Positions 1 to 50,912 of a stretch of DNA of 50,912 nucleotides are shown here, in pieces. The position numbers and the translations under genes were made by a program. The stretch is from Clostridiales bacterium (GTDB lineage Bacteria > Bacillota > Clostridia > Oscillospirales > Ruminococcaceae), in the NCBI GenBank assembly GCA_012518465.1, contig JAAYSD010000052.1, positions 1-50,912 on the forward strand, written 5' to 3'. The stretch's first letter is position 1. Each line of letters begins with the position of its first letter. The notes under the pieces were generated by a model. The model saw nothing but the letters and a program-made list of their open reading frames with translations. It ran no database searches and had not been told where the DNA came from.

Positions 1-617
1 GCCCATATCACATTCCACACAAGAATTTTAAGAAATGATGACGAGAACTCAGAGAGTGATAAAAGCTTTTTAAAATTATCAAAGCCTACCCAGTCGACAA
101 GCTCCGGTGGGACAATGCTATCACCATAATTCGTAAATGCTATAAATATCATAAATATTATAGGGATTATATTAAAAACGCAAACACCGACAATAGGTAG
201 AAATAAAACTGTTTTATAAAATTTTTCATCTAGAAACTCTTTTATCTCATCTTCAAAAAGCAATGGCTCTAAGCCTCTGCTTACTCTATCAGAAGTCTTT
301 TGTGCATCTTTTATATTGCCTATATATATAACGAAAAAGAACAGTATAGCAAGCAAAGTAAAAATTCCCATTATAAGCATAATGATAGAGTTATCGCCCT
401 TAACACCTAGCCACGGGTCCGCCTTTTGTGTGCCTAAGGTGATAAAATTTCTGATATTATCAAATCCATATTGAACAAAAAAATATATCGCTCCCACTTC
501 AATAGCTAGATATAAAAATCCCTTTATATACTGCTTATGAAGCAGCTGCCCCAGCCCCATTAAAAAGCATGATGAAATTGCTTGCTTAGACAGCTTGTTT
601 ACTCTTAAAGATGCCAT
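1..617 (-). CDS. MalF-like sugar ABC transporter permease (partial, 3' end outside window)
   Basis: The frame is open from an ATG at 617 to the window edge, giving about 205 residues of an integral membrane protein. Hydrophobic segments lie near residues 33-51, 77-99 and 134-159; the third is followed by FTNYGDS and VGFDNFKKL, which resemble the region before the transport core of CUT1 permeases (MalF type). The long N-terminal part with two early membrane helices fits MalF of Firmicutes. The start lies 4 bases after the malE-like stop, with AAAGGG of that gene's end as ribosome site, so the two are translationally coupled. The conserved EAA loop would be beyond the window. It should form the channel that takes maltodextrin from the neighbouring binding protein; no ATPase gene is visible, as is common for systems sharing MsmX. 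Substrate is inferred from context. Confidence 0.85.
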   Translation of the reverse strand, partial: MASLRVNKLSKQAISSCFLMGLGQLLHKQYIKGFLYLAIEVGAIYFFVQYGFDNIRNFITLGTQKADPWLGVKGDNSIIMLIMGIFTLLAILFFFVIYIGNIKDAQKTSDRVSRGLEPLLFEDEIKEFLDEKFYKTVLFLPIVGVCVFNIIPIIFMIFIAFTNYGDSIVPPELVDWVGFDNFKKLLSLSEFSSSFLKILVWNVIW

Positions 618-621
618 ATAA

Positions 622-2100
622 TCACCCTTTGCTTTCAGATGAATTTAAAGTATAAATAGCATCATAAATTTGCTTATTGACGGTTTCTAGTCCCTTTTTA
701 AAATCATCATCTGTCAAAAACTTTTGTTCATCTTCAGGTCTGAAAGCATCTTTTGCCAAATCACTCAAAAAGGTTTGGCATGGCGTCCATATTTGCGAAA
801 CAGCTCTTATTGATGGCATAATGTCAATATATCCATTAGATAGCTTTGTGTATAGCATCTCAGACAAGCCGCCTGTTTCTTTAGCAACATCTTCTCTAGC
901 TGCTGCTATGCCTAAAAAATCACTTCTTAGCTTTACCATCTCATAGCTAGTAGCAAAATCAACAAATGCCAATGCTGCATTAGGCGCTTTTGTATAAGCA
1001 CTTATAGCATAGCCATTAATACCGCCCATTGCCTTATATTCAACCATTTTCGAATTATCATTAGTAATATCTCCATCTTCCGGTAATAAGGGAATAGATG
1101 TAATAACTAGATTTTCTTCAGCCTTAGCTTTAGCTTCATCTTCAGATAGCCCCTGTTTTTGATAGTTCAGCTTCATTTCATCAATAAAAGTCGTATAATT
1201 GTCAGGTGTCGATATAACAGCAAAATAACTGCCATCGCCTAATTTTCCATAGGCATTTCTCGTAATTGTATCGTCGATTGTTTCTTCATTCATAATACCT
1301 GCAAGCTTTTTTAACAGCCTTGCACCTTTGTATGCTTCTCCGTTGTTAAAGCCTATATCCTGAGAGTCTTTATTATTATCGCCAAAAACATATCCGCCAT
1401 ATGAAAACAGAAAACCAGCTGAGAAATACACCTCATAAATAGAAAACATAAATCCTTGCTTTCCGCTAAGCTTTAATTCATTAGAGTATCTATACATATC
1501 ATTAAAATTTTCCACCATATCAGGAATACCATTTTTATCATCATCCCAATTTGTTTCCCAATTTTCAGGCAATAAATCCTTGCGATAATAAAGCATGGGT
1601 GCTTGAACATTTACAGGAACTCCACAAATATATTCGCTCCCGTCCATCTCCGATTTATATGCGTCCCAAGCTGACTGTGGAATCTGCTGATAACAATCAA
1701 GCCTTTGCACAGGAAGTGGATAAATATGCTTTCCCTCAACATATTTCATCAACATATCATTCGCCTGATAAAGCACATCCGGTCCATACCCATAAGGACC
1801 ATCATTAGCTAGATCGAGATACTGATCCATATTAGCATCAACTGCTACAATGCCATAGTCCTTATATTCCTCATTAAAAGCGGCTATTAATTCAGCTAAA
1901 TACCCTTTTTCGATAGCTGTATCATTTTCTAAAATATTTATACGCACATTTCTTTCTAGATCCCCTGAAAAAATTTTATCAGTAATATTTCCACTAACTA
2001 CATCCGAATTTCCAGAATCACTGTTTTTTTCACAGCCAACACCATAAAGTGCAAGAGAAAATGCTAGTGCCATTGAAATAATCCTCTTATAACCCTTCAT
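622..2100 (-). CDS. MalE-like maltodextrin-binding lipoprotein of an ABC importer
   Basis: 492 residues. An N-terminal signal peptide ends in a lipobox-like GVGC with Cys23, so the mature protein should be lipid-anchored outside the membrane. The remainder fits a family 1 extracellular solute-binding protein (MalE fold, usually 390-450 residues; this one is somewhat long). Its start codon lies 14 bases inside the end of the upstream GH13 gene, and the MalF-like permease begins 4 bases after its stop, so the three form one operon. A glycosidase that makes or trims maltodextrins directly upstream is the main reason to call the substrate maltodextrin. It could also bind a related alpha-glucan oligosaccharide; the ligand cannot be read from sequence alone. 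Confidence 0.85.
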   Translation of the reverse strand: MKGYKRIISMALAFSLALYGVGCEKNSDSGNSDVVSGNITDKIFSGDLERNVRINILENDTAIEKGYLAELIAAFNEEYKDYGIVAVDANMDQYLDLANDGPYGYGPDVLYQANDMLMKYVEGKHIYPLPVQRLDCYQQIPQSAWDAYKSEMDGSEYICGVPVNVQAPMLYYRKDLLPENWETNWDDDKNGIPDMVENFNDMYRYSNELKLSGKQGFMFSIYEVYFSAGFLFSYGGYVFGDNNKDSQDIGFNNGEAYKGARLLKKLAGIMNEETIDDTITRNAYGKLGDGSYFAVISTPDNYTTFIDEMKLNYQKQGLSEDEAKAKAEENLVITSIPLLPEDGDITNDNSKMVEYKAMGGINGYAISAYTKAPNAALAFVDFATSYEMVKLRSDFLGIAAAREDVAKETGGLSEMLYTKLSNGYIDIMPSIRAVSQIWTPCQTFLSDLAKDAFRPEDEQKFLTDDDFKKGLETVNKQIYDAIYTLNSSESKG

Positions 2101-3820
2101 ACTTTACCTCCTGTTTTTTTACAATAGCAAAGCCATTGTTTAAAATCATACTACCTTCTACTTTGCTTTTAAAGACAAAGCTCCATTTTCCTTTTACAAA
2201 ATGATTTATATTCTCCGTATCTTTTCCTCTGTTATGTAATAAAACTATCTTTTCCTCATCTAAAAAACGTTCAAGAATAAAAAGCTCGTGCTTTGCATAA
2301 ATTTTTATTCCACCTTTTGATATTATCCTATCTTTTTTTAAAGCCAAAAGTTGTTTTACTTTTTCCATAAAAGCCATATCCCAATTATCTCTATCCCAAT
2401 CAAAGGTTCTACGGCAATCAGGGTCATATCCACCCTCAAGCAAAATTTCAGTTCCATAATAAATACAAGGTGTACCCATAAATAAAATTGTAATTGCAAG
2501 TGCAGATAATAGCTTGTCCTTATCCTTTCCCACCTGCGAAAAAAACCTATGAGTGTCATGTGAATCCAGTAAATTAAGCATCATTTTATTGACACTTTCC
2601 TTATTCCTCATTAAAATCTCGTTTAGTTTATCGGAAAAACCTTTGCTATCATGCTTATCAAAGGCAAAATAATCCAAACAAGCCTTTGTAAAAGAATAGT
2701 TCATTATACTATCGTACTGATCCCCCATTAGAAAGGGATATGCATTGTGCCAATTTTCTCCTATTATAACACACTCGGGGTTTAACTCTTTAACTTTTTT
2801 TCTAAATGCTCTCCAAAAATCATGAGATATTTCATCGGAAACATCTAATCGCCACCCATCGATATTATATTCTACCATCCAATATTCAGTTATATCCAGT
2901 AAAAACTCTTGCACCTCATGATTTGAGGTATTTAGCTTTGGCATATAAGAACAATGTGCAAAGGTTTCATAATTCACTTTATCCTTATCAATATTATCTC
3001 CGCTTATAATAAACCAGTCAAAATATTTAGAGCTTCTGCCATTTTTAATAACATCTTGAAATTGGCTTAAATATTCACTGCAATGATTAAAAACTGCATC
3101 AAGTACTACTCTTATCCCTTTAGAATGAGCTTGTAAAACAAATTCTTTAAATCCCTTATTTGTCCCAAAGCAAGGATCAACTGAATAATAATCTTCAATA
3201 TCATATTTATGATTAGATTTTGACAAGAAAATAGGTGTAAGATAAATAGCATTAACATTTAGACCCCTTATATAATCCAGCTTTTCCTGTATACCCTTTA
3301 TATCGCCACCGGCAAAGCTTTTAGGATTAGGAATATCGCCCCAATGAAGATTTATATAATCATCTTTTTTATCGAAATCGCCTCTGCAAAATCTATCTAT
3401 AAATATTTGATAAAAAACAGCTGTATCCATCCATTCAACGCTTTTATGCACATCAATGGAATTTATATAAGGTAACTGAAAAAAATTGTAAAATCCTAGC
3501 TCAAAATTATATTCTTTTGTTAAACCATCTTCGGAATAATAAAAGCTGCCTTCATCACCTATTATATAAAAAACATATACAAAACGAGCATCATCAAGAC
3601 AAACCTCTGTTTCATAATAGTCAAACAAGCTATCAGAAAACCTTTTTTCTAGTGACTTTTTATACTGTTTTTTGGCAAAGTCATACTTGCACCCATATAT
3701 TAAAAAAATTTTTTCAATTAAGTCATCTTTTTGTGTCCTTATTCTTACTGTCACCTCCCTCTCATTTTTAGCAAAGCAATAATTTGAATCTGGAATATGT
3801 AAAAACGCATACCTATTCAT
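2087..3820 (-). CDS. GH13 alpha-amylase family enzyme, neopullulanase/cyclomaltodextrinase-like
   Basis: 577 residues without a signal peptide, so probably cytoplasmic. Residues 1 to about 120 look like the beta-sandwich N-terminal domain of the neopullulanase/cyclomaltodextrinase group (GH13_20), followed by the (beta/alpha)8 barrel. All four GH13 signature regions are visible: DAVFNH at 241-246, GWRLDV with nucleophile Asp326, IIGENWH with acid/base Glu355, and LLDSHDTHR with Asp422. FYQIFIDRF near 136 is typical of this subgroup. It should hydrolyse alpha-1,4 (and perhaps alpha-1,6) links in imported maltodextrins. First gene of the operon with the MalE- and MalF-like genes, with a clear AGGAG ribosome site; the divergent LacI-type gene is its likely regulator. 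Exact specificity (maltogenic, pullulan or cyclodextrin) is unresolved. Confidence 0.92.
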   Translation of the reverse strand: MNRYAFLHIPDSNYCFAKNEREVTVRIRTQKDDLIEKIFLIYGCKYDFAKKQYKKSLEKRFSDSLFDYYETEVCLDDARFVYVFYIIGDEGSFYYSEDGLTKEYNFELGFYNFFQLPYINSIDVHKSVEWMDTAVFYQIFIDRFCRGDFDKKDDYINLHWGDIPNPKSFAGGDIKGIQEKLDYIRGLNVNAIYLTPIFLSKSNHKYDIEDYYSVDPCFGTNKGFKEFVLQAHSKGIRVVLDAVFNHCSEYLSQFQDVIKNGRSSKYFDWFIISGDNIDKDKVNYETFAHCSYMPKLNTSNHEVQEFLLDITEYWMVEYNIDGWRLDVSDEISHDFWRAFRKKVKELNPECVIIGENWHNAYPFLMGDQYDSIMNYSFTKACLDYFAFDKHDSKGFSDKLNEILMRNKESVNKMMLNLLDSHDTHRFFSQVGKDKDKLLSALAITILFMGTPCIYYGTEILLEGGYDPDCRRTFDWDRDNWDMAFMEKVKQLLALKKDRIISKGGIKIYAKHELFILERFLDEEKIVLLHNRGKDTENINHFVKGKWSFVFKSKVEGSMILNNGFAIVKKQEVKYEGL

Positions 3821-3873
3821 TAGTTTCTCCTAATCTATAATATATAATTAATACAAAATAAACTACTATCATA

Positions 3874-3902
3874 TTGACAAAATATAAAAATAACATTATA
3901 AT
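3874..3902 (+). promoter_or_regulatory. Consensus sigma-A promoter for the lacI-type gene
   Basis: TTGACA (3874-3879), 17-base spacer, TATAAT (3897-3902): a perfect vegetative promoter. Expected transcription start is about 3908-3910, that is, at the ATG at 3909, with no room for a ribosome binding site. The 88-base divergent gap has no other clear element and no central-CG LacI operator. Confidence 0.85.
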
Positions 3903-3908
3903 AAAATT

Positions 3909-4697
3909 ATGAAAAATAAAGTAACAATAAAGGATGTAGCTCAGCAGGCTGGTGTATCTGTTGCTACTGTATCCTATGTAATCAATAATAAAGCAAGCAA
4001 AAGAATAAGTGAGAAAACTCGGAAAAGAGTTTTGCATACTATTAACTTGCTTAACTACACCCCAAACAAATCCGCTCAAGCTCTAGCAACAAGCAAGAGC
4101 AGCACTATTGCTATTCGCTTTTCAAAAGCGGATTCCGCATTAAAAGCTGCACAAAACCACTATATACTCAATAAGCTTTCTACAAAGCTTATTAGCAACA
4201 ATTTTAATACTATATATGTGCCAGACAACTATTGTGGTAAAATAGATGGTGCAGATGCAATAATCTGCTATGATTCAACTGTCGAAGATTTTCATGCCAT
4301 AGGCGAAGCTAATTTTGTTCCATTAATTGCAGTGGGTTGTAGGATAGATGACCCTTTATTTTTTCAGATAAATATTGACTATAACTCAGCATTTAAAAAA
4401 GCATATCAATATTTTAAATCCTCTACATTTACCGTTGCTTGTACAAAAATTATGAATGAAAAGTTATCCAACTTCATTAACAATACTTTTTCAAGTATAA
4501 TAACAATATCAAATTATTCCGACCTTTTAAATTTAAAGGATAAAAATATTTTAATTTTTGAAAGAGCATTATATAATAATGAAAAAAACTTTTTCTTCTA
4601 TAACGCATTTGATGAAAAAATTATTGAAACGATTGAAGAATGTATATATCTTTCAACTAATAGAGTGCCAATGAAAAATCATGACCTAATTATATAA
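3909..4697 (+). CDS. LacI-family transcriptional regulator (short form)
   Basis: 262 residues, clearly shorter than the usual 330-340. The N-terminal helix-turn-helix is textbook (VTIKDVAQQAGVSVATVSYV at residues 5-24), followed by the hinge-helix region NKSAQALA near 56-63. The rest is a weakly conserved, apparently shortened periplasmic-binding-like sensor domain. The start is fixed by the family pattern, since the HTH begins 4 residues after this Met. There is no Shine-Dalgarno sequence and the promoter -10 ends 6 bases before ATG, which suggests leaderless translation. It is divergent from the GH13-malE-malF operon and convergent with the binding-module lipoprotein gene, so it likely controls starch/maltodextrin use. 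A LacI-type operator pair sits at 6270-6299. Confidence 0.9.
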   Translation: MKNKVTIKDVAQQAGVSVATVSYVINNKASKRISEKTRKRVLHTINLLNYTPNKSAQALATSKSSTIAIRFSKADSALKAAQNHYILNKLSTKLISNNFNTIYVPDNYCGKIDGADAIICYDSTVEDFHAIGEANFVPLIAVGCRIDDPLFFQINIDYNSAFKKAYQYFKSSTFTVACTKIMNEKLSNFINNTFSSIITISNYSDLLNLKDKNILIFERALYNNEKNFFFYNAFDEKIIETIEECIYLSTNRVPMKNHDLII

Positions 4698-4725
4698 TTT
4701 TAGTTATTATAATTTAGTAGCTTGA

Positions 4726-4752
4726 GTGGATTGCAATCGCAATCCACTTTTT
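4726..4752 (+). terminator. Rho-independent terminator of the lacI-type gene
   Basis: Perfect 9-base-pair stem (GTGGATTGC / GCAATCCAC) with a 4-base loop, followed by five T on the plus strand. There is no T tract on the minus side, so it serves the plus-strand gene only. Confidence 0.9.
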
Positions 4753-4775
4753 AAATTCAACTCTTAAAAACTAAT

Positions 4776-6239
4776 TCATCCTAATTTTTTAAATACTATT
4801 TCACCACTATACGCATTGAATTCTACGGAATATTCGCCATCATTTTTAGCTACTATGTTTCCACCACCAAAGGCGTTTTCCGTTGTTTCAAATTCATCAT
4901 TGGCATTATCCTGATTAGCCTCCGACAAATTATTGTAGCTGTAAAAATAGTCCTGATTCTTTCCAATCATGCGTTCTATTCCCAGTTCATCGCCTTTTTT
5001 CAAAGTAAGCTTATCAAAAGTATATATAGTGCCTTCCTTTGCTTTTAGCTGATACTTAGAGTCGCCCTCAGTAGACCAATTAGTCCCACTGAAAGAACCT
5101 TTTAAGTAAAATTCACATTCATCTATAAATGCTTTACTATACTCTACTGTGAGAATTTTTGCCTCAGCATCAAACGAAAATGTGTATGTACCGTTTTTCT
5201 TAGCCTTCATATTACCATTGCTATCAGTAAAAAGCTCAGCAGATTTTGAATCTAGATTGCTATATTTAATATAATCGGCACCAACTGAAATTTCATCACC
5301 TTGATTTATTCCTGATGTAAATAATATTTCATCATCTTGCTTGATATAAGTTGTTAAAGTATATTTGTTATCCTTTAAAACCATTTTTGTCAGCTCATTG
5401 TACTTATCCTGCCAATTTGTAATCTCAGCCCCTTTGATATAAAAATCTACATCAACATCTTGGGGCTTTTCTTTTATATCACCATTATATGTCCATGTGA
5501 TTTTATCATATGGATTTTCATTAAACTTTTCCTTTGTATCATCAGTATAGTTAGCAGCGGAGCTATCATAGGCATCTCCAGATGGATTTGTTGTTAAAAT
5601 AAAAGTATAATTGCCTTCAACCTCAACCTTTATATTCGAACGCTTTTGCGAAGTATCGCCTAAAGAACCTGCATTTGTAAAATACTCCTCTCCATCCTTT
5701 GTTGTCGTATCCAAATATCCAAAGCCACGTTGATTTTCCCATTCTGAGTTTATGGCAAACTGAAATTGATCACCCTCATAAAGGTCTAAGGTTATTTTAT
5801 ACTCATTTTTACCCTCAGCCTTTTCAAGAATATGTTCTTGATTTATCACATTTCCCCATTCGGATTCAAGCATTAATGGACTTTTTCCAAAGCCAACTAT
5901 CGCAAAGCTTCTATCATCAGCCTCAAACTTAGTAAAAGCTGCAAAAATTTGAGTATCTGTATTTAGAGCAGCTTCAAAATCAAATTCATGGCTTAAGTTA
6001 GGAGTGCCGTACCAGCCTAAAAATTCATATCCCTCTTTCTCCGGTGTAAAGGAAGTGGCTTTTCCACCCTTTTCTATCCTCTCCTCCTTTAATACTGTAT
6101 CATTTTCCGCATCCTTAAAGGTCACAGTTATCCCTTCACTAGATGAGCCATCTTGATTTGAACAAGCAGTCAACCCCACAAGAGCTAAAATAGCAGTGAA
6201 AACTAACCATATTTGAAAAAACATCCTCTTTGATTTCAT
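4776..6239 (-). CDS. Surface lipoprotein with InlB-type repeat and putative starch-binding modules
   Basis: 487 residues. The signal peptide ends in LTAC with Cys26, so it is a lipoprotein. Residues about 37-104 match an InlB/Listeria-Bacteroides B repeat (GYEFLGWYGTP). Then come three beta-rich segments: about 107-250, 262-372 and 373-487. The last two begin alike (VDFYIKGAEITNW and CEFYLKGSFSGTNW) and each ends in GTYTFSFDAEAKILTV / GEYSVEFNAYSGEIVF, a pattern like the tandem carbohydrate-binding modules of starch-capturing surface proteins in gut bacteria. No catalytic motif is seen. Its own promoter (6307-6335) carries a LacI-type operator at the start point. Position beside the GH13/MalE locus suggests it holds starch or maltodextrin at the cell surface. 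The ligand is inference; it might bind another glucan. Confidence 0.75.
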   Translation of the reverse strand: MKSKRMFFQIWLVFTAILALVGLTACSNQDGSSSEGITVTFKDAENDTVLKEERIEKGGKATSFTPEKEGYEFLGWYGTPNLSHEFDFEAALNTDTQIFAAFTKFEADDRSFAIVGFGKSPLMLESEWGNVINQEHILEKAEGKNEYKITLDLYEGDQFQFAINSEWENQRGFGYLDTTTKDGEEYFTNAGSLGDTSQKRSNIKVEVEGNYTFILTTNPSGDAYDSSAANYTDDTKEKFNENPYDKITWTYNGDIKEKPQDVDVDFYIKGAEITNWQDKYNELTKMVLKDNKYTLTTYIKQDDEILFTSGINQGDEISVGADYIKYSNLDSKSAELFTDSNGNMKAKKNGTYTFSFDAEAKILTVEYSKAFIDECEFYLKGSFSGTNWSTEGDSKYQLKAKEGTIYTFDKLTLKKGDELGIERMIGKNQDYFYSYNNLSEANQDNANDEFETTENAFGGGNIVAKNDGEYSVEFNAYSGEIVFKKLG

Positions 6240-6269
6240 AACATTACCTCACTTTAATTATCACACAAA

Positions 6270-6299
6270 TTGCTTAAACAGTTTGCTTAACCGTTTAAC
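6270..6299. promoter_or_regulatory. LacI-type operator, two tandem copies
   Basis: Two near-identical units in tandem: TTGCTTAAACAG (6270-6281) and TTGCTTAACCGTTTAA (6283-6298). The second contains TTAACCGTTTAA (6287-6298), a 12-base palindrome with one mismatch around a central CG, the layout of LacI-family operators. It lies directly downstream of the -10 at 6307-6312, over the expected start of transcription of the lipoprotein gene, where a bound repressor would block it. The nearby LacI-type protein is the obvious candidate, but this is not proven. Confidence 0.6.
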
Positions 6300-6306
6300 T
6301 AAAAAC

Positions 6307-6335
6307 AGAATAGCATAAATATTGCATTTAGTCAA
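6307..6335 (-). promoter_or_regulatory. Promoter of the binding-module lipoprotein gene
   Basis: On the minus strand TTGACT, 17-base spacer, TATTCT; expected start near 6300. The leader to the ATG at 6239 is about 60 bases with AGTGAGG as ribosome site. Between this promoter and the plus-strand one at 6449 the DNA is very AT-rich with no further feature seen. Confidence 0.75.
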
Positions 6336-6448
6336 TAGATTTAAATCAAAATTTTTAATAAAGCTAAAATTTTGTAAAACCTTTATAAATTTTGATTTAT
6401 TAAATTGTTAAATACCACAAAATATAAGCCTATTTTTTTAAAAAGCTA

Positions 6449-6477
6449 TTGACAAATCAATTATTTATTGGTATTAT
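6449..6477 (+). promoter_or_regulatory. Promoter of the DUF3793-flavodoxin operon
   Basis: TTGACA (6449-6454), 17-base spacer, TATTAT (6472-6477). Expected start near 6484, leaving a leader of about 90 bases before the TTG start at 6576. Confidence 0.8.
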
Positions 6478-6503
6478 ATTTACAGACTAATCTAGTACAC
6501 TTT

Positions 6504-6527
6504 AAAATCATCATATGATGATTTTTT
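6504..6527 (+). promoter_or_regulatory. Perfect palindrome with T tract in the DUF3793 leader (operator or attenuator)
   Basis: An exact 22-base palindrome (two arms of 11, AAAATCATCAT and its complement, 6504-6525) continues into TT. It lies 20-40 bases after the expected start of transcription. As RNA it could fold into a terminator-like hairpin with a run of U; as DNA it resembles the AT-rich dyads bound by Fur-family dimers. A second short dyad, CTAAC-GGTA-GTTAG (6551-6564), precedes the ribosome site AGGCGGTG. Confidence 0.45.
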
Positions 6528-6575
6528 ATTCACACAATTGTTATCAACTGCTAACGGTAGTTAGGCGGTGCTTAT

Positions 6576-7166
6576 TTGCAAAAAGTTGAATTTAATTATG
6601 AATGTTATGACAAAAGCTTTGAAAAAACAATTGCCTTTCACTCTGCACCAACGCTTTTAGGAATAAAAGCAGCAAGCATCTTTACATATAAAATTAATAA
6701 AAATGAAAACATTGATGCATATATACAAGAGTTTAACATTGTTGCAGGGCAAAAGGGAATTGAGCTTAAAGTCTTATGTAAATGCACAAAAAGTGCTTTA
6801 ATACTTGTTTTTAGGCCTCTTCTTTTAAACAAAAGACTGAACGAGCCAGAAAGAAAGCATTTATTAAATGCTTATGGTTATCACCCTGCTTTAAGCTTAG
6901 ATGAAAAGCTATCCTTGCTTTCAAAAAGAATAAGCAGTGTGGAGTTTCCTCATGAAATCGGATTGTTTTTAGATTATCCTGTTCATGATGTTATTGGATT
7001 TATCAATAACAATGGAAAAAATTATAAAATTTGCGGATATTGGAAGGTTTATAGTAATGAAAAGAAAGCTAAAAAGCTTTTCAATAATTACACAAAATGC
7101 CGGATATATTTATTTAACAAGCTTAATAATGGGCTTAATTTATATCAAGCCTTAAAAATTGCATAA
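6576..7166 (+). CDS. DUF3793 family protein
   Basis: 196 residues, starting at TTG 6576 with AGGCGGTG five bases upstream. Matches the DUF3793 pattern: HSAPTLLGIKAAS near 22-34, then FPHEIGLFLDYPVHDVIGFI near 124-143 and CGYWKVYSN near 152-160. Soluble, no signal peptide. The biochemical role of the family is unknown to me. It is followed 22 bases later by a flavodoxin gene, an arrangement that recurs in Clostridia and is often near iron-uptake genes, so a part in metal limitation or redox balance is plausible. That is inference; no iron transport gene is in this window. Confidence 0.85.
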   Translation: MQKVEFNYECYDKSFEKTIAFHSAPTLLGIKAASIFTYKINKNENIDAYIQEFNIVAGQKGIELKVLCKCTKSALILVFRPLLLNKRLNEPERKHLLNAYGYHPALSLDEKLSLLSKRISSVEFPHEIGLFLDYPVHDVIGFINNNGKNYKICGYWKVYSNEKKAKKLFNNYTKCRIYLFNKLNNGLNLYQALKIA

Positions 7167-7188
7167 CATATAATAGAAAGGATTTATT

Positions 7189-7599
7189 ATGAGCAAAATA
7201 GCAGTTATTTATTGGAGCGGAACAGGTAATACAGAGGCAATGGCACAAGCTATCGCTGAAGGAGCAGGTGCTGAGCTTTTTGAAGTCAGCTCATTTAGTG
7301 GCAGCGTCAATGACTATGACAAAATAGCTTTTGGCTGCCCCTCTATGGGTGCTGAAGAGCTTGAAGAGTCTGAGTTTGCACCATTCTATGATAATGTGGA
7401 GAGCGAGCTTAAGGGCAAAAAGGTTGCAATATTCGGCTCTTACGGTTGGGGTGATGGAGAATGGCTACGAACTTGGGCTGATAGAATCAACGAAAATGGC
7501 AGCGTTCTGTTTAAAGAAGGTTTAGCAATAAATGAAGCACCTGATGATGACGGAATTGCTCAGTGCAAAAAATTTGGTGAAGAATTTGCAAAATTTTAA
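7189..7599 (+). CDS. Flavodoxin (short-chain, FMN-binding)
   Basis: 136 residues, right for a short-chain flavodoxin. The phosphate-binding loop WSGTGNTEAMA at residues 9-19 grips FMN; the FGCPSMGAEELEES segment near 46-59 and FGSYGWGDGEWLRTW near 83-97 surround the isoalloxazine ring. It is a low-potential one-electron carrier able to replace ferredoxin when iron is scarce. Second gene of the operon with the DUF3793 gene, AGAAAGGA ribosome site, closed by the bidirectional terminator at 7601. The acidic composition is normal for the family. Confidence 0.95.
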   Translation: MSKIAVIYWSGTGNTEAMAQAIAEGAGAELFEVSSFSGSVNDYDKIAFGCPSMGAEELEESEFAPFYDNVESELKGKKVAIFGSYGWGDGEWLRTWADRINENGSVLFKEGLAINEAPDDDGIAQCKKFGEEFAKF

Positions 7600-7600
7600 T

Positions 7601-7629
7601 AAAAAAGCAGCTAAACAGCTGCTTTTTTT
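7601..7629. terminator. Bidirectional terminator between flavodoxin and cca
   Basis: AAAAAAGCAGCT, loop AAAC, AGCTGCTTTTTTT: A-rich 5' side and T-rich 3' side make it a terminator on both strands. It serves the plus-strand flavodoxin operon and the convergent cca gene, whose stop codon overlaps its edge. Confidence 0.92.
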
Positions 7630-8947
7630 ATTTCTTATATTTGCGGGCTTGATTTAACAAAGCTTCCTTTTCATTTTCAATTTCATTTGAAATAACAAGA
7701 TTTAGTAAATGGCTTAAAACTTTACCAATTTCCTTCCCTCTAAAACCTAAGTCTATCATATCATTGCCATTAGTTTTCAAATCTGTTAAGGAAAAGCAAT
7801 CACCTCTTGAAATAATCTCCTTGGCTTTTGCCTTTAACCTAAGATAATCGTCTATTCTACCTCTATAATCCTGATGTTTTCCACTATCGTCAGCAATATG
7901 AACGTCTATTAAATCAAAGTAAAGCTCTTTTCCTGCTTTGTTAAGCCATCTTTTTATAAATTGGTCCGTATTTTCTAAGGGCAAATCATGATATTTTATC
8001 AAAAACATTATTTTATTTATACTAATATTATCTAACCTTAGATTTTTCATAGTTTTTAATGCAATATCACAGCTAACCTTAGCATGCCCATAGAAATGCC
8101 CTATTCCATTATCATTTGTATAAACATATGGCTTTCCAATATCATGAAACAACATAGTTAGCCTTAAAATTGGTGTGGGTGATATGTTTTTCATCGTGCA
8201 AAGCAAATGAGAATATACATCTAAATGATGATATTTAGACCTTTGCTTAAAATCAAAGCACTTTTCAATCTCAGGTATTATTTTTGCAATAATTTCCCTA
8301 TATAGCATGAAGGGATCCAAAAAATTATCAGTGCATATCGCTTTTAAAAGCTCGTCACGCTTGCGTTCTGCTGAAACATATTCTAGCAAATGCTTATTCT
8401 TAAGCATTGAAGCAGCAGTCATATTTTCAATTTCAAAACCCGTTTGACAAGAAAATCTTAAAGCTCTTAAAATCCTTAAAGCGTCCTCATTAAATCTTTC
8501 ATCAGCATTTCCAACACATCTTATAATCTTTGATTTTATGTCATTTATGCCGTCAAACAAGTCTATATAACCTGTTTTAGGATTAAATGCAATAGCATTT
8601 ATAGTAAAATCACGACGCTTTAAATCATCATAAATGCTCTGTGAAAATTCAACTCTTTCAGGGTGCCTATGGTCTTTATAGTCAATATCTGCCCTAAAGG
8701 TTGTTATTTCAACAGATTTTTCTGCATAAATAACCGTAACAGTGCCGTGCTTTAGACCTGTGGGTATTACTTTTTCATCTGAAAACACAGCCATAATCTG
8801 CTCAGGCATAGCATTTGTAGTAATATCATAGTCATGCGGCTGTATGCCCATAAGCCAATCACGAACACACCCGCCCACTAAATATGCACAAAAATTATGA
8901 TTTTCTAATTTATTTATAATCTCTAAAATTGAAGCTGGAATATTCAT
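7628..8947 (-). CDS. cca: CCA tRNA nucleotidyltransferase with HD domain
   Basis: 439 residues of a class II nucleotidyltransferase that adds or repairs the CCA end of tRNA. The polymerase head is clear: LVGGCVRDWLMG at 23-34 and DYDITT near 39-44, which carry the metal-binding carboxylates, then RRDFTINAIAFN near 110 (ribose discrimination) and RALRFSCQTGFEIE near 160 (template arginines). The C-terminal half holds an HD motif (MLFHDIGKPYVYT) as in the bacterial CCA-HD group, linked to 2',3'-cyclic phosphodiesterase or phosphatase activity. A poly(A) polymerase of the same family cannot be fully excluded, but Firmicutes normally have only the CCA enzyme. It stands alone, with an AAGAGGT ribosome site. 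Confidence 0.93.
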   Translation of the reverse strand: MNIPASILEIINKLENHNFCAYLVGGCVRDWLMGIQPHDYDITTNAMPEQIMAVFSDEKVIPTGLKHGTVTVIYAEKSVEITTFRADIDYKDHRHPERVEFSQSIYDDLKRRDFTINAIAFNPKTGYIDLFDGINDIKSKIIRCVGNADERFNEDALRILRALRFSCQTGFEIENMTAASMLKNKHLLEYVSAERKRDELLKAICTDNFLDPFMLYREIIAKIIPEIEKCFDFKQRSKYHHLDVYSHLLCTMKNISPTPILRLTMLFHDIGKPYVYTNDNGIGHFYGHAKVSCDIALKTMKNLRLDNISINKIMFLIKYHDLPLENTDQFIKRWLNKAGKELYFDLIDVHIADDSGKHQDYRGRIDDYLRLKAKAKEIISRGDCFSLTDLKTNGNDMIDLGFRGKEIGKVLSHLLNLVISNEIENEKEALLNQARKYKK

Positions 8948-8963
8948 TTTACCTCTTATTTTA

Positions 8964-8986
8964 TAAAAAACCCCGGCTATGCAGGG
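8964..8986 (-). terminator. Terminator-like hairpin just upstream of cca
   Basis: On the minus strand CCCTGC-ATA-GCCGGG (one mismatch) then G and six T. It lies between the tuf terminator and the cca start, and its sequence is a decayed copy of the tuf terminator stem. It may end read-through or a small transcript from the 130-base stretch between the two hairpins. Confidence 0.6.
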
Positions 8987-9118
8987 TGCTCAGACTAAAC
9001 ACAAAATACTAGAAATTTATATCTGTTTTGTTTGGAATTTATTTACTGAAAAACACCGCTAGATGTTGGTAGCATAAGTGTCTGCCTTATGGAATTTGCA
9101 GACAAATTCTATAAACTC

Positions 9119-9143
9119 AAACACCCTGCATAGCAGGGTGTTT
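9119..9143 (-). terminator. Terminator of the rpsL-rpsG-fusA-tuf operon
   Basis: Perfect 11-base-pair stem AAACACCCTGC / GCAGGGTGTTT with loop of three, 75 bases after the tuf stop. The T tract is short, but stem strength and position support termination. Confidence 0.8.
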
Positions 9144-9217
9144 GTAGTAAGAACTTTAAAAATTGAGCTAACATATATGTTAGGTTAAATCCTTAAAATC
9201 CTTGAATTAAATAATTA

Positions 9218-10417
9218 TTAAGCCTCAACAGCTGTAACAACGCCAGAACCTACTGTACGACCACCCTCACGGATAGCAAAACGTAAACCCTCTTCAATAG
9301 CGATAGGTGTGATAAGCTCAACATTAATAAGAACATTATCACCAGGAGTACACATTTCTACACCCTCAGGAAGCTCGATAACACCAGTAACGTCTGTTGT
9401 TCTAAAGAAGAACTGTGGACGATAGTTGGAGAAGAATGGAGTATGACGTCCGCCCTCTTCCTTTTTAAGAACATAAACCTGTCCTGTGAACTTTGTGTGG
9501 GGATGGATTGAACCTGGTTTGCAAAGTACCTGACCACGCTCAATATCTGTCCTTTGGATACCACGGAGCAATGCACCGATGTTATCTCCAGCTTCAGCAT
9601 AATCAAGAAGCTTACGGAACATTTCAATACCTGTAACAACAGTTTTCTTAGGCTCTTCAGTCAAACCTGTGATTTCAATTTCATCGGAAACTCTGAGCTG
9701 TCCACGCTCTACACGACCAGTAGCAACTGTTCCACGACCTGTGATTGTAAATACGTCCTCAACAGGCATAAGGAATGGTTGATCAGCCTTACGATCAGGT
9801 GTAGGAATGAATTCATCAACAGCATCCATCAAATCAAGAATGGGCTTGTAAGCGGGATCGTTAATATCATCTGGTGCTTCAAGTGCCATAAGAGCAGAAC
9901 CCTTGATAACAGGAGCATCATCTCCAGGGAAGTCATTCTTAGAAAGCTCTTCACGAATATCCATTTCAACAAGCTCAAGTAATTCTTCGTCATCAACATC
10001 ATCGCACTTATTCATAAATACTACGATATAAGGAACGCCAACCTGACGTGCAAGTAGAATATGCTCTTTTGTCTGTGCCATAGGACCATCAGTAGCTGCA
10101 ACAACAAGGATAGCTCCATCCATCTGTGCTGCACCTGTGATCATATTTTTAATATAGTCTGCGTGTCCTGGGCAGTCAACGTGAGCATAGTGACGCTTGT
10201 CAGTTTCATACTCAACGTGTGAAGTATTGATTGTGATACCACGCTCTCTCTCTTCCGGTGCCTTATCAATATTATCATATGCCTCATAATGAGCTTGACC
10301 CTTGAGAGCAAGTGTCTTTGTGATAGCTGCTGTAAGAGTTGTTTTACCGTGGTCAACGTGACCGATAGTACCAATATTAATATGTGGTTTGGTACGTTCA
10401 AATTTAGCCTTAGCCAT
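9218..10417 (-). CDS. tuf: Translation elongation factor Tu
   Basis: 399 residues, typical length. GTPase motifs in order: GHVDHGKT (19-26), the switch I stretch [22 protein letters not shown] near 81-88, and NKCD near 136-139. Domains 2 and 3 follow in normal order ([13 protein letters not shown], then [18 protein letters not shown]-type sequence). It carries aminoacyl-tRNA to the ribosomal A site. Last gene of the str operon, with AAGGAGG ribosome site and an 82-base gap after fusA; the strong hairpin at 9119 closes the operon. This stretch is richer in GC and uses preferred codons, as expected for one of the most expressed genes in the cell. Confidence 0.99.
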
Positions 10418-10499
10418 TGGATTTTCCTCCTTAAAAGTAATTCATATATCAATTTTAACAGATATGATTCAAAAATACAAGCCTTTTTTATAAATTTTA

Positions 10500-12578
10500 T
10501 TATGACTTGCTTCTTTTGCTCATAATTGCTTCAGCAATAGATTTTGGAACCTGAATATAATGACTTGGTTCCATTACATACTGACCACGTCCCTGTGATT
10601 TTGAACGTAAGTCATTAGAATAACCGAACATTTCGGATAAAGGTACAAATGCATTGATTTGCTGAGCGCCACTTCTTGCTTCCATGCCCTGAATCTGTCC
10701 TCTGCGTGAGTTAAGATCGCCTATAACATCACCCATATAATCCTCAGGAACAATGACAGTAACCTTCATAATAGGCTCAAGAATAACAGGATTTGCTTTT
10801 CTACAAGCTTCCTTAAACGCCATAGAACCAGCAATTTTAAATGCCATTTCTGAAGAGTCTACTTCATGATAAGAACCATCATAAAGTGTAACCTTTACGT
10901 CTACAACAGGATAACCTGCAAGTACGCCCGCTTCCATCGCACCCTTAATACCATTATCAACAGCAGGAATATATTCCTTAGGAATAGCACCGCCAACAAT
11001 TGAGTTAATAAACTCATAGCCTTTACCAGACTCATTAGGCTCAATTCTGAGCTTAACATGACCGTATTGACCTTTACCACCGGACTGACGTGCATATTTG
11101 GTATCAACATCTGCTTCAGTGGTAATAGTTTCCTTATAGGATACTTGTGGTGCACCTACATTAGCTTCAACCTTGAATTCACGCAGCAATCTATCTACTA
11201 TAATTTCAAGGTGCAGCTCACCCATTCCAGAAATAATTGTCTGGCCTGTTTCAACATTTGTATAGGTTTTAAAAGTAGGGTCTTCCTCAGCTAGCTTTGA
11301 TAAAGCTATACCCATTTTTTCCTGTCCCGCTTTTGTCTTTGGTTCAATAGCAAGATCAATAACAGGTTCAGGGAATTCCATTGTTTCAAGAATAACGGGT
11401 GAATCTTCAGCACACAGCGTGTCACCTGTGGTTGTATTTTTAAGTCCAACTGCTGACGCAATATCACCGGCATATACAGTTTCTATATCCTGACGATGAT
11501 TTGCATGCATTAACAGGATACGTCCAAGACGCTCCTTTTTACCCTTAGTAGCATTTAAGATTGAAGAGCCTGAATTGACAGTACCCGAATAAACACGGAA
11601 GAATGTCAAACGTCCTACATAAGGGTCTGTTGCAACTTTAAATGCAAGAGCAGAAAAAGGCTCATCATCGGATGAATGTCTAACTATCTCTTCCCCTGTT
11701 TCAGCATCAGTACCTTTAATTGAAGGTACATCAACAGGTGAAGGCATGAAGTCAACAATTGCATCCAAAAGCTTTTGTACGCCCTTGTTTCTGTATGAAG
11801 TACCGCAAACAACAGGAACAATTGTATTATCAATTGTTGCTTTCCTTAATACAGCCTTGATTTCATCGGTAGTGATTTCCTCACCATCAAGGAACTTAAG
11901 CATAAGCTCTTCGTCCTGCTCTGCTACTGCTTCTAAGAGCTTTTCTCTGTATTCAGCAGCTATTTCCTTCATATCCTCGGGAATTTCTTCGACTCTCATA
12001 TCCTTGCCAAGATCATCATAATAGATGTCAGCATCCATTTCAATAAGGTCTACAATTCCCTTAAAGGTGCTTTCCGCACCAATCGGCAGTTGAATAGGAA
12101 CAGCATTAGTCTTTAATCTGTCCTTCATCATTTCAACTACTCTAAAAAAGTCTGCTCCCATTATATCCATCTTATTTACATAAGCCATTCTGGGAACTTT
12201 ATATTTATCCGCCTGACGCCAAACTGTTTCTGACTGTGGCTCAACTCCGCCCTTAGCGCAGAAAACCGTGACCGAACCGTCAAGCACTCTCAAGGAACGT
12301 TCAACCTCAACTGTAAAGTCAACGTGCCCCGGAGTATCGATAATATTGATTCTGTGCTTCTTCCAGAAAGCGGTAGTAGCAGCAGAAGTAATAGTAATAC
12401 CTCTTTCCTGCTCCTGTGCCATCCAGTCCATTGTTGCACTACCGTCATGAGTTTCGCCTATCTTATGGTTTACACCTGTATAAAAAAGAATACGCTCAGT
12501 CGTGGTAGTTTTACCTGCATCAATGTGAGCCATTATACCAATATTACGGGTCATTTCAAGAGATACTTCTCTAGCCAT
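10500..12578 (-). CDS. fusA: Translation elongation factor G
   Basis: 692 residues, normal for EF-G. GTPase motifs: [15 protein letters not shown] (17-31), [15 protein letters not shown] near 58-72, [20 protein letters not shown] near 81-100, [10 protein letters not shown] near 135-144. The C-terminal domains IV and V, with [15 protein letters not shown] and [13 protein letters not shown], are complete. It catalyses translocation and, with RRF, ribosome recycling. It sits between rpsG and tuf as in the classical str operon. Start fixed by GGAGGATTT before ATG. Unusually, 199 bases separate it from the preceding rpsG gene. Confidence 0.99.
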
Positions 12579-12777
12579 AAATCCTCCGTAATTGTGCTAC
12601 ACACTCGCTATATACTAGCAATGTTTAATTTGTTTCATCGTAATTAATTGTTTTTTAAAAACAAAATCATCATCTGTGGTAAATCTTTATTGTGAAAAAA
12701 CTTTTTTAAAAATAATATCACAATATTGAACTCGCAAACGCTTAAGCCTAGCTGAAATCAGCATAGCTAAAACGCAA

Positions 12778-13278
<501 letters not shown>

Positions 13279-13414
13279 TCATAGGTACTCGAAAGCGTAA
13301 ACTTTCGCCGTGCGAATGAATGGTAATATACATTTTATATAAAAGCAAATTTTACTTTCATTTATATATTAATCCACACCATTCGTGGCATTAAATTTAC
13401 ATAAAGGTCAAACC

Positions 13415-13843
13415 TTATTTCTTCGCAGCACCAGCTTTTGGACGTTTTGCACCGTATTTACTTCTTCCCTGAGCTCTCTTTTCAACTCCAGTAGCATCAA
13501 GAGTGCCTCTTACAATGTGATAACGCACACCGGGGAGATCCTTAACACGTCCGCCTCTGATTAGTACAACGCTGTGCTCTTGCAGCTTATGGCCTATACC
13601 ACCTATATAAGCAGTAACTTCATATCCATTGGAAAGACGTACTCTCGCAATCTTTCTCATAGCTGAGTTAGGCTTTTTAGGGGTCGCAGTCCTTACAGCT
13701 GTGCAAACACCTCTTTTTTGCGGCGAAGAATGGTCTACCTCTCTCTTTGTAAGAGTATTAAGTGACTTTTGCAAAGCAGGAGATTTTGACTTCTTTTCAG
13801 CAACATGGCGTCCATTTCTAACTAGCTGGTTAAAGGTTGGCAT
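13415..13843 (-). CDS. rpsL: Ribosomal protein S12
   Basis: 142 residues. The [13 protein letters not shown] loop and the [10 protein letters not shown] loop carry the conserved decoding-centre residues; lysines at streptomycin-resistance positions appear wild type. S12 monitors codon-anticodon pairing. First gene of a separate transcription unit rpsL-rpsG-fusA-tuf, with AAGGAGGTG ribosome site and its own consensus promoter at 13923-13951. The C-terminal AAKK tail is ordinary. No ribosomal L7Ae-like gene lies between rpoC and rpsL, although many Firmicutes have one there. Confidence 0.98.
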
Positions 13844-13920
13844 ATATTTTCACCTCCTTGAAAATTATTCGTGCCACATTATTATTGACAAAAATTATAA
13901 ATAATAATACACACACTAGA

Positions 13921-14020
13921 TAATTATATAATAACAAACAGCACTTGTCAACACTTTTTTTCTATCAAAATATAATATAGAAAAAAATTTGTACAAAATG
14001 CTGTTTGATATAATTATATA
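13921..14020. repeat. Large imperfect palindrome between rpoC and rpsL
   Basis: Arms 13921-13943 and 13999-14020 share TGCTGTTTG plus ATATAATTA in inverted order, with a 5-base bulge. Inside lies a second dyad, TTTTTTTCTAT / ATAGAAAAAAA. The whole can fold into one hairpin of about 100 bases. It probably ends rpoC transcription and at the same time carries the rpsL promoter in one arm. Confidence 0.65.
13923..13951 (-). promoter_or_regulatory. Consensus promoter of rpsL-rpsG-fusA-tuf
   Basis: On the minus strand TTGACA, 17-base spacer, TATAAT, a perfect match. Expected start near 13916, giving a leader of about 70 bases. It lets the str operon be expressed independently of rpoBC. Confidence 0.9.
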
Positions 14021-14053
14021 CTAGTTAATTTAGTAATATTCACAGATATTAAG

Positions 14054-17000
14054 CTAAATTGTAGAAACCTCAGTGTATTCCTCATCTTCATGATTATCCA
14101 TACCAGTACCTGCTGGAATAAGCTTACCGATAATAACATTTTCCTTAAGACCAAGTAGCGGATCAACCTTGCCCTTAATAGCAGCCTCAGTGAGGACTCT
14201 TGTTGTTTCTTGGAATGATGCAGCCGATAAGAAACTATCAGTTGCAAGAGATGCCTTTGTGATACCCATCAAAACAGGTACATATTCAGGAATTTCAACA
14301 TCCTCGCCCTGCTCCTGTCTATTTTTTAAATCAACAATAATTTCCTCAAGCTCATTTTTATCCACCATTGAGCCTGGCAATAAATAACTGCTACCCGGAT
14401 TATCCACTCTTACCTTACGCATCATTTGGCGTACAATAACCTCAATATGCTTATCGTTAATATCAACACCCTGCAAGCGATAAACCTTTTGCACCTCAGC
14501 GATAATATAATTTTGTACAGCCTCTTCTCCCTTAACAGCAAGCACATCATGAGGATTAATGCTTCCCTTTGTCAAAGGGTCACCAGCAGTAACATGATCA
14601 CCTTCCTCAACACATATGCTATACCCAAAAGGAGCGGGATAGCTTTCAGCGACAGCACCATTTTGAATATCCTCAGCACTAGGCGTAACCGTTATATATC
14701 TTGATTTTTTTATTTCCTCAAAGGATACTGTACCATTCACCTTTGTGATAATAGCACTGGACTTTGGCCTTCTGCTCTCAAACAGCTCCTCAACACGTGG
14801 TAAACCTTGAGTAATATCCACAGCATTTGCGATTCCGCCCGTATGGAACGTTCTCATTGTAAGCTGCGTACCCGGCTCACCAATTGACTGAGCAGCAATA
14901 ATTCCGACAGCCTCGCCCAAAGTAATAGGGTTTCCATTAGCCAAAGATGCGCCATAGCACTTTGCGCACACTCCATGCTTTGCCTTGCAGCCCAGAACGG
15001 AACGAATTTTTATCTTTTTAATGCCCATATCAACAATATCTTGTGCATCAGCATCATTAATAAGCTTATCCTTAGATATTACTACATTTCCGTCCTTGTC
15101 TAGCAAGTCGTCTACTAGATACCTACCAACAAGTCTTTCGACTAAAGGCTCAATTAGTTCCTTGCCCTCTTTAATCTCATAGACCTCTATACCCTCATCA
15201 GTATGACAATCATCTATTCTGATAATAACATCTTGAGAAACATCTACAAGACGTCTTGTAAGATAACCAGAGTCAGCTGTACGAATAGCTGTATCAGCTA
15301 GTCCCTTTCTAGCACCACGTGAAGAGATAAAGTATTCCAACACATTAAGCCCTTCACGATAGTTTGCACGAATAGGAATCTCAATAGCCTCACCGGAAGT
15401 ATTAGCCTTTAATCCTATCATACCAGCAAGCTGGCGAATCTGGTTTTTAGAACCACGTGCTCCTGAATCAGCCATCATAAATATAGGATTATACTCATTC
15501 ATATTTTCTGTAAGGCTTGCAGAAACTTTATCCGTTGCATTATTCCATATTTTAAGAACACTAGCCTTACGCTCTTGATTTGAAATCATACCATTCCTGA
15601 AATACTCATTCACTTCAGTGACTGAATTTTCAGCATCTTCAAGGATAACCTTCTTCTGTGGTGGAATTTCAGCATCTGTAATAGCAACAGTAATTGCAGC
15701 CTTTGTAGAATACTTAAATCCCATAGCCTTTACCTTATCTAAAACCTGTGCAGTAACAGCAGCACCATGAGTCTTAATGCATCTATCAAATATTTTACCA
15801 AGCTCAGTTTTTCTAACTTTAAAGTCAATTTCCAAATCAAGCATATGCTCGGGATCTTTCCTATTTACAAATCCTAAATCCTGAGGAATTGGTTCATTAA
15901 ATATAATTTTACCAATAGTGGTATCAATTAGCTTTGATACTGTCTTATCTCCAATTTCCTTGGTAAATCTGACTTTTATTGCAGCATGAATGGAAATAAT
16001 GCCGTCGGTGTATGCCATCATCGCTTCATTTGCATCACGGAAAACCTTACCCTCACCTTTTTCGCCTTTCTTAGAAAGAGTGAGATAATAAGAGCCTAAA
16101 ACCATATCCTGAGTAGGAACAGCAACAGGTCTACCATCTGAAGGCTTAAGCAGGTTTTTAGCAGCTAGCATCAAGTTTTTAGCCTCGTCCTGAGCCTCCT
16201 TAGACAAAGGCAAATGCACTGCCATCTGGTCACCATCAAAGTCTGCATTATAAGCCGTACATACTAGTGGGTGCAGCTTTAAAGCACGACCCTCTACCAA
16301 AATCGGCTTAAATGCCTGTATGCCAAGCCTATGGAGTGTAGGGGCACGATTAAGCAGAACATAATGGTCCTGAATAACACCTTCTAATGAGTCCCATACA
16401 GCATCATTGGCACGTTCGACCATTTTTCTTGCATTTTTAATATTATTTGCTATTTTCTTATCTACTAAATCCTTCATAACAAATGGTTTAAACAGTTCAA
16501 GTGCCATTTCCTTTGGCAAACCGCACTGATCCATTTTCAAATCAGGACCTACCACTATAACAGAACGTCCAGAATAGTCAACACGCTTACCTAAAAGATT
16601 CTGACGGAATCGTCCCTGCTTACCCTTAAGCATATCGGAAAGCGATTTTAAAGGACGATTGGAAGAGCCTGTAACAGCCCTGCCATGCCTTCCATTATCG
16701 ATTAAAGCGTCAACCGCCTCCTGCAACATTCTTTTTTCGTTTCGAATGATTATTTCAGGCGCACGAAGCTCAATAATTTTCTTAAGACGATTATTCCTAT
16801 TGATAACTCGCCTGTAAAGGTCATTAAGGTCTGAGGTAGCAAAACGTCCACCATCTAAAAGCACCATAGGACGCAAATCCGGAGGAATAACCGGCACAAC
16901 ATCTAAAATCATCCATTCTGGCTTGTTGCCGCTCATTCTGAATGATTCTACCACATCAAGACGCTTTAAAAGCTTTACACGCTTTTGTCCCTGTTGAGTA

Positions 17001-17590
17001 ACCTCCAATTCAGCCTTAAGCTCCTTTGATAGTGCCTCAACATCTATTTCCTGCAAAAGCTTCTTTACAGCCTCAGCACCCATTTCAGCCTTAAAACCAT
17101 CATCATAGCGGTCTACCATATCCGCATATTCCTTTTCGGTTAAAAGCTGTCCTTTTGTTAAAATTGTATTTTCACCGGGGTCAGTAACAAGATATTTAGT
17201 AAAATACAATACCTCTTCAAGTCTTTTCGGTGAAATATCAAGCATCTGGCTGATTCTCGACGGAGTTCCTTTAAAATACCAGATATGTGAAACAGGAGCA
17301 GCTAATTCAATATGTCCCATTCTCTCACGTCTGACTTTATTGCGTGTAACCTCAACGCCACAACGCTCACATATTTTGCCTTTAAAACGGATTCTCTTAT
17401 ATTTACCGCAATTACATTCCCAGTCCTTAGTAGGGCCAAAAATTTTCTCACAGAAAAGACCGTCACGCTCAGGCTTTTGTGTTCTATAATTAATAGTTTC
17501 CGGGCGTTCAACAGCACCGTAGGACCATTCCCTAATCTGTTCAGGGGAGGCAAGCCCTATTTTAATTGATTCAAATGTATTAAATCCCAA
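14054..17590 (-). CDS. rpoC: RNA polymerase beta' subunit
   Basis: 1178 residues from TTG 17590, which has AGAGG eight bases upstream and gives the family start (M)[18 protein letters not shown]. An upstream TTG at 17611 would add seven residues but has no ribosome site. The N-terminal zinc ribbon CNCGKYKR...CERC, the catalytic NADFDGDQ motif near residue 450, and the trigger-loop and bridge-helix region ([18 protein letters not shown], later [20 protein letters not shown]) are intact. With beta it forms the RNA polymerase active centre. Follows rpoB by 75 bases in the same transcription unit; the long palindrome at 13921-14020 lies after it. Typical Firmicutes length, no domain insertions seen. 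Confidence 0.98.
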
Positions 17591-17665
17591 TTTGCAGACC
17601 TCTACTTTCAATTAGCGTTTAACCATTACTTCTATTGCAAAAACAGTAAATGTAAAGGCTATTTT

Positions 17666-20600
17666 TTATTCGTCAGAGTCATCGGTACTATCTAACTCAT
17701 CAATACCGAAATCAGCATCAGCTTCATCATCGTCAAATAAATCGTCTTCTACATCTTCTTCATCATCAAGTATATCATCATCGTCATCTATCTCTTCAGC
17801 ATCTTCGATAGAAAAAGCTTCATTAATCTCATCTTCATTTGCAACGTATTCAAAACCATCATCAACAGGAGCAATTCCTATATCCTCATCTTCTTCAAAT
17901 TGCTGCTTTAAGTCGATTTCTTCCTGCTTTTCGTCAAGAACTTTAACATCAAGGCCAAGTGACTGCAATTCCTTTATAAGAACCTTAAAGCTCTCGGGAA
18001 CACCTGCTTTAGGAACCTCCTGTCCCTTAACAATAGCCTCATATGTTTTTACACGTCCTACAACATCATCTGATTTTACAGTAAGAATTTCTTGCAAAGT
18101 ATAGGCGGCTCCATAAGCCTCAAGCGCCCAAACCTCCATTTCACCAAATCTCTGACCGCCAAACTGTGCCTTTCCGCCTAAAGGCTGCTGTGTGACTAAT
18201 GAGTAAGGACCGGTAGAGCGTGCGTGAATTTTATCATCTACAAGGTGATGAAGCTTAAGATAATACATATAGCCCACTGTAACAGGGCTGTCAAATTTTT
18301 CGCCTGACCTGCCGTCTATTAGCTGAACCTTTCCATCCTCACCCATGCCAGCCATTTGCAAGCATGCTCTTATATCGGATTCATGTGCGCCATCGAATAC
18401 TGGTGTCATAACCTTCCATCCTAAAACCTTTGCAGCATAGCCCAAATGAACTTCCAATACCTGACCAACATTCATACGTGAAGGAACTCCAAGAGGATTT
18501 AGCACTATATCAAGTGGCGTACCATCTTCTAGAAAAGGCATATCCTCTTGAGGCAATATTCTAGAAACAACACCTTTATTTCCGTGACGACCCGCCATCT
18601 TATCACCGACGGAAATTTTCCTTTTCTGAGCAATATAACAACGAACAACTTCATTTACTCCCGGAGAAAGCTCACTGGAATTTTCTCGTGTAAACACTTT
18701 AACGTCAACTACAATGCCTGCCTCTCCATGAGGAACACGCAAGGAATTATCACGTACTTCCCTTGCCTTTTCACCGAAGATAGCACGTAGCAGCCTTTCT
18801 TCAGCAGTAAGCTCCGTTTCACCCTTTGGCGTAACCTTACCTACAAGTATATCACCTGAATGAACCTCTGCACCTATGCGTATAATTCCACGGTCATCAA
18901 GGTCCTTAAGTGCATCTTCACTAAGGTTTGGAATATCTCTTGTAATCTCCTCGGGGCCTAGCTTTGTATCCCTGCATTCAAGCTCGTACTCTTCTATATG
19001 AATTGAGGTAAATACATCATCATAAACTAGCTTTTCATTGATTAAAACAGCGTCCTCATAGTTATAACCTTCCCAAGTCATAAAGCCTATAAGTGCATTT
19101 TTACCTAGTGAGATCTCACCATCCTTAGTAGCTGGGCCATCAGCTATAACAGTACCCTTTTTAACCTTGTCGCCCTTACTTACAATTGGCTTTTGATTAA
19201 TACAAGTACCTTGGTTTGACCTCTTAAATTTAATCAAACGGTGCTTATGCTCCACGCCTTTTTCATCAACTACTACAATTTCATCAGCAGAAACCCTAGA
19301 AACTCGTCCGTCAGCCTTAGAAAGAACAACAACACCGGAATCAATAGCAGCCTTATACTCCATACCAGTACCGATAATCGGATTATCTGTAATCATCAAA
19401 GGAACAGCCTGACGCTGCATATTTGCACCCATAAGGGCACGGTTAGCATCATCATTCTCTAAAAAGGGAATCATTGCAGTAGCTACGGAAACCACCATTT
19501 TAGGTGAAACGTCCATATACTCTACCTGTTCACGCTCTACTTCAAGAATAAGATCCTGATATCTTGCATTTACTCTAGGACGTGCAAAGCATCCATTTTC
19601 ATCAAGCTCTTCATTAGCCTGTGCAACAACATAAATATCCTCAACATCAGCAGTCATATATACAACCTCGTCAAGAACCTTTCCTGTCGCCTTATCAACC
19701 TTTCTATAAGGTGCTTCGATAAATCCGTATTCATTAATCCTTGCAAAAGTAGCAAGATATGATATCAAGCCGATATTCGGTCCTTCAGGGGTTTCTATCG
19801 GACACATTCTTCCATAGTGAGAATAGTGAACATCACGAACCTCAAAGCCAGCCCTATCACGTGAAAGACCACCGGGGCCAAGTGCAGATAGCCTACGCTT
19901 ATGAGTAAGCTCTGCTAAAGGATTGTTCTGATCCATGAACTGTGAAAGAGGCGAAGAGCCAAAAAACTCTTTAATCGACGCTACAACAGGACGAATATTT
20001 ACAAGTGAAGACGGAGAAATTCTCTCCTGATCCTGTGCTTGAAGTCCCATTCTTTCACGGATAACACGTTCCATTCTTGCAAAGCCAATTCTAAATTGAT
20101 TTTGCAAAAGCTCACCGGCGCTTCTTATACGACGGTTTCCCAAATGATCAATATCATCAATAACGCCAACGCCATCACACAAATTTATAAAATAACTGAT
20201 ACTTGCAAAAATATCATCAAGAGTAATGTACATAGGTACAAGGTCGCTTGCCTTTTCCATGACAACTCTTTTAACCTCATCTGAAGGAGCGTTTTCAAGT
20301 ATTGTCTTAAGCACCCTAAAGCTTACCTTTTCATTGATACCAAGCTCCTTAGGGTCATCAATATCTATGAAATCATCTAGGTTTACCATTCCGTTGCCAA
20401 CAACCTTGACAGCCTTTTCTTCAACGTAAACCATAGCTTCCATTACGCCGGCATCTTGAATCTTATTAGCAAGCTCATTATTGATTTCCGCACCCTCTTC
20501 AGCCATTATTTCACCGGTAAGAGGATTAATTATAGCTTGGGCTGCCTTATGCCCAGCTATTCTGCCTGCTATTCCTAGCTTTTTATTATATTTATAACGT

Positions 20601-21418
20601 CCAAAACGGGATAAGTCATAACGTCTTGCATCAAAAAACAAATTATTTAGATGATTCTGAGCCGATTCTATTGTAGGCAATTCACCCGGACGCAGCTTTT
20701 TATATACCTCAAGCAAAGCCTCTTCAGTATTTTTAGTAACATCCTTTTGCTCAATAGTTTCGACAATACGGACATCTTCACCGAACATATCCTTTAAATC
20801 CTGATCAGTACAGATGCCAATCGCTCTTAAAAATGTAGTGATTGGTATTTTCCTGTTTTTATCAATCCTGACATACACGACATCATTTGAGTCCATCTCG
20901 TATTCCAGCCATGCACCACGATTAGGTATAACAGTGGTCTTAAACAGTTTTTTACCTGTCTTATCATAATCAAAACCGTAATAAACGCCAGGAGATCGCA
21001 CAAGCTGTGATACGATTACACGCTCAGCACCGTTGATAACAAAAGTACCTGTATCCGTCATCACTGGGAAATCTCCCATAAAAATTTCATTGTCGATATA
21101 CTCGCCGGTTTCCTGATTGAGAAGCCTTGCAGTTACTCTCAACGGGGCAGAATAAGTTGCATCTCTTTCTTTACACTCCTCGATGGAGTATTTAGGGTTT
21201 TCATCAATACGGTATCCCGTAAAGGATAAAACATATTTGCCATTAGCATCAGTAATAGATGCTACATCATTAAATACTTCCTTAATACCCTCCTCAATAA
21301 ACCATTTGTACGAATTTTTCTGAACTTCAATCAGATTGGGCATTTCCAGAACTTCGTTTATTTTAGCAAAGCTCATTCTAGTGGTTTTACCCAATGTTAC
21401 AGGCTTGACATTCACCAT
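17666..21418 (-). CDS. rpoB: RNA polymerase beta subunit with long acidic tail
   Basis: 1250 residues from ATG 21418 ([17 protein letters not shown]); the ribosome site AAGGAG is 11 bases upstream. A TTG one codon earlier or a GTG overlapping the ribosome site are weaker choices. The rifampicin region is wild type ([20 protein letters not shown], then [10 protein letters not shown]). The catalytic lysine region and the [23 protein letters not shown] segment are present. The last 66 residues are extraordinarily acidic, more than half Asp or Glu, longer than the acidic tail of B. subtilis RpoB. Heads the rpoB-rpoC unit with its own consensus promoter at 21712-21740; rplJ and rplL, the usual upstream partners, are absent. 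Confidence 0.98.
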
Positions 21419-21518
21419 CAACAGGTTCACTCCTTAAATATTATGGACATTTTCGGGTAATACTTTATATAATAATCTATAAAACAAATTATTTATAAAG
21501 CAAATAAATATTAACAGA

Positions 21519-21621
21519 CAGCTTATCCGGTAAAATTAAAGTCGAAAAGTCAGGACATTCCTATTTTAATTTTGGAATACCCCAACTACTGCTATATAAT
21601 TTTAAACAAGCTGATAAGCTG
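21519..21621 (-). promoter_or_regulatory. Structured element in the rpoB leader
   Basis: The mRNA leader (about 290 bases) contains two nested exact inverted repeats: outer CAGCTTATC/GATAAGCTG (21519-21527 with 21613-21621) and inner AAAATTAAA/TTTAATTTT (21532-21540 with 21565-21573). Together they fold the middle of the leader into one extended helix. No known riboswitch class was recognised. No other feature is seen in the gap 21419-21903 besides the promoter and the downstream-gene terminator. Confidence 0.5.
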
Positions 21622-21711
21622 AATATGCTGCAATTCAACAGAAAAGGCAAATTTTCCACATCCTTGACCGATTGACATAACGCATATATATCCATTATGA
21701 TACATTGTATT

Positions 21712-21740
21712 ATTATATACTTGTTTTTTTCTTTTGTCAA
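21712..21740 (-). promoter_or_regulatory. Consensus promoter of rpoB-rpoC
   Basis: On the minus strand TTGACA, 17-base spacer, TATAAT, a perfect match. Expected start near 21705, so the rpoB mRNA has an untranslated leader of about 287 bases. Confidence 0.9.
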
Positions 21741-21846
21741 GGGGCATTAAGCTTGTTTTTTTAAAAAATTTTTCTTTTCGTCAAATTATTCAACATAAAA
21801 ATATTTTAATCGATTTTTTATATAAATTTAACAAATAAAAGCACTC

Positions 21847-21878
21847 GTTCCGTGCAAAAAATTACATTCACACGGAAC
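21847..21878 (-). terminator. Probable terminator of the SCP2-domain gene
   Basis: GTTCCGTG/CACGGAAC, 8 base pairs with a 16-base loop, 26 bases after the stop codon; on the minus strand it is followed by GAGTGCTTTTATTTG. Moderately strong. Confidence 0.65.
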
Positions 21879-21903
21879 ACCTATATAAGAATTGATATTT
21901 AAA

Positions 21904-22350
21904 TTATTTTAAAACGCTCAAAAGCTTAACAGCCTTTGCCACATCACCATATACATGAACTTTCCCTTTGTTAAAAAGCTCTAAAAAGCTTGCCTGCTTG
22001 GCTCTGACAAGCTCAAGTGACTGTGAATCAAGCATAACCACAATATCCTTATCCACATAATCATAAGGCTCAACTGCCACTGTCCCATCGATAATCTCTA
22101 TGTAGAAAATCCCTGCGGCATCACCTGTTAAAGTGACTTCTGCTGATATTTTATCAGTAATTTTTTTAACTGAGGTCTGTTTAATAGATTTTCTCACAAA
22201 CTCAACAGCAGAATGAAAGTCAAGAGGCTTTAATTCCCTTTTCCTTGGTGCTGTTTTTGCAACAGCCTTTTTAACAGATGGCTTTTGTGCCTTCTCACCA
22301 CTTACAGTCATGCCTTCACTCTTTTTGACTACTTCTTTTTTATTTGCCAT
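21904..22350 (-). CDS. SCP2 sterol-transfer-like domain protein with basic N-terminal tail
   Basis: 148 residues from ATG 22350, chosen because GAAAGGA lies eight bases before it; an upstream in-frame start lacks a ribosome site. Residues 1-42 are lysine- and alanine-rich (KKAVAKTAPRKRELKP), like a histone H1-type tail and probably disordered. From about residue 45 the sequence fits the SCP2 fold: ISAEVTLTGDAAGIFYIEI, then DIVVMLDSQSLELVRA, and the final NKGKVHVYGDVAKAVKL. SCP2 domains bind lipids or serve as substrate-holding scaffolds; the bacterial single-domain forms have no fixed function. Located alone between rpoB and the purine operon on the same strand. Role not known. Confidence 0.75.
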   Translation of the reverse strand: MANKKEVVKKSEGMTVSGEKAQKPSVKKAVAKTAPRKRELKPLDFHSAVEFVRKSIKQTSVKKITDKISAEVTLTGDAAGIFYIEIIDGTVAVEPYDYVDKDIVVMLDSQSLELVRAKQASFLELFNKGKVHVYGDVAKAVKLLSVLK

Positions 22351-22473
22351 GATTACATCCTTTCTCCAAATCATAAATAAAAATATATAAATCAGAAATG
22401 ATTGCCACATTTATCTTAGCACAATAAAAACTAAAAATCAAGCTTTTTACAAAAAATAAACAAAATCTAAATA

Positions 22474-22507
22474 TAAAAAATAAAATGTTGTTCGAAAATC
22501 ATTTTAT
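22474..22507 (-). terminator. Terminator of the purine operon
   Basis: ATAAAATG/CATTTTAT stem of 8 base pairs with a 12-base loop, followed on the minus strand by TTTTTT, just after the purD stop. Confidence 0.8.
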
Positions 22508-22517
22508 TAAAAAAGGT

Positions 22518-23792
22518 TTATAATGCTTTTTTGCCAATATCTTTTCTAAAATGCATTTTTTCAAACTTGATTCTCTCACAAGCCCTATATGCTGCTTCAA
22601 CACTTTCAGATAAAGTACTTGCTCTGCAAGTAACTCCAAGTACCCTGCCGCCGTTTGTAAGATATTTGTTTCCCTCTTTCACCGTTCCCGCATGATAAAC
22701 GTATGATGAAGAATCATCTAGCTGCCCATCCGAGTTAAAGCCGACAATTTCCTTGCCAGTCTGATATTTTTCAGGATAACCTCCGCTTGCCAAAACTACA
22801 CAAGCACAAGCGCCATCATGCCATTGCACATCTATATCTTTTAATCTCTTTTTCCAGATAGCCTCCATTATCTCAACTAAATCAGTTTTAAGCATGGGTA
22901 GGACAACCTGTGCCTCTGGGTCGCCAAAGCGAGCGTTGTATTCAATTACCTTAACCCCTTGTGGAGTAATCATAAGACCAAAATATAGACAACCTCTAAA
23001 AGTTCTACCCTCTTTGTTCATAGCATTAATTGTAGGTATGAATATTTTTTCCAGCGCTTCCTTTTCAACCTCTTTGGTATAAAAAGGATTTGGAGCAATA
23101 GTACCCATTCCCCCAGTATTCAATCCTTTATCATCATCATAAGCTCTCTTATGGTCCATTGAGGAAACCATAGGCACTACACTTTCACCATCGGTGAAAG
23201 CAAGCACAGTAACCTCAGGTCCACTAAGAAATTCCTCTATAACAATTTTCTTAGAACTGTCGCCGAATTTTCTCTCATTAAGCATTGAATTTACAGCCTG
23301 CTGTGCCTCTTCAAAATCATTAGCAATAATAACGCCCTTACCCAAAGCAAGGCCATCAGCTTTTATTACAATTGGATATGAGTTTTTAGCTTTAATATAT
23401 TCAATAGCCTTTTCGTAGCTTTCAAAGATTTCATAGTCGGCTGTTGGGATACCATATTTTTTCATTAATGCCTTTGAAAAAACCTTACTGCTCTCTATGA
23501 TTGCAGCATTTGCCCTAGGACCAAAGGTTTTAATTCCATCCTTGTTCAGCTCATCTACCATTCCCATGGCAAGAGGGTCATCAGGTGCTACAAAAACATA
23601 ATCAACAGCTAATTGTTTAGCAAGCTTTTTCATTCCCTCAATATCTGTTGCCTTTACATCAAAGCACTCTGCTAGAGCTGATATTCCACCATTTCCGGGG
23701 GTACAGTATATTTTTTCAACTCTTTTTGATTGGCTGAGCGAACGAATAATAGCATGCTCTCTTCCACCGCTGCCTACTACAAGTATTTTCAT
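22518..23792 (-). CDS. purD: Phosphoribosylamine-glycine ligase (GAR synthetase)
   Basis: 424 residues, normal length. Starts MKILVVGSGGREHAIIRSL, the typical PurD N-domain loop. The ATP-grasp centre shows KADGLALGKGVIIA near 144-157 and GCLYFGLMITPQGVKVIEYNARFGDPEAQ near 266-294 with the metal-binding Glu and Asn. Joins glycine to 5-phosphoribosylamine, step 2 of IMP synthesis. Last gene of the purine operon; its ATG overlaps the stop of the YjbR-type gene by four bases (ATGA), so they are coupled. Terminator at 22474. Confidence 0.98.
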   Translation of the reverse strand: MKILVVGSGGREHAIIRSLSQSKRVEKIYCTPGNGGISALAECFDVKATDIEGMKKLAKQLAVDYVFVAPDDPLAMGMVDELNKDGIKTFGPRANAAIIESSKVFSKALMKKYGIPTADYEIFESYEKAIEYIKAKNSYPIVIKADGLALGKGVIIANDFEEAQQAVNSMLNERKFGDSSKKIVIEEFLSGPEVTVLAFTDGESVVPMVSSMDHKRAYDDDKGLNTGGMGTIAPNPFYTKEVEKEALEKIFIPTINAMNKEGRTFRGCLYFGLMITPQGVKVIEYNARFGDPEAQVVLPMLKTDLVEIMEAIWKKRLKDIDVQWHDGACACVVLASGGYPEKYQTGKEIVGFNSDGQLDDSSSYVYHAGTVKEGNKYLTNGGRVLGVTCRASTLSESVEAAYRACERIKFEKMHFRKDIGKKAL

Positions 23793-24166
23793 AATTTGTC
23801 CTCCAATTCAGCTTTTACCTTCTTGGTTAAAGAATTATAAATAAGAGAATATCCTTCATCAATCATATTTTTAATTATTTCAAAAGGAACACTACCACTC
23901 ACCTCGATACTGCTCCAATGAGTTTTATTCATATAATATCCCTCTTTAATATCGGGTGAATATTGATTTCTCAGCACAAGATTTGTTGCCGGCGTGCATT
24001 TTATGGTAATAAGGGGGTTTTCTCCATTGTCGCCACAAAAAGCAGCAAACATTTTCCCGCCAACCTTATACCTGTCCCAGCCCCACTCTTCCTTAAAGTC
24101 ATACGTCACATAAGGTTTTGAAAAAATATAGCCTTCAAGCTCGGGGTATTTTTCTCTTATTTTCAT
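23789..24166 (-). CDS. MmcQ/YjbR family protein
   Basis: 125 residues. Matches the MmcQ/YjbR (CyaY-like fold) family: KMFAAFCGDNGENPLITIKC in the middle, PDIKEGYYMNKTHWSSIEVSG, and the C-terminal IKNMIDEGYSLIYNSLTKK. Members bind DNA in vitro in some cases, but no clear function is established. Placed inside the purine operon between the AICAR transformylase gene and purD, with AAAAGGAG ribosome site and a four-base overlap into purD. Cotranscription with purine genes is clear; a functional link is not. Confidence 0.82.
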   Translation of the reverse strand: MKIREKYPELEGYIFSKPYVTYDFKEEWGWDRYKVGGKMFAAFCGDNGENPLITIKCTPATNLVLRNQYSPDIKEGYYMNKTHWSSIEVSGSVPFEIIKNMIDEGYSLIYNSLTKKVKAELEDKL

Positions 24167-24186
24167 ACAGCTCCTTTTACATATCC

Positions 24187-25362
24187 TTAATGATGAAACA
24201 GCCTAATACCAGTAAATGCCATGGAGATTCCGTATTTATTGCAAGCATCAATAACTAAATCATCTCGGATAGAGCCTCCAGGCTGTACAATGTATTTTAC
24301 TCCGGATTTCACTGCTCGGTCAATATTATCCGAAAACGGGAAAAATGCATCAGAGCCAAGGCTAACATTGTTAAATGTAGATAGCCATTCACGCTTTTCC
24401 TCTTTGGTAAATACTTCAGGCTTTTCAGAAAATACTGTTTCCCAGATACCATCAGCAAGCACGTCCATATAATCATCAGAAATATATACATCAATTGCAT
24501 TATCCCTATTAGGACGGGAAATATCCTCTCTGAATTTCAAATCAAGCACCTTTGGTGCCTGCCTTAAATACCAGTTATCAGCCTTTTGACCTGCAAGACG
24601 TGTACAATGGATTCTGCTTTGCTGACCTGCGCCTATTCCAATAGCTTGGCCATCCTTTACATAACAAACAGAATTTGACTGCGTGTATTTTAAAGTAATC
24701 AATGAAAGCAGCAAATCATTCATAGCATTTTCAGGAATCTCCTTATTTTCAGTTACTATATTACTAATAAGCTGTTTATTAATTTTGAGGTTGTTTCTTC
24801 CTTGCTCAAAGGTAATGCCAAAAACCTGCTTATGCTCAATCTCATCGGGAACATAATTTTCATCGATTTTAATAATATTATAGTTGCCTTTTCTCTTTGA
24901 TTTAAGAATTTCCAAAGCACCCTGTGTATAATTAGGAGCAATCACTCCATCTGATATTTCATGCTTAATAAGCAAGGCTGTGCTTTCATCACAAGTATCG
25001 GATAATGCAATAAAATCCCCGAAAGAAGACATTCTGTCAGCGCCTCTTGCTCTTGCATAGGCACAGGCTAAAGGTGAAAGCTGGGCATCATCTTCAACCC
25101 AATATATTTTTCTCAAAGTATCATTTAATGGCAAGCCTAAAGCAGCACCGGCAGGAGAAACATGCTTAAATGAAGTAGCCGCAGGCAATGAAGTAGCCTC
25201 CTTAAGCTCTTTTACAAGCTGATAAGCATTAAAAGCATCAAGCAAATTTATGTACCCCGGATTGCCGCTAAGCACTTCTATGGGCAATTCCCTTTCCGAA
25301 AAAATTCTAGCAGGCTTTTGATTAGGATTACATCCGTATTTAAGCATTAATTCCTTTGCCAT
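24187..25362 (-). CDS. Stand-alone AICAR formyltransferase (AICAR transformylase)
   Basis: 391 residues. It covers only the AICAR transformylase part of PurH: LKYGCNPNQKPA at the start, KHVSPAGAALG near 66-76 (catalytic Lys-His), RADRMSSFGDFIALS near 105-120, then GQQSRIHCTRLAGQKAD near 247-263 and SDAFFPFSDNIDRA near 340-353. The MGS-like IMP cyclohydrolase domain of normal PurH is absent. A stand-alone form of this length is known from several Clostridia. It transfers the formyl group from 10-formyl-THF to AICAR; the following ring closure is supplied by the PurO-type gene directly upstream, which overlaps it by 16 bases. GGAGG ribosome site. Confidence 0.93.
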   Translation of the reverse strand: MAKELMLKYGCNPNQKPARIFSERELPIEVLSGNPGYINLLDAFNAYQLVKELKEATSLPAATSFKHVSPAGAALGLPLNDTLRKIYWVEDDAQLSPLACAYARARGADRMSSFGDFIALSDTCDESTALLIKHEISDGVIAPNYTQGALEILKSKRKGNYNIIKIDENYVPDEIEHKQVFGITFEQGRNNLKINKQLISNIVTENKEIPENAMNDLLLSLITLKYTQSNSVCYVKDGQAIGIGAGQQSRIHCTRLAGQKADNWYLRQAPKVLDLKFREDISRPNRDNAIDVYISDDYMDVLADGIWETVFSEKPEVFTKEEKREWLSTFNNVSLGSDAFFPFSDNIDRAVKSGVKYIVQPGGSIRDDLVIDACNKYGISMAFTGIRLFHH

Positions 25363-26087
25363 TTTTCTATACCTCCACCATTTTTATTGATAATAATATT
25401 TTCCGACTCAAAGCTTTCTATATCAATTAAAGAAGCATATAAAGATACCTTATTATCATTATTTATTGAATGAAAAATACGCTCGGCATATTTCTCTAAG
25501 CTGTCTATTTCTGGGATTTCAATGCATACAGGCTCTCCCTCAAAGCTTGGAACAGGATCCCCATCACATTTATATGTGTGAATAAAATGTCCTTTTGCTT
25601 TAATAGGAATATTATATTCATAAAAAAATCTTAGACAAGTTTCTCCCTCGCCCTCGCTTTTAAGAATAGACAGCTTGTACTCAAACCTTTTTTCAAAGCT
25701 CATAATACCAGAGATTCTTGGAGTGAATATAGGTGGGTCAGGCTCAAACCTTCTAGTCCTCAAAGCTTCCTCAAAGGTTCCTCCATTATGCAAAAAGTCA
25801 CAAATAGTATCCGTTTGGTCACCGTTAGTAACTATTATATTTTTATCAAAGGTTCTTACAGGATTATAAATAACAAGTGAAGGGTCGGAGAGCTTTTCAG
25901 GCTCAAAGGCCTGAGTCTTTATTCCGTCATCAGTTATACTGAAAATTCTATTGCGTGAATTTTCACTCCTGCCCATTATAAAATAAACACAAACTGCTTT
26001 TTTCCCATCATGAGTAAGACCTATTAATATTCCTCTGCCGGGATAAGCATTATTCTTTAGCAACTCATTAAAGCTTTGGGTTTTCAT
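25347..26087 (-). CDS. purO: IMP cyclohydrolase, archaeal PurO type
   Basis: 246 residues. The N-terminal half fits the PurO-type IMP cyclohydrolase: YPGRGILIGLTHDGKKAV near 15-32, FIMGRSENSRNRIFS near 37-51, IYNPVRTF near 73-80 and VTNGDQTDTICDFL near 86-99. This family closes the purine ring from FAICAR to IMP, normally done in bacteria by the N-terminal PurH domain, which is missing from this operon. It overlaps the AICAR transformylase gene, so the last two steps are encoded by two separate coupled genes. GGAGGAG ribosome site. Slightly longer than archaeal PurO (about 200 residues), with extra sequence at the C-terminus. The call rests on motif recognition. Confidence 0.85.
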   Translation of the reverse strand: MKTQSFNELLKNNAYPGRGILIGLTHDGKKAVCVYFIMGRSENSRNRIFSITDDGIKTQAFEPEKLSDPSLVIYNPVRTFDKNIIVTNGDQTDTICDFLHNGGTFEEALRTRRFEPDPPIFTPRISGIMSFEKRFEYKLSILKSEGEGETCLRFFYEYNIPIKAKGHFIHTYKCDGDPVPSFEGEPVCIEIPEIDSLEKYAERIFHSINNDNKVSLYASLIDIESFESENIIINKNGGGIEKWQRN

Positions 26088-26100
26088 ATCTCCTCCGTTA

Positions 26101-26886
26101 TTACTTATCGCTCTTTATCTTGCTGCTATTAATATCTTCTTCTGAATCATCAATATCAGCAATATCATCAATCGCACAATCAACACAGCATCTGCCTACA
26201 AGCTCCACATCTTTAAAATCGCTGTTTTTTATAAACTTTTCATAAATTTCAGCATCCGTAAGCTTTTTTTCCTTTTCATCCATACATTTATCCTCCATTA
26301 AATCACTACATACCTTTTCCACAGCCTGTGGAAGTATAATCCACTCAGCCTGTTCCATCACCCGCTTTTGCAAGCTTTCAGGTGTATCATTTTCAAGCAC
26401 CTCAACCGCTTTTTGAAAAATGATTTTTCCACCGTCAACAATTTCATTTACATAATGCACAGTAGCACCTGTTATCTTTACGCCATAGTCAAGAGCCGCC
26501 CTATGCACATTTAAGCCATACATTCCCTCGCCGCAAAAGGAAGGAATAAGCGAAGGATGAACGTTAATAATCCTATTTTCAAAGGCTCTTGGAATACATT
26601 CATCAAGCACTGACATAAAGCCGGCTAAAACAATAACATCAAGATTATTCTTCTTCAGTTCCCCAAGCAAAGCTAAGCTATACTGATGAGAATCGCAATA
26701 ATCCTTTCTGGCAAGAACAGTTGTATTTATACCAGCCTTTTCAGCCCTTTTTAATGCAAAAGCATCATTTTTCGATGAAATCACAAGCACTATTTCACCG
26801 CTTTTTATAATCTTTTCCTGTGCGTCTATCAAAGCCTGAAGATTAGTGCCGGACCCCGAAACCAAAACACCTATACGTTTTTTCAT
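26101..26886 (-). CDS. purN: GAR formyltransferase with cysteine-containing C-terminal extension
   Basis: 261 residues; PurN is normally about 190-210. Core 1-193: RIGVLVSGSGTNLQAL at 4-19, INVHPSLIPSF at 107-117 with catalytic Asn108 and His110, and GATVHYVNEIVDGGKII near 140-156 with Asp151. Transfers formyl from 10-formyl-THF to GAR, step 3 of IMP synthesis. Residues 194-261 are additional: acidic, with a predicted helical KKLTDAEIYEKFIKN stretch, CCVDC at 233-237 and a D/E-rich end. This tail has no relation to PurN that I recognise. Fourteen bases separate it from the IMP cyclohydrolase gene downstream, and 53 from purM upstream. Confidence 0.93.
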   Translation of the reverse strand: MKKRIGVLVSGSGTNLQALIDAQEKIIKSGEIVLVISSKNDAFALKRAEKAGINTTVLARKDYCDSHQYSLALLGELKKNNLDVIVLAGFMSVLDECIPRAFENRIINVHPSLIPSFCGEGMYGLNVHRAALDYGVKITGATVHYVNEIVDGGKIIFQKAVEVLENDTPESLQKRVMEQAEWIILPQAVEKVCSDLMEDKCMDEKEKKLTDAEIYEKFIKNSDFKDVELVGRCCVDCAIDDIADIDDSEEDINSSKIKSDK

Positions 26887-26939
26887 ACCACACCTATGCT
26901 TTTGCGGAATGTAAATTCATCACATCCCGCATTATTCAT

Positions 26940-27971
26940 TTATTCTATAATTACACCCTCATCAGAGGAAATTATTTCGCCTATTATCCTCGCATCTTCA
27001 CCACAAGAATTAAGCACAGAAAGAGCTGTATCCGCTTCATCCTTAGAAACAACAATCACCATTCCAATACCCATATTAAAGGTATTAAACATATCTCTTT
27101 GAGATATTCTCCCCGTCGATGAAATAAGCTTAAATATTTCAGGTATTTCAAAGCTTGATAAGTCAATTTTAGCAGTTAAATCATCAGGCAATGCACGAGG
27201 AATATTCTCATAAAAGCCGCCCCCTGTTATATGAGAAATCGACTTAACTTCTACCTTTTCAAGTAAAGCAAGTACAGATTTTACATAAATTTTTGTTGGT
27301 TCAAGCAAAGCTTGACCAATAGTACCCCCTAGTTCATCAATATGCCTGTTAGCAACATCTTCACTAAGATTAAATACCTTTCTCACAAGGGAAAATCCAT
27401 TGGAATGTACTCCACTAGAGGCAAGTCCTAATACAATATCACCTGCTCTAACATTAGCGCTGTCAAGAATTTTACTTTTCTCAACTATTCCTGTCGCATA
27501 GCCCGCTACATCATATTCACCGACAGGATAAAAGCCCGGCATTTCTGCTGTTTCTCCTCCTATTAAGGCACAACCAGACATCTGACAGCCATCAGCAATC
27601 CCCTTTACGATTTGAGCCACCTGCTCGGGATAATTCTTACCGACTGCAATATAATCCAAAAAGAACAATGGCTTTGCACCTGCACAAACAATATCATTTA
27701 CGCACATTGCAACAGCATCTATACCAATGGTATCATGTTTGTTCATAAGAAAAGCCAGCTTTAGCTTTGTGCCTACGCCATCAGTACCACTGACAAGCAC
27801 GGGATTTTTATATCCTTGGGGCAGCTCAAACATACCACCAAATCCACCAAGACCCGATAGTACTCCCTTTGTTCTTGTCCTTTCAACATGCTCCTTCATC
27901 AATTTTACTGATTCATATCCTGCGGTAACATCAACGCCTGCATTTTTATAACTCTCGCTAAAACTTTTCAC
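26940..27971 (-). CDS. purM: Phosphoribosylformylglycinamidine cyclo-ligase (AIR synthetase)
   Basis: 343 residues, starting at GTG 27971 with GGGAG six bases before. Typical Pur[18 protein letters not shown] at the N-terminus, [15 protein letters not shown] near 60-74 (ATP site), [25 protein letters not shown] near 84-108, [12 protein letters not shown] near 136-147. Makes AIR from FGAM, step 5. Between purF and purN in the operon. Ends with SSDEGVIIE. Nothing unusual. Confidence 0.98.
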
Positions 27972-28053
27972 ACTTTACTCCCTTTCCTTGCCACTTGATA
28001 TATTATGTCATTAACAAGATGAATTCAAGATGATTAAAATTATATTAAAATAC

Positions 28054-29541
28054 TTATTTTGATTTAACTATGTTTTTACCGTAAACCTCCATGCATTCTT
28101 CATCACCGTCACATACGTAAGGAATCTTACTCTCAAACTTATCCTTTTCGATTTTTTCAGGAACATTTACCGGATATTCTCCCGTAAAACAGCCCACACA
28201 AAATTTGCACTGTGCATTTTTAGCAATTTTCTTAATACCATCAATGCTTAAATATCCTAAGGAATCAACACTAATATGCTGCGCTATTTCCTCTACGCTT
28301 TTATGATTAGCAATAAGCTTGTCCTTATCATCTATATCCGTACCAAAATAACATTCACTGATAAAAGGCGGTGAGGAAATCCTCATATGCACCTCAGTAG
28401 CACCGGCATTTTTTATAAGCTGAACAATATTGCCGCTTGTAGTACCTCTTACAATACTATCGTCAATAAGCACAACCTTTTTACCTCTAACCACTTCAGC
28501 AACTACATTAAGCTTAATTTTTACGGAATTTTCTCTCATTCCTTGTGAAGGCTGAATAAAAGTCCTTCCGACATAACGATTTTTTACAAAACCTATTTCA
28601 TAAGGAATACCACTTTCCTGAGCAAAACCCAAAGCAGCATCAAGTCCACTATCAGGCACACCGATAACTACATCAGCATCAACGGGATGCTCCTTAGCTA
28701 AAAATTTTCCCGCTCTTATCCTTGCCTCATGCACACTAGAACCTGCAATAACTGAATCCGGTCTAGCAAAATATACAAACTCAAAAACACAAAGGCTAGT
28801 ATTTTCATAGCTAGAGCAATGCGTATTAATGGATCTTAATCCATTTTTATCAATGACAACAATCTCACCCGGCGCAACATCCCTTAAAAACATTGCACCA
28901 ATACTATCTAAAGCACAAGTTTCAGATGCAATAACATATCCGCCCTCAGGCAATGTGCCTATGCATAAAGGCCTAAATCCATTAGGATCTCTTGCAGCAA
29001 TAAGTTTTTGAGGTGACATAACAGCCAAGGAATATGCACCTTTTATTTTGTACATTGCTCTTTCTACTGCTTCCTCAATTGACTTGCTCTTCAGCCTTTG
29101 CTCAGTAATAGCGTATGAAATAACCTCCGTATCATTTGTCGTATGGAATATCCCTCCATTCATTTCAAATTCCAGTCTTAGCTCATTAGCATTAATTAAA
29201 TTGCCATTATGAGCAATAGCCATAGGTCCTTTAATATGGCGAACAAGCAAGGGCTGAGAATTAGCCTTGCTGCTGTTTCCCGTTGTAGAATATCTCACAT
29301 GGCCTAGTGAAATCCTTCCCTTACCAAGCCTTTGCAAAACTTCACTATTAAAGACTTCATTAACAAGTCCAACATCACGATAATCACTGAAAACTCCATC
29401 ATCATTTACTACAATGCCGCAGTTTTCCTGTCCTCGATGCTGAAGTGCATATAAAGCAAAATAAGTGGAAGTGGCTATATCTGTCTTTTTGTTTGTATAA
29501 ATTCCAAAAACACCACATTCTTCATGAAGAGAATTAAACAT
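28054..29541 (-). CDS. purF: Amidophosphoribosyltransferase (glutamine PRPP amidotransferase)
   Basis: 495 residues from ATG 29541, preceded by AAAGGA at good distance; an in-frame TTG at 29556 has no such site. MFNSLHEE precedes Cys9 (CGVFGIY), so an 8-residue propeptide must be removed to expose the N-terminal nucleophile, as in the B. subtilis type. The PRPP loop VVLIDDSIVRGTTSGNI lies near residue 360. Cysteines in SLCVFEFVYF, FISECYF and CKFCVGCFTG are the ligands expected for the oxygen-sensitive [4Fe-4S] cluster of this subgroup. Commits PRPP to purine synthesis. 82 bases before purM. Confidence 0.97.
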   Translation of the reverse strand: MFNSLHEECGVFGIYTNKKTDIATSTYFALYALQHRGQENCGIVVNDDGVFSDYRDVGLVNEVFNSEVLQRLGKGRISLGHVRYSTTGNSSKANSQPLLVRHIKGPMAIAHNGNLINANELRLEFEMNGGIFHTTNDTEVISYAITEQRLKSKSIEEAVERAMYKIKGAYSLAVMSPQKLIAARDPNGFRPLCIGTLPEGGYVIASETCALDSIGAMFLRDVAPGEIVVIDKNGLRSINTHCSSYENTSLCVFEFVYFARPDSVIAGSSVHEARIRAGKFLAKEHPVDADVVIGVPDSGLDAALGFAQESGIPYEIGFVKNRYVGRTFIQPSQGMRENSVKIKLNVVAEVVRGKKVVLIDDSIVRGTTSGNIVQLIKNAGATEVHMRISSPPFISECYFGTDIDDKDKLIANHKSVEEIAQHISVDSLGYLSIDGIKKIAKNAQCKFCVGCFTGEYPVNVPEKIEKDKFESKIPYVCDGDEECMEVYGKNIVKSK

Positions 29542-29603
29542 ACTATTCCTTTTCAATAAATTGTTTTTATTGTTTTTCCCAATTATTTCAAAAATATTAG
29601 ATA

Positions 29604-30314
29604 TTATTCACCAATCAGACGTCTTAAAATTTCCTTGTAGGCATCTTCTTCTCCGCCCATATCTCTACGGAAACGATCCTTATCTAGCTTTTCACCGGTT
29701 TTACTATCCCAAAATCTACAAGTATCAGGTGAAATTTCATCAGCTAAAATAATTTTTCCGTCACTTGTCTTACCATATTCAAGCTTAAAGTCAATTAGCT
29801 CAATACCCAAATCCTTTAAATAAGCAGTGAGAATTTCATTTACCTTAAATGAATACTCAGCAATGAGGTCAAGCTCTTCCTTTGTAGCAATATCAAGAGC
29901 AAAAATATGATAATCATTAATCATAGGGTCACCCAAAGCATCATCCTTATAGCAGTATTCAAGAACAGTCTTATTAAGCTTTGTTCCCTCTGGCAAGCCA
30001 AGTCTTTTTGATAAAGAACCCGCCGCAATATTTCTGACGATAACCTCCAAAGGAATAATCGAAACCTTTTTTACAATGGTTTCACGATCGGATATTTCCT
30101 CTACCAAATGAGTGGGAACACCCTGCTTTTCAAGTAATTTCATTAGATGATTTGTTACACGATTGTTAATAATGCCCTTATCATGAATAGTACCTTTTTT
30201 AGCACCATTTCCTGCCGTTGCATCGTCCTTATAATCTACAATGAACTTTTCAGGGTCATCTGTTTTAAAAACTTTTTTTGCTTTTCCTTCATACACTTGT
30301 TCAAGCTTTCTCAT
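29604..30314 (-). CDS. purC: SAICAR synthetase
   Basis: 236 residues, normal for the bacterial enzyme. [23 protein letters not shown] at 9-31 is the ATP-binding start; [14 protein letters not shown] near 93-106 and [31 protein letters not shown] near 178-208 are the diagnostic blocks. Adds aspartate to CAIR. Second gene of the operon, 18 bases after purE, AGAAAGGA ribosome site. Confidence 0.98.
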
Positions 30315-30331
30315 GTAAAACGTCCTTTCTA

Positions 30332-30820
30332 CTATAACATTTCTTGTAATTTATTATCTGCATCCACTGCATTTTGAGTCTGTTTTTTTCTGAAATCCAA
30401 TAGCTTATTGTACAGCTTTTCATCTTCCAATGCCAGAATTTGAACAGCTAAATGTGCGGCATTTTCAGCGCCATTAATAGCAACTGTTGCAACAGGAATT
30501 CCTGCGGGCATCTGCACAGTGGCTAACAGAGCATCCATGCCATCTAAAGCACTGGATTTTATAGGAATACCTATCACAGGCAAAGGGGTATTTGCAGCAA
30601 TAGCACCTGCTAGATGTGCTGCTTTTCCAGCAGCTGCAATTATCGCACCAAATCCATTGGATTTTGCATTTTTCGCAAAATCAGCTGCTTTTTCGGGTGT
30701 CCTATGAGCCGATATAACATGAGCCTCATACTCAACCCCAAAGTCTTTTAAAACAGAAAAGGCTTTTTTCACTACGTCAAAGTCACTTATACTGCCCATA
30801 ACTATGCCAATCTTTTTCAT
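30332..30820 (-). CDS. purE: N5-CAIR mutase (PurE class I)
   Basis: 162 residues from ATG 30820 with GGAG seven bases before; an in-frame TTG two codons earlier is less well placed. [15 protein letters not shown] at the start, [11 protein letters not shown] near 36-46 with the catalytic histidine, [24 protein letters not shown] near 63-86. Class I PurE moves CO2 within N5-CAIR to give CAIR; it needs PurK, which is not in this window. First gene of the operon and therefore the target of the leader terminator at 30851-30878. Confidence 0.97.
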
Positions 30821-30850
30821 TAACAAACTCCTTACCTTTAGTTTTTAAAA

Positions 30851-30878
30851 ATAAAAAATAGCTGCAAATACAGCTATT
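30851..30878 (-). terminator. Leader terminator (attenuator) before purE
   Basis: AATAGCTG/CAGCTATT, 8 base pairs, loop of 6, then TTTTTTATTTTT on the minus strand. It lies about 110 bases after the expected start and 31 bases before the purE ATG, so transcripts must read through it to reach the operon. Upstream in the leader a 7-base-pair stem CGATTTT/AAAATCG is visible. No known purine, ZTP, PRPP or T-box sensor was recognised. Confidence 0.75.
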
Positions 30879-30996
30879 ACATAATTAGACATACAATAAA
30901 TTTATCGCCAGTAATACAAGAACTGCCGATTTTTCTACTTAAATTTTTAAAATCGAAAAAAAGCATAATCCCACTCTTTTAAATTATTATAATAAT

Positions 30997-31025
30997 ATTT
31001 TACACGAATTTGAAACATATATCAA
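30997..31025 (-). promoter_or_regulatory. Promoter of the purine operon
   Basis: On the minus strand TTGATA, 17-base spacer, TAAAAT; start expected near 30990. Its spacer contains ACACGAA (plus strand, 31002-31008), resembling one half of a B. subtilis PurR box; a partner half at proper spacing was not found. Between this promoter and the terminator at 31148 no further feature is seen. Confidence 0.7.
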
Positions 31026-31110
31026 GTGTTTTAAAGAAATTTTATATCATTCTAACCAATGAATAAATTTCACAATGATAAAAAAGAATTTTTGGTACAA
31101 ATCACTAAAT

Positions 31111-31148
31111 AAAAAGAAAAAGCACTCCAAAAGGAAATGCTTTTTCTT
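31111..31148 (-). terminator. Terminator of the second sugar ABC operon
   Basis: AAGAAAAAGCA/TGCTTTTTCTT stem, continued by TCC/GGA, then TTTTT on the minus strand, about 50 bases after the last permease gene. Its A-rich flank gives little support for action on the other strand. Confidence 0.9.
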
Positions 31149-31196
31149 ATAAAAGGATATATAACAAATGAAAAAATCTATTTTAAAAATCCTCTG

Positions 31197-32057
31197 CTAT
31201 TCTTTTACACCGCCAAGTGCAACACCTGCAATAATAAACTTTGATAAAGAAAAATATACAATCATTACAGGCAAAATAGCAAGCGTAATCATCATATAAA
31301 CCTCGCCAACATCTAATGAAGCCCAATCCTTAGACCTTAAGTTTGCTATCAAAATCGGCACAGTCTTTTTATCCTTTGTCTGAATAATCAATGAGGGCAG
31401 GAAGTAGTTATTCCATGCACCAACAAATGTAAAGATAGCTTGCACTGCCAAAGCAGGCTTCATAATAGGCATTACTATTTGATTAAAGGTTCTAAATTCG
31501 CCTGAGCCATCTATCCTTGCCGCCTCAATTATTTCCAAGGGCAGCGAGCTGTCCATATATTGCTTCATAAAAAAGAATACAACCGGCGAAGCAATAGCAG
31601 GAATTATCAAAGGATAAAATGTATTTCTCATACCCATTTTATTGACTAGATCTACAAAGCCAAGTGCAGAAACCTGTGTAGGCACAGTCATAATAAGTAA
31701 TATAAAGTTAAACATAAACTTCTTGCCCTTAAAATTGTACACATGTATTGCATATGCTGTCATCGCTGAGAAATAAATCGCTAAAACAGATGTAAATCCA
31801 GAAACTATAAGGCTATTAAGCAATCCTGTGCCAATAGGAAACTGATCCTCGGATAATACCTTTTTAAAATTACTTATAAAGTTGCTTCCGGGTAAAAAAT
31901 CAAATCCCTGCTGAATCTGATAATGTGAACGTGTAGAATTTATTATCAGCATAAAGAAAAAGAACAAGCACAGCAGTGAAAAAAATATTAATACAATATA
32001 GCTGACAGCACGCCATAGCTTTAATGACATACTTTCCTTTACTAAATGTCCTTTCAT
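31197..32057 (-). CDS. MalG-type sugar ABC transporter permease
   Basis: 286 residues from ATG 32057 (a GTG one codon earlier is also possible; both overlap or touch the stop of the preceding permease). Six membrane segments are expected. The EAA loop reads EIIEAARIDGSGEFRTFNQIVMPIMKPA near 176-203, diagnostic of CUT1 inner-membrane components that contact the ATPase. Ends in FIIAGVALGGVKE, a common C-terminus in MalG/AmyC-type permeases. With the MalF-type partner it forms the channel; the ATPase must come from elsewhere, probably a shared MsmX-type protein. The substrate is unknown. Confidence 0.93.
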   Translation of the reverse strand: MKGHLVKESMSLKLWRAVSYIVLIFFSLLCLFFFFMLIINSTRSHYQIQQGFDFLPGSNFISNFKKVLSEDQFPIGTGLLNSLIVSGFTSVLAIYFSAMTAYAIHVYNFKGKKFMFNFILLIMTVPTQVSALGFVDLVNKMGMRNTFYPLIIPAIASPVVFFFMKQYMDSSLPLEIIEAARIDGSGEFRTFNQIVMPIMKPALAVQAIFTFVGAWNNYFLPSLIIQTKDKKTVPILIANLRSKDWASLDVGEVYMMITLAILPVMIVYFSLSKFIIAGVALGGVKE

Positions 32058-32059
32058 CA

Positions 32060-33010
32060 CTACACCTTCTTCCTTAAGCTGCTCGATGCACTGTTTCTAC
32101 TGAAAAAGTAATAAACAATCAAGCTAAATACAGAGCATATTACAAACATAAATACAGAAATAGCACCAGCCACACCATAATTTCTTGAAGTAAGATTTAA
32201 GTTTAGATACATTATTACAGTCATAGCTGAGTTATTAGGCGAACCCTTACCATTAGTAAGAATCTGCGGCACATCAAACATTTGCAATCCGCCAATAAGT
32301 GAAGTAATAAGCACATAAATCAAGACCGGCTTAATTAAAGGGAGTGTAATTTTAAAGAAAATCTGCAGTTGCGATGCACCATCAATTTCAGCTGCCTCAA
32401 TCAAGGAATAATTTAATCCCATCATAGCCGCCATTAGCAAAATTGTAGTATTTCCAAACCACATCATAAAGTTCATCAAAGCGACAACTCCCCAAGTGCC
32501 ACCAACCGTATCCAAAGCCCTTATAGGAGAAAATCCCATCATTGTTAAAATGCTATTGATAGGGCCTGTATCCGAATTTGAAAATAGGGAGAACATTAGC
32601 ATAGCAAAGGCTGATGCCATTATCAAGTTCGGCATATATATAATCGATTTAAAAATACCTGTTCTTTTCAAGTTTAATCGGTTATTTGTAAACCAATACG
32701 CAAATAATAAAGAAATAATTATCTGTGGTATAAAGCCAAGTATCCACATAATAACAGTATTTTTCAGATACACTAATATTTTAGAATTAGTAAATAATGT
32801 TTTATAATTCTCTAGTCCCACAAAATTAGGTCCTACAAAAGTATCACTAACCTGTGGCTTAAAATATTCAAAAAAGCTATAATAAAACGTTGTAAATAAT
32901 GGGTATAATTGAAAAACGATAAAGGCAGCTACAAAAGGTATAAGAAAAATATATCCCCACTTCGCATAGCTGACCATTTTCGACTTTCTTTTAGCTTTGC
33001 CAAAAGCCAT
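32060..33010 (-). CDS. MalF-type sugar ABC transporter permease
   Basis: 316 residues with a basic start (AFGKAKRKSKMVSYAKWGY) followed by about six membrane segments. The pattern VGLENYKTLFTN after the first helix and the EAA loop IEAAEIDGASQLQIFFKITLPLIKP near 201-225 are those of CUT1 permeases. Second gene of the operon, preceded by a strong hairpin at 33112-33147 and coupled to the MalG-type gene by direct stop/start contact. Partner of the interrupted binding protein upstream. Confidence 0.94.
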   Translation of the reverse strand: MAFGKAKRKSKMVSYAKWGYIFLIPFVAAFIVFQLYPLFTTFYYSFFEYFKPQVSDTFVGPNFVGLENYKTLFTNSKILVYLKNTVIMWILGFIPQIIISLLFAYWFTNNRLNLKRTGIFKSIIYMPNLIMASAFAMLMFSLFSNSDTGPINSILTMMGFSPIRALDTVGGTWGVVALMNFMMWFGNTTILLMAAMMGLNYSLIEAAEIDGASQLQIFFKITLPLIKPVLIYVLITSLIGGLQMFDVPQILTNGKGSPNNSAMTVIMYLNLNLTSRNYGVAGAISVFMFVICSVFSLIVYYFFSRNSASSSLRKKV

Positions 33011-33111
33011 TTCCTATCCACCTTCCATTAATATAAGCTCATAGGCTCATTTCAAAACGATTCCTAATTCGCTTTGTTTAATAAGCTCACTTTATAAAAG
33101 CAAGTCTTATT

Positions 33112-33147
33112 TAAAACAAGCAACGGATAATATCTATCCGCTGCTTG
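33112..33147 (-). terminator. Intra-operon hairpin after the sugar-binding protein gene
   Basis: 13-base-pair stem (CAAGCAGCGGATA/TATCCGTTGCTTG, one G-T pair), loop of 5, then GTTTTAAAT on the minus strand. It would lower permease transcription relative to binding protein, as in many ABC operons, or protect the 3' end of the upstream mRNA. Confidence 0.8.
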
Positions 33148-33163
33148 CAGTAATAATTATGAA

Positions 33164-34591
33164 TTAAGCGGGTTTTTTAAGGTCTGGATACTTAGCCAAA
33201 GCCTTTTCATAGAAGTTTTCAAGTGCCTTTTCATAAGTATCTACATCTTTACTATCTGGATTGAAATAATCCTTCATAGCACCTTGGAAGCTCTCGTTCA
33301 AGCCTTGGTCATAAGCTGTTGTCTTATCCATCTTAATGTTCTTAGCAACCTCAGCAAATAACTTAAGATGATTTTGTCCGCCTAGGAATGCTGATTGGAA
33401 ATCTGAGTTAGCTAGCTCTTCCATAGCAGCTACATTGTTAGTAAAGTCCTGAGTTCCTTCAGTAATCTTCTTCGCTGTTTCGCCATCACATGTAAGTCTC
33501 TTCATAAGCTTAGCGATAACTTCCTTGTTATCTGTCTGGGAATACGCACAGATCCATGTACCACCCCAGAAGTAGCTCTGTGGTCCGTATGTAACAGCCC
33601 ATTCGCCATACAATCCATTACCCTTTTCTAATTTTCCTCCATCCTCTTCAGCTGTTGCCAAGGAGTTTCCAAGAAGTGTAAAGTCAATTCCCCATGTTGA
33701 GTAGAAGAAGCCAAAGGTCTTGCCTTCAGGGCTCTGTTCCTTTGCCCACTCATCAGACCATAGAGAAGCCTTATTGTTATAGCCCTTGTCTGTGTAAGTC
33801 TTAGTCTGATCTACCCACTGCTTAATAGCATCGTCAATAACGATTGCGTTAGAATCATCTACCCATTTACTAGAAACATTGTTAGAAAAGGTTCTATAAG
33901 AATCATCATAACCAGCTAGCATAAAATAGCCCTTATCCTTCATCTTAGCAGCAGTTTCATCAAACTTTGTCCAGTCTGAAATAACTTCCTGAACCTTATC
34001 AGGCTCATCAGTGCCAAGGACTTCCTTAGCTATATCACGTCTATAAGCAAACAATCCGGGAGTAGCCTGCCATGAAACGCCCTTGATTTTACCATCTGTG
34101 CTTGTCATTACTTCCTTGGTGTACTCATACATTTGCGACATATCATCATCAGTAAGTCCTAAGTCCTTAACATCAGCCGATACGCCTCTGTTTACATACT
34201 TAAGTGCATAGTCAGCCTCAACCAAGAAAATATCAATTTTCTCATCAGCGTCTATGTATTCTTGATTCATCAAGTCGCCATCAAGCTTGTTTTGATAAGC
34301 ATTTTCAGCATTAGGTGTGATAATCTAGTTTACCGTTCCGCCATTGCTTTCAAATTCGTCAATAATATCTTGTGCATAGCCCTCAACTCTTTGTTGAAAT
34401 TCATTATTCCAGCAGTAAATATTAAGAACTTTTCCTTCTTCAGCGGTGTTGTTAGTATCATCTTTACTACCATCACTCTTTGTACTATTACCAGTGCCGC
34501 TACTTGAATCTCCAGGTTTACAAGCTGTGAGTGCAGTCACAGACATTAAACCTGCAAGAATAGCTGCTAATAGCCTTTTAGATTTAGCCAT
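33164..34591 (-). pseudogene. Sugar ABC transporter binding lipoprotein interrupted by one in-frame TAG
   Basis: Read through, 475 codons form one family 1 solute-binding lipoprotein. ATG 34591 has GGAGGAAGA; the signal peptide ends in LTAC with Cys24. Codon 89 is TAG (34325-34327). The same frame continues without gap as IITPNAENAYQNKLDGDL and runs intact to 33164. Homologues often have a tryptophan or other hydrophobic residue before V/I-ITP at this place, so TGG to TAG by one base is likely. No frameshift, no other stop, no codon decay. TAG ends other genes here (e.g. rpsG), so the code is not reassigned. It is either a recent null mutation, a strain polymorphism, a base-call error, or suppressed. 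A fragment could restart at ATG 34273 but would lack the signal peptide. Confidence 0.85.
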
Positions 34592-34659
34592 ATTCTTCCT
34601 CCTCAAATTAACTAAAGTTTTAATATATGTCACTAATGTTATAGTAACCCAAAATTATT

Positions 34660-34734
34660 TAGTGAAAATGTACAATGGAACAATGTAAATTATTTATCAT
34701 TGTCCATATACTGATTGAACAATAATTTTCACTA
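34660..34734 (-). promoter_or_regulatory. Long hairpin in the leader of the sugar ABC operon
   Basis: Exact 10-base arms TAGTGAAAAT/ATTTTCACTA (34660-34669 and 34725-34734), with an inner ACAATG/CATTGT pair. It lies within the untranslated leader of about 240 bases between the promoter at 34840 and the ATG at 34591. Role unknown. Confidence 0.5.
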
Positions 34735-34839
34735 TATGATGCTAAAAATAAGCATTTAACACAAATGAAAAATAAAATATGTAATATATAGCAATTACAT
34801 CTAGGCTCTGTTCCTAAATTTGATACTTCCCACGCCCTA

Positions 34840-34868
34840 ACTGTACAATAATTTTCCCAAAGTGTCAA
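34840..34868 (-). promoter_or_regulatory. Promoter of the sugar-binding protein operon
   Basis: On the minus strand TTGACA, 17-base spacer, TACAGT. Expected start near 34833. Rest of the gap 34592-35088: the leader hairpin, an operator-like dyad and a terminator of the opposite neighbour, nothing else seen. Confidence 0.7.
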
Positions 34869-34911
34869 GTACCTGTTGATGCATTTCGTCACATTGCACA
34901 TATGAAATTAA

Positions 34912-34927
34912 ATGTAAACCGATACAT
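34912..34927. promoter_or_regulatory. Operator-like inverted repeat upstream of the sugar ABC promoter
   Basis: ATGTA-AACCGA-TACAT, 16 bases, with a CG in the middle as in LacI/GalR-type sites, 44 bases upstream of the -35. The placement suits an activator or a looping repressor. No regulator gene is adjacent. Confidence 0.4.
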
Positions 34928-35047
34928 ATGAAAAAATAAACAATCAAGATATTACAAATTGATTACAGAACTTTTCAGCTGTAACTATTAAGAAACCTTT
35001 ATGTAATTATTTTCAATATGGTTTAATAAAAATTAGGATAACAAAAA

Positions 35048-35078
35048 AATAGTCAAGCCTTTAAAAGCTTAACTATTT
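35048..35078 (-). terminator. Terminator of the HD-domain gene
   Basis: 12-base-pair stem AAATAGTTAAGC/GCTTGACTATTT with one G-T pair, loop TTTTAAA, then seven T on the minus strand. Confidence 0.9.
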
Positions 35079-35088
35079 CTATGCGTAA

Positions 35089-35775
35089 TTATAAAATTTT
35101 AGAATTATTGATTATTAGCTCAAATTTAATATTCAATGCTTGTGCCGCTCGTCTGCATAAAATCATTCTACTCAAGAAAATCTCGAAATACTCCATTACA
35201 GGACTTATCCTTAAATCAATTGTCAAGTCCAGAACAAGCACTGAATTATCGTTAGTAAAATAAATTGATGATTTTTCAACAGCATAATTGACTCTGTCGT
35301 GTATATCCTTGGCTAAAAAGCTATTGTCAAAATCCTTTCCATTTACCGCTCGTACTCTTGAGCGTCTAACATCTGTTTTATCAGCTAATATTACAGCGGC
35401 AGCAATGGGATTCACAGGTGTAGCAGTATGCTCATCATGATTTCCAATAGCAGAAATTATTAAAGCAATTTCCTCAGCCGGCATACCCATTTTATCCAAA
35501 AGTCGAAATGCCATTATTGCACCGCTTTGAGCATGATCAACTCTGTTTATAACATTGCCTATATCATGCATATAAGCTGCTATTTGTGCAAGCTCGCAAA
35601 TTCTTTCAGGATAACCTAAGGTACTAAGAATATAGTACGCAGATTCTGCTGCCTTTTCAACATGAGCATTTGAATGTTCGGTATACCCGATTGAACTAAG
35701 TGCAGCATCAGCGTGATTTATATAGGTCTGTATGTCTTTATTTTGCTTTATATACCTATAAGTTACGTTACTCAC
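35089..35775 (-). CDS. HD-domain phosphohydrolase
   Basis: 228 residues from GTG 35775, supported by AGGAGG eight bases before. Metal-binding pattern of the HD superfamily: NAHVEKAAE near 36-44 (first His), AAYMHDIGN near 66-74 (His-Asp pair), DHAQSGA near 80-86, GNHDEHTATPVNPIAAAVILADKTDV near 111-136 with the last Asp. The order fits a phosphatase or nucleotide/RNA phosphodiesterase of the simple HD type. The C-terminal 80 residues are not recognised. Follows the TtcA-like gene by 60 bases on the same strand; cotranscription is possible. Substrate unknown. Confidence 0.85.
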   Translation of the reverse strand: MSNVTYRYIKQNKDIQTYINHADAALSSIGYTEHSNAHVEKAAESAYYILSTLGYPERICELAQIAAYMHDIGNVINRVDHAQSGAIMAFRLLDKMGMPAEEIALIISAIGNHDEHTATPVNPIAAAVILADKTDVRRSRVRAVNGKDFDNSFLAKDIHDRVNYAVEKSSIYFTNDNSVLVLDLTIDLRISPVMEYFEIFLSRMILCRRAAQALNIKFELIINNSKIL

Positions 35776-35835
35776 AATTAATTCCTCCTATATACTATTA
35801 TAATATAGATGTAAACGTATTCATTGAATTAAATA

Positions 35836-36672
35836 CTATTTTTTATCATATTCATCTAAGAAATGGTGTGTTGCTCCATCCTTTTGATATGAAATTATAG
35901 TATTCAAATTTATATTTTCAACACTTCTAAAGATATTTTTATCTATAAGAGGTGATTTTTTTCGCAACTTTTTAAGCAAAATTTTAATTTCCCGACGCTT
36001 TGAGCCGCCCTCTTCATCATCATCTGAAATAAAACAATTCTCAGTAAATCTGCAAGCACATTGAATAAACTCAAGGCTATTATAATTTTTCCACGAAAGA
36101 ATATCAGCCTCTCTCACCATATACATGGGTCGAATAAGCTCCATTCCCTCAAAATTTGTGCTGTGAATTTTAGGCATCATAGTCTGAACCTGCCCGCCGT
36201 AAAACATACCCATTAATATTGTTTCGATAACATCATCAAAGTGATGCCCAAGTGCAATTTTATTACACCCAAGATCCTGTGCCTGCTTGTATAAATGTCC
36301 ACGTCTCATTCTCGCACAAAGATAGCAAGGATTTTTTTCTATATCGAAAACCACATCAAAAATATCCGTTTCAAATATTTTTATAGGAATATTTAATATT
36401 TCTGCATTTTCCTCGATTTTTTGACGATTAATCGTATTGTAACCAGGGTCCATAACCATAAATTCAAGCTCAAAATTATACTTCCCATGCCTTTTAAGCT
36501 CTTGAAGGCACTTTGCCATAAGCATAGAATCCTTTCCGCCGGAAATGCAAACAGCAATTTTATCCCCCTCATTCACAAGCTTATATTCCTTTACGCCCTC
36601 AACAAATTTACACCATATATTTTTATGATATTTTTTTATAATACTTCTTTCAATTTCTCTATATCTTTCCAT
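35836..36672 (-). CDS. TtcA-like PP-loop tRNA thiolation enzyme
   Basis: 278 residues. PP-loop CISGGKDSMLMAKCLQ near 43-58 adenylates the target base. NPCYLCARMRRGHLYKQA near 114-131 has the Cys-X2-Cys pair and QCACRFTENC near 204-213 supplies further cysteines, as expected for the [4Fe-4S] cluster of TtcA-type enzymes. ALGHHFDDVIETILM near 140-154 is the usual helper motif. TtcA makes 2-thiocytidine at tRNA position 32; the clostridial group could act on another base, so the exact product is not certain. Own promoter at 36705-36733. Confidence 0.88.
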   Translation of the reverse strand: MERYREIERSIIKKYHKNIWCKFVEGVKEYKLVNEGDKIAVCISGGKDSMLMAKCLQELKRHGKYNFELEFMVMDPGYNTINRQKIEENAEILNIPIKIFETDIFDVVFDIEKNPCYLCARMRRGHLYKQAQDLGCNKIALGHHFDDVIETILMGMFYGGQVQTMMPKIHSTNFEGMELIRPMYMVREADILSWKNYNSLEFIQCACRFTENCFISDDDEEGGSKRREIKILLKKLRKKSPLIDKNIFRSVENINLNTIISYQKDGATHHFLDEYDKK

Positions 36673-36704
36673 AAGAATACCTTTCTTAATTTCTATACAA
36701 TTTA

Positions 36705-36733
36705 AGTATAAATATTTTTTTAAGTTTTGTCAA
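36705..36733 (-). promoter_or_regulatory. Promoter of the TtcA-like gene
   Basis: On the minus strand TTGACA, 17-base spacer, TATACT; start near 36698, a 25-base leader. The remainder of the divergent gap 36673-37014 holds only the opposite promoter; 36734-36931 is AT-rich and shows nothing. Confidence 0.85.
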
Positions 36734-36931
36734 TGGCAGAGCAAAATTTGTTTAAATTAATATTATTTACGCCCTTTAAGTTTAACATTTTATGAATTTA
36801 TCAGCAAATAATATATAACAAATCATATGCATCTATTACAATATATTGTATCAAACTTCGTCAAAAATTACAGTTTTTTTATATGATTATACAAAAAAAT
36901 ATAGCAAACTTCTGAAATTTTGAATTACCCC

Positions 36932-36960
36932 TTTACTTTATTAAAGCATTAGTGTATTAT
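36932..36960 (+). promoter_or_regulatory. Promoter of the amino-acid ABC operon
   Basis: TTTACT, 17-base spacer, TATTAT; start near 36967, ribosome site TTGGAGG before ATG 37015. Confidence 0.6.
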
Positions 36961-37014
36961 CATAGTATCATATTATTAAACTAAACAATTCAAACAACTT
37001 GGAGGAATAATTTA

Positions 37015-37827
37015 ATGAAGAAAATACTTACAGCTTTTTTATCAGCTTTAATGATAATTACTACCGCTACTGCTTGCTCCTCTGACAATAATTCTTCGGG
37101 AAGTGATGATTCCCTGCAAAAGGTCAAGGATAGCGGAAAATTAGTACTTGGCTTAGACAGTGGCTTCCCCCCTATGGGTTTTCAAGATGAAAACGGTGAA
37201 ATAATTGGATTCGACATTGATTTAGCCAAGGAAGTTACTAAAAGAATGGGTGTTGAGCTTGAGCTAAAGCCTATTGTGTGGTCAACTAATATTTCTCAAC
37301 TTAACAGCGGAAATATTGATTGCGTATGGAATGGTATGTCCATAAATGATGAGCGTCGTGAAAAAATGCTTTTATCCGAGCCGTATATGAAGAATAGAAT
37401 GGTTTTAGTCGTAACTAACTCATCAGGAATAAACAGCTCAGCTGAGCTTAAAGACAAGGTTATTGGTGTACAAAATGGTTCTACTGCACACGGAATTCTT
37501 GAAGAAAGCACTTTTAATGATGATGCAAAGAGCATAACAGGGTTTGAAGATAATCTTAAGGGCTTTATGACTCTTGAAGCCGGTGGAATTGACAGCTTGT
37601 TTATAGATGAGGTTTTCGCTGAATACTATATAACAAGCAATAATAAGGATTTTAAAATTCTTTCCGATGGTGCTTTAGCTGACGAGGAATATGCTATTGG
37701 CTTTAGAAAAGGCGATACTTCTCTACGTGATGAGGTGCAAAAAATTCTATCCGAAATAAAGGCAGATGGTACAGCAGAGGAAATTTCTAAAAAATGGTTC
37801 GGTGAAGATATTACAACTATTCCATAA
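37015..37827 (+). CDS. Polar amino-acid ABC transporter binding lipoprotein
   Basis: 270 residues. Signal peptide MKKILTAFLSALMIITTATAC with lipobox Cys21. Typical family 3 solute-binding protein: GKLVLGLDSGFPPMGFQDENG near 42-62 (start of lobe 1), IIGFDIDLAKEVTKRMGVEL near 64-83, MSINDERREKMLLSEPYM near 110-127, KVIGVQNGSTAHGIL near 151-165 (hinge), YAIGFRKGDTSLRDEVQKIL near 227-246. Captures an amino acid for the following permease and ATPase. Specificity (glutamine, cystine, other) cannot be set. A terminator-like hairpin follows, which should raise its level over the permease. Confidence 0.94.
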   Translation: MKKILTAFLSALMIITTATACSSDNNSSGSDDSLQKVKDSGKLVLGLDSGFPPMGFQDENGEIIGFDIDLAKEVTKRMGVELELKPIVWSTNISQLNSGNIDCVWNGMSINDERREKMLLSEPYMKNRMVLVVTNSSGINSSAELKDKVIGVQNGSTAHGILEESTFNDDAKSITGFEDNLKGFMTLEAGGIDSLFIDEVFAEYYITSNNKDFKILSDGALADEEYAIGFRKGDTSLRDEVQKILSEIKADGTAEEISKKWFGEDITTIP

Positions 37828-37868
37828 TAGAAATAAAACTATTTAAAACAAAATAGACAAAATAAATA

Positions 37869-37910
37869 AAACCGTGAAGTTTGACTTGATTTTCTTCACG
37901 GTTTGTTTTA
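37869..37910 (+). terminator. Intra-operon terminator after the amino-acid-binding protein gene
   Basis: AAACCGTGAAG/CTTCACGGTTT, 11 base pairs, loop of 14, then TGTTTTA. About 40 bases after the stop and before the permease. Overlaps a promoter for the permease. Confidence 0.85.
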
Positions 37911-37914
37911 TAAT
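37886..37914 (+). promoter_or_regulatory. Promoter of the permease-ATPase pair, inside the terminator hairpin
   Basis: TTGATT (37886-37891), 17-base spacer, TATAAT (37909-37914). The -35 lies in the loop of the terminator and the spacer in its right arm. Start near 37921; leader of about 87 bases. Confidence 0.65.
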
Positions 37915-38007
37915 ATTAATGTGATATTGTTCTACTATAATAATTTGATAACTAAGTAGCATAGTATTGCTTTAATTAATTAAAATAATATATGATGAGA
38001 AGTGTTT

Positions 38008-38661
38008 ATGACTGGTGAAGATTTATTAAAAATTTCTAAATTATTGTTAGAAGGCTTAGGCACGACACTTAGCCTTTTTTCACTTACTTTAATTTTATCC
38101 ATACCACTTGCTATAATTATTGCAATTGGTAAATTATCGAAAATTAAAATACTTAGAGCTGTACTGAATTTCTACATATCAGTGATGAGGGGCACTCCCC
38201 TTATGTTACAGCTTATCTTTATTTATTTCGGGCCTTACTTTTTATTTGAAATTAAAACTCCAAAAGCATTTAATGCTGCACTAGTTGCCTTTGTTTTAAA
38301 CTATGCCGCATATTTTGCAGAAATTTTTCGTGGAGGAATAGAATCCATTCCAATAGGGCAACATGAGGCTGCCGCATCTCTTGGCTACACAAAAAATCAA
38401 ACTTTTTTCAGAATTATTCTGCCTCAGGTTATTAAAAGAATTTTACCCGCCTCTTCAAATGAAGTAATAACCTTAATCAAAGATACTGCCCTTGCTACTA
38501 CAATCAGCGTTACAGAAATGTTTTATTATGCAAATGGACAAGCAAATTCAAGACAATCACTCATACCAATAGTTATAGCAGGAGTATTTTATTATTTAAT
38601 GAATTTGGTATTAACGATGATTTTCAGCAGACTTGAAAAGAAACTTGATTATTATAAATAA
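38008..38661 (+). CDS. Polar amino-acid ABC transporter permease (His/Glu/Gln type)
   Basis: 217 residues from ATG 38008 (a GTG two codons earlier is possible; ribosome site GAGAAG is weak). Family signs: LLLEGLGTTLSLFSLTLILS at the start, YISVMRGTPLMLQLIFIYF near 51-69, then AAYFAEIFRGGIESIPIGQHEAAASLGY near 99-126 with the EAA loop, and ILPASSNEVITLIKDTALATTIS near 143-165. About five membrane helices. Ends nine bases before the ATPase start. Normal length for HisM/GlnP-like single-domain permeases. Confidence 0.95.
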   Translation: MTGEDLLKISKLLLEGLGTTLSLFSLTLILSIPLAIIIAIGKLSKIKILRAVLNFYISVMRGTPLMLQLIFIYFGPYFLFEIKTPKAFNAALVAFVLNYAAYFAEIFRGGIESIPIGQHEAAASLGYTKNQTFFRIILPQVIKRILPASSNEVITLIKDTALATTISVTEMFYYANGQANSRQSLIPIVIAGVFYYLMNLVLTMIFSRLEKKLDYYK

Positions 38662-38670
38662 GGATTGAAT

Positions 38671-39435
38671 ATGGCTATTTTAAAAGTAAATAATCTATAC
38701 AAAAGCTTTGGTAAGCTTGACGTTATAAAGGATATATCCTTTTCTGTAAAAAAAGGTGAGGTCCTTGCTATTATCGGCCCCTCAGGCTCGGGAAAATCAA
38801 CTCTTCTTCGCTGTATCAATCAGCTTGAAAGAATTGATAAAGGGCAAATTGAAGTTTGCGGCGATAGAATGATTGATAGCAGCGAAAATGGCAAGGTAAT
38901 TTACTCGGATAATGAGCTTTTGAGAAAAATAAGGCTCAATATCGGGCTTGTTTTTCAAAGCTTTAATCTTTTCCCTCATTTTAGCGTTATAAAAAACGTT
39001 ATGGATGCACCTATTCATGTTTTAAAACAGGATAGAAAGACTGCTGAGCAAAACGCCCTTTCCCTATTAGAAAAAATGGGCTTATCCGAAAAGGCTAATA
39101 ATTATCCCTTTGAGCTTTCTGGAGGTCAGCAGCAAAGAGTATCTATTGCACGAGCATTAGCATTAAACCCTCAAATCCTTTTTTTTGATGAACCTACCAG
39201 TGCATTAGACCCTGAGCTTACGGGTGAAATTTTAAAGGTAATAAAAGAGCTTGCAAAAGAAAAAATGACAATGGTAATTGTAACTCATGAAATGGCTTTC
39301 GCCAGAGATGTAGCTGATAATGTCATATTTATGGACGAGGGCAAGATTGTAGAACAAGGCAGACCTTGTGATTTGTTTGATAATACAGCCAATGAAAGAA
39401 CAAAAGCTTTTCTTAAGCGATATAATGAAAGATAA
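38671..39435 (+). CDS. Polar amino-acid ABC transporter ATP-binding protein
   Basis: 254 residues from ATG 38671; AAGGA lies six bases before, so a TTG two codons upstream is not needed. Walker A GPSGSGKST near 32-40, Q-loop LVFQSFNLFPHFSV near 93-106, signature LSGGQQQR near 150-157, Walker B ILFFDEPTSALDP near 169-181, switch His in VTHEMAFA near 208-215. Closest pattern is GlnQ/TcyN-type. Last gene of the operon, followed by a strong terminator. Confidence 0.97.
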   Translation: MAILKVNNLYKSFGKLDVIKDISFSVKKGEVLAIIGPSGSGKSTLLRCINQLERIDKGQIEVCGDRMIDSSENGKVIYSDNELLRKIRLNIGLVFQSFNLFPHFSVIKNVMDAPIHVLKQDRKTAEQNALSLLEKMGLSEKANNYPFELSGGQQQRVSIARALALNPQILFFDEPTSALDPELTGEILKVIKELAKEKMTMVIVTHEMAFARDVADNVIFMDEGKIVEQGRPCDLFDNTANERTKAFLKRYNER

Positions 39436-39436
39436 T

Positions 39437-39468
39437 AAAAGCTCAACGAAGAGACTCGTTGAGCTTTT
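39437..39468. terminator. Terminator of the amino-acid ABC operon
   Basis: 13-base-pair stem AAAAGCTCAACGA/TCGTTGAGCTTTT with 6-base loop, directly after the ATPase stop. The A-rich left arm could let it work on the minus strand for read-through too. Confidence 0.92.
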
Positions 39469-39482
39469 AAATTATTTAATAT

Positions 39483-39512
39483 GATTATGTGTGATTATGT
39501 GATTATGTGATT
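39483..39512. repeat. Short tandem repeat of GATTATGTG
   Basis: GATTATGTG occurs three times in 27 bases (39483, 39493, 39501) with irregular spacing, between the ABC terminator and the OadG-like stop. Confidence 0.7.
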
Positions 39513-39526
39513 TTAGTTAGACTGGC

Positions 39527-39895
39527 TTAAAAAACACTTGTATTTTCAAGCATTCCTGCTTGCTTCCATATAGAGTTTCGAGTACCCTGATTTGCCTGAG
39601 CTTTTTTACCTCTGATAGGTGTTATACTCTTTATTGTATAATTATTTCCATCTTGCTCTGAAAAAGCTGCTATTGCTGCAGAAATAACAGCTACAATCTC
39701 ATCATTTTCATTATCGCTGATAGCTTGAGTAGCAGGTGATTGATTAACACTGGCTCCAGTATTACCAGAACGATTAATAAAACCTTTAATAAGAGAAATC
39801 ACTGCCAATATAGCAAGAGTAATAATTACAGCAACAATTATTGGGTCCCAGCTTTCTATATTAAAGCCTAAAAACTGTGCATTTAATAATTTCAT
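39527..39895 (-). CDS. OadG-like small membrane subunit (orphan)
   Basis: 122 residues. One membrane helix near 20-37 (IVAVIITLAILAVISLI), a linker of Asn, Ser and Thr, then NDEIVAVISAAIAAF near 64-78 and the C-terminal SIWKQAGMLENTSVF, the pattern of OadG/GcdC-type gamma/delta subunits of sodium-pumping decarboxylases. In those complexes this subunit anchors the carboxyltransferase to the membrane pump. No decarboxylase alpha, beta or biotin carrier gene is in the window, so either its partners are elsewhere or it has another role. GAAAGGA ribosome site. Confidence 0.75.
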   Translation of the reverse strand: MKLLNAQFLGFNIESWDPIIVAVIITLAILAVISLIKGFINRSGNTGASVNQSPATQAISDNENDEIVAVISAAIAAFSEQDGNNYTIKSITPIRGKKAQANQGTRNSIWKQAGMLENTSVF

Positions 39896-39987
39896 TTAAT
39901 CTGTCCTTTCAAGTCTTTTCTACTATTATACCTCAAAAGGACTAAATTTTCAAGTACTTTTTTATACATTCTTCAAAATGAAAAAAC

Positions 39988-40440
39988 TTATTTTATGTCC
40001 GTAGACAGTTCTGTAATTATTTTTAAAAAACTATCAATATCGCTGAACTCTCTATACACAGATGCAAAGCGAATATATGCCACCACATCAACATCTTTTA
40101 GACGGTGCAGCACCATTTCACCGATTTTATCGGAAGACACTTCTCTGATAAGCTTGTTTTTTAACTCTTGAACAATGCTTTCCACCATGTCTTCAATAAT
40201 ACCTACATTGACAGGACGTTTAACAGCAGCCCTTAAAATTCTATCAATTAATTTTTCCCTATTAAACGGTTCAATAGAATTATCCTTTTTTATTACCATC
40301 AAAGGAATATTCTCCACCATTTCATAAGTTGTAAAGCGATATCCGCAATTTATACATTCCCTCCTGCGTCGGATGCGACTGTCTGTCGGGCGAGAATCTA
40401 CCACCTTTGAATCAATGTAACCACATTCAGGACACTTCAA
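39988..40440 (-). CDS. nrdR: Transcriptional repressor NrdR
   Basis: 150 residues from TTG 40440, giving (M)KCPECGYIDSKVVDSRP, the standard family start, with GGAAGGA nine bases before. An ATG three codons earlier touches the ribosome site and is less likely. Zinc ribbon Cys pairs are CPEC and CINC, followed by GYRFTTYE. The ATP-cone begins near 46 (VIKKDNSIEPFNREKL). NrdR senses ATP/dATP and represses ribonucleotide reductase genes. No nrd gene or NrdR box was noted here. Ends KIITELSTDIK. Confidence 0.95.
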   Translation of the reverse strand: MKCPECGYIDSKVVDSRPTDSRIRRRRECINCGYRFTTYEMVENIPLMVIKKDNSIEPFNREKLIDRILRAAVKRPVNVGIIEDMVESIVQELKNKLIREVSSDKIGEMVLHRLKDVDVVAYIRFASVYREFSDIDSFLKIITELSTDIK

Positions 40441-40482
40441 TATGATCATTCCTTCCTTTATTATGAAATGGTTTTTGTACGC

Positions 40483-40743
40483 CTATGCATATTCTACTAA
40501 GTAATTTTCGATAACTTCATCGGCTGAAAACGGCGTAACATATCCGTCTGCCAGCCTATTAAGTAACTCTTCAGCGAAATCCTTGCTTATAGTCACATCT
40601 GTAAAACAAGCCTTTTCAGGAAATTCGAAAATATCCGTTTCGATAGAAATTGTCCAACTAATAATGTTTTTATTAATATTACTAACATTTTGAATTAAGC
40701 TATACTTAATTCCTCCGACAAAAATTTGCTTTACCGTTTTCAT
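40483..40743 (-). CDS. Small hypothetical protein, DUF6514-like
   Basis: 86 residues. Middle and C-terminus (FTDVTISKDFAEELLNRLADGYVTPFSADEVIENYLVEYA region) resemble small clostridial proteins with a 'DIS-x-x-Leu-x-x-Leu ... DVIEDFL' ending, grouped as DUF6514. Function unknown. No signal peptide or membrane segment. Read in the same direction as nrdR, 43 bases before it, so the two may share a transcript. The 227-base gap upstream (40744-40970) shows nothing clear. Confidence 0.55.
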   Translation of the reverse strand: MKTVKQIFVGGIKYSLIQNVSNINKNIISWTISIETDIFEFPEKACFTDVTISKDFAEELLNRLADGYVTPFSADEVIENYLVEYA

Positions 40744-40970
40744 TGTAAAACCCCCTCAAATTTTATACGTCCTTATAAAAGCCGTACTTCAATTATATAA
40801 CATAATTAGGGAAAAACAAAGCATTTTTTTAGTCCAAAAACCAACATAAAGTGAGATATTTCTATCAGTTTCAACCTATAAATTACTCAATAAAACTTTT
40901 ATCGACAAATTACTACAATATAATTTGTTTCTTTAAACAAATATACGCAATAAAATTTGTACAGTTATTT

Positions 40971-41762
40971 TTAAAATTTTACAGTTTGTTTATAAATGTT
41001 TTGTAAATAATTACAATTATTACTTAGCTGCTCGTAATTATCATAATTATTTCTATATAGTTCAATTATAAAATCGCCCTCATAACCAAATCCCTCAGCT
41101 TTCTCAAAAAGCAAGGAAAAGTTAAAATCACCCTCGCCTGCTAGAAGGCAATCGCCTTTTTTTCCGCTATCACTAATATGAAAATGCTTGATGCTTTCTT
41201 TTAAAGCATCAACAATGTCAAAAACACATAGCTGTGAACGAATAGCCTGCTTTAAATCAACAGTAAACGCTACATTTTCTCCAAGCAGGTTTTTCATTTT
41301 CCTTAGCAGCTCAAGGCTGTGGCTCTTACAATAGCTTATATTTTCCTGTGTGACAATAATGTTATAGCTTTTGCCTAGCTCAAATAGTCTTGAATATTGC
41401 TGAATATAATATTCATCATCACAGCTAGAGCTATTTATTGCTCCATGTAAAACAAATATTTTAGCACCAAGCTTGTTCATTGCCTCAAAATAGCTTTCGT
41501 ATTTATCAAGCATTTCTTGAACTCTACGCTGATACTTTGAAAAAAGAAAAACGGTTTCCATTGGTGAAGAAAAAGGATGAAAGGAAACTATATCAATGCC
41601 GTAATCTTCCTTAGCCCTTAGCATGGTATCCAAATAAAGCTCAAGCTCGATACTGCTGTTTAAAAACAATTCTGTCTTTTTCACACCAAGAGAGCCAAGC
41701 TTTATAAGAGCTTTTTCCGTTTCCAAAGGATATAATGAAGCAGTTGATACACCTATTGACAT
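40971..41762 (-). CDS. Sugar phosphate isomerase/epimerase-like TIM-barrel protein
   Basis: 263 residues of the AP endonuclease 2/xylose isomerase-like barrel: SIGVSTASLYPLETEKALI at the start, DIVSFHPFSSPMETV near 55-69, IFVLHGAINSSSCDDEYYIQQ near 100-120, NIIVTQENISYC near 134-145 with the metal-binding Glu, FTVDLKQAIRS near 165-175, KHFHISDSGKKGDCLLAGEGDFNF near 192-215 with His and Asp, and FIIELYRNNYDNYEQL near 232-247. Substrate unknown. It follows recR by 35 bases and may be the last gene of the dnaX operon. GAGGAGG-type ribosome site. Confidence 0.85.
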   Translation of the reverse strand: MSIGVSTASLYPLETEKALIKLGSLGVKKTELFLNSSIELELYLDTMLRAKEDYGIDIVSFHPFSSPMETVFLFSKYQRRVQEMLDKYESYFEAMNKLGAKIFVLHGAINSSSCDDEYYIQQYSRLFELGKSYNIIVTQENISYCKSHSLELLRKMKNLLGENVAFTVDLKQAIRSQLCVFDIVDALKESIKHFHISDSGKKGDCLLAGEGDFNFSLLFEKAEGFGYEGDFIIELYRNNYDNYEQLSNNCNYLQNIYKQTVKF

Positions 41763-41797
41763 ATAGCCTCCTCACTCAAAACAAGAATACATCCAAA

Positions 41798-42397
41798 TTA
41801 AAGCTCGTTTCTATTTTCCAAAGCTCTTTGTAAGGTCACATCGTCAGCAAATTCCAATGCCGAGCCAGCAGGTAAGCCGTATGCTAGCCTTGTCACCTTT
41901 ATACCTAAGGGTTTTATAAGTCTGCCTATATATACGGCAGTAGCCTCTCCTTCAACAGTGGGATTCGTCGCCATAATAACTTCGCTTACATTTCCTGAAA
42001 GCCTTGACAAAAGCTCTTTTATGCGAATATCATCTGGTCCTATTCCGTCAACAGGTGATAACAAACCGTGTAAAACATGGTATTTACCCGTGTAGGTTCC
42101 CGTTCGCTCAAAAGCAGATAAGTCCTTAGGTGATTCAACAACGCAAATAATATCATCATTTCTGCGTACGTCACTGCAAATGGAGCAAATTTCATCAGAA
42201 GTGAAGTTTTGGCAAACCCTACAATTCTTGACTTCCGTACGTGCTTTTAAAATTGCTTGAGAAAATTCCTGCACATCATCAACAGGCATATTTAACATAA
42301 AATACGCAAGCCTCTGAGCTGTTTTCAAGCCGATTCCGGGCAGCTTTGCAAACTGCTCTGCCAAAGCTATTAAGGGAGTGGAGTTATAATCAGCCAT
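41798..42397 (-). CDS. recR: Recombination mediator RecR
   Basis: 199 residues, standard length. Helix-hairpin-helix FAKLPGIGLKTAQRLAYFML near 15-34, Cys4 zinc finger CRVCQNFTSDEICSIC near 58-73, Toprim domain from about 80 (ICVVESPKDLSAFERTGTYTGKYHVLHG). With RecF and RecO it loads RecA at gaps. Two bases after ybaB, in the conserved dnaX-ybaB-recR order. Confidence 0.98.
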   Translation of the reverse strand: MADYNSTPLIALAEQFAKLPGIGLKTAQRLAYFMLNMPVDDVQEFSQAILKARTEVKNCRVCQNFTSDEICSICSDVRRNDDIICVVESPKDLSAFERTGTYTGKYHVLHGLLSPVDGIGPDDIRIKELLSRLSGNVSEVIMATNPTVEGEATAVYIGRLIKPLGIKVTRLAYGLPAGSALEFADDVTLQRALENRNEL

Positions 42398-42399
42398 AA

Positions 42400-42750
42400 T
42401 TAAAATATACCGGGAATATTAAGTCCGCCGGTTACCTTTTCCATTTCAGCAGCACTTTCATCCTCAATATTTCTTATAATCTCATTTACTCCACTGATAA
42501 TCAAGTCCTCAAGCATTTCAACATCATCGGGGTCCACAACCTCTGGCTTGATTTTTACACTTGTAAGCTCTTTTTTACCTGTCATTTTTAGCTCAACAGC
42601 ACCTCCGCCTACGCTTACAGAATACTCTTTTTGCTCAAGCTGCTCTTGAACAATCTTCATATCATCCTGCATTTTTTGTGCTTGCTTAATCATTGAATTC
42701 ATATTAGAAGCACCCTTGTTTTGAAATTCTTTTGGCAATCTAGCTTTCAT
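42400..42750 (-). CDS. ybaB: YbaB/EbfC family nucleoid-associated protein
   Basis: 116 residues. [22 protein letters not shown] near 17-38 and [21 protein letters not shown] near 42-62 match the YbaB dimer fold; the C-terminal [11 protein letters not shown] is typical. The start [13 protein letters not shown] is the usual clostridial version. Binds DNA non-specifically or with loose preference and may assist RecR. 12 bases after dnaX and 2 before recR. Confidence 0.96.
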
Positions 42751-42762
42751 TTTATACCACCT

Positions 42763-44433
42763 TTAATTATTTTTTATATATAATTTACAGCCAAGTGCTT
42801 TGGCTTTTTGTAAAATTAAATCCAATTTATCCTTTTCTTCTTTTATTTCATTTTGTGAAGAACAAGTTAAAACTACATTTATACCAAGATGTTTTTCAAT
42901 TTGCTTTTTTAAAGCAATGCACCCTTCATCAGCGGGATTATTAATACAATTTCTCAACAACGCCTTTTGTGTATGAATAATAACCTTATTATCAAGAATC
43001 TCAGCTTTAGAGTCGATTAAAAGGCTTGAAATATATGGGGGAACGTCCTCGATAATTTCCTTCCATTGTGGCAAAGGCTTTGATATTCCCTCATCACCTG
43101 CCAATTTATTATCAACGCTTAATCCCTCTGTTGTACCTAGGCTTATCGCCTCAGGCTCTGGAGCAAGGACATCTTCACAATCAGTAAGAGAAGGTGTGCT
43201 TATATCATTTTTATCAAAATAAACTTCGTCAGTTTTTTGATAATTATCAGCATTGTCATTAGGCTTTTTTGTAATAGCAACACCATTCTTCTCTATCAAG
43301 CTGATTTTCTCTTCCAGTGCCTCAATCCTGTTAATCAAAGCATCTATATCCTTGCTAAGCTTTGGAGAACTTAATTTCACTAAGCATATTTCTGCTAAAA
43401 CCTTACGATTTTTAGCTGATGAAAATTGAATTAAATATTCCTGAAGAGATGAAATAATTTGCATTATCTCATTAAGCATTATTGAATCTGCCTGATTTTT
43501 GAGATAATCAAATTCATCTTCAGGTAAATTTATAGATTTATTATCGGCGCTTAATTTTATAAGCATAAGGTTTCTAAAATGTAAAACAAGCTCTTCAAAA
43601 AGTCTTGTAATATCCTTTGAAGAATTGTATAGCTTGTCAAGAATATCTAAAGCCACAGCAGAATTTTTGCTAATTAAAGCATCTGACAAGGAAAAAAGCC
43701 AACTCTTATCAGTGATATTTGCAAGCTCTTTAACTGTATCAAGGCTCACTTTCTTTTCAGCTGAAATACATTGGTCAAGCAAGGAAATTGCATCACGCAT
43801 TCCCCCATCTGAAAGTCTGGAGATGAGCATAGCGGCATCAAAATCGATTTGAGCATCTTCCCTATTAGCAATCTTGACTAAAAGCTCAGCGCTATCCCTA
43901 ATATCTATTCTATGAAATTCAAATCTCTGACATCGTGACAATATTGTAGCAGGAACCTTATGCAGCTCGGTAGTAGCTAAAATAAAGACAACATGAGCGG
44001 GAGGCTCCTCCAAGGTTTTCAAAAGTGCATTAAAAGCACTTGTGCTAAGCATATGCACCTCGTCAATAATATACACCCTTTTTTTAAGACTAACAGGGGT
44101 ATACATAACCTCTTCTCTTAAAGAGCGTACATCATCAACACCATTATTTGAAGCCGCATCCATTTCTGTAATATCGGTTGCACCTTTTTCTATTTCAATA
44201 CAAGCTGCACATTTTCCACATGGGTTTCCATCGATAGGAGAAAGGCAGTTTAACGCCTTTGCTAAAATTTTCGCACATGAAGTTTTACCCGTGCCTCTAG
44301 AACCCGTGAATAGATAGGCATGGGCAGTTTCACCTGAGCTAATCTGATTTTTTAGCGTCAGTGTTATATGTTCTTGTGAAATAACATCGTCAAAAATCTT
44401 AGGTCTATATTTTCGATATAGTGCGAGGTACAT
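42763..44433 (-). CDS. dnaX: DNA polymerase III gamma/tau subunit
   Basis: 556 residues. Clamp-loader ATPase: LYRKYRPKIFDDVISQEHI near 4-22, Walker A GSRGTGKTSCAK near 44-55, zinc-binding cysteines in CLSPIDGNPCGKCAAC near 63-78, DAASNNGVDDVRSLRE near 95-110, Walker B YIIDEVHML near 121-129, SRC sensor (LSRCQRFEFHRI) near 166-177. C-terminal tau part from about 370 is poorly conserved and carries an acidic stretch. Organises the replisome and loads the beta clamp. Directly behind the SRP RNA gene, the usual Firmicutes order. Confidence 0.97.
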   Translation of the reverse strand: MYLALYRKYRPKIFDDVISQEHITLTLKNQISSGETAHAYLFTGSRGTGKTSCAKILAKALNCLSPIDGNPCGKCAACIEIEKGATDITEMDAASNNGVDDVRSLREEVMYTPVSLKKRVYIIDEVHMLSTSAFNALLKTLEEPPAHVVFILATTELHKVPATILSRCQRFEFHRIDIRDSAELLVKIANREDAQIDFDAAMLISRLSDGGMRDAISLLDQCISAEKKVSLDTVKELANITDKSWLFSLSDALISKNSAVALDILDKLYNSSKDITRLFEELVLHFRNLMLIKLSADNKSINLPEDEFDYLKNQADSIMLNEIMQIISSLQEYLIQFSSAKNRKVLAEICLVKLSSPKLSKDIDALINRIEALEEKISLIEKNGVAITKKPNDNADNYQKTDEVYFDKNDISTPSLTDCEDVLAPEPEAISLGTTEGLSVDNKLAGDEGISKPLPQWKEIIEDVPPYISSLLIDSKAEILDNKVIIHTQKALLRNCINNPADEGCIALKKQIEKHLGINVVLTCSSQNEIKEEKDKLDLILQKAKALGCKLYIKNN

Positions 44434-44482
44434 TATTTTCGTCCTTTGTAAATTTTAATGCGGATTAAAAACTAAAAATCAC

Positions 44483-44622
44483 ATCCAAGCCCCCATTTAT
44501 GGGCATAAGCTTGCTGCGGCACACGAAGAAATCTGCTTAATGCTGCTCGGTTCCCCGCCTGACATGGTTCACAGCACTCCGTTGCACAGGGCTTATACCC
44601 ATAAACAGGGGCTTGCAATACA
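44483..44622 (-). ncRNA. ffs: Signal recognition particle RNA, small bacterial type
   Basis: On the minus strand the hallmark domain IV is clear: GTGAACCATGTCAGG, then GGGGAACCGAGCAGCATTAA, that is, the GUCAGG and AGCAGCA sides of the Ffh-binding loop. The ends pair over a long distance (AAGCCCCTGTTTATGGG with its near-complement at 44485-44505), making one rod of about 135-140 bases. The long Alu part of the large SRP RNA of Bacilli and many Clostridia is not seen. A T tract (ATTTTTAGTTTTT) follows near 44480. Promoter at 44629-44657. Location in front of dnaX is conserved. Confidence 0.93.
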
Positions 44623-44628
44623 AATAAT

Positions 44629-44657
44629 ATTATAACCTATCTTAAAAGAAAAATCAA
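44629..44657 (-). promoter_or_regulatory. Promoter of the SRP RNA gene
   Basis: On the minus strand TTGATT, 17-base spacer, TATAAT; start near 44622, matching the 5' end of the RNA rod. Confidence 0.85.
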
Positions 44658-44670
44658 CTGTTTTTATAAA

Positions 44671-44931
44671 TTATTTAAAAACATAGTACTTTTGCACTGG
44701 TTTTTTCACCTTCCACACGCATGAAAGTCCCTTAGGAAATATAACATAATCGCCTTTTTCAAAGCTTACGCTCTTATCATCGTATATTACAGTAACCTCT
44801 CCCTCGATTAAAAGACAGATTTCCTCACTATCATAATGCCAATCGAACTCAGATTCTCCGCATGACCATACAGGCATTTTCTCCATTGCTTGCTTTTCAG
44901 CCGGAGTAGGTTTTTTTACAATAACATCCAT
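44671..44931 (-). CDS. Small cupin-domain protein
   Basis: 86 residues from ATG 44931 (a TTG two codons earlier is in frame but not needed). Compact single cupin of the DUF861/EutQ-like kind: MPVWSCGESEFDWHYDSEEICLLIEGEVTVIYDD near 19-52, GDYVIFPKGLSCVWKVKKPVQKYYVF near 60-85. The sequence WHYDSEE keeps one His and two acidic residues of the first cupin motif, but the second motif has Ser-Cys in place of the usual His, so metal binding may be altered. Substrate unknown. Confidence 0.85.
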   Translation of the reverse strand: MDVIVKKPTPAEKQAMEKMPVWSCGESEFDWHYDSEEICLLIEGEVTVIYDDKSVSFEKGDYVIFPKGLSCVWKVKKPVQKYYVFK

Positions 44932-44967
44932 GTTCAACCTGCTTTCACTTTAATTATTATATAACCC

Positions 44968-44987
44968 CCCATCAAAAGGTGGTTGTC
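44968..44987. repeat. Dispersed repeat, copy A
   Basis: CCCATCAAAAGGTGGTTGTC, identical to copy B at 45205-45224 in the same orientation, 237 bases apart. Both lie in the gap between the cupin and the hydrogenase operon. Confidence 0.85.
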
Positions 44988-45204
44988 GATGACAAAGTCA
45001 GCGACGAGCCTTTGGGAATTGGTTTATAATAATTATTATATCATAAAAATTAAGCGTTTTCAAGGCAAATATATTGATTTCGCAATTAATCCCATTGGTT
45101 TTGTTATCATTTTTGTTATCATTTATAATTAACTTCTATCATAATCGTTCTTTTTTGAAAATTTCTATACGTCTAAGATGTTGGTTGAATTGAAACGACA
45201 ATTT

Positions 45205-45224
45205 CCCATCAAAAGGTGGTTGTC
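45205..45224. repeat. Dispersed repeat, copy B
   Basis: Second exact copy of the 20-base unit. The gap 44932-45318 otherwise holds a 12-base tandem duplication (TTTTGTTATCAT at 45099-45122) and the terminator of hydA; no gene is supported in it. Confidence 0.85.
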
Positions 45225-45272
45225 ATCAACTAGCCGTTGGGCATAAACGCTTTCTGACTTTGCCTTAAAGTT

Positions 45273-45299
45273 AAAGCCACTGCTATTGCAATGGCTTTT
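45273..45299 (-). terminator. Probable terminator of the hydrogenase operon
   Basis: AAAGCCATTGC/GCAGTGGCTTT, 11 base pairs with one G-T pair, loop AATA, followed by AACTTT on the minus strand; T tract weak. About 20 bases after the hydA stop. Confidence 0.65.
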
Positions 45300-45318
45300 C
45301 ATCGTTTTACTTAATATT

Positions 45319-47061
45319 TTATTTATACAAATGGCTTTCACAATAACAAGTATGCAAAATTTCATGTGCCCTATGGCTGCCCGGTTTACCCAAATAATTA
45401 TTATAAAGCTCAATAATATCGGGGTTTTCATGTGATTTTCTTATCTTACTTGCACTGTCAATATTATAAAGAACCTTAGCTCTTTCGGCACGCAAGTCTA
45501 TATTATTTCTAACATCAGCAGGCTGAATAATCTGGCCGCCACCGTTTACACAGCCACCTTCACAAGCCATTATCTCAATGAAATGATACTTTTCCTCGCC
45601 GCTGGAAACCTTTTCAAGCAGCTTTCTAGCATTAGCAAGTCCACTAGCAACAGCAATCTTTATAGTAGTACCATCTATCGTATAGCTGGCAGTTTTTATT
45701 CCCTTAGTACCACGAACTTCTTCAAAATCAAGCTTCTTCAAGGTTTCACCCGTAAGCTTTTCAACAGCAGTCCTCAAGGCAGCCTCCATAACGCCACCCG
45801 TAGCACCAAAAATAGCACCTGCACCGGTATAATTTCCAAGTGGATTATCATATCCTTCATTCGGCAGCTCTTTAAACATCAAACCTGCTTTGTCAATCAT
45901 ACGAGCAAGCTCTCTTGTTGTAATAGAAATATCGACATCCTGTATATCAGGAACTGCACATTGCCCGTCACGGCAAAGCTCAAACTTTTTAGCTGTACAT
46001 GGCATAACTGAAACTGTAACAATATTTTCAGGATCAATACCCATTTTTTCGGCATAATATGTCTTTGTAACAGCACCAAACATCTGCTGAGGAGATTTGC
46101 AAGAGGATAAATTAGGAATCAGGTTAGGGAAATATGCCTCACAAAATCTTACCCACCCTGGCGAGCATGAAGTTATCATAGGCAATGTTCCACCACCTTG
46201 GAATCTCTCTAAAAACTCATTTGCCTCTTCCATGATAGTAAGGTCAGCTCCAAAATTAGTATCAAAAACCTTATCAAATCCAAGGCGACGAAGTGCCGCT
46301 ACCATCTTTCCTTCTACATTAGTGCCTATATCATAGCCAAAAGCTTCACCCAAAGATGCACGTACAGCGGGTGCAGTCTGAACAATCACGACCTTTTCAG
46401 GGTCAGACAAAGCCTCCCATACCTCTGCGGTATTATCATTTTCAGCTAAAGCACCAGTCGGACATACAGCTATACATTGCCCACATGAAACACAAGCAGT
46501 TTCTGCAAGCCCCATATCAAATGGAGAGCCTATAAATGTAGCAAAGCCACGCTCATTAGCACCAATAACACCTATTCCTTGAGTTTTTTCACAAGCTGCA
46601 ACACATCTGCGACAATTAATGCATTTATTATTATCACGATACATATGAATAGAGCTTGTATCTATCTCAAATTCAGGATTTTCGCCCTCATAAGCAATCT
46701 CATCATCTACACCAAGCTCATGGCAAAGTGTCTGAAGCTCACACTTTCCACTCCTTACACAAGATAGACATTTTCTATCATGCGTGGAAAGTAGAAGCTG
46801 TAATGTCATTTTTCTGCTTTCTAAAACAGTAGGAGAATTGGTGAAAATCTCCATTCCTTCACTTATTGGATGTACGCAAGATGCCACAAGACTCCTCGCA
46901 CCTTTTACTTCAACAACACAAATGCGACAAGCACCGATAGCATTAATTTCCTTTAAATAACATAATGTTGGAATTTTTATCCCTGCCATTCTAGCAGCCT
47001 CAAGAATAGTAGAACCCTCTGGTGCTTGACAGGCAATATTGTTAATTTTGATATTTACCAT
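45319..47061 (-). CDS. hydA: [FeFe] hydrogenase catalytic subunit (HydA/HndD type)
   Basis: 580 residues from ATG 47061 with GAAAGGA eight bases before. Domains in order: plant-type [2Fe-2S] (Cys34, Cys45, Cys48, Cys62), His-ligated [4Fe-4S] (HDRKCLSCVRSGKC), two [4Fe-4S] (CINCRRCVAAC; CVSCGQCIAVCP), then the H-cluster domain with TSCSPGW, MPCTAKKFE and MACEGGCVNGGGQ. The first H-cluster motif has Ser where many enzymes have a second Cys (TSCCP). Last gene of the operon, 21 bases after hydB. With HydB and HydC it should form a bifurcating hydrogenase that makes H2 from NADH plus reduced ferredoxin. Cytoplasmic, no signal. Confidence 0.96.
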   Translation of the reverse strand: MVNIKINNIACQAPEGSTILEAARMAGIKIPTLCYLKEINAIGACRICVVEVKGARSLVASCVHPISEGMEIFTNSPTVLESRKMTLQLLLSTHDRKCLSCVRSGKCELQTLCHELGVDDEIAYEGENPEFEIDTSSIHMYRDNNKCINCRRCVAACEKTQGIGVIGANERGFATFIGSPFDMGLAETACVSCGQCIAVCPTGALAENDNTAEVWEALSDPEKVVIVQTAPAVRASLGEAFGYDIGTNVEGKMVAALRRLGFDKVFDTNFGADLTIMEEANEFLERFQGGGTLPMITSCSPGWVRFCEAYFPNLIPNLSSCKSPQQMFGAVTKTYYAEKMGIDPENIVTVSVMPCTAKKFELCRDGQCAVPDIQDVDISITTRELARMIDKAGLMFKELPNEGYDNPLGNYTGAGAIFGATGGVMEAALRTAVEKLTGETLKKLDFEEVRGTKGIKTASYTIDGTTIKIAVASGLANARKLLEKVSSGEEKYHFIEIMACEGGCVNGGGQIIQPADVRNNIDLRAERAKVLYNIDSASKIRKSHENPDIIELYNNYLGKPGSHRAHEILHTCYCESHLYK

Positions 47062-47081
47062 AATAAAATCCTTTCTCACAC

Positions 47082-48869
47082 CTAACCCTTGCTAATTGCA
47101 CCAAATCTGCATTTAGCCTCACACGCACCACATTTAATACAAGTGTTTTGGTCAATAATAAACACCTTTTTAATCTCGCCTGAAATGGCATTTGCCGGGC
47201 ATACTCGTGAACAAGCAGAGCAGCCTATACATTTTTCAGGGTCGATGGAATATTGCAGCAAGTCCTTACAAACGCCGGCAGGACATTTCTTGTCAACAAC
47301 ATGAGCAATATATTCCTCACGGAAATAACGCAGCGTCGATAAAACGGGGTTAGGTGCAGTCTGTCCAAGACCACACAAGGAATTGTTTTTAATATAATGG
47401 CAAAGCTTTTCAAGCTTATCAATATCCTCAAGCTCAGCTTTTCCACTTGTGATTTTTTCAAGTATTTCAAGCATACGCTTTGTTCCTATACGACAAGGCG
47501 TGCATTTGCCACAAGACTCATCAACAGTAAATTCAAGGAAAAACTTAGCTATATCAACCATACAGCTATCCTCATCCATTACAATAAGTCCACCCGAACC
47601 CATCATTGAGCCAATAGCAATAAGATTATCATAATCTATTTCAACATCAAATAGTGATGCAGGTATACAACCACCTGAAGGTCCGCCTGTTTGAGCAGCC
47701 TTAAATTTCTTTCCCTTTGGTATACCACCACCAATTTCATCAACAACCTCACGTAAAGTCGTACCCATCGGCACTTCTACAAGTCCTGTATTATTGATAT
47801 TTCCACCTAATGCAAACACCTTTGTACCCTTGGATTTTTCAGTACCCATAGATGAAAACCACTCTGCCCCATTTAAAATTATTTGTGGAATATTAGCATA
47901 GGTTTCAACATTACTCAGTACTGTCGGTTTTCCAAACAAGCCTTTTTGTGCAGGGAAAGGCGGACGTGGACGTGGCTCTCCTCTATTACCCTCAATAGAG
48001 GTCATCAGTGCAGTTTCTTCACCACAGACAAAAGCACCAGCCCCAAGCCTTATTTCCATATCAAATTCAAAATCACTGCCGAAAACCTTGCCGCCTAAAA
48101 TTCCTCTTTCTCTAGCCTGCTTAATAGCATTATCAAGCCTTTTTACAGCAATAGGATATTCAGCACGAACATATACAAAGCCCTTTGTAGCACCTATTGC
48201 ATAGCCTGCAATAGCCATTGCTTCAATCAACGCATGAGGGTCACCCTCTAAAACTGATCGATCCATAAATGCACCCGGATCACCTTCATCAGCGTTACAA
48301 GCTACATATTTTTGATCTGCATCATTAGCCTTTGCTAAACTCCATTTTACGCCGGTAGGGAATCCTCCACCACCTCTTCCACGTAAACCGCTTTCTTTTA
48401 TAGTGTTGATGACATCATCACTTGTCATATCATTAACAGCCTTGCAAAGTGCCTGATAGCCATCACGTGCAATGTATTCTTCAATATTTTCCGGGTCAAT
48501 AACACCGCAGTTTCTTAAAGCAACACGATGCTGCTTTTTATAAAAATTCGTGTCATTAAGTGAAATAATTCCATCTTCTGTAACAGTTTCTTTATAAAGA
48601 TATTTTGTAACAACTCTTCCCTTTACAAAATGCTCTTCGACTATCTCAGCGATATGGTCTTCACTAATCATTGAGTAAAAACTGCCCTCGGGATAAACTA
48701 TCATAATAGGGCCTAAAGCACATAGTCCAAAACAACCTGTGCGTATTACTTTTATTTCATTTTCCAAGCCATGCTTTTCAATTTCTCTATGTAAAGCAGC
48801 TATTACTTTTTCGCTGTGTGAGGAGGTACAACCCGTACCACCACAAACTAGCACTTGTGAACGATACAT
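47082..48869 (-). CDS. hydB: NADH-binding hydrogenase subunit (HydB/HndC, NuoF-like)
   Basis: 595 residues from ATG 48869 (AGGAGG six bases before). Three parts: N-terminal [2Fe-2S] thioredoxin-like domain (VLVCGGTGC, later RTGCFGLCALGP); NuoF core with FMN/NADH site (GLRGRGGGGFPTGVKWS near 165-181, ACNADEGDPGAFMDR near 193-207) and the ESCGKCTPCRIGTKRM cluster motif; and a C-terminal ferredoxin with two [4Fe-4S] patterns (CIGCSACSRVCP and CIKCGACEAKC). Transfers electrons between NADH and the FeS chain to HydA and is a likely site of flavin-based bifurcation. Five-part operon, tightly packed. Confidence 0.96.
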   Translation of the reverse strand: MYRSQVLVCGGTGCTSSHSEKVIAALHREIEKHGLENEIKVIRTGCFGLCALGPIMIVYPEGSFYSMISEDHIAEIVEEHFVKGRVVTKYLYKETVTEDGIISLNDTNFYKKQHRVALRNCGVIDPENIEEYIARDGYQALCKAVNDMTSDDVINTIKESGLRGRGGGGFPTGVKWSLAKANDADQKYVACNADEGDPGAFMDRSVLEGDPHALIEAMAIAGYAIGATKGFVYVRAEYPIAVKRLDNAIKQARERGILGGKVFGSDFEFDMEIRLGAGAFVCGEETALMTSIEGNRGEPRPRPPFPAQKGLFGKPTVLSNVETYANIPQIILNGAEWFSSMGTEKSKGTKVFALGGNINNTGLVEVPMGTTLREVVDEIGGGIPKGKKFKAAQTGGPSGGCIPASLFDVEIDYDNLIAIGSMMGSGGLIVMDEDSCMVDIAKFFLEFTVDESCGKCTPCRIGTKRMLEILEKITSGKAELEDIDKLEKLCHYIKNNSLCGLGQTAPNPVLSTLRYFREEYIAHVVDKKCPAGVCKDLLQYSIDPEKCIGCSACSRVCPANAISGEIKKVFIIDQNTCIKCGACEAKCRFGAISKG

Positions 48870-48879
48870 AAGCAACCTC

Positions 48880-49236
48880 CTATTTAATTGTCAATTCTTC
48901 TACTATTTTACCTTGAAATATATGTTGATTTACTATTTTTTCAGCATCATCAACAGAAACATTTATATAAACTGTCTTTTCTCCATCATCAGAAACAACC
49001 GTAACTACGGGTTCTTTCCCAGTTAAAGACGTTTGTGGTGTCTGTGTGACAAGAATATCAGTCTTTTTACTCTGGATAATCAAATCGGAAAGCTTTGCAA
49101 GTACTTTGTTAGCACCGGCTTCAATCCCGCTTGTTCCCATAGCAACTTCAATTCTTGCGCCGTGATGTTCCTTGCGTGCGGAAATTTCGCCAACTAGCTT
49201 TTCCTTAATCGCAAGAAGCTCAGCAAGTGTCTTCAT
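48880..49236 (-). CDS. HndB-like subunit lacking all cluster cysteines
   Basis: 118 residues from ATG 49236 with AAAGGA upstream. It aligns by pattern with HndB-type thioredoxin-like [2Fe-2S] subunits: GARIEVAMGTSGIEAGANKVL where the family has GTCGIAAGA, and TDILVTQTPQTSLTGKEPVVTVV where it has TGCIGLC. The cysteines are replaced and the protein contains no cysteine at all, so it cannot hold the cluster. The rest of the fold, ending in VSVDDAEKIVNQHIFQGKIVEE, is well kept. Ten bases before the hydB ATG. Probably a structural part of the complex; the role is inference. Confidence 0.8.
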   Translation of the reverse strand: MKTLAELLAIKEKLVGEISARKEHHGARIEVAMGTSGIEAGANKVLAKLSDLIIQSKKTDILVTQTPQTSLTGKEPVVTVVSDDGEKTVYINVSVDDAEKIVNQHIFQGKIVEELTIK

Positions 49237-49324
49237 ATTCAATTTTCCTTTCAAAAATGTGTTTTGCTATTTGTTTTGTCTTTGTGTTATTCTGATTTTT
49301 AACTTAATAGATAACTTACAATTC

Positions 49325-49735
49325 CTAAAGCTGATATAAGTTTACCCCATCATCTGTTTTTATCTCTATTGCAAATTTTACACTAAGATTGGATAATACC
49401 ATTGCTCTCAGGTCCTTTTCCACCTCGGATAAATCAATCTCTCCAAAAACAGAAAGGCACATTCTCCCTGAAACATCTGTTCCCTCATCAGTCTGCTTAA
49501 TTTCACAAAAGCCGCCAAAGCCTTCACATACCTTAACAAATTTGTAAAGTCCATGACCTTTTTTTAATTTTATAGGTAAATTGCTTTTAGCATTATCACT
49601 TACCTTTATAAAAATTAAGTCCTTTGATTTAAGAATATGCAGGGCAATAAATATATTATCTGCACCCGCCTTTATAGAGTTTACAACAAGCTCCCACAGA
49701 TGCTGTTCAATAGGTTTAATCCTTATATTTCGCAA
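49325..49735 (-). CDS. HATPase-domain protein of the hydrogenase operon
   Basis: 136 residues. A short GHKL-type ATP-binding domain: N-box QHLWELVVNSIKAGADNI near 11-28, VSDNAKSN near 46-53 in place of the D-x-G motif, KGHGLYKF near 59-66, then a beta-rich end. No histidine phosphorylation domain. Similar small ATPase-like proteins accompany hyd operons in thermophilic Clostridia and relatives (sometimes named HydD) without a known task. It starts 20 bases inside the end of hydC, so they are translated together. Confidence 0.8.
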   Translation of the reverse strand: MRNIRIKPIEQHLWELVVNSIKAGADNIFIALHILKSKDLIFIKVSDNAKSNLPIKLKKGHGLYKFVKVCEGFGGFCEIKQTDEGTDVSGRMCLSVFGEIDLSEVEKDLRAMVLSNLSVKFAIEIKTDDGVNLYQL

Positions 49736-50213
49736 GAATTGTATCCAAGTCCTTTTCAGTCAATCTACCGTAAACCTCATCATTTACAGTAAGCACTGGG
49801 GCTAGTCCACAAGCTCCAATGCAACGGCAAGCCTCAAGAGAAAACTTTCCGTCATCGGTAATACCACCATCTTCTACACCCAGTTTTTGCTTCAGCTTTT
49901 CGTAAAGATTACCTGCTCCTTTCACATAGCAGGCAGTACCAAGACATACTGAAACCTTGTACTTTCCTTTCGGATTGATTGAAAATTGAGAATAAAAGCT
50001 GACTACTCCATACACTTTTTCTAAGGGGATATTTAGCTCAGAAGCTATTTTGTTTTGCACCTCAATAGGCAAATATCCATATATTTCCTGTGCCTCATGC
50101 AAAACCGGCATAAGTCCCCCTGCCTCACCCTTATGCTTTTCGATTACAGCCATTAGCAGCTCTTCCTGCTCAGCCGTACCCGCAAAAGGGATAGCACTTT
50201 GTTTTAAAGCCAT
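49716..50213 (-). CDS. hydC: Hydrogenase [2Fe-2S] subunit (HydC/HndA, NuoE-like)
   Basis: 165 residues, standard for NuoE-like subunits. Helical N-terminus with GEAGGLMPVLHEAQEIYGYLP near 29-49, then the cluster site CLGTACYVKGAG near 91-102 (Cys-X4-Cys) and ACRCIGACGLAPV near 128-140 (Cys-X3-Cys). Feeds electrons between HydB and HydA. First gene of the operon, AAGGAAGG ribosome site before ATG 50213. The promoter and a Rex-type operator lie directly upstream. Confidence 0.95.
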   Translation of the reverse strand: MALKQSAIPFAGTAEQEELLMAVIEKHKGEAGGLMPVLHEAQEIYGYLPIEVQNKIASELNIPLEKVYGVVSFYSQFSINPKGKYKVSVCLGTACYVKGAGNLYEKLKQKLGVEDGGITDDGKFSLEACRCIGACGLAPVLTVNDEVYGRLTEKDLDTILAKYKD

Positions 50214-50262
50214 TTACTTCCTTCCTTTCATAAAAGTTTTTGCCTTAAACGTGATTATGTCT

Positions 50263-50280
50263 ATGTTAATTTTGTAACAT
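50263..50280. promoter_or_regulatory. Rex-type redox operator before the hydrogenase operon
   Basis: ATGTTA-CAAAAT-TAACAT on the minus strand: 6-base arms with 6-base gap, 18 bases in all, exactly the layout of the Rex consensus TTGTTAANNNNTTAACAA. It begins four bases downstream of the -10 and covers the start of transcription, so a bound Rex would repress. Rex senses NADH/NAD+, the currency of this hydrogenase. No rex gene in the window. Confidence 0.7.
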
Positions 50281-50284
50281 TGTA

Positions 50285-50293
50285 ATTATATCA
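50285..50293 (-). promoter_or_regulatory. Extended -10 promoter of the hydrogenase operon
   Basis: TGATATAAT on the minus strand (TG-N-TATAAT extended -10), with no good -35. Start near 50278, leader about 65 bases. From 50294 to 50573 the DNA is AT-rich and holds no gene I can support. Confidence 0.65.
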
Positions 50294-50573
50294 CATAATA
50301 AAAAATAAATCTATATATAAATATAATAAAAATTTCGTCTTTTCATGGAATTTAAAAGCGTTTTTTTGTATACTTTGAACAATTATTAGATCAAAAAATG
50401 CTATTGTGTTTTCATACATTAAATTTTTAAAGTATTTTTTAAAAAATAGTTGAAAAATTAACAATAGCTCTTAAAAAACATGATTTTTAAATAAAGCATA
50501 TACCTAAAGTGACGTTAAAGCAAGCAGCCTTGGACAAAATCACAATTCCTTTACGCATATCTTTATCAACAGC

Positions 50574-50614
50574 AAAAAAGCTCACCTTATCGATGAACTT
50601 TAAGATGAGCTTTT
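50574..50614 (-). terminator. Terminator of the surface-protein gene
   Basis: AAAAGCTCATCTTA/TAAGGTGAGCTTTT, 14 positions with one mismatch, loop of 11, then TT on the minus strand; 10 bases after the stop. Confidence 0.9.
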
Positions 50615-50624
50615 ATAAACTTTT

Positions 50625-50912
50625 TTACTTTTTCTTTCTCTTCCTTGAAATATAAAGTGCTGCTCCTGAAAGTGCTGCAATTATCGGCACTGCAGCCATT
50701 GAACCCGTTTTAGGATTTTCAACTTCATCTTTTTCAGTTGACTTTCCGTCTTCATTAGGCTCATTAGGTGTTTCTGGTGTTTCGGGTGTTTCGGGGGTTT
50801 CGCTCGACTCATCCTTGACAACAACCTCAAACTCAACACTTAGTCCATTTATAGTTTTAGCTGTGATTTTTGCTGTTCCCGTCTTTAATGCCTTAATCTC
50901 GCCATTTTCAAC
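50625..50912 (-). CDS. Cell-wall-anchored surface protein, C-terminal part (partial)
   Basis: The last 95 residues of a larger protein that continues beyond the window. It begins in a bacterial Ig-like (BIG2-type) domain (GTAKITAKTINGLSVEFEVVV), passes into a Pro/Thr/Glu linker with four ETP units encoded by 9-base tandem repeats near 50759-50799, and ends in a sorting signal: NPKTG, a hydrophobic stretch (AAVPIIAALSGAALYI) and RKRKKK. NPKTG is a sortase motif variant of LPXTG. What the outer part binds cannot be seen. Confidence 0.88.
   Translation of the reverse strand, partial: VENGEIKALKTGTAKITAKTINGLSVEFEVVVKDESSETPETPETPETPNEPNEDGKSTEKDEVENPKTGSMAAVPIIAALSGAALYISRKRKKK

Follow-up and report, generated by a model that had tools for sequence, protein, structure and literature searches.

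A single in-frame TAG, probably a recent nonsense mutation, in the binding-protein gene of a putative beta-glucoside/cellobiose importer

Results

On the minus strand of the window, i.e. the whole stretch of 50,912 nucleotides analysed here, a gene of 475 codons for a solute-binding lipoprotein of a carbohydrate ABC transporter was recognised at 33164..34591 by reading of the sequence and by alignment with homologues. Its frame runs from an ATG at 34591 to a TAA and contains a single internal stop, a TAG at codon 89 (34325..34327, minus strand), which lies at 19% of the gene length in the codon context AAC TAG ATT, with ATTATC as the bases 3' of the stop. The 88 codons in front of it (34328..34591, minus strand) encode a signal peptide, a lipobox (LTAC, with Cys24), a linker and the first strand/helix of lobe 1, and the remaining 386 codons (33164..34324, minus strand) are free of stops and conserved with homologues.

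Two intact permease genes of normal length follow on the same strand, both with the domain BPD_transp_1 (PF00528): a UgpA/GlcT-like permease of 316 aa (32060..33010) and a UgpE/GlcU-like permease of 287 aa (31197..32060). A terminator-like hairpin at 31114..31148 (minus strand), recognised as a consensus match only, probably closes this three-gene operon. Promoter, ribosome site, lipobox and permease partners had all been regarded as intact in a preliminary description of the locus, and this is borne out for the permeases, the lipobox and the ribosome site, a GGAGG 5' of the ATG, but not for the promoter, as promoter-like matches between 30800 and 35900 occurred only at chance level (27 observed vs 23.7 +/- 5.6 expected).

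The gene order, with the binding lipoprotein first and the two BPD_transp_1 permeases after it, is that of CUT1 importers such as CebE/MsiK of Streptomyces, in which a lipoprotein binder and UgpA/MalF- and UgpE/MalG-like permeases are served by a shared ATPase of the MsmK/MsiK type (PMC4890002). As in these systems, the operon is devoid of an ATPase gene of its own, and one match to OB_MalK above the cut-off, indicating a shared MalK/MsmK-like ATPase, was found elsewhere in the genome (G000:C67:24710-24907). Intact homologues of the binding protein adjoin LacI regulators and GH1 (L007), or else GH94 (L003), and the genome itself holds four GH94 matches. Compared with the PDB, a profile built from five intact homologues matched two solute-binding proteins weakly (E about 3e-5), one of them 8bfy, annotated as a cellobiose-binding protein, with an E value of 3.4e-5. 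Given the homologues beside GH1 or GH94 and the weak match to CebE, a cellobiose binder, the gene probably encoded the binding protein of a beta-glucoside/cellobiose importer. Unlike the Streptomyces system, the binder is only remotely related to CebE and falls below the Pfam and NCBIfam thresholds, the gene is interrupted by TAG, and neither a LacI regulator nor a glycosidase adjoins it within the window. At 3909-4697 (plus strand), opposite the genes for an alpha-amylase and a sugar-binding protein, the window holds a LacI-type regulator that is only 262 aa long; Pfam recognises its HTH and no effector-binding domain.

The pieces before and after the TAG both match dozens of homologues in frame, and the part behind it reaches up to about 65% identity to proteins of Ruminococcus, Lachnospiraceae and Lacrimispora. 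A homologue is encoded in 154 of 397 genomes of the same family, the genus itself being represented by one genome. Among the matches listed, the homologous frames are open except for one in another genome of the family (G373:C32:38135-39217), which carries a single internal TGA, possibly an independent interruption. Searches of Pfam and NCBIfam with the part behind the stop gave no match, nor did an intact homologue find one in Pfam; the proteins form a widespread clostridial binding-protein family (e.g. L002:4623-6074) without a Pfam match. A backup copy as a rescue was rejected: no second member of this family was found in the same genome, though its other binding proteins of the CUT1 type number at least seven.

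In a MAFFT alignment of 54 intact homologues, the column of codon 89 was occupied by Trp in 36 and by Phe in 18 sequences, and by a stop in none. Pairwise alignments showed the underlying codons to be TGG for Trp and TTT or TTC for Phe. Trp is encoded by TGG alone, and both Phe codons are two changes away from TAG. Since the column always holds Trp or Phe, the stop would most simply have arisen by one G-to-A transition from TGG to TAG, which fits the earlier suggestion of a lost tryptophan. In a leave-one-out test on columns conserved to at least 90%, the binding protein retained 93 of 94 family-conserved residues, on par with intact members, and the 386 codons behind the stop contained neither a frameshift nor a second stop. 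The in-frame homology on both sides, the retained columns and the lack of any other in-frame stop place the interruption beyond chance. The same evidence agrees with the preliminary description in that no other damage is visible, and suggests that the inactivation is very recent, a strain polymorphism or a base error.

Whether stops inside genes occur elsewhere was followed through the metagenome-assembled genome (1.83 Mb in 120 contigs, 97.5% complete; 13 short contigs entered the analysis as N). A codon-usage scan for stops inside a coding frame without a start signal behind them covered nearly the whole genome and revealed no excess of internal TAG. In its strict version it recovered 39% of simulated stops, and with the cut-off set to 0.05 it recovered 76%. 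Most candidates proved on inspection to be normal junctions between tandem genes or frames that are not coding. A census based on homology, which used ORFs from the loci of relatives and covered about 68 kb of the genome, yielded only apparent antisense shadow-ORF artefacts apart from the codon-89 TAG. Other interruptions were nevertheless judged genuine. A GH42 beta-galactosidase (locus L119, 7331-9379, minus strand) has one internal TAA at C2:8612, with PF02449 before and PF08532 after it; apart from this TAA, its GH42 domain and trimerisation domain are readable. An alpha/beta-hydrolase (locus L134, G000:C17:10364-11155, plus strand) contains a TAG at 10559 and a TAA at 10733, with PF07859 in the outer pieces and no frameshift seen in the frame, and a decayed fragment lies around C3:36990. 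Between them, the interrupted beta-galactosidase and hydrolase frames carry both TAA and TAG, so that pseudogenes with nonsense stops are nothing unusual for this assembly.

These genes bear on the possibility that the TAG is a consensus or assembly error in a metagenome-assembled genome, in which case the gene of the organism itself would have a sense codon here and would work. Such an error would suit a fragmented assembly and a change that concerns a single base, while the conserved gene around it is undamaged, but the stops in other genes, two of them in one frame, point to real pseudogenes rather than to a lone error, and the lipoprotein gene shows no frameshift or further stop. We regard a base error as unlikely, though by no means negligible.

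Far less credit is due to a reading in which a suppressor tRNA, pyrrolysine machinery or a programmed context allows ribosomes to pass the TAG and to make the full-length protein. An in-frame TAG within an open frame is what amber suppression or UAG recoding would display, and no decay is visible past the stop. However, the gene for RF1 is intact (a second, weaker match is probably RF2), and TAG is an ordinary terminator, used by nine of 42 genes in the window, rpsG and rpoC included, and by 107 of 504 long ORFs genome-wide, i.e. about a fifth. ARAGORN found 25 tRNAs and a tmRNA; a CTA anticodon (tRNA-CUA) was absent from the 25 under strict and permissive settings, in a tRNA set that is incomplete, as tRNAs for Trp, Ala, Ile, Asp and Cys were likewise not found in the assembly. 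This incompleteness leaves formal room for a suppressor. PylS gave only matches below the threshold (best 20.4 bits vs a curated cut-off of 178, which one of 14 control genomes exceeded). A programmed readthrough signal was rejected, since the RNA structure over 103 nt from the stop is not unusual (z -0.68) and the stop is not conserved among the homologues, and AAC TAG A is not known to be a leaky stop context. A genome-wide pattern is missing as well. TAA occurs among the other internal stops, and only one of these is a further clear TAG, in the hydrolase on C17. It follows NYRLAP, at a position that in the alpha/beta-hydrolase family is usually Glu and where Trp is not expected, so that no single amino acid would explain both TAGs. 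Readthrough, including the tolerance by suppression that had been considered earlier, is therefore very unlikely.

An older pseudogene already drifting is highly improbable: a stop so early in the gene would remove selection, but the conserved residues and the undamaged 386 codons speak against drift, in contrast to the two stops of the C17 hydrolase. It is scarcely credible that UAG is partly read in this lineage by a suppressor tRNA missing from the assembly, which would leave the importer with lowered activity.

Discussion

With a probability of about 0.72, the codon-89 TAG is a natural point mutation of very recent date that introduced a nonsense codon into the gene for the binding protein of a beta-glucoside/cellobiose importer of the CUT1 type. 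In natural communities, premature stops specific to a strain have been documented, as have differences between strains in their transporters (PMC8884728), and the present case resembles such strain-polymorphic nonsense pseudogenes in its single point nonsense, in the conditionally useful nature of the gene and in the intactness of the rest; a premature in-frame stop here stands against intact homologues in relatives, as in a recent nonsense pseudogene. The TAG thus represents a recent nonsense allele of an ordinary kind or, less likely, a base error; it is not new decoding, and changes no view of decoding.

As a nonsense mutation, the TAG would cause ribosomes to terminate at codon 89 through normal RF1 and leave an 88-residue lipid-anchored stub without the sugar-binding cleft, a fragment expected to be non-functional. 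A restart inside the gene was rejected as a rescue, as the next start-like codons would give a product of 369 aa and the remaining frame has no signal peptide. The importer would thus be inactive in the sequenced strain; its permeases may still be made, and polarity could possibly lower their expression. The allele may be fixed, or one strain variant may have been caught in the metagenome consensus. The stop, its uniqueness in the gene, the lack of decay, the aromatic column, the intact RF1 gene, the normal use of TAG as terminator and the further nonsense pseudogenes are observed, and from there substrate, loss of transport, timing and population status are inferred. The earlier statement that loss of this protein would silence a whole importer appears reasonable for the importer itself, but the phenotype may be small, given the other CUT1-type binding proteins in the genome.

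If the loss of the importer is fresh, it would be one small example of how the niche of a gut bacterium associated with fibre changes at the level of strains. The locus also recalls that interrupted genes of this sort are split by gene callers. Apart from the importer operon, a small bacterial SRP RNA was noted in the window at 44500-44598 (minus strand), just upstream of dnaX.
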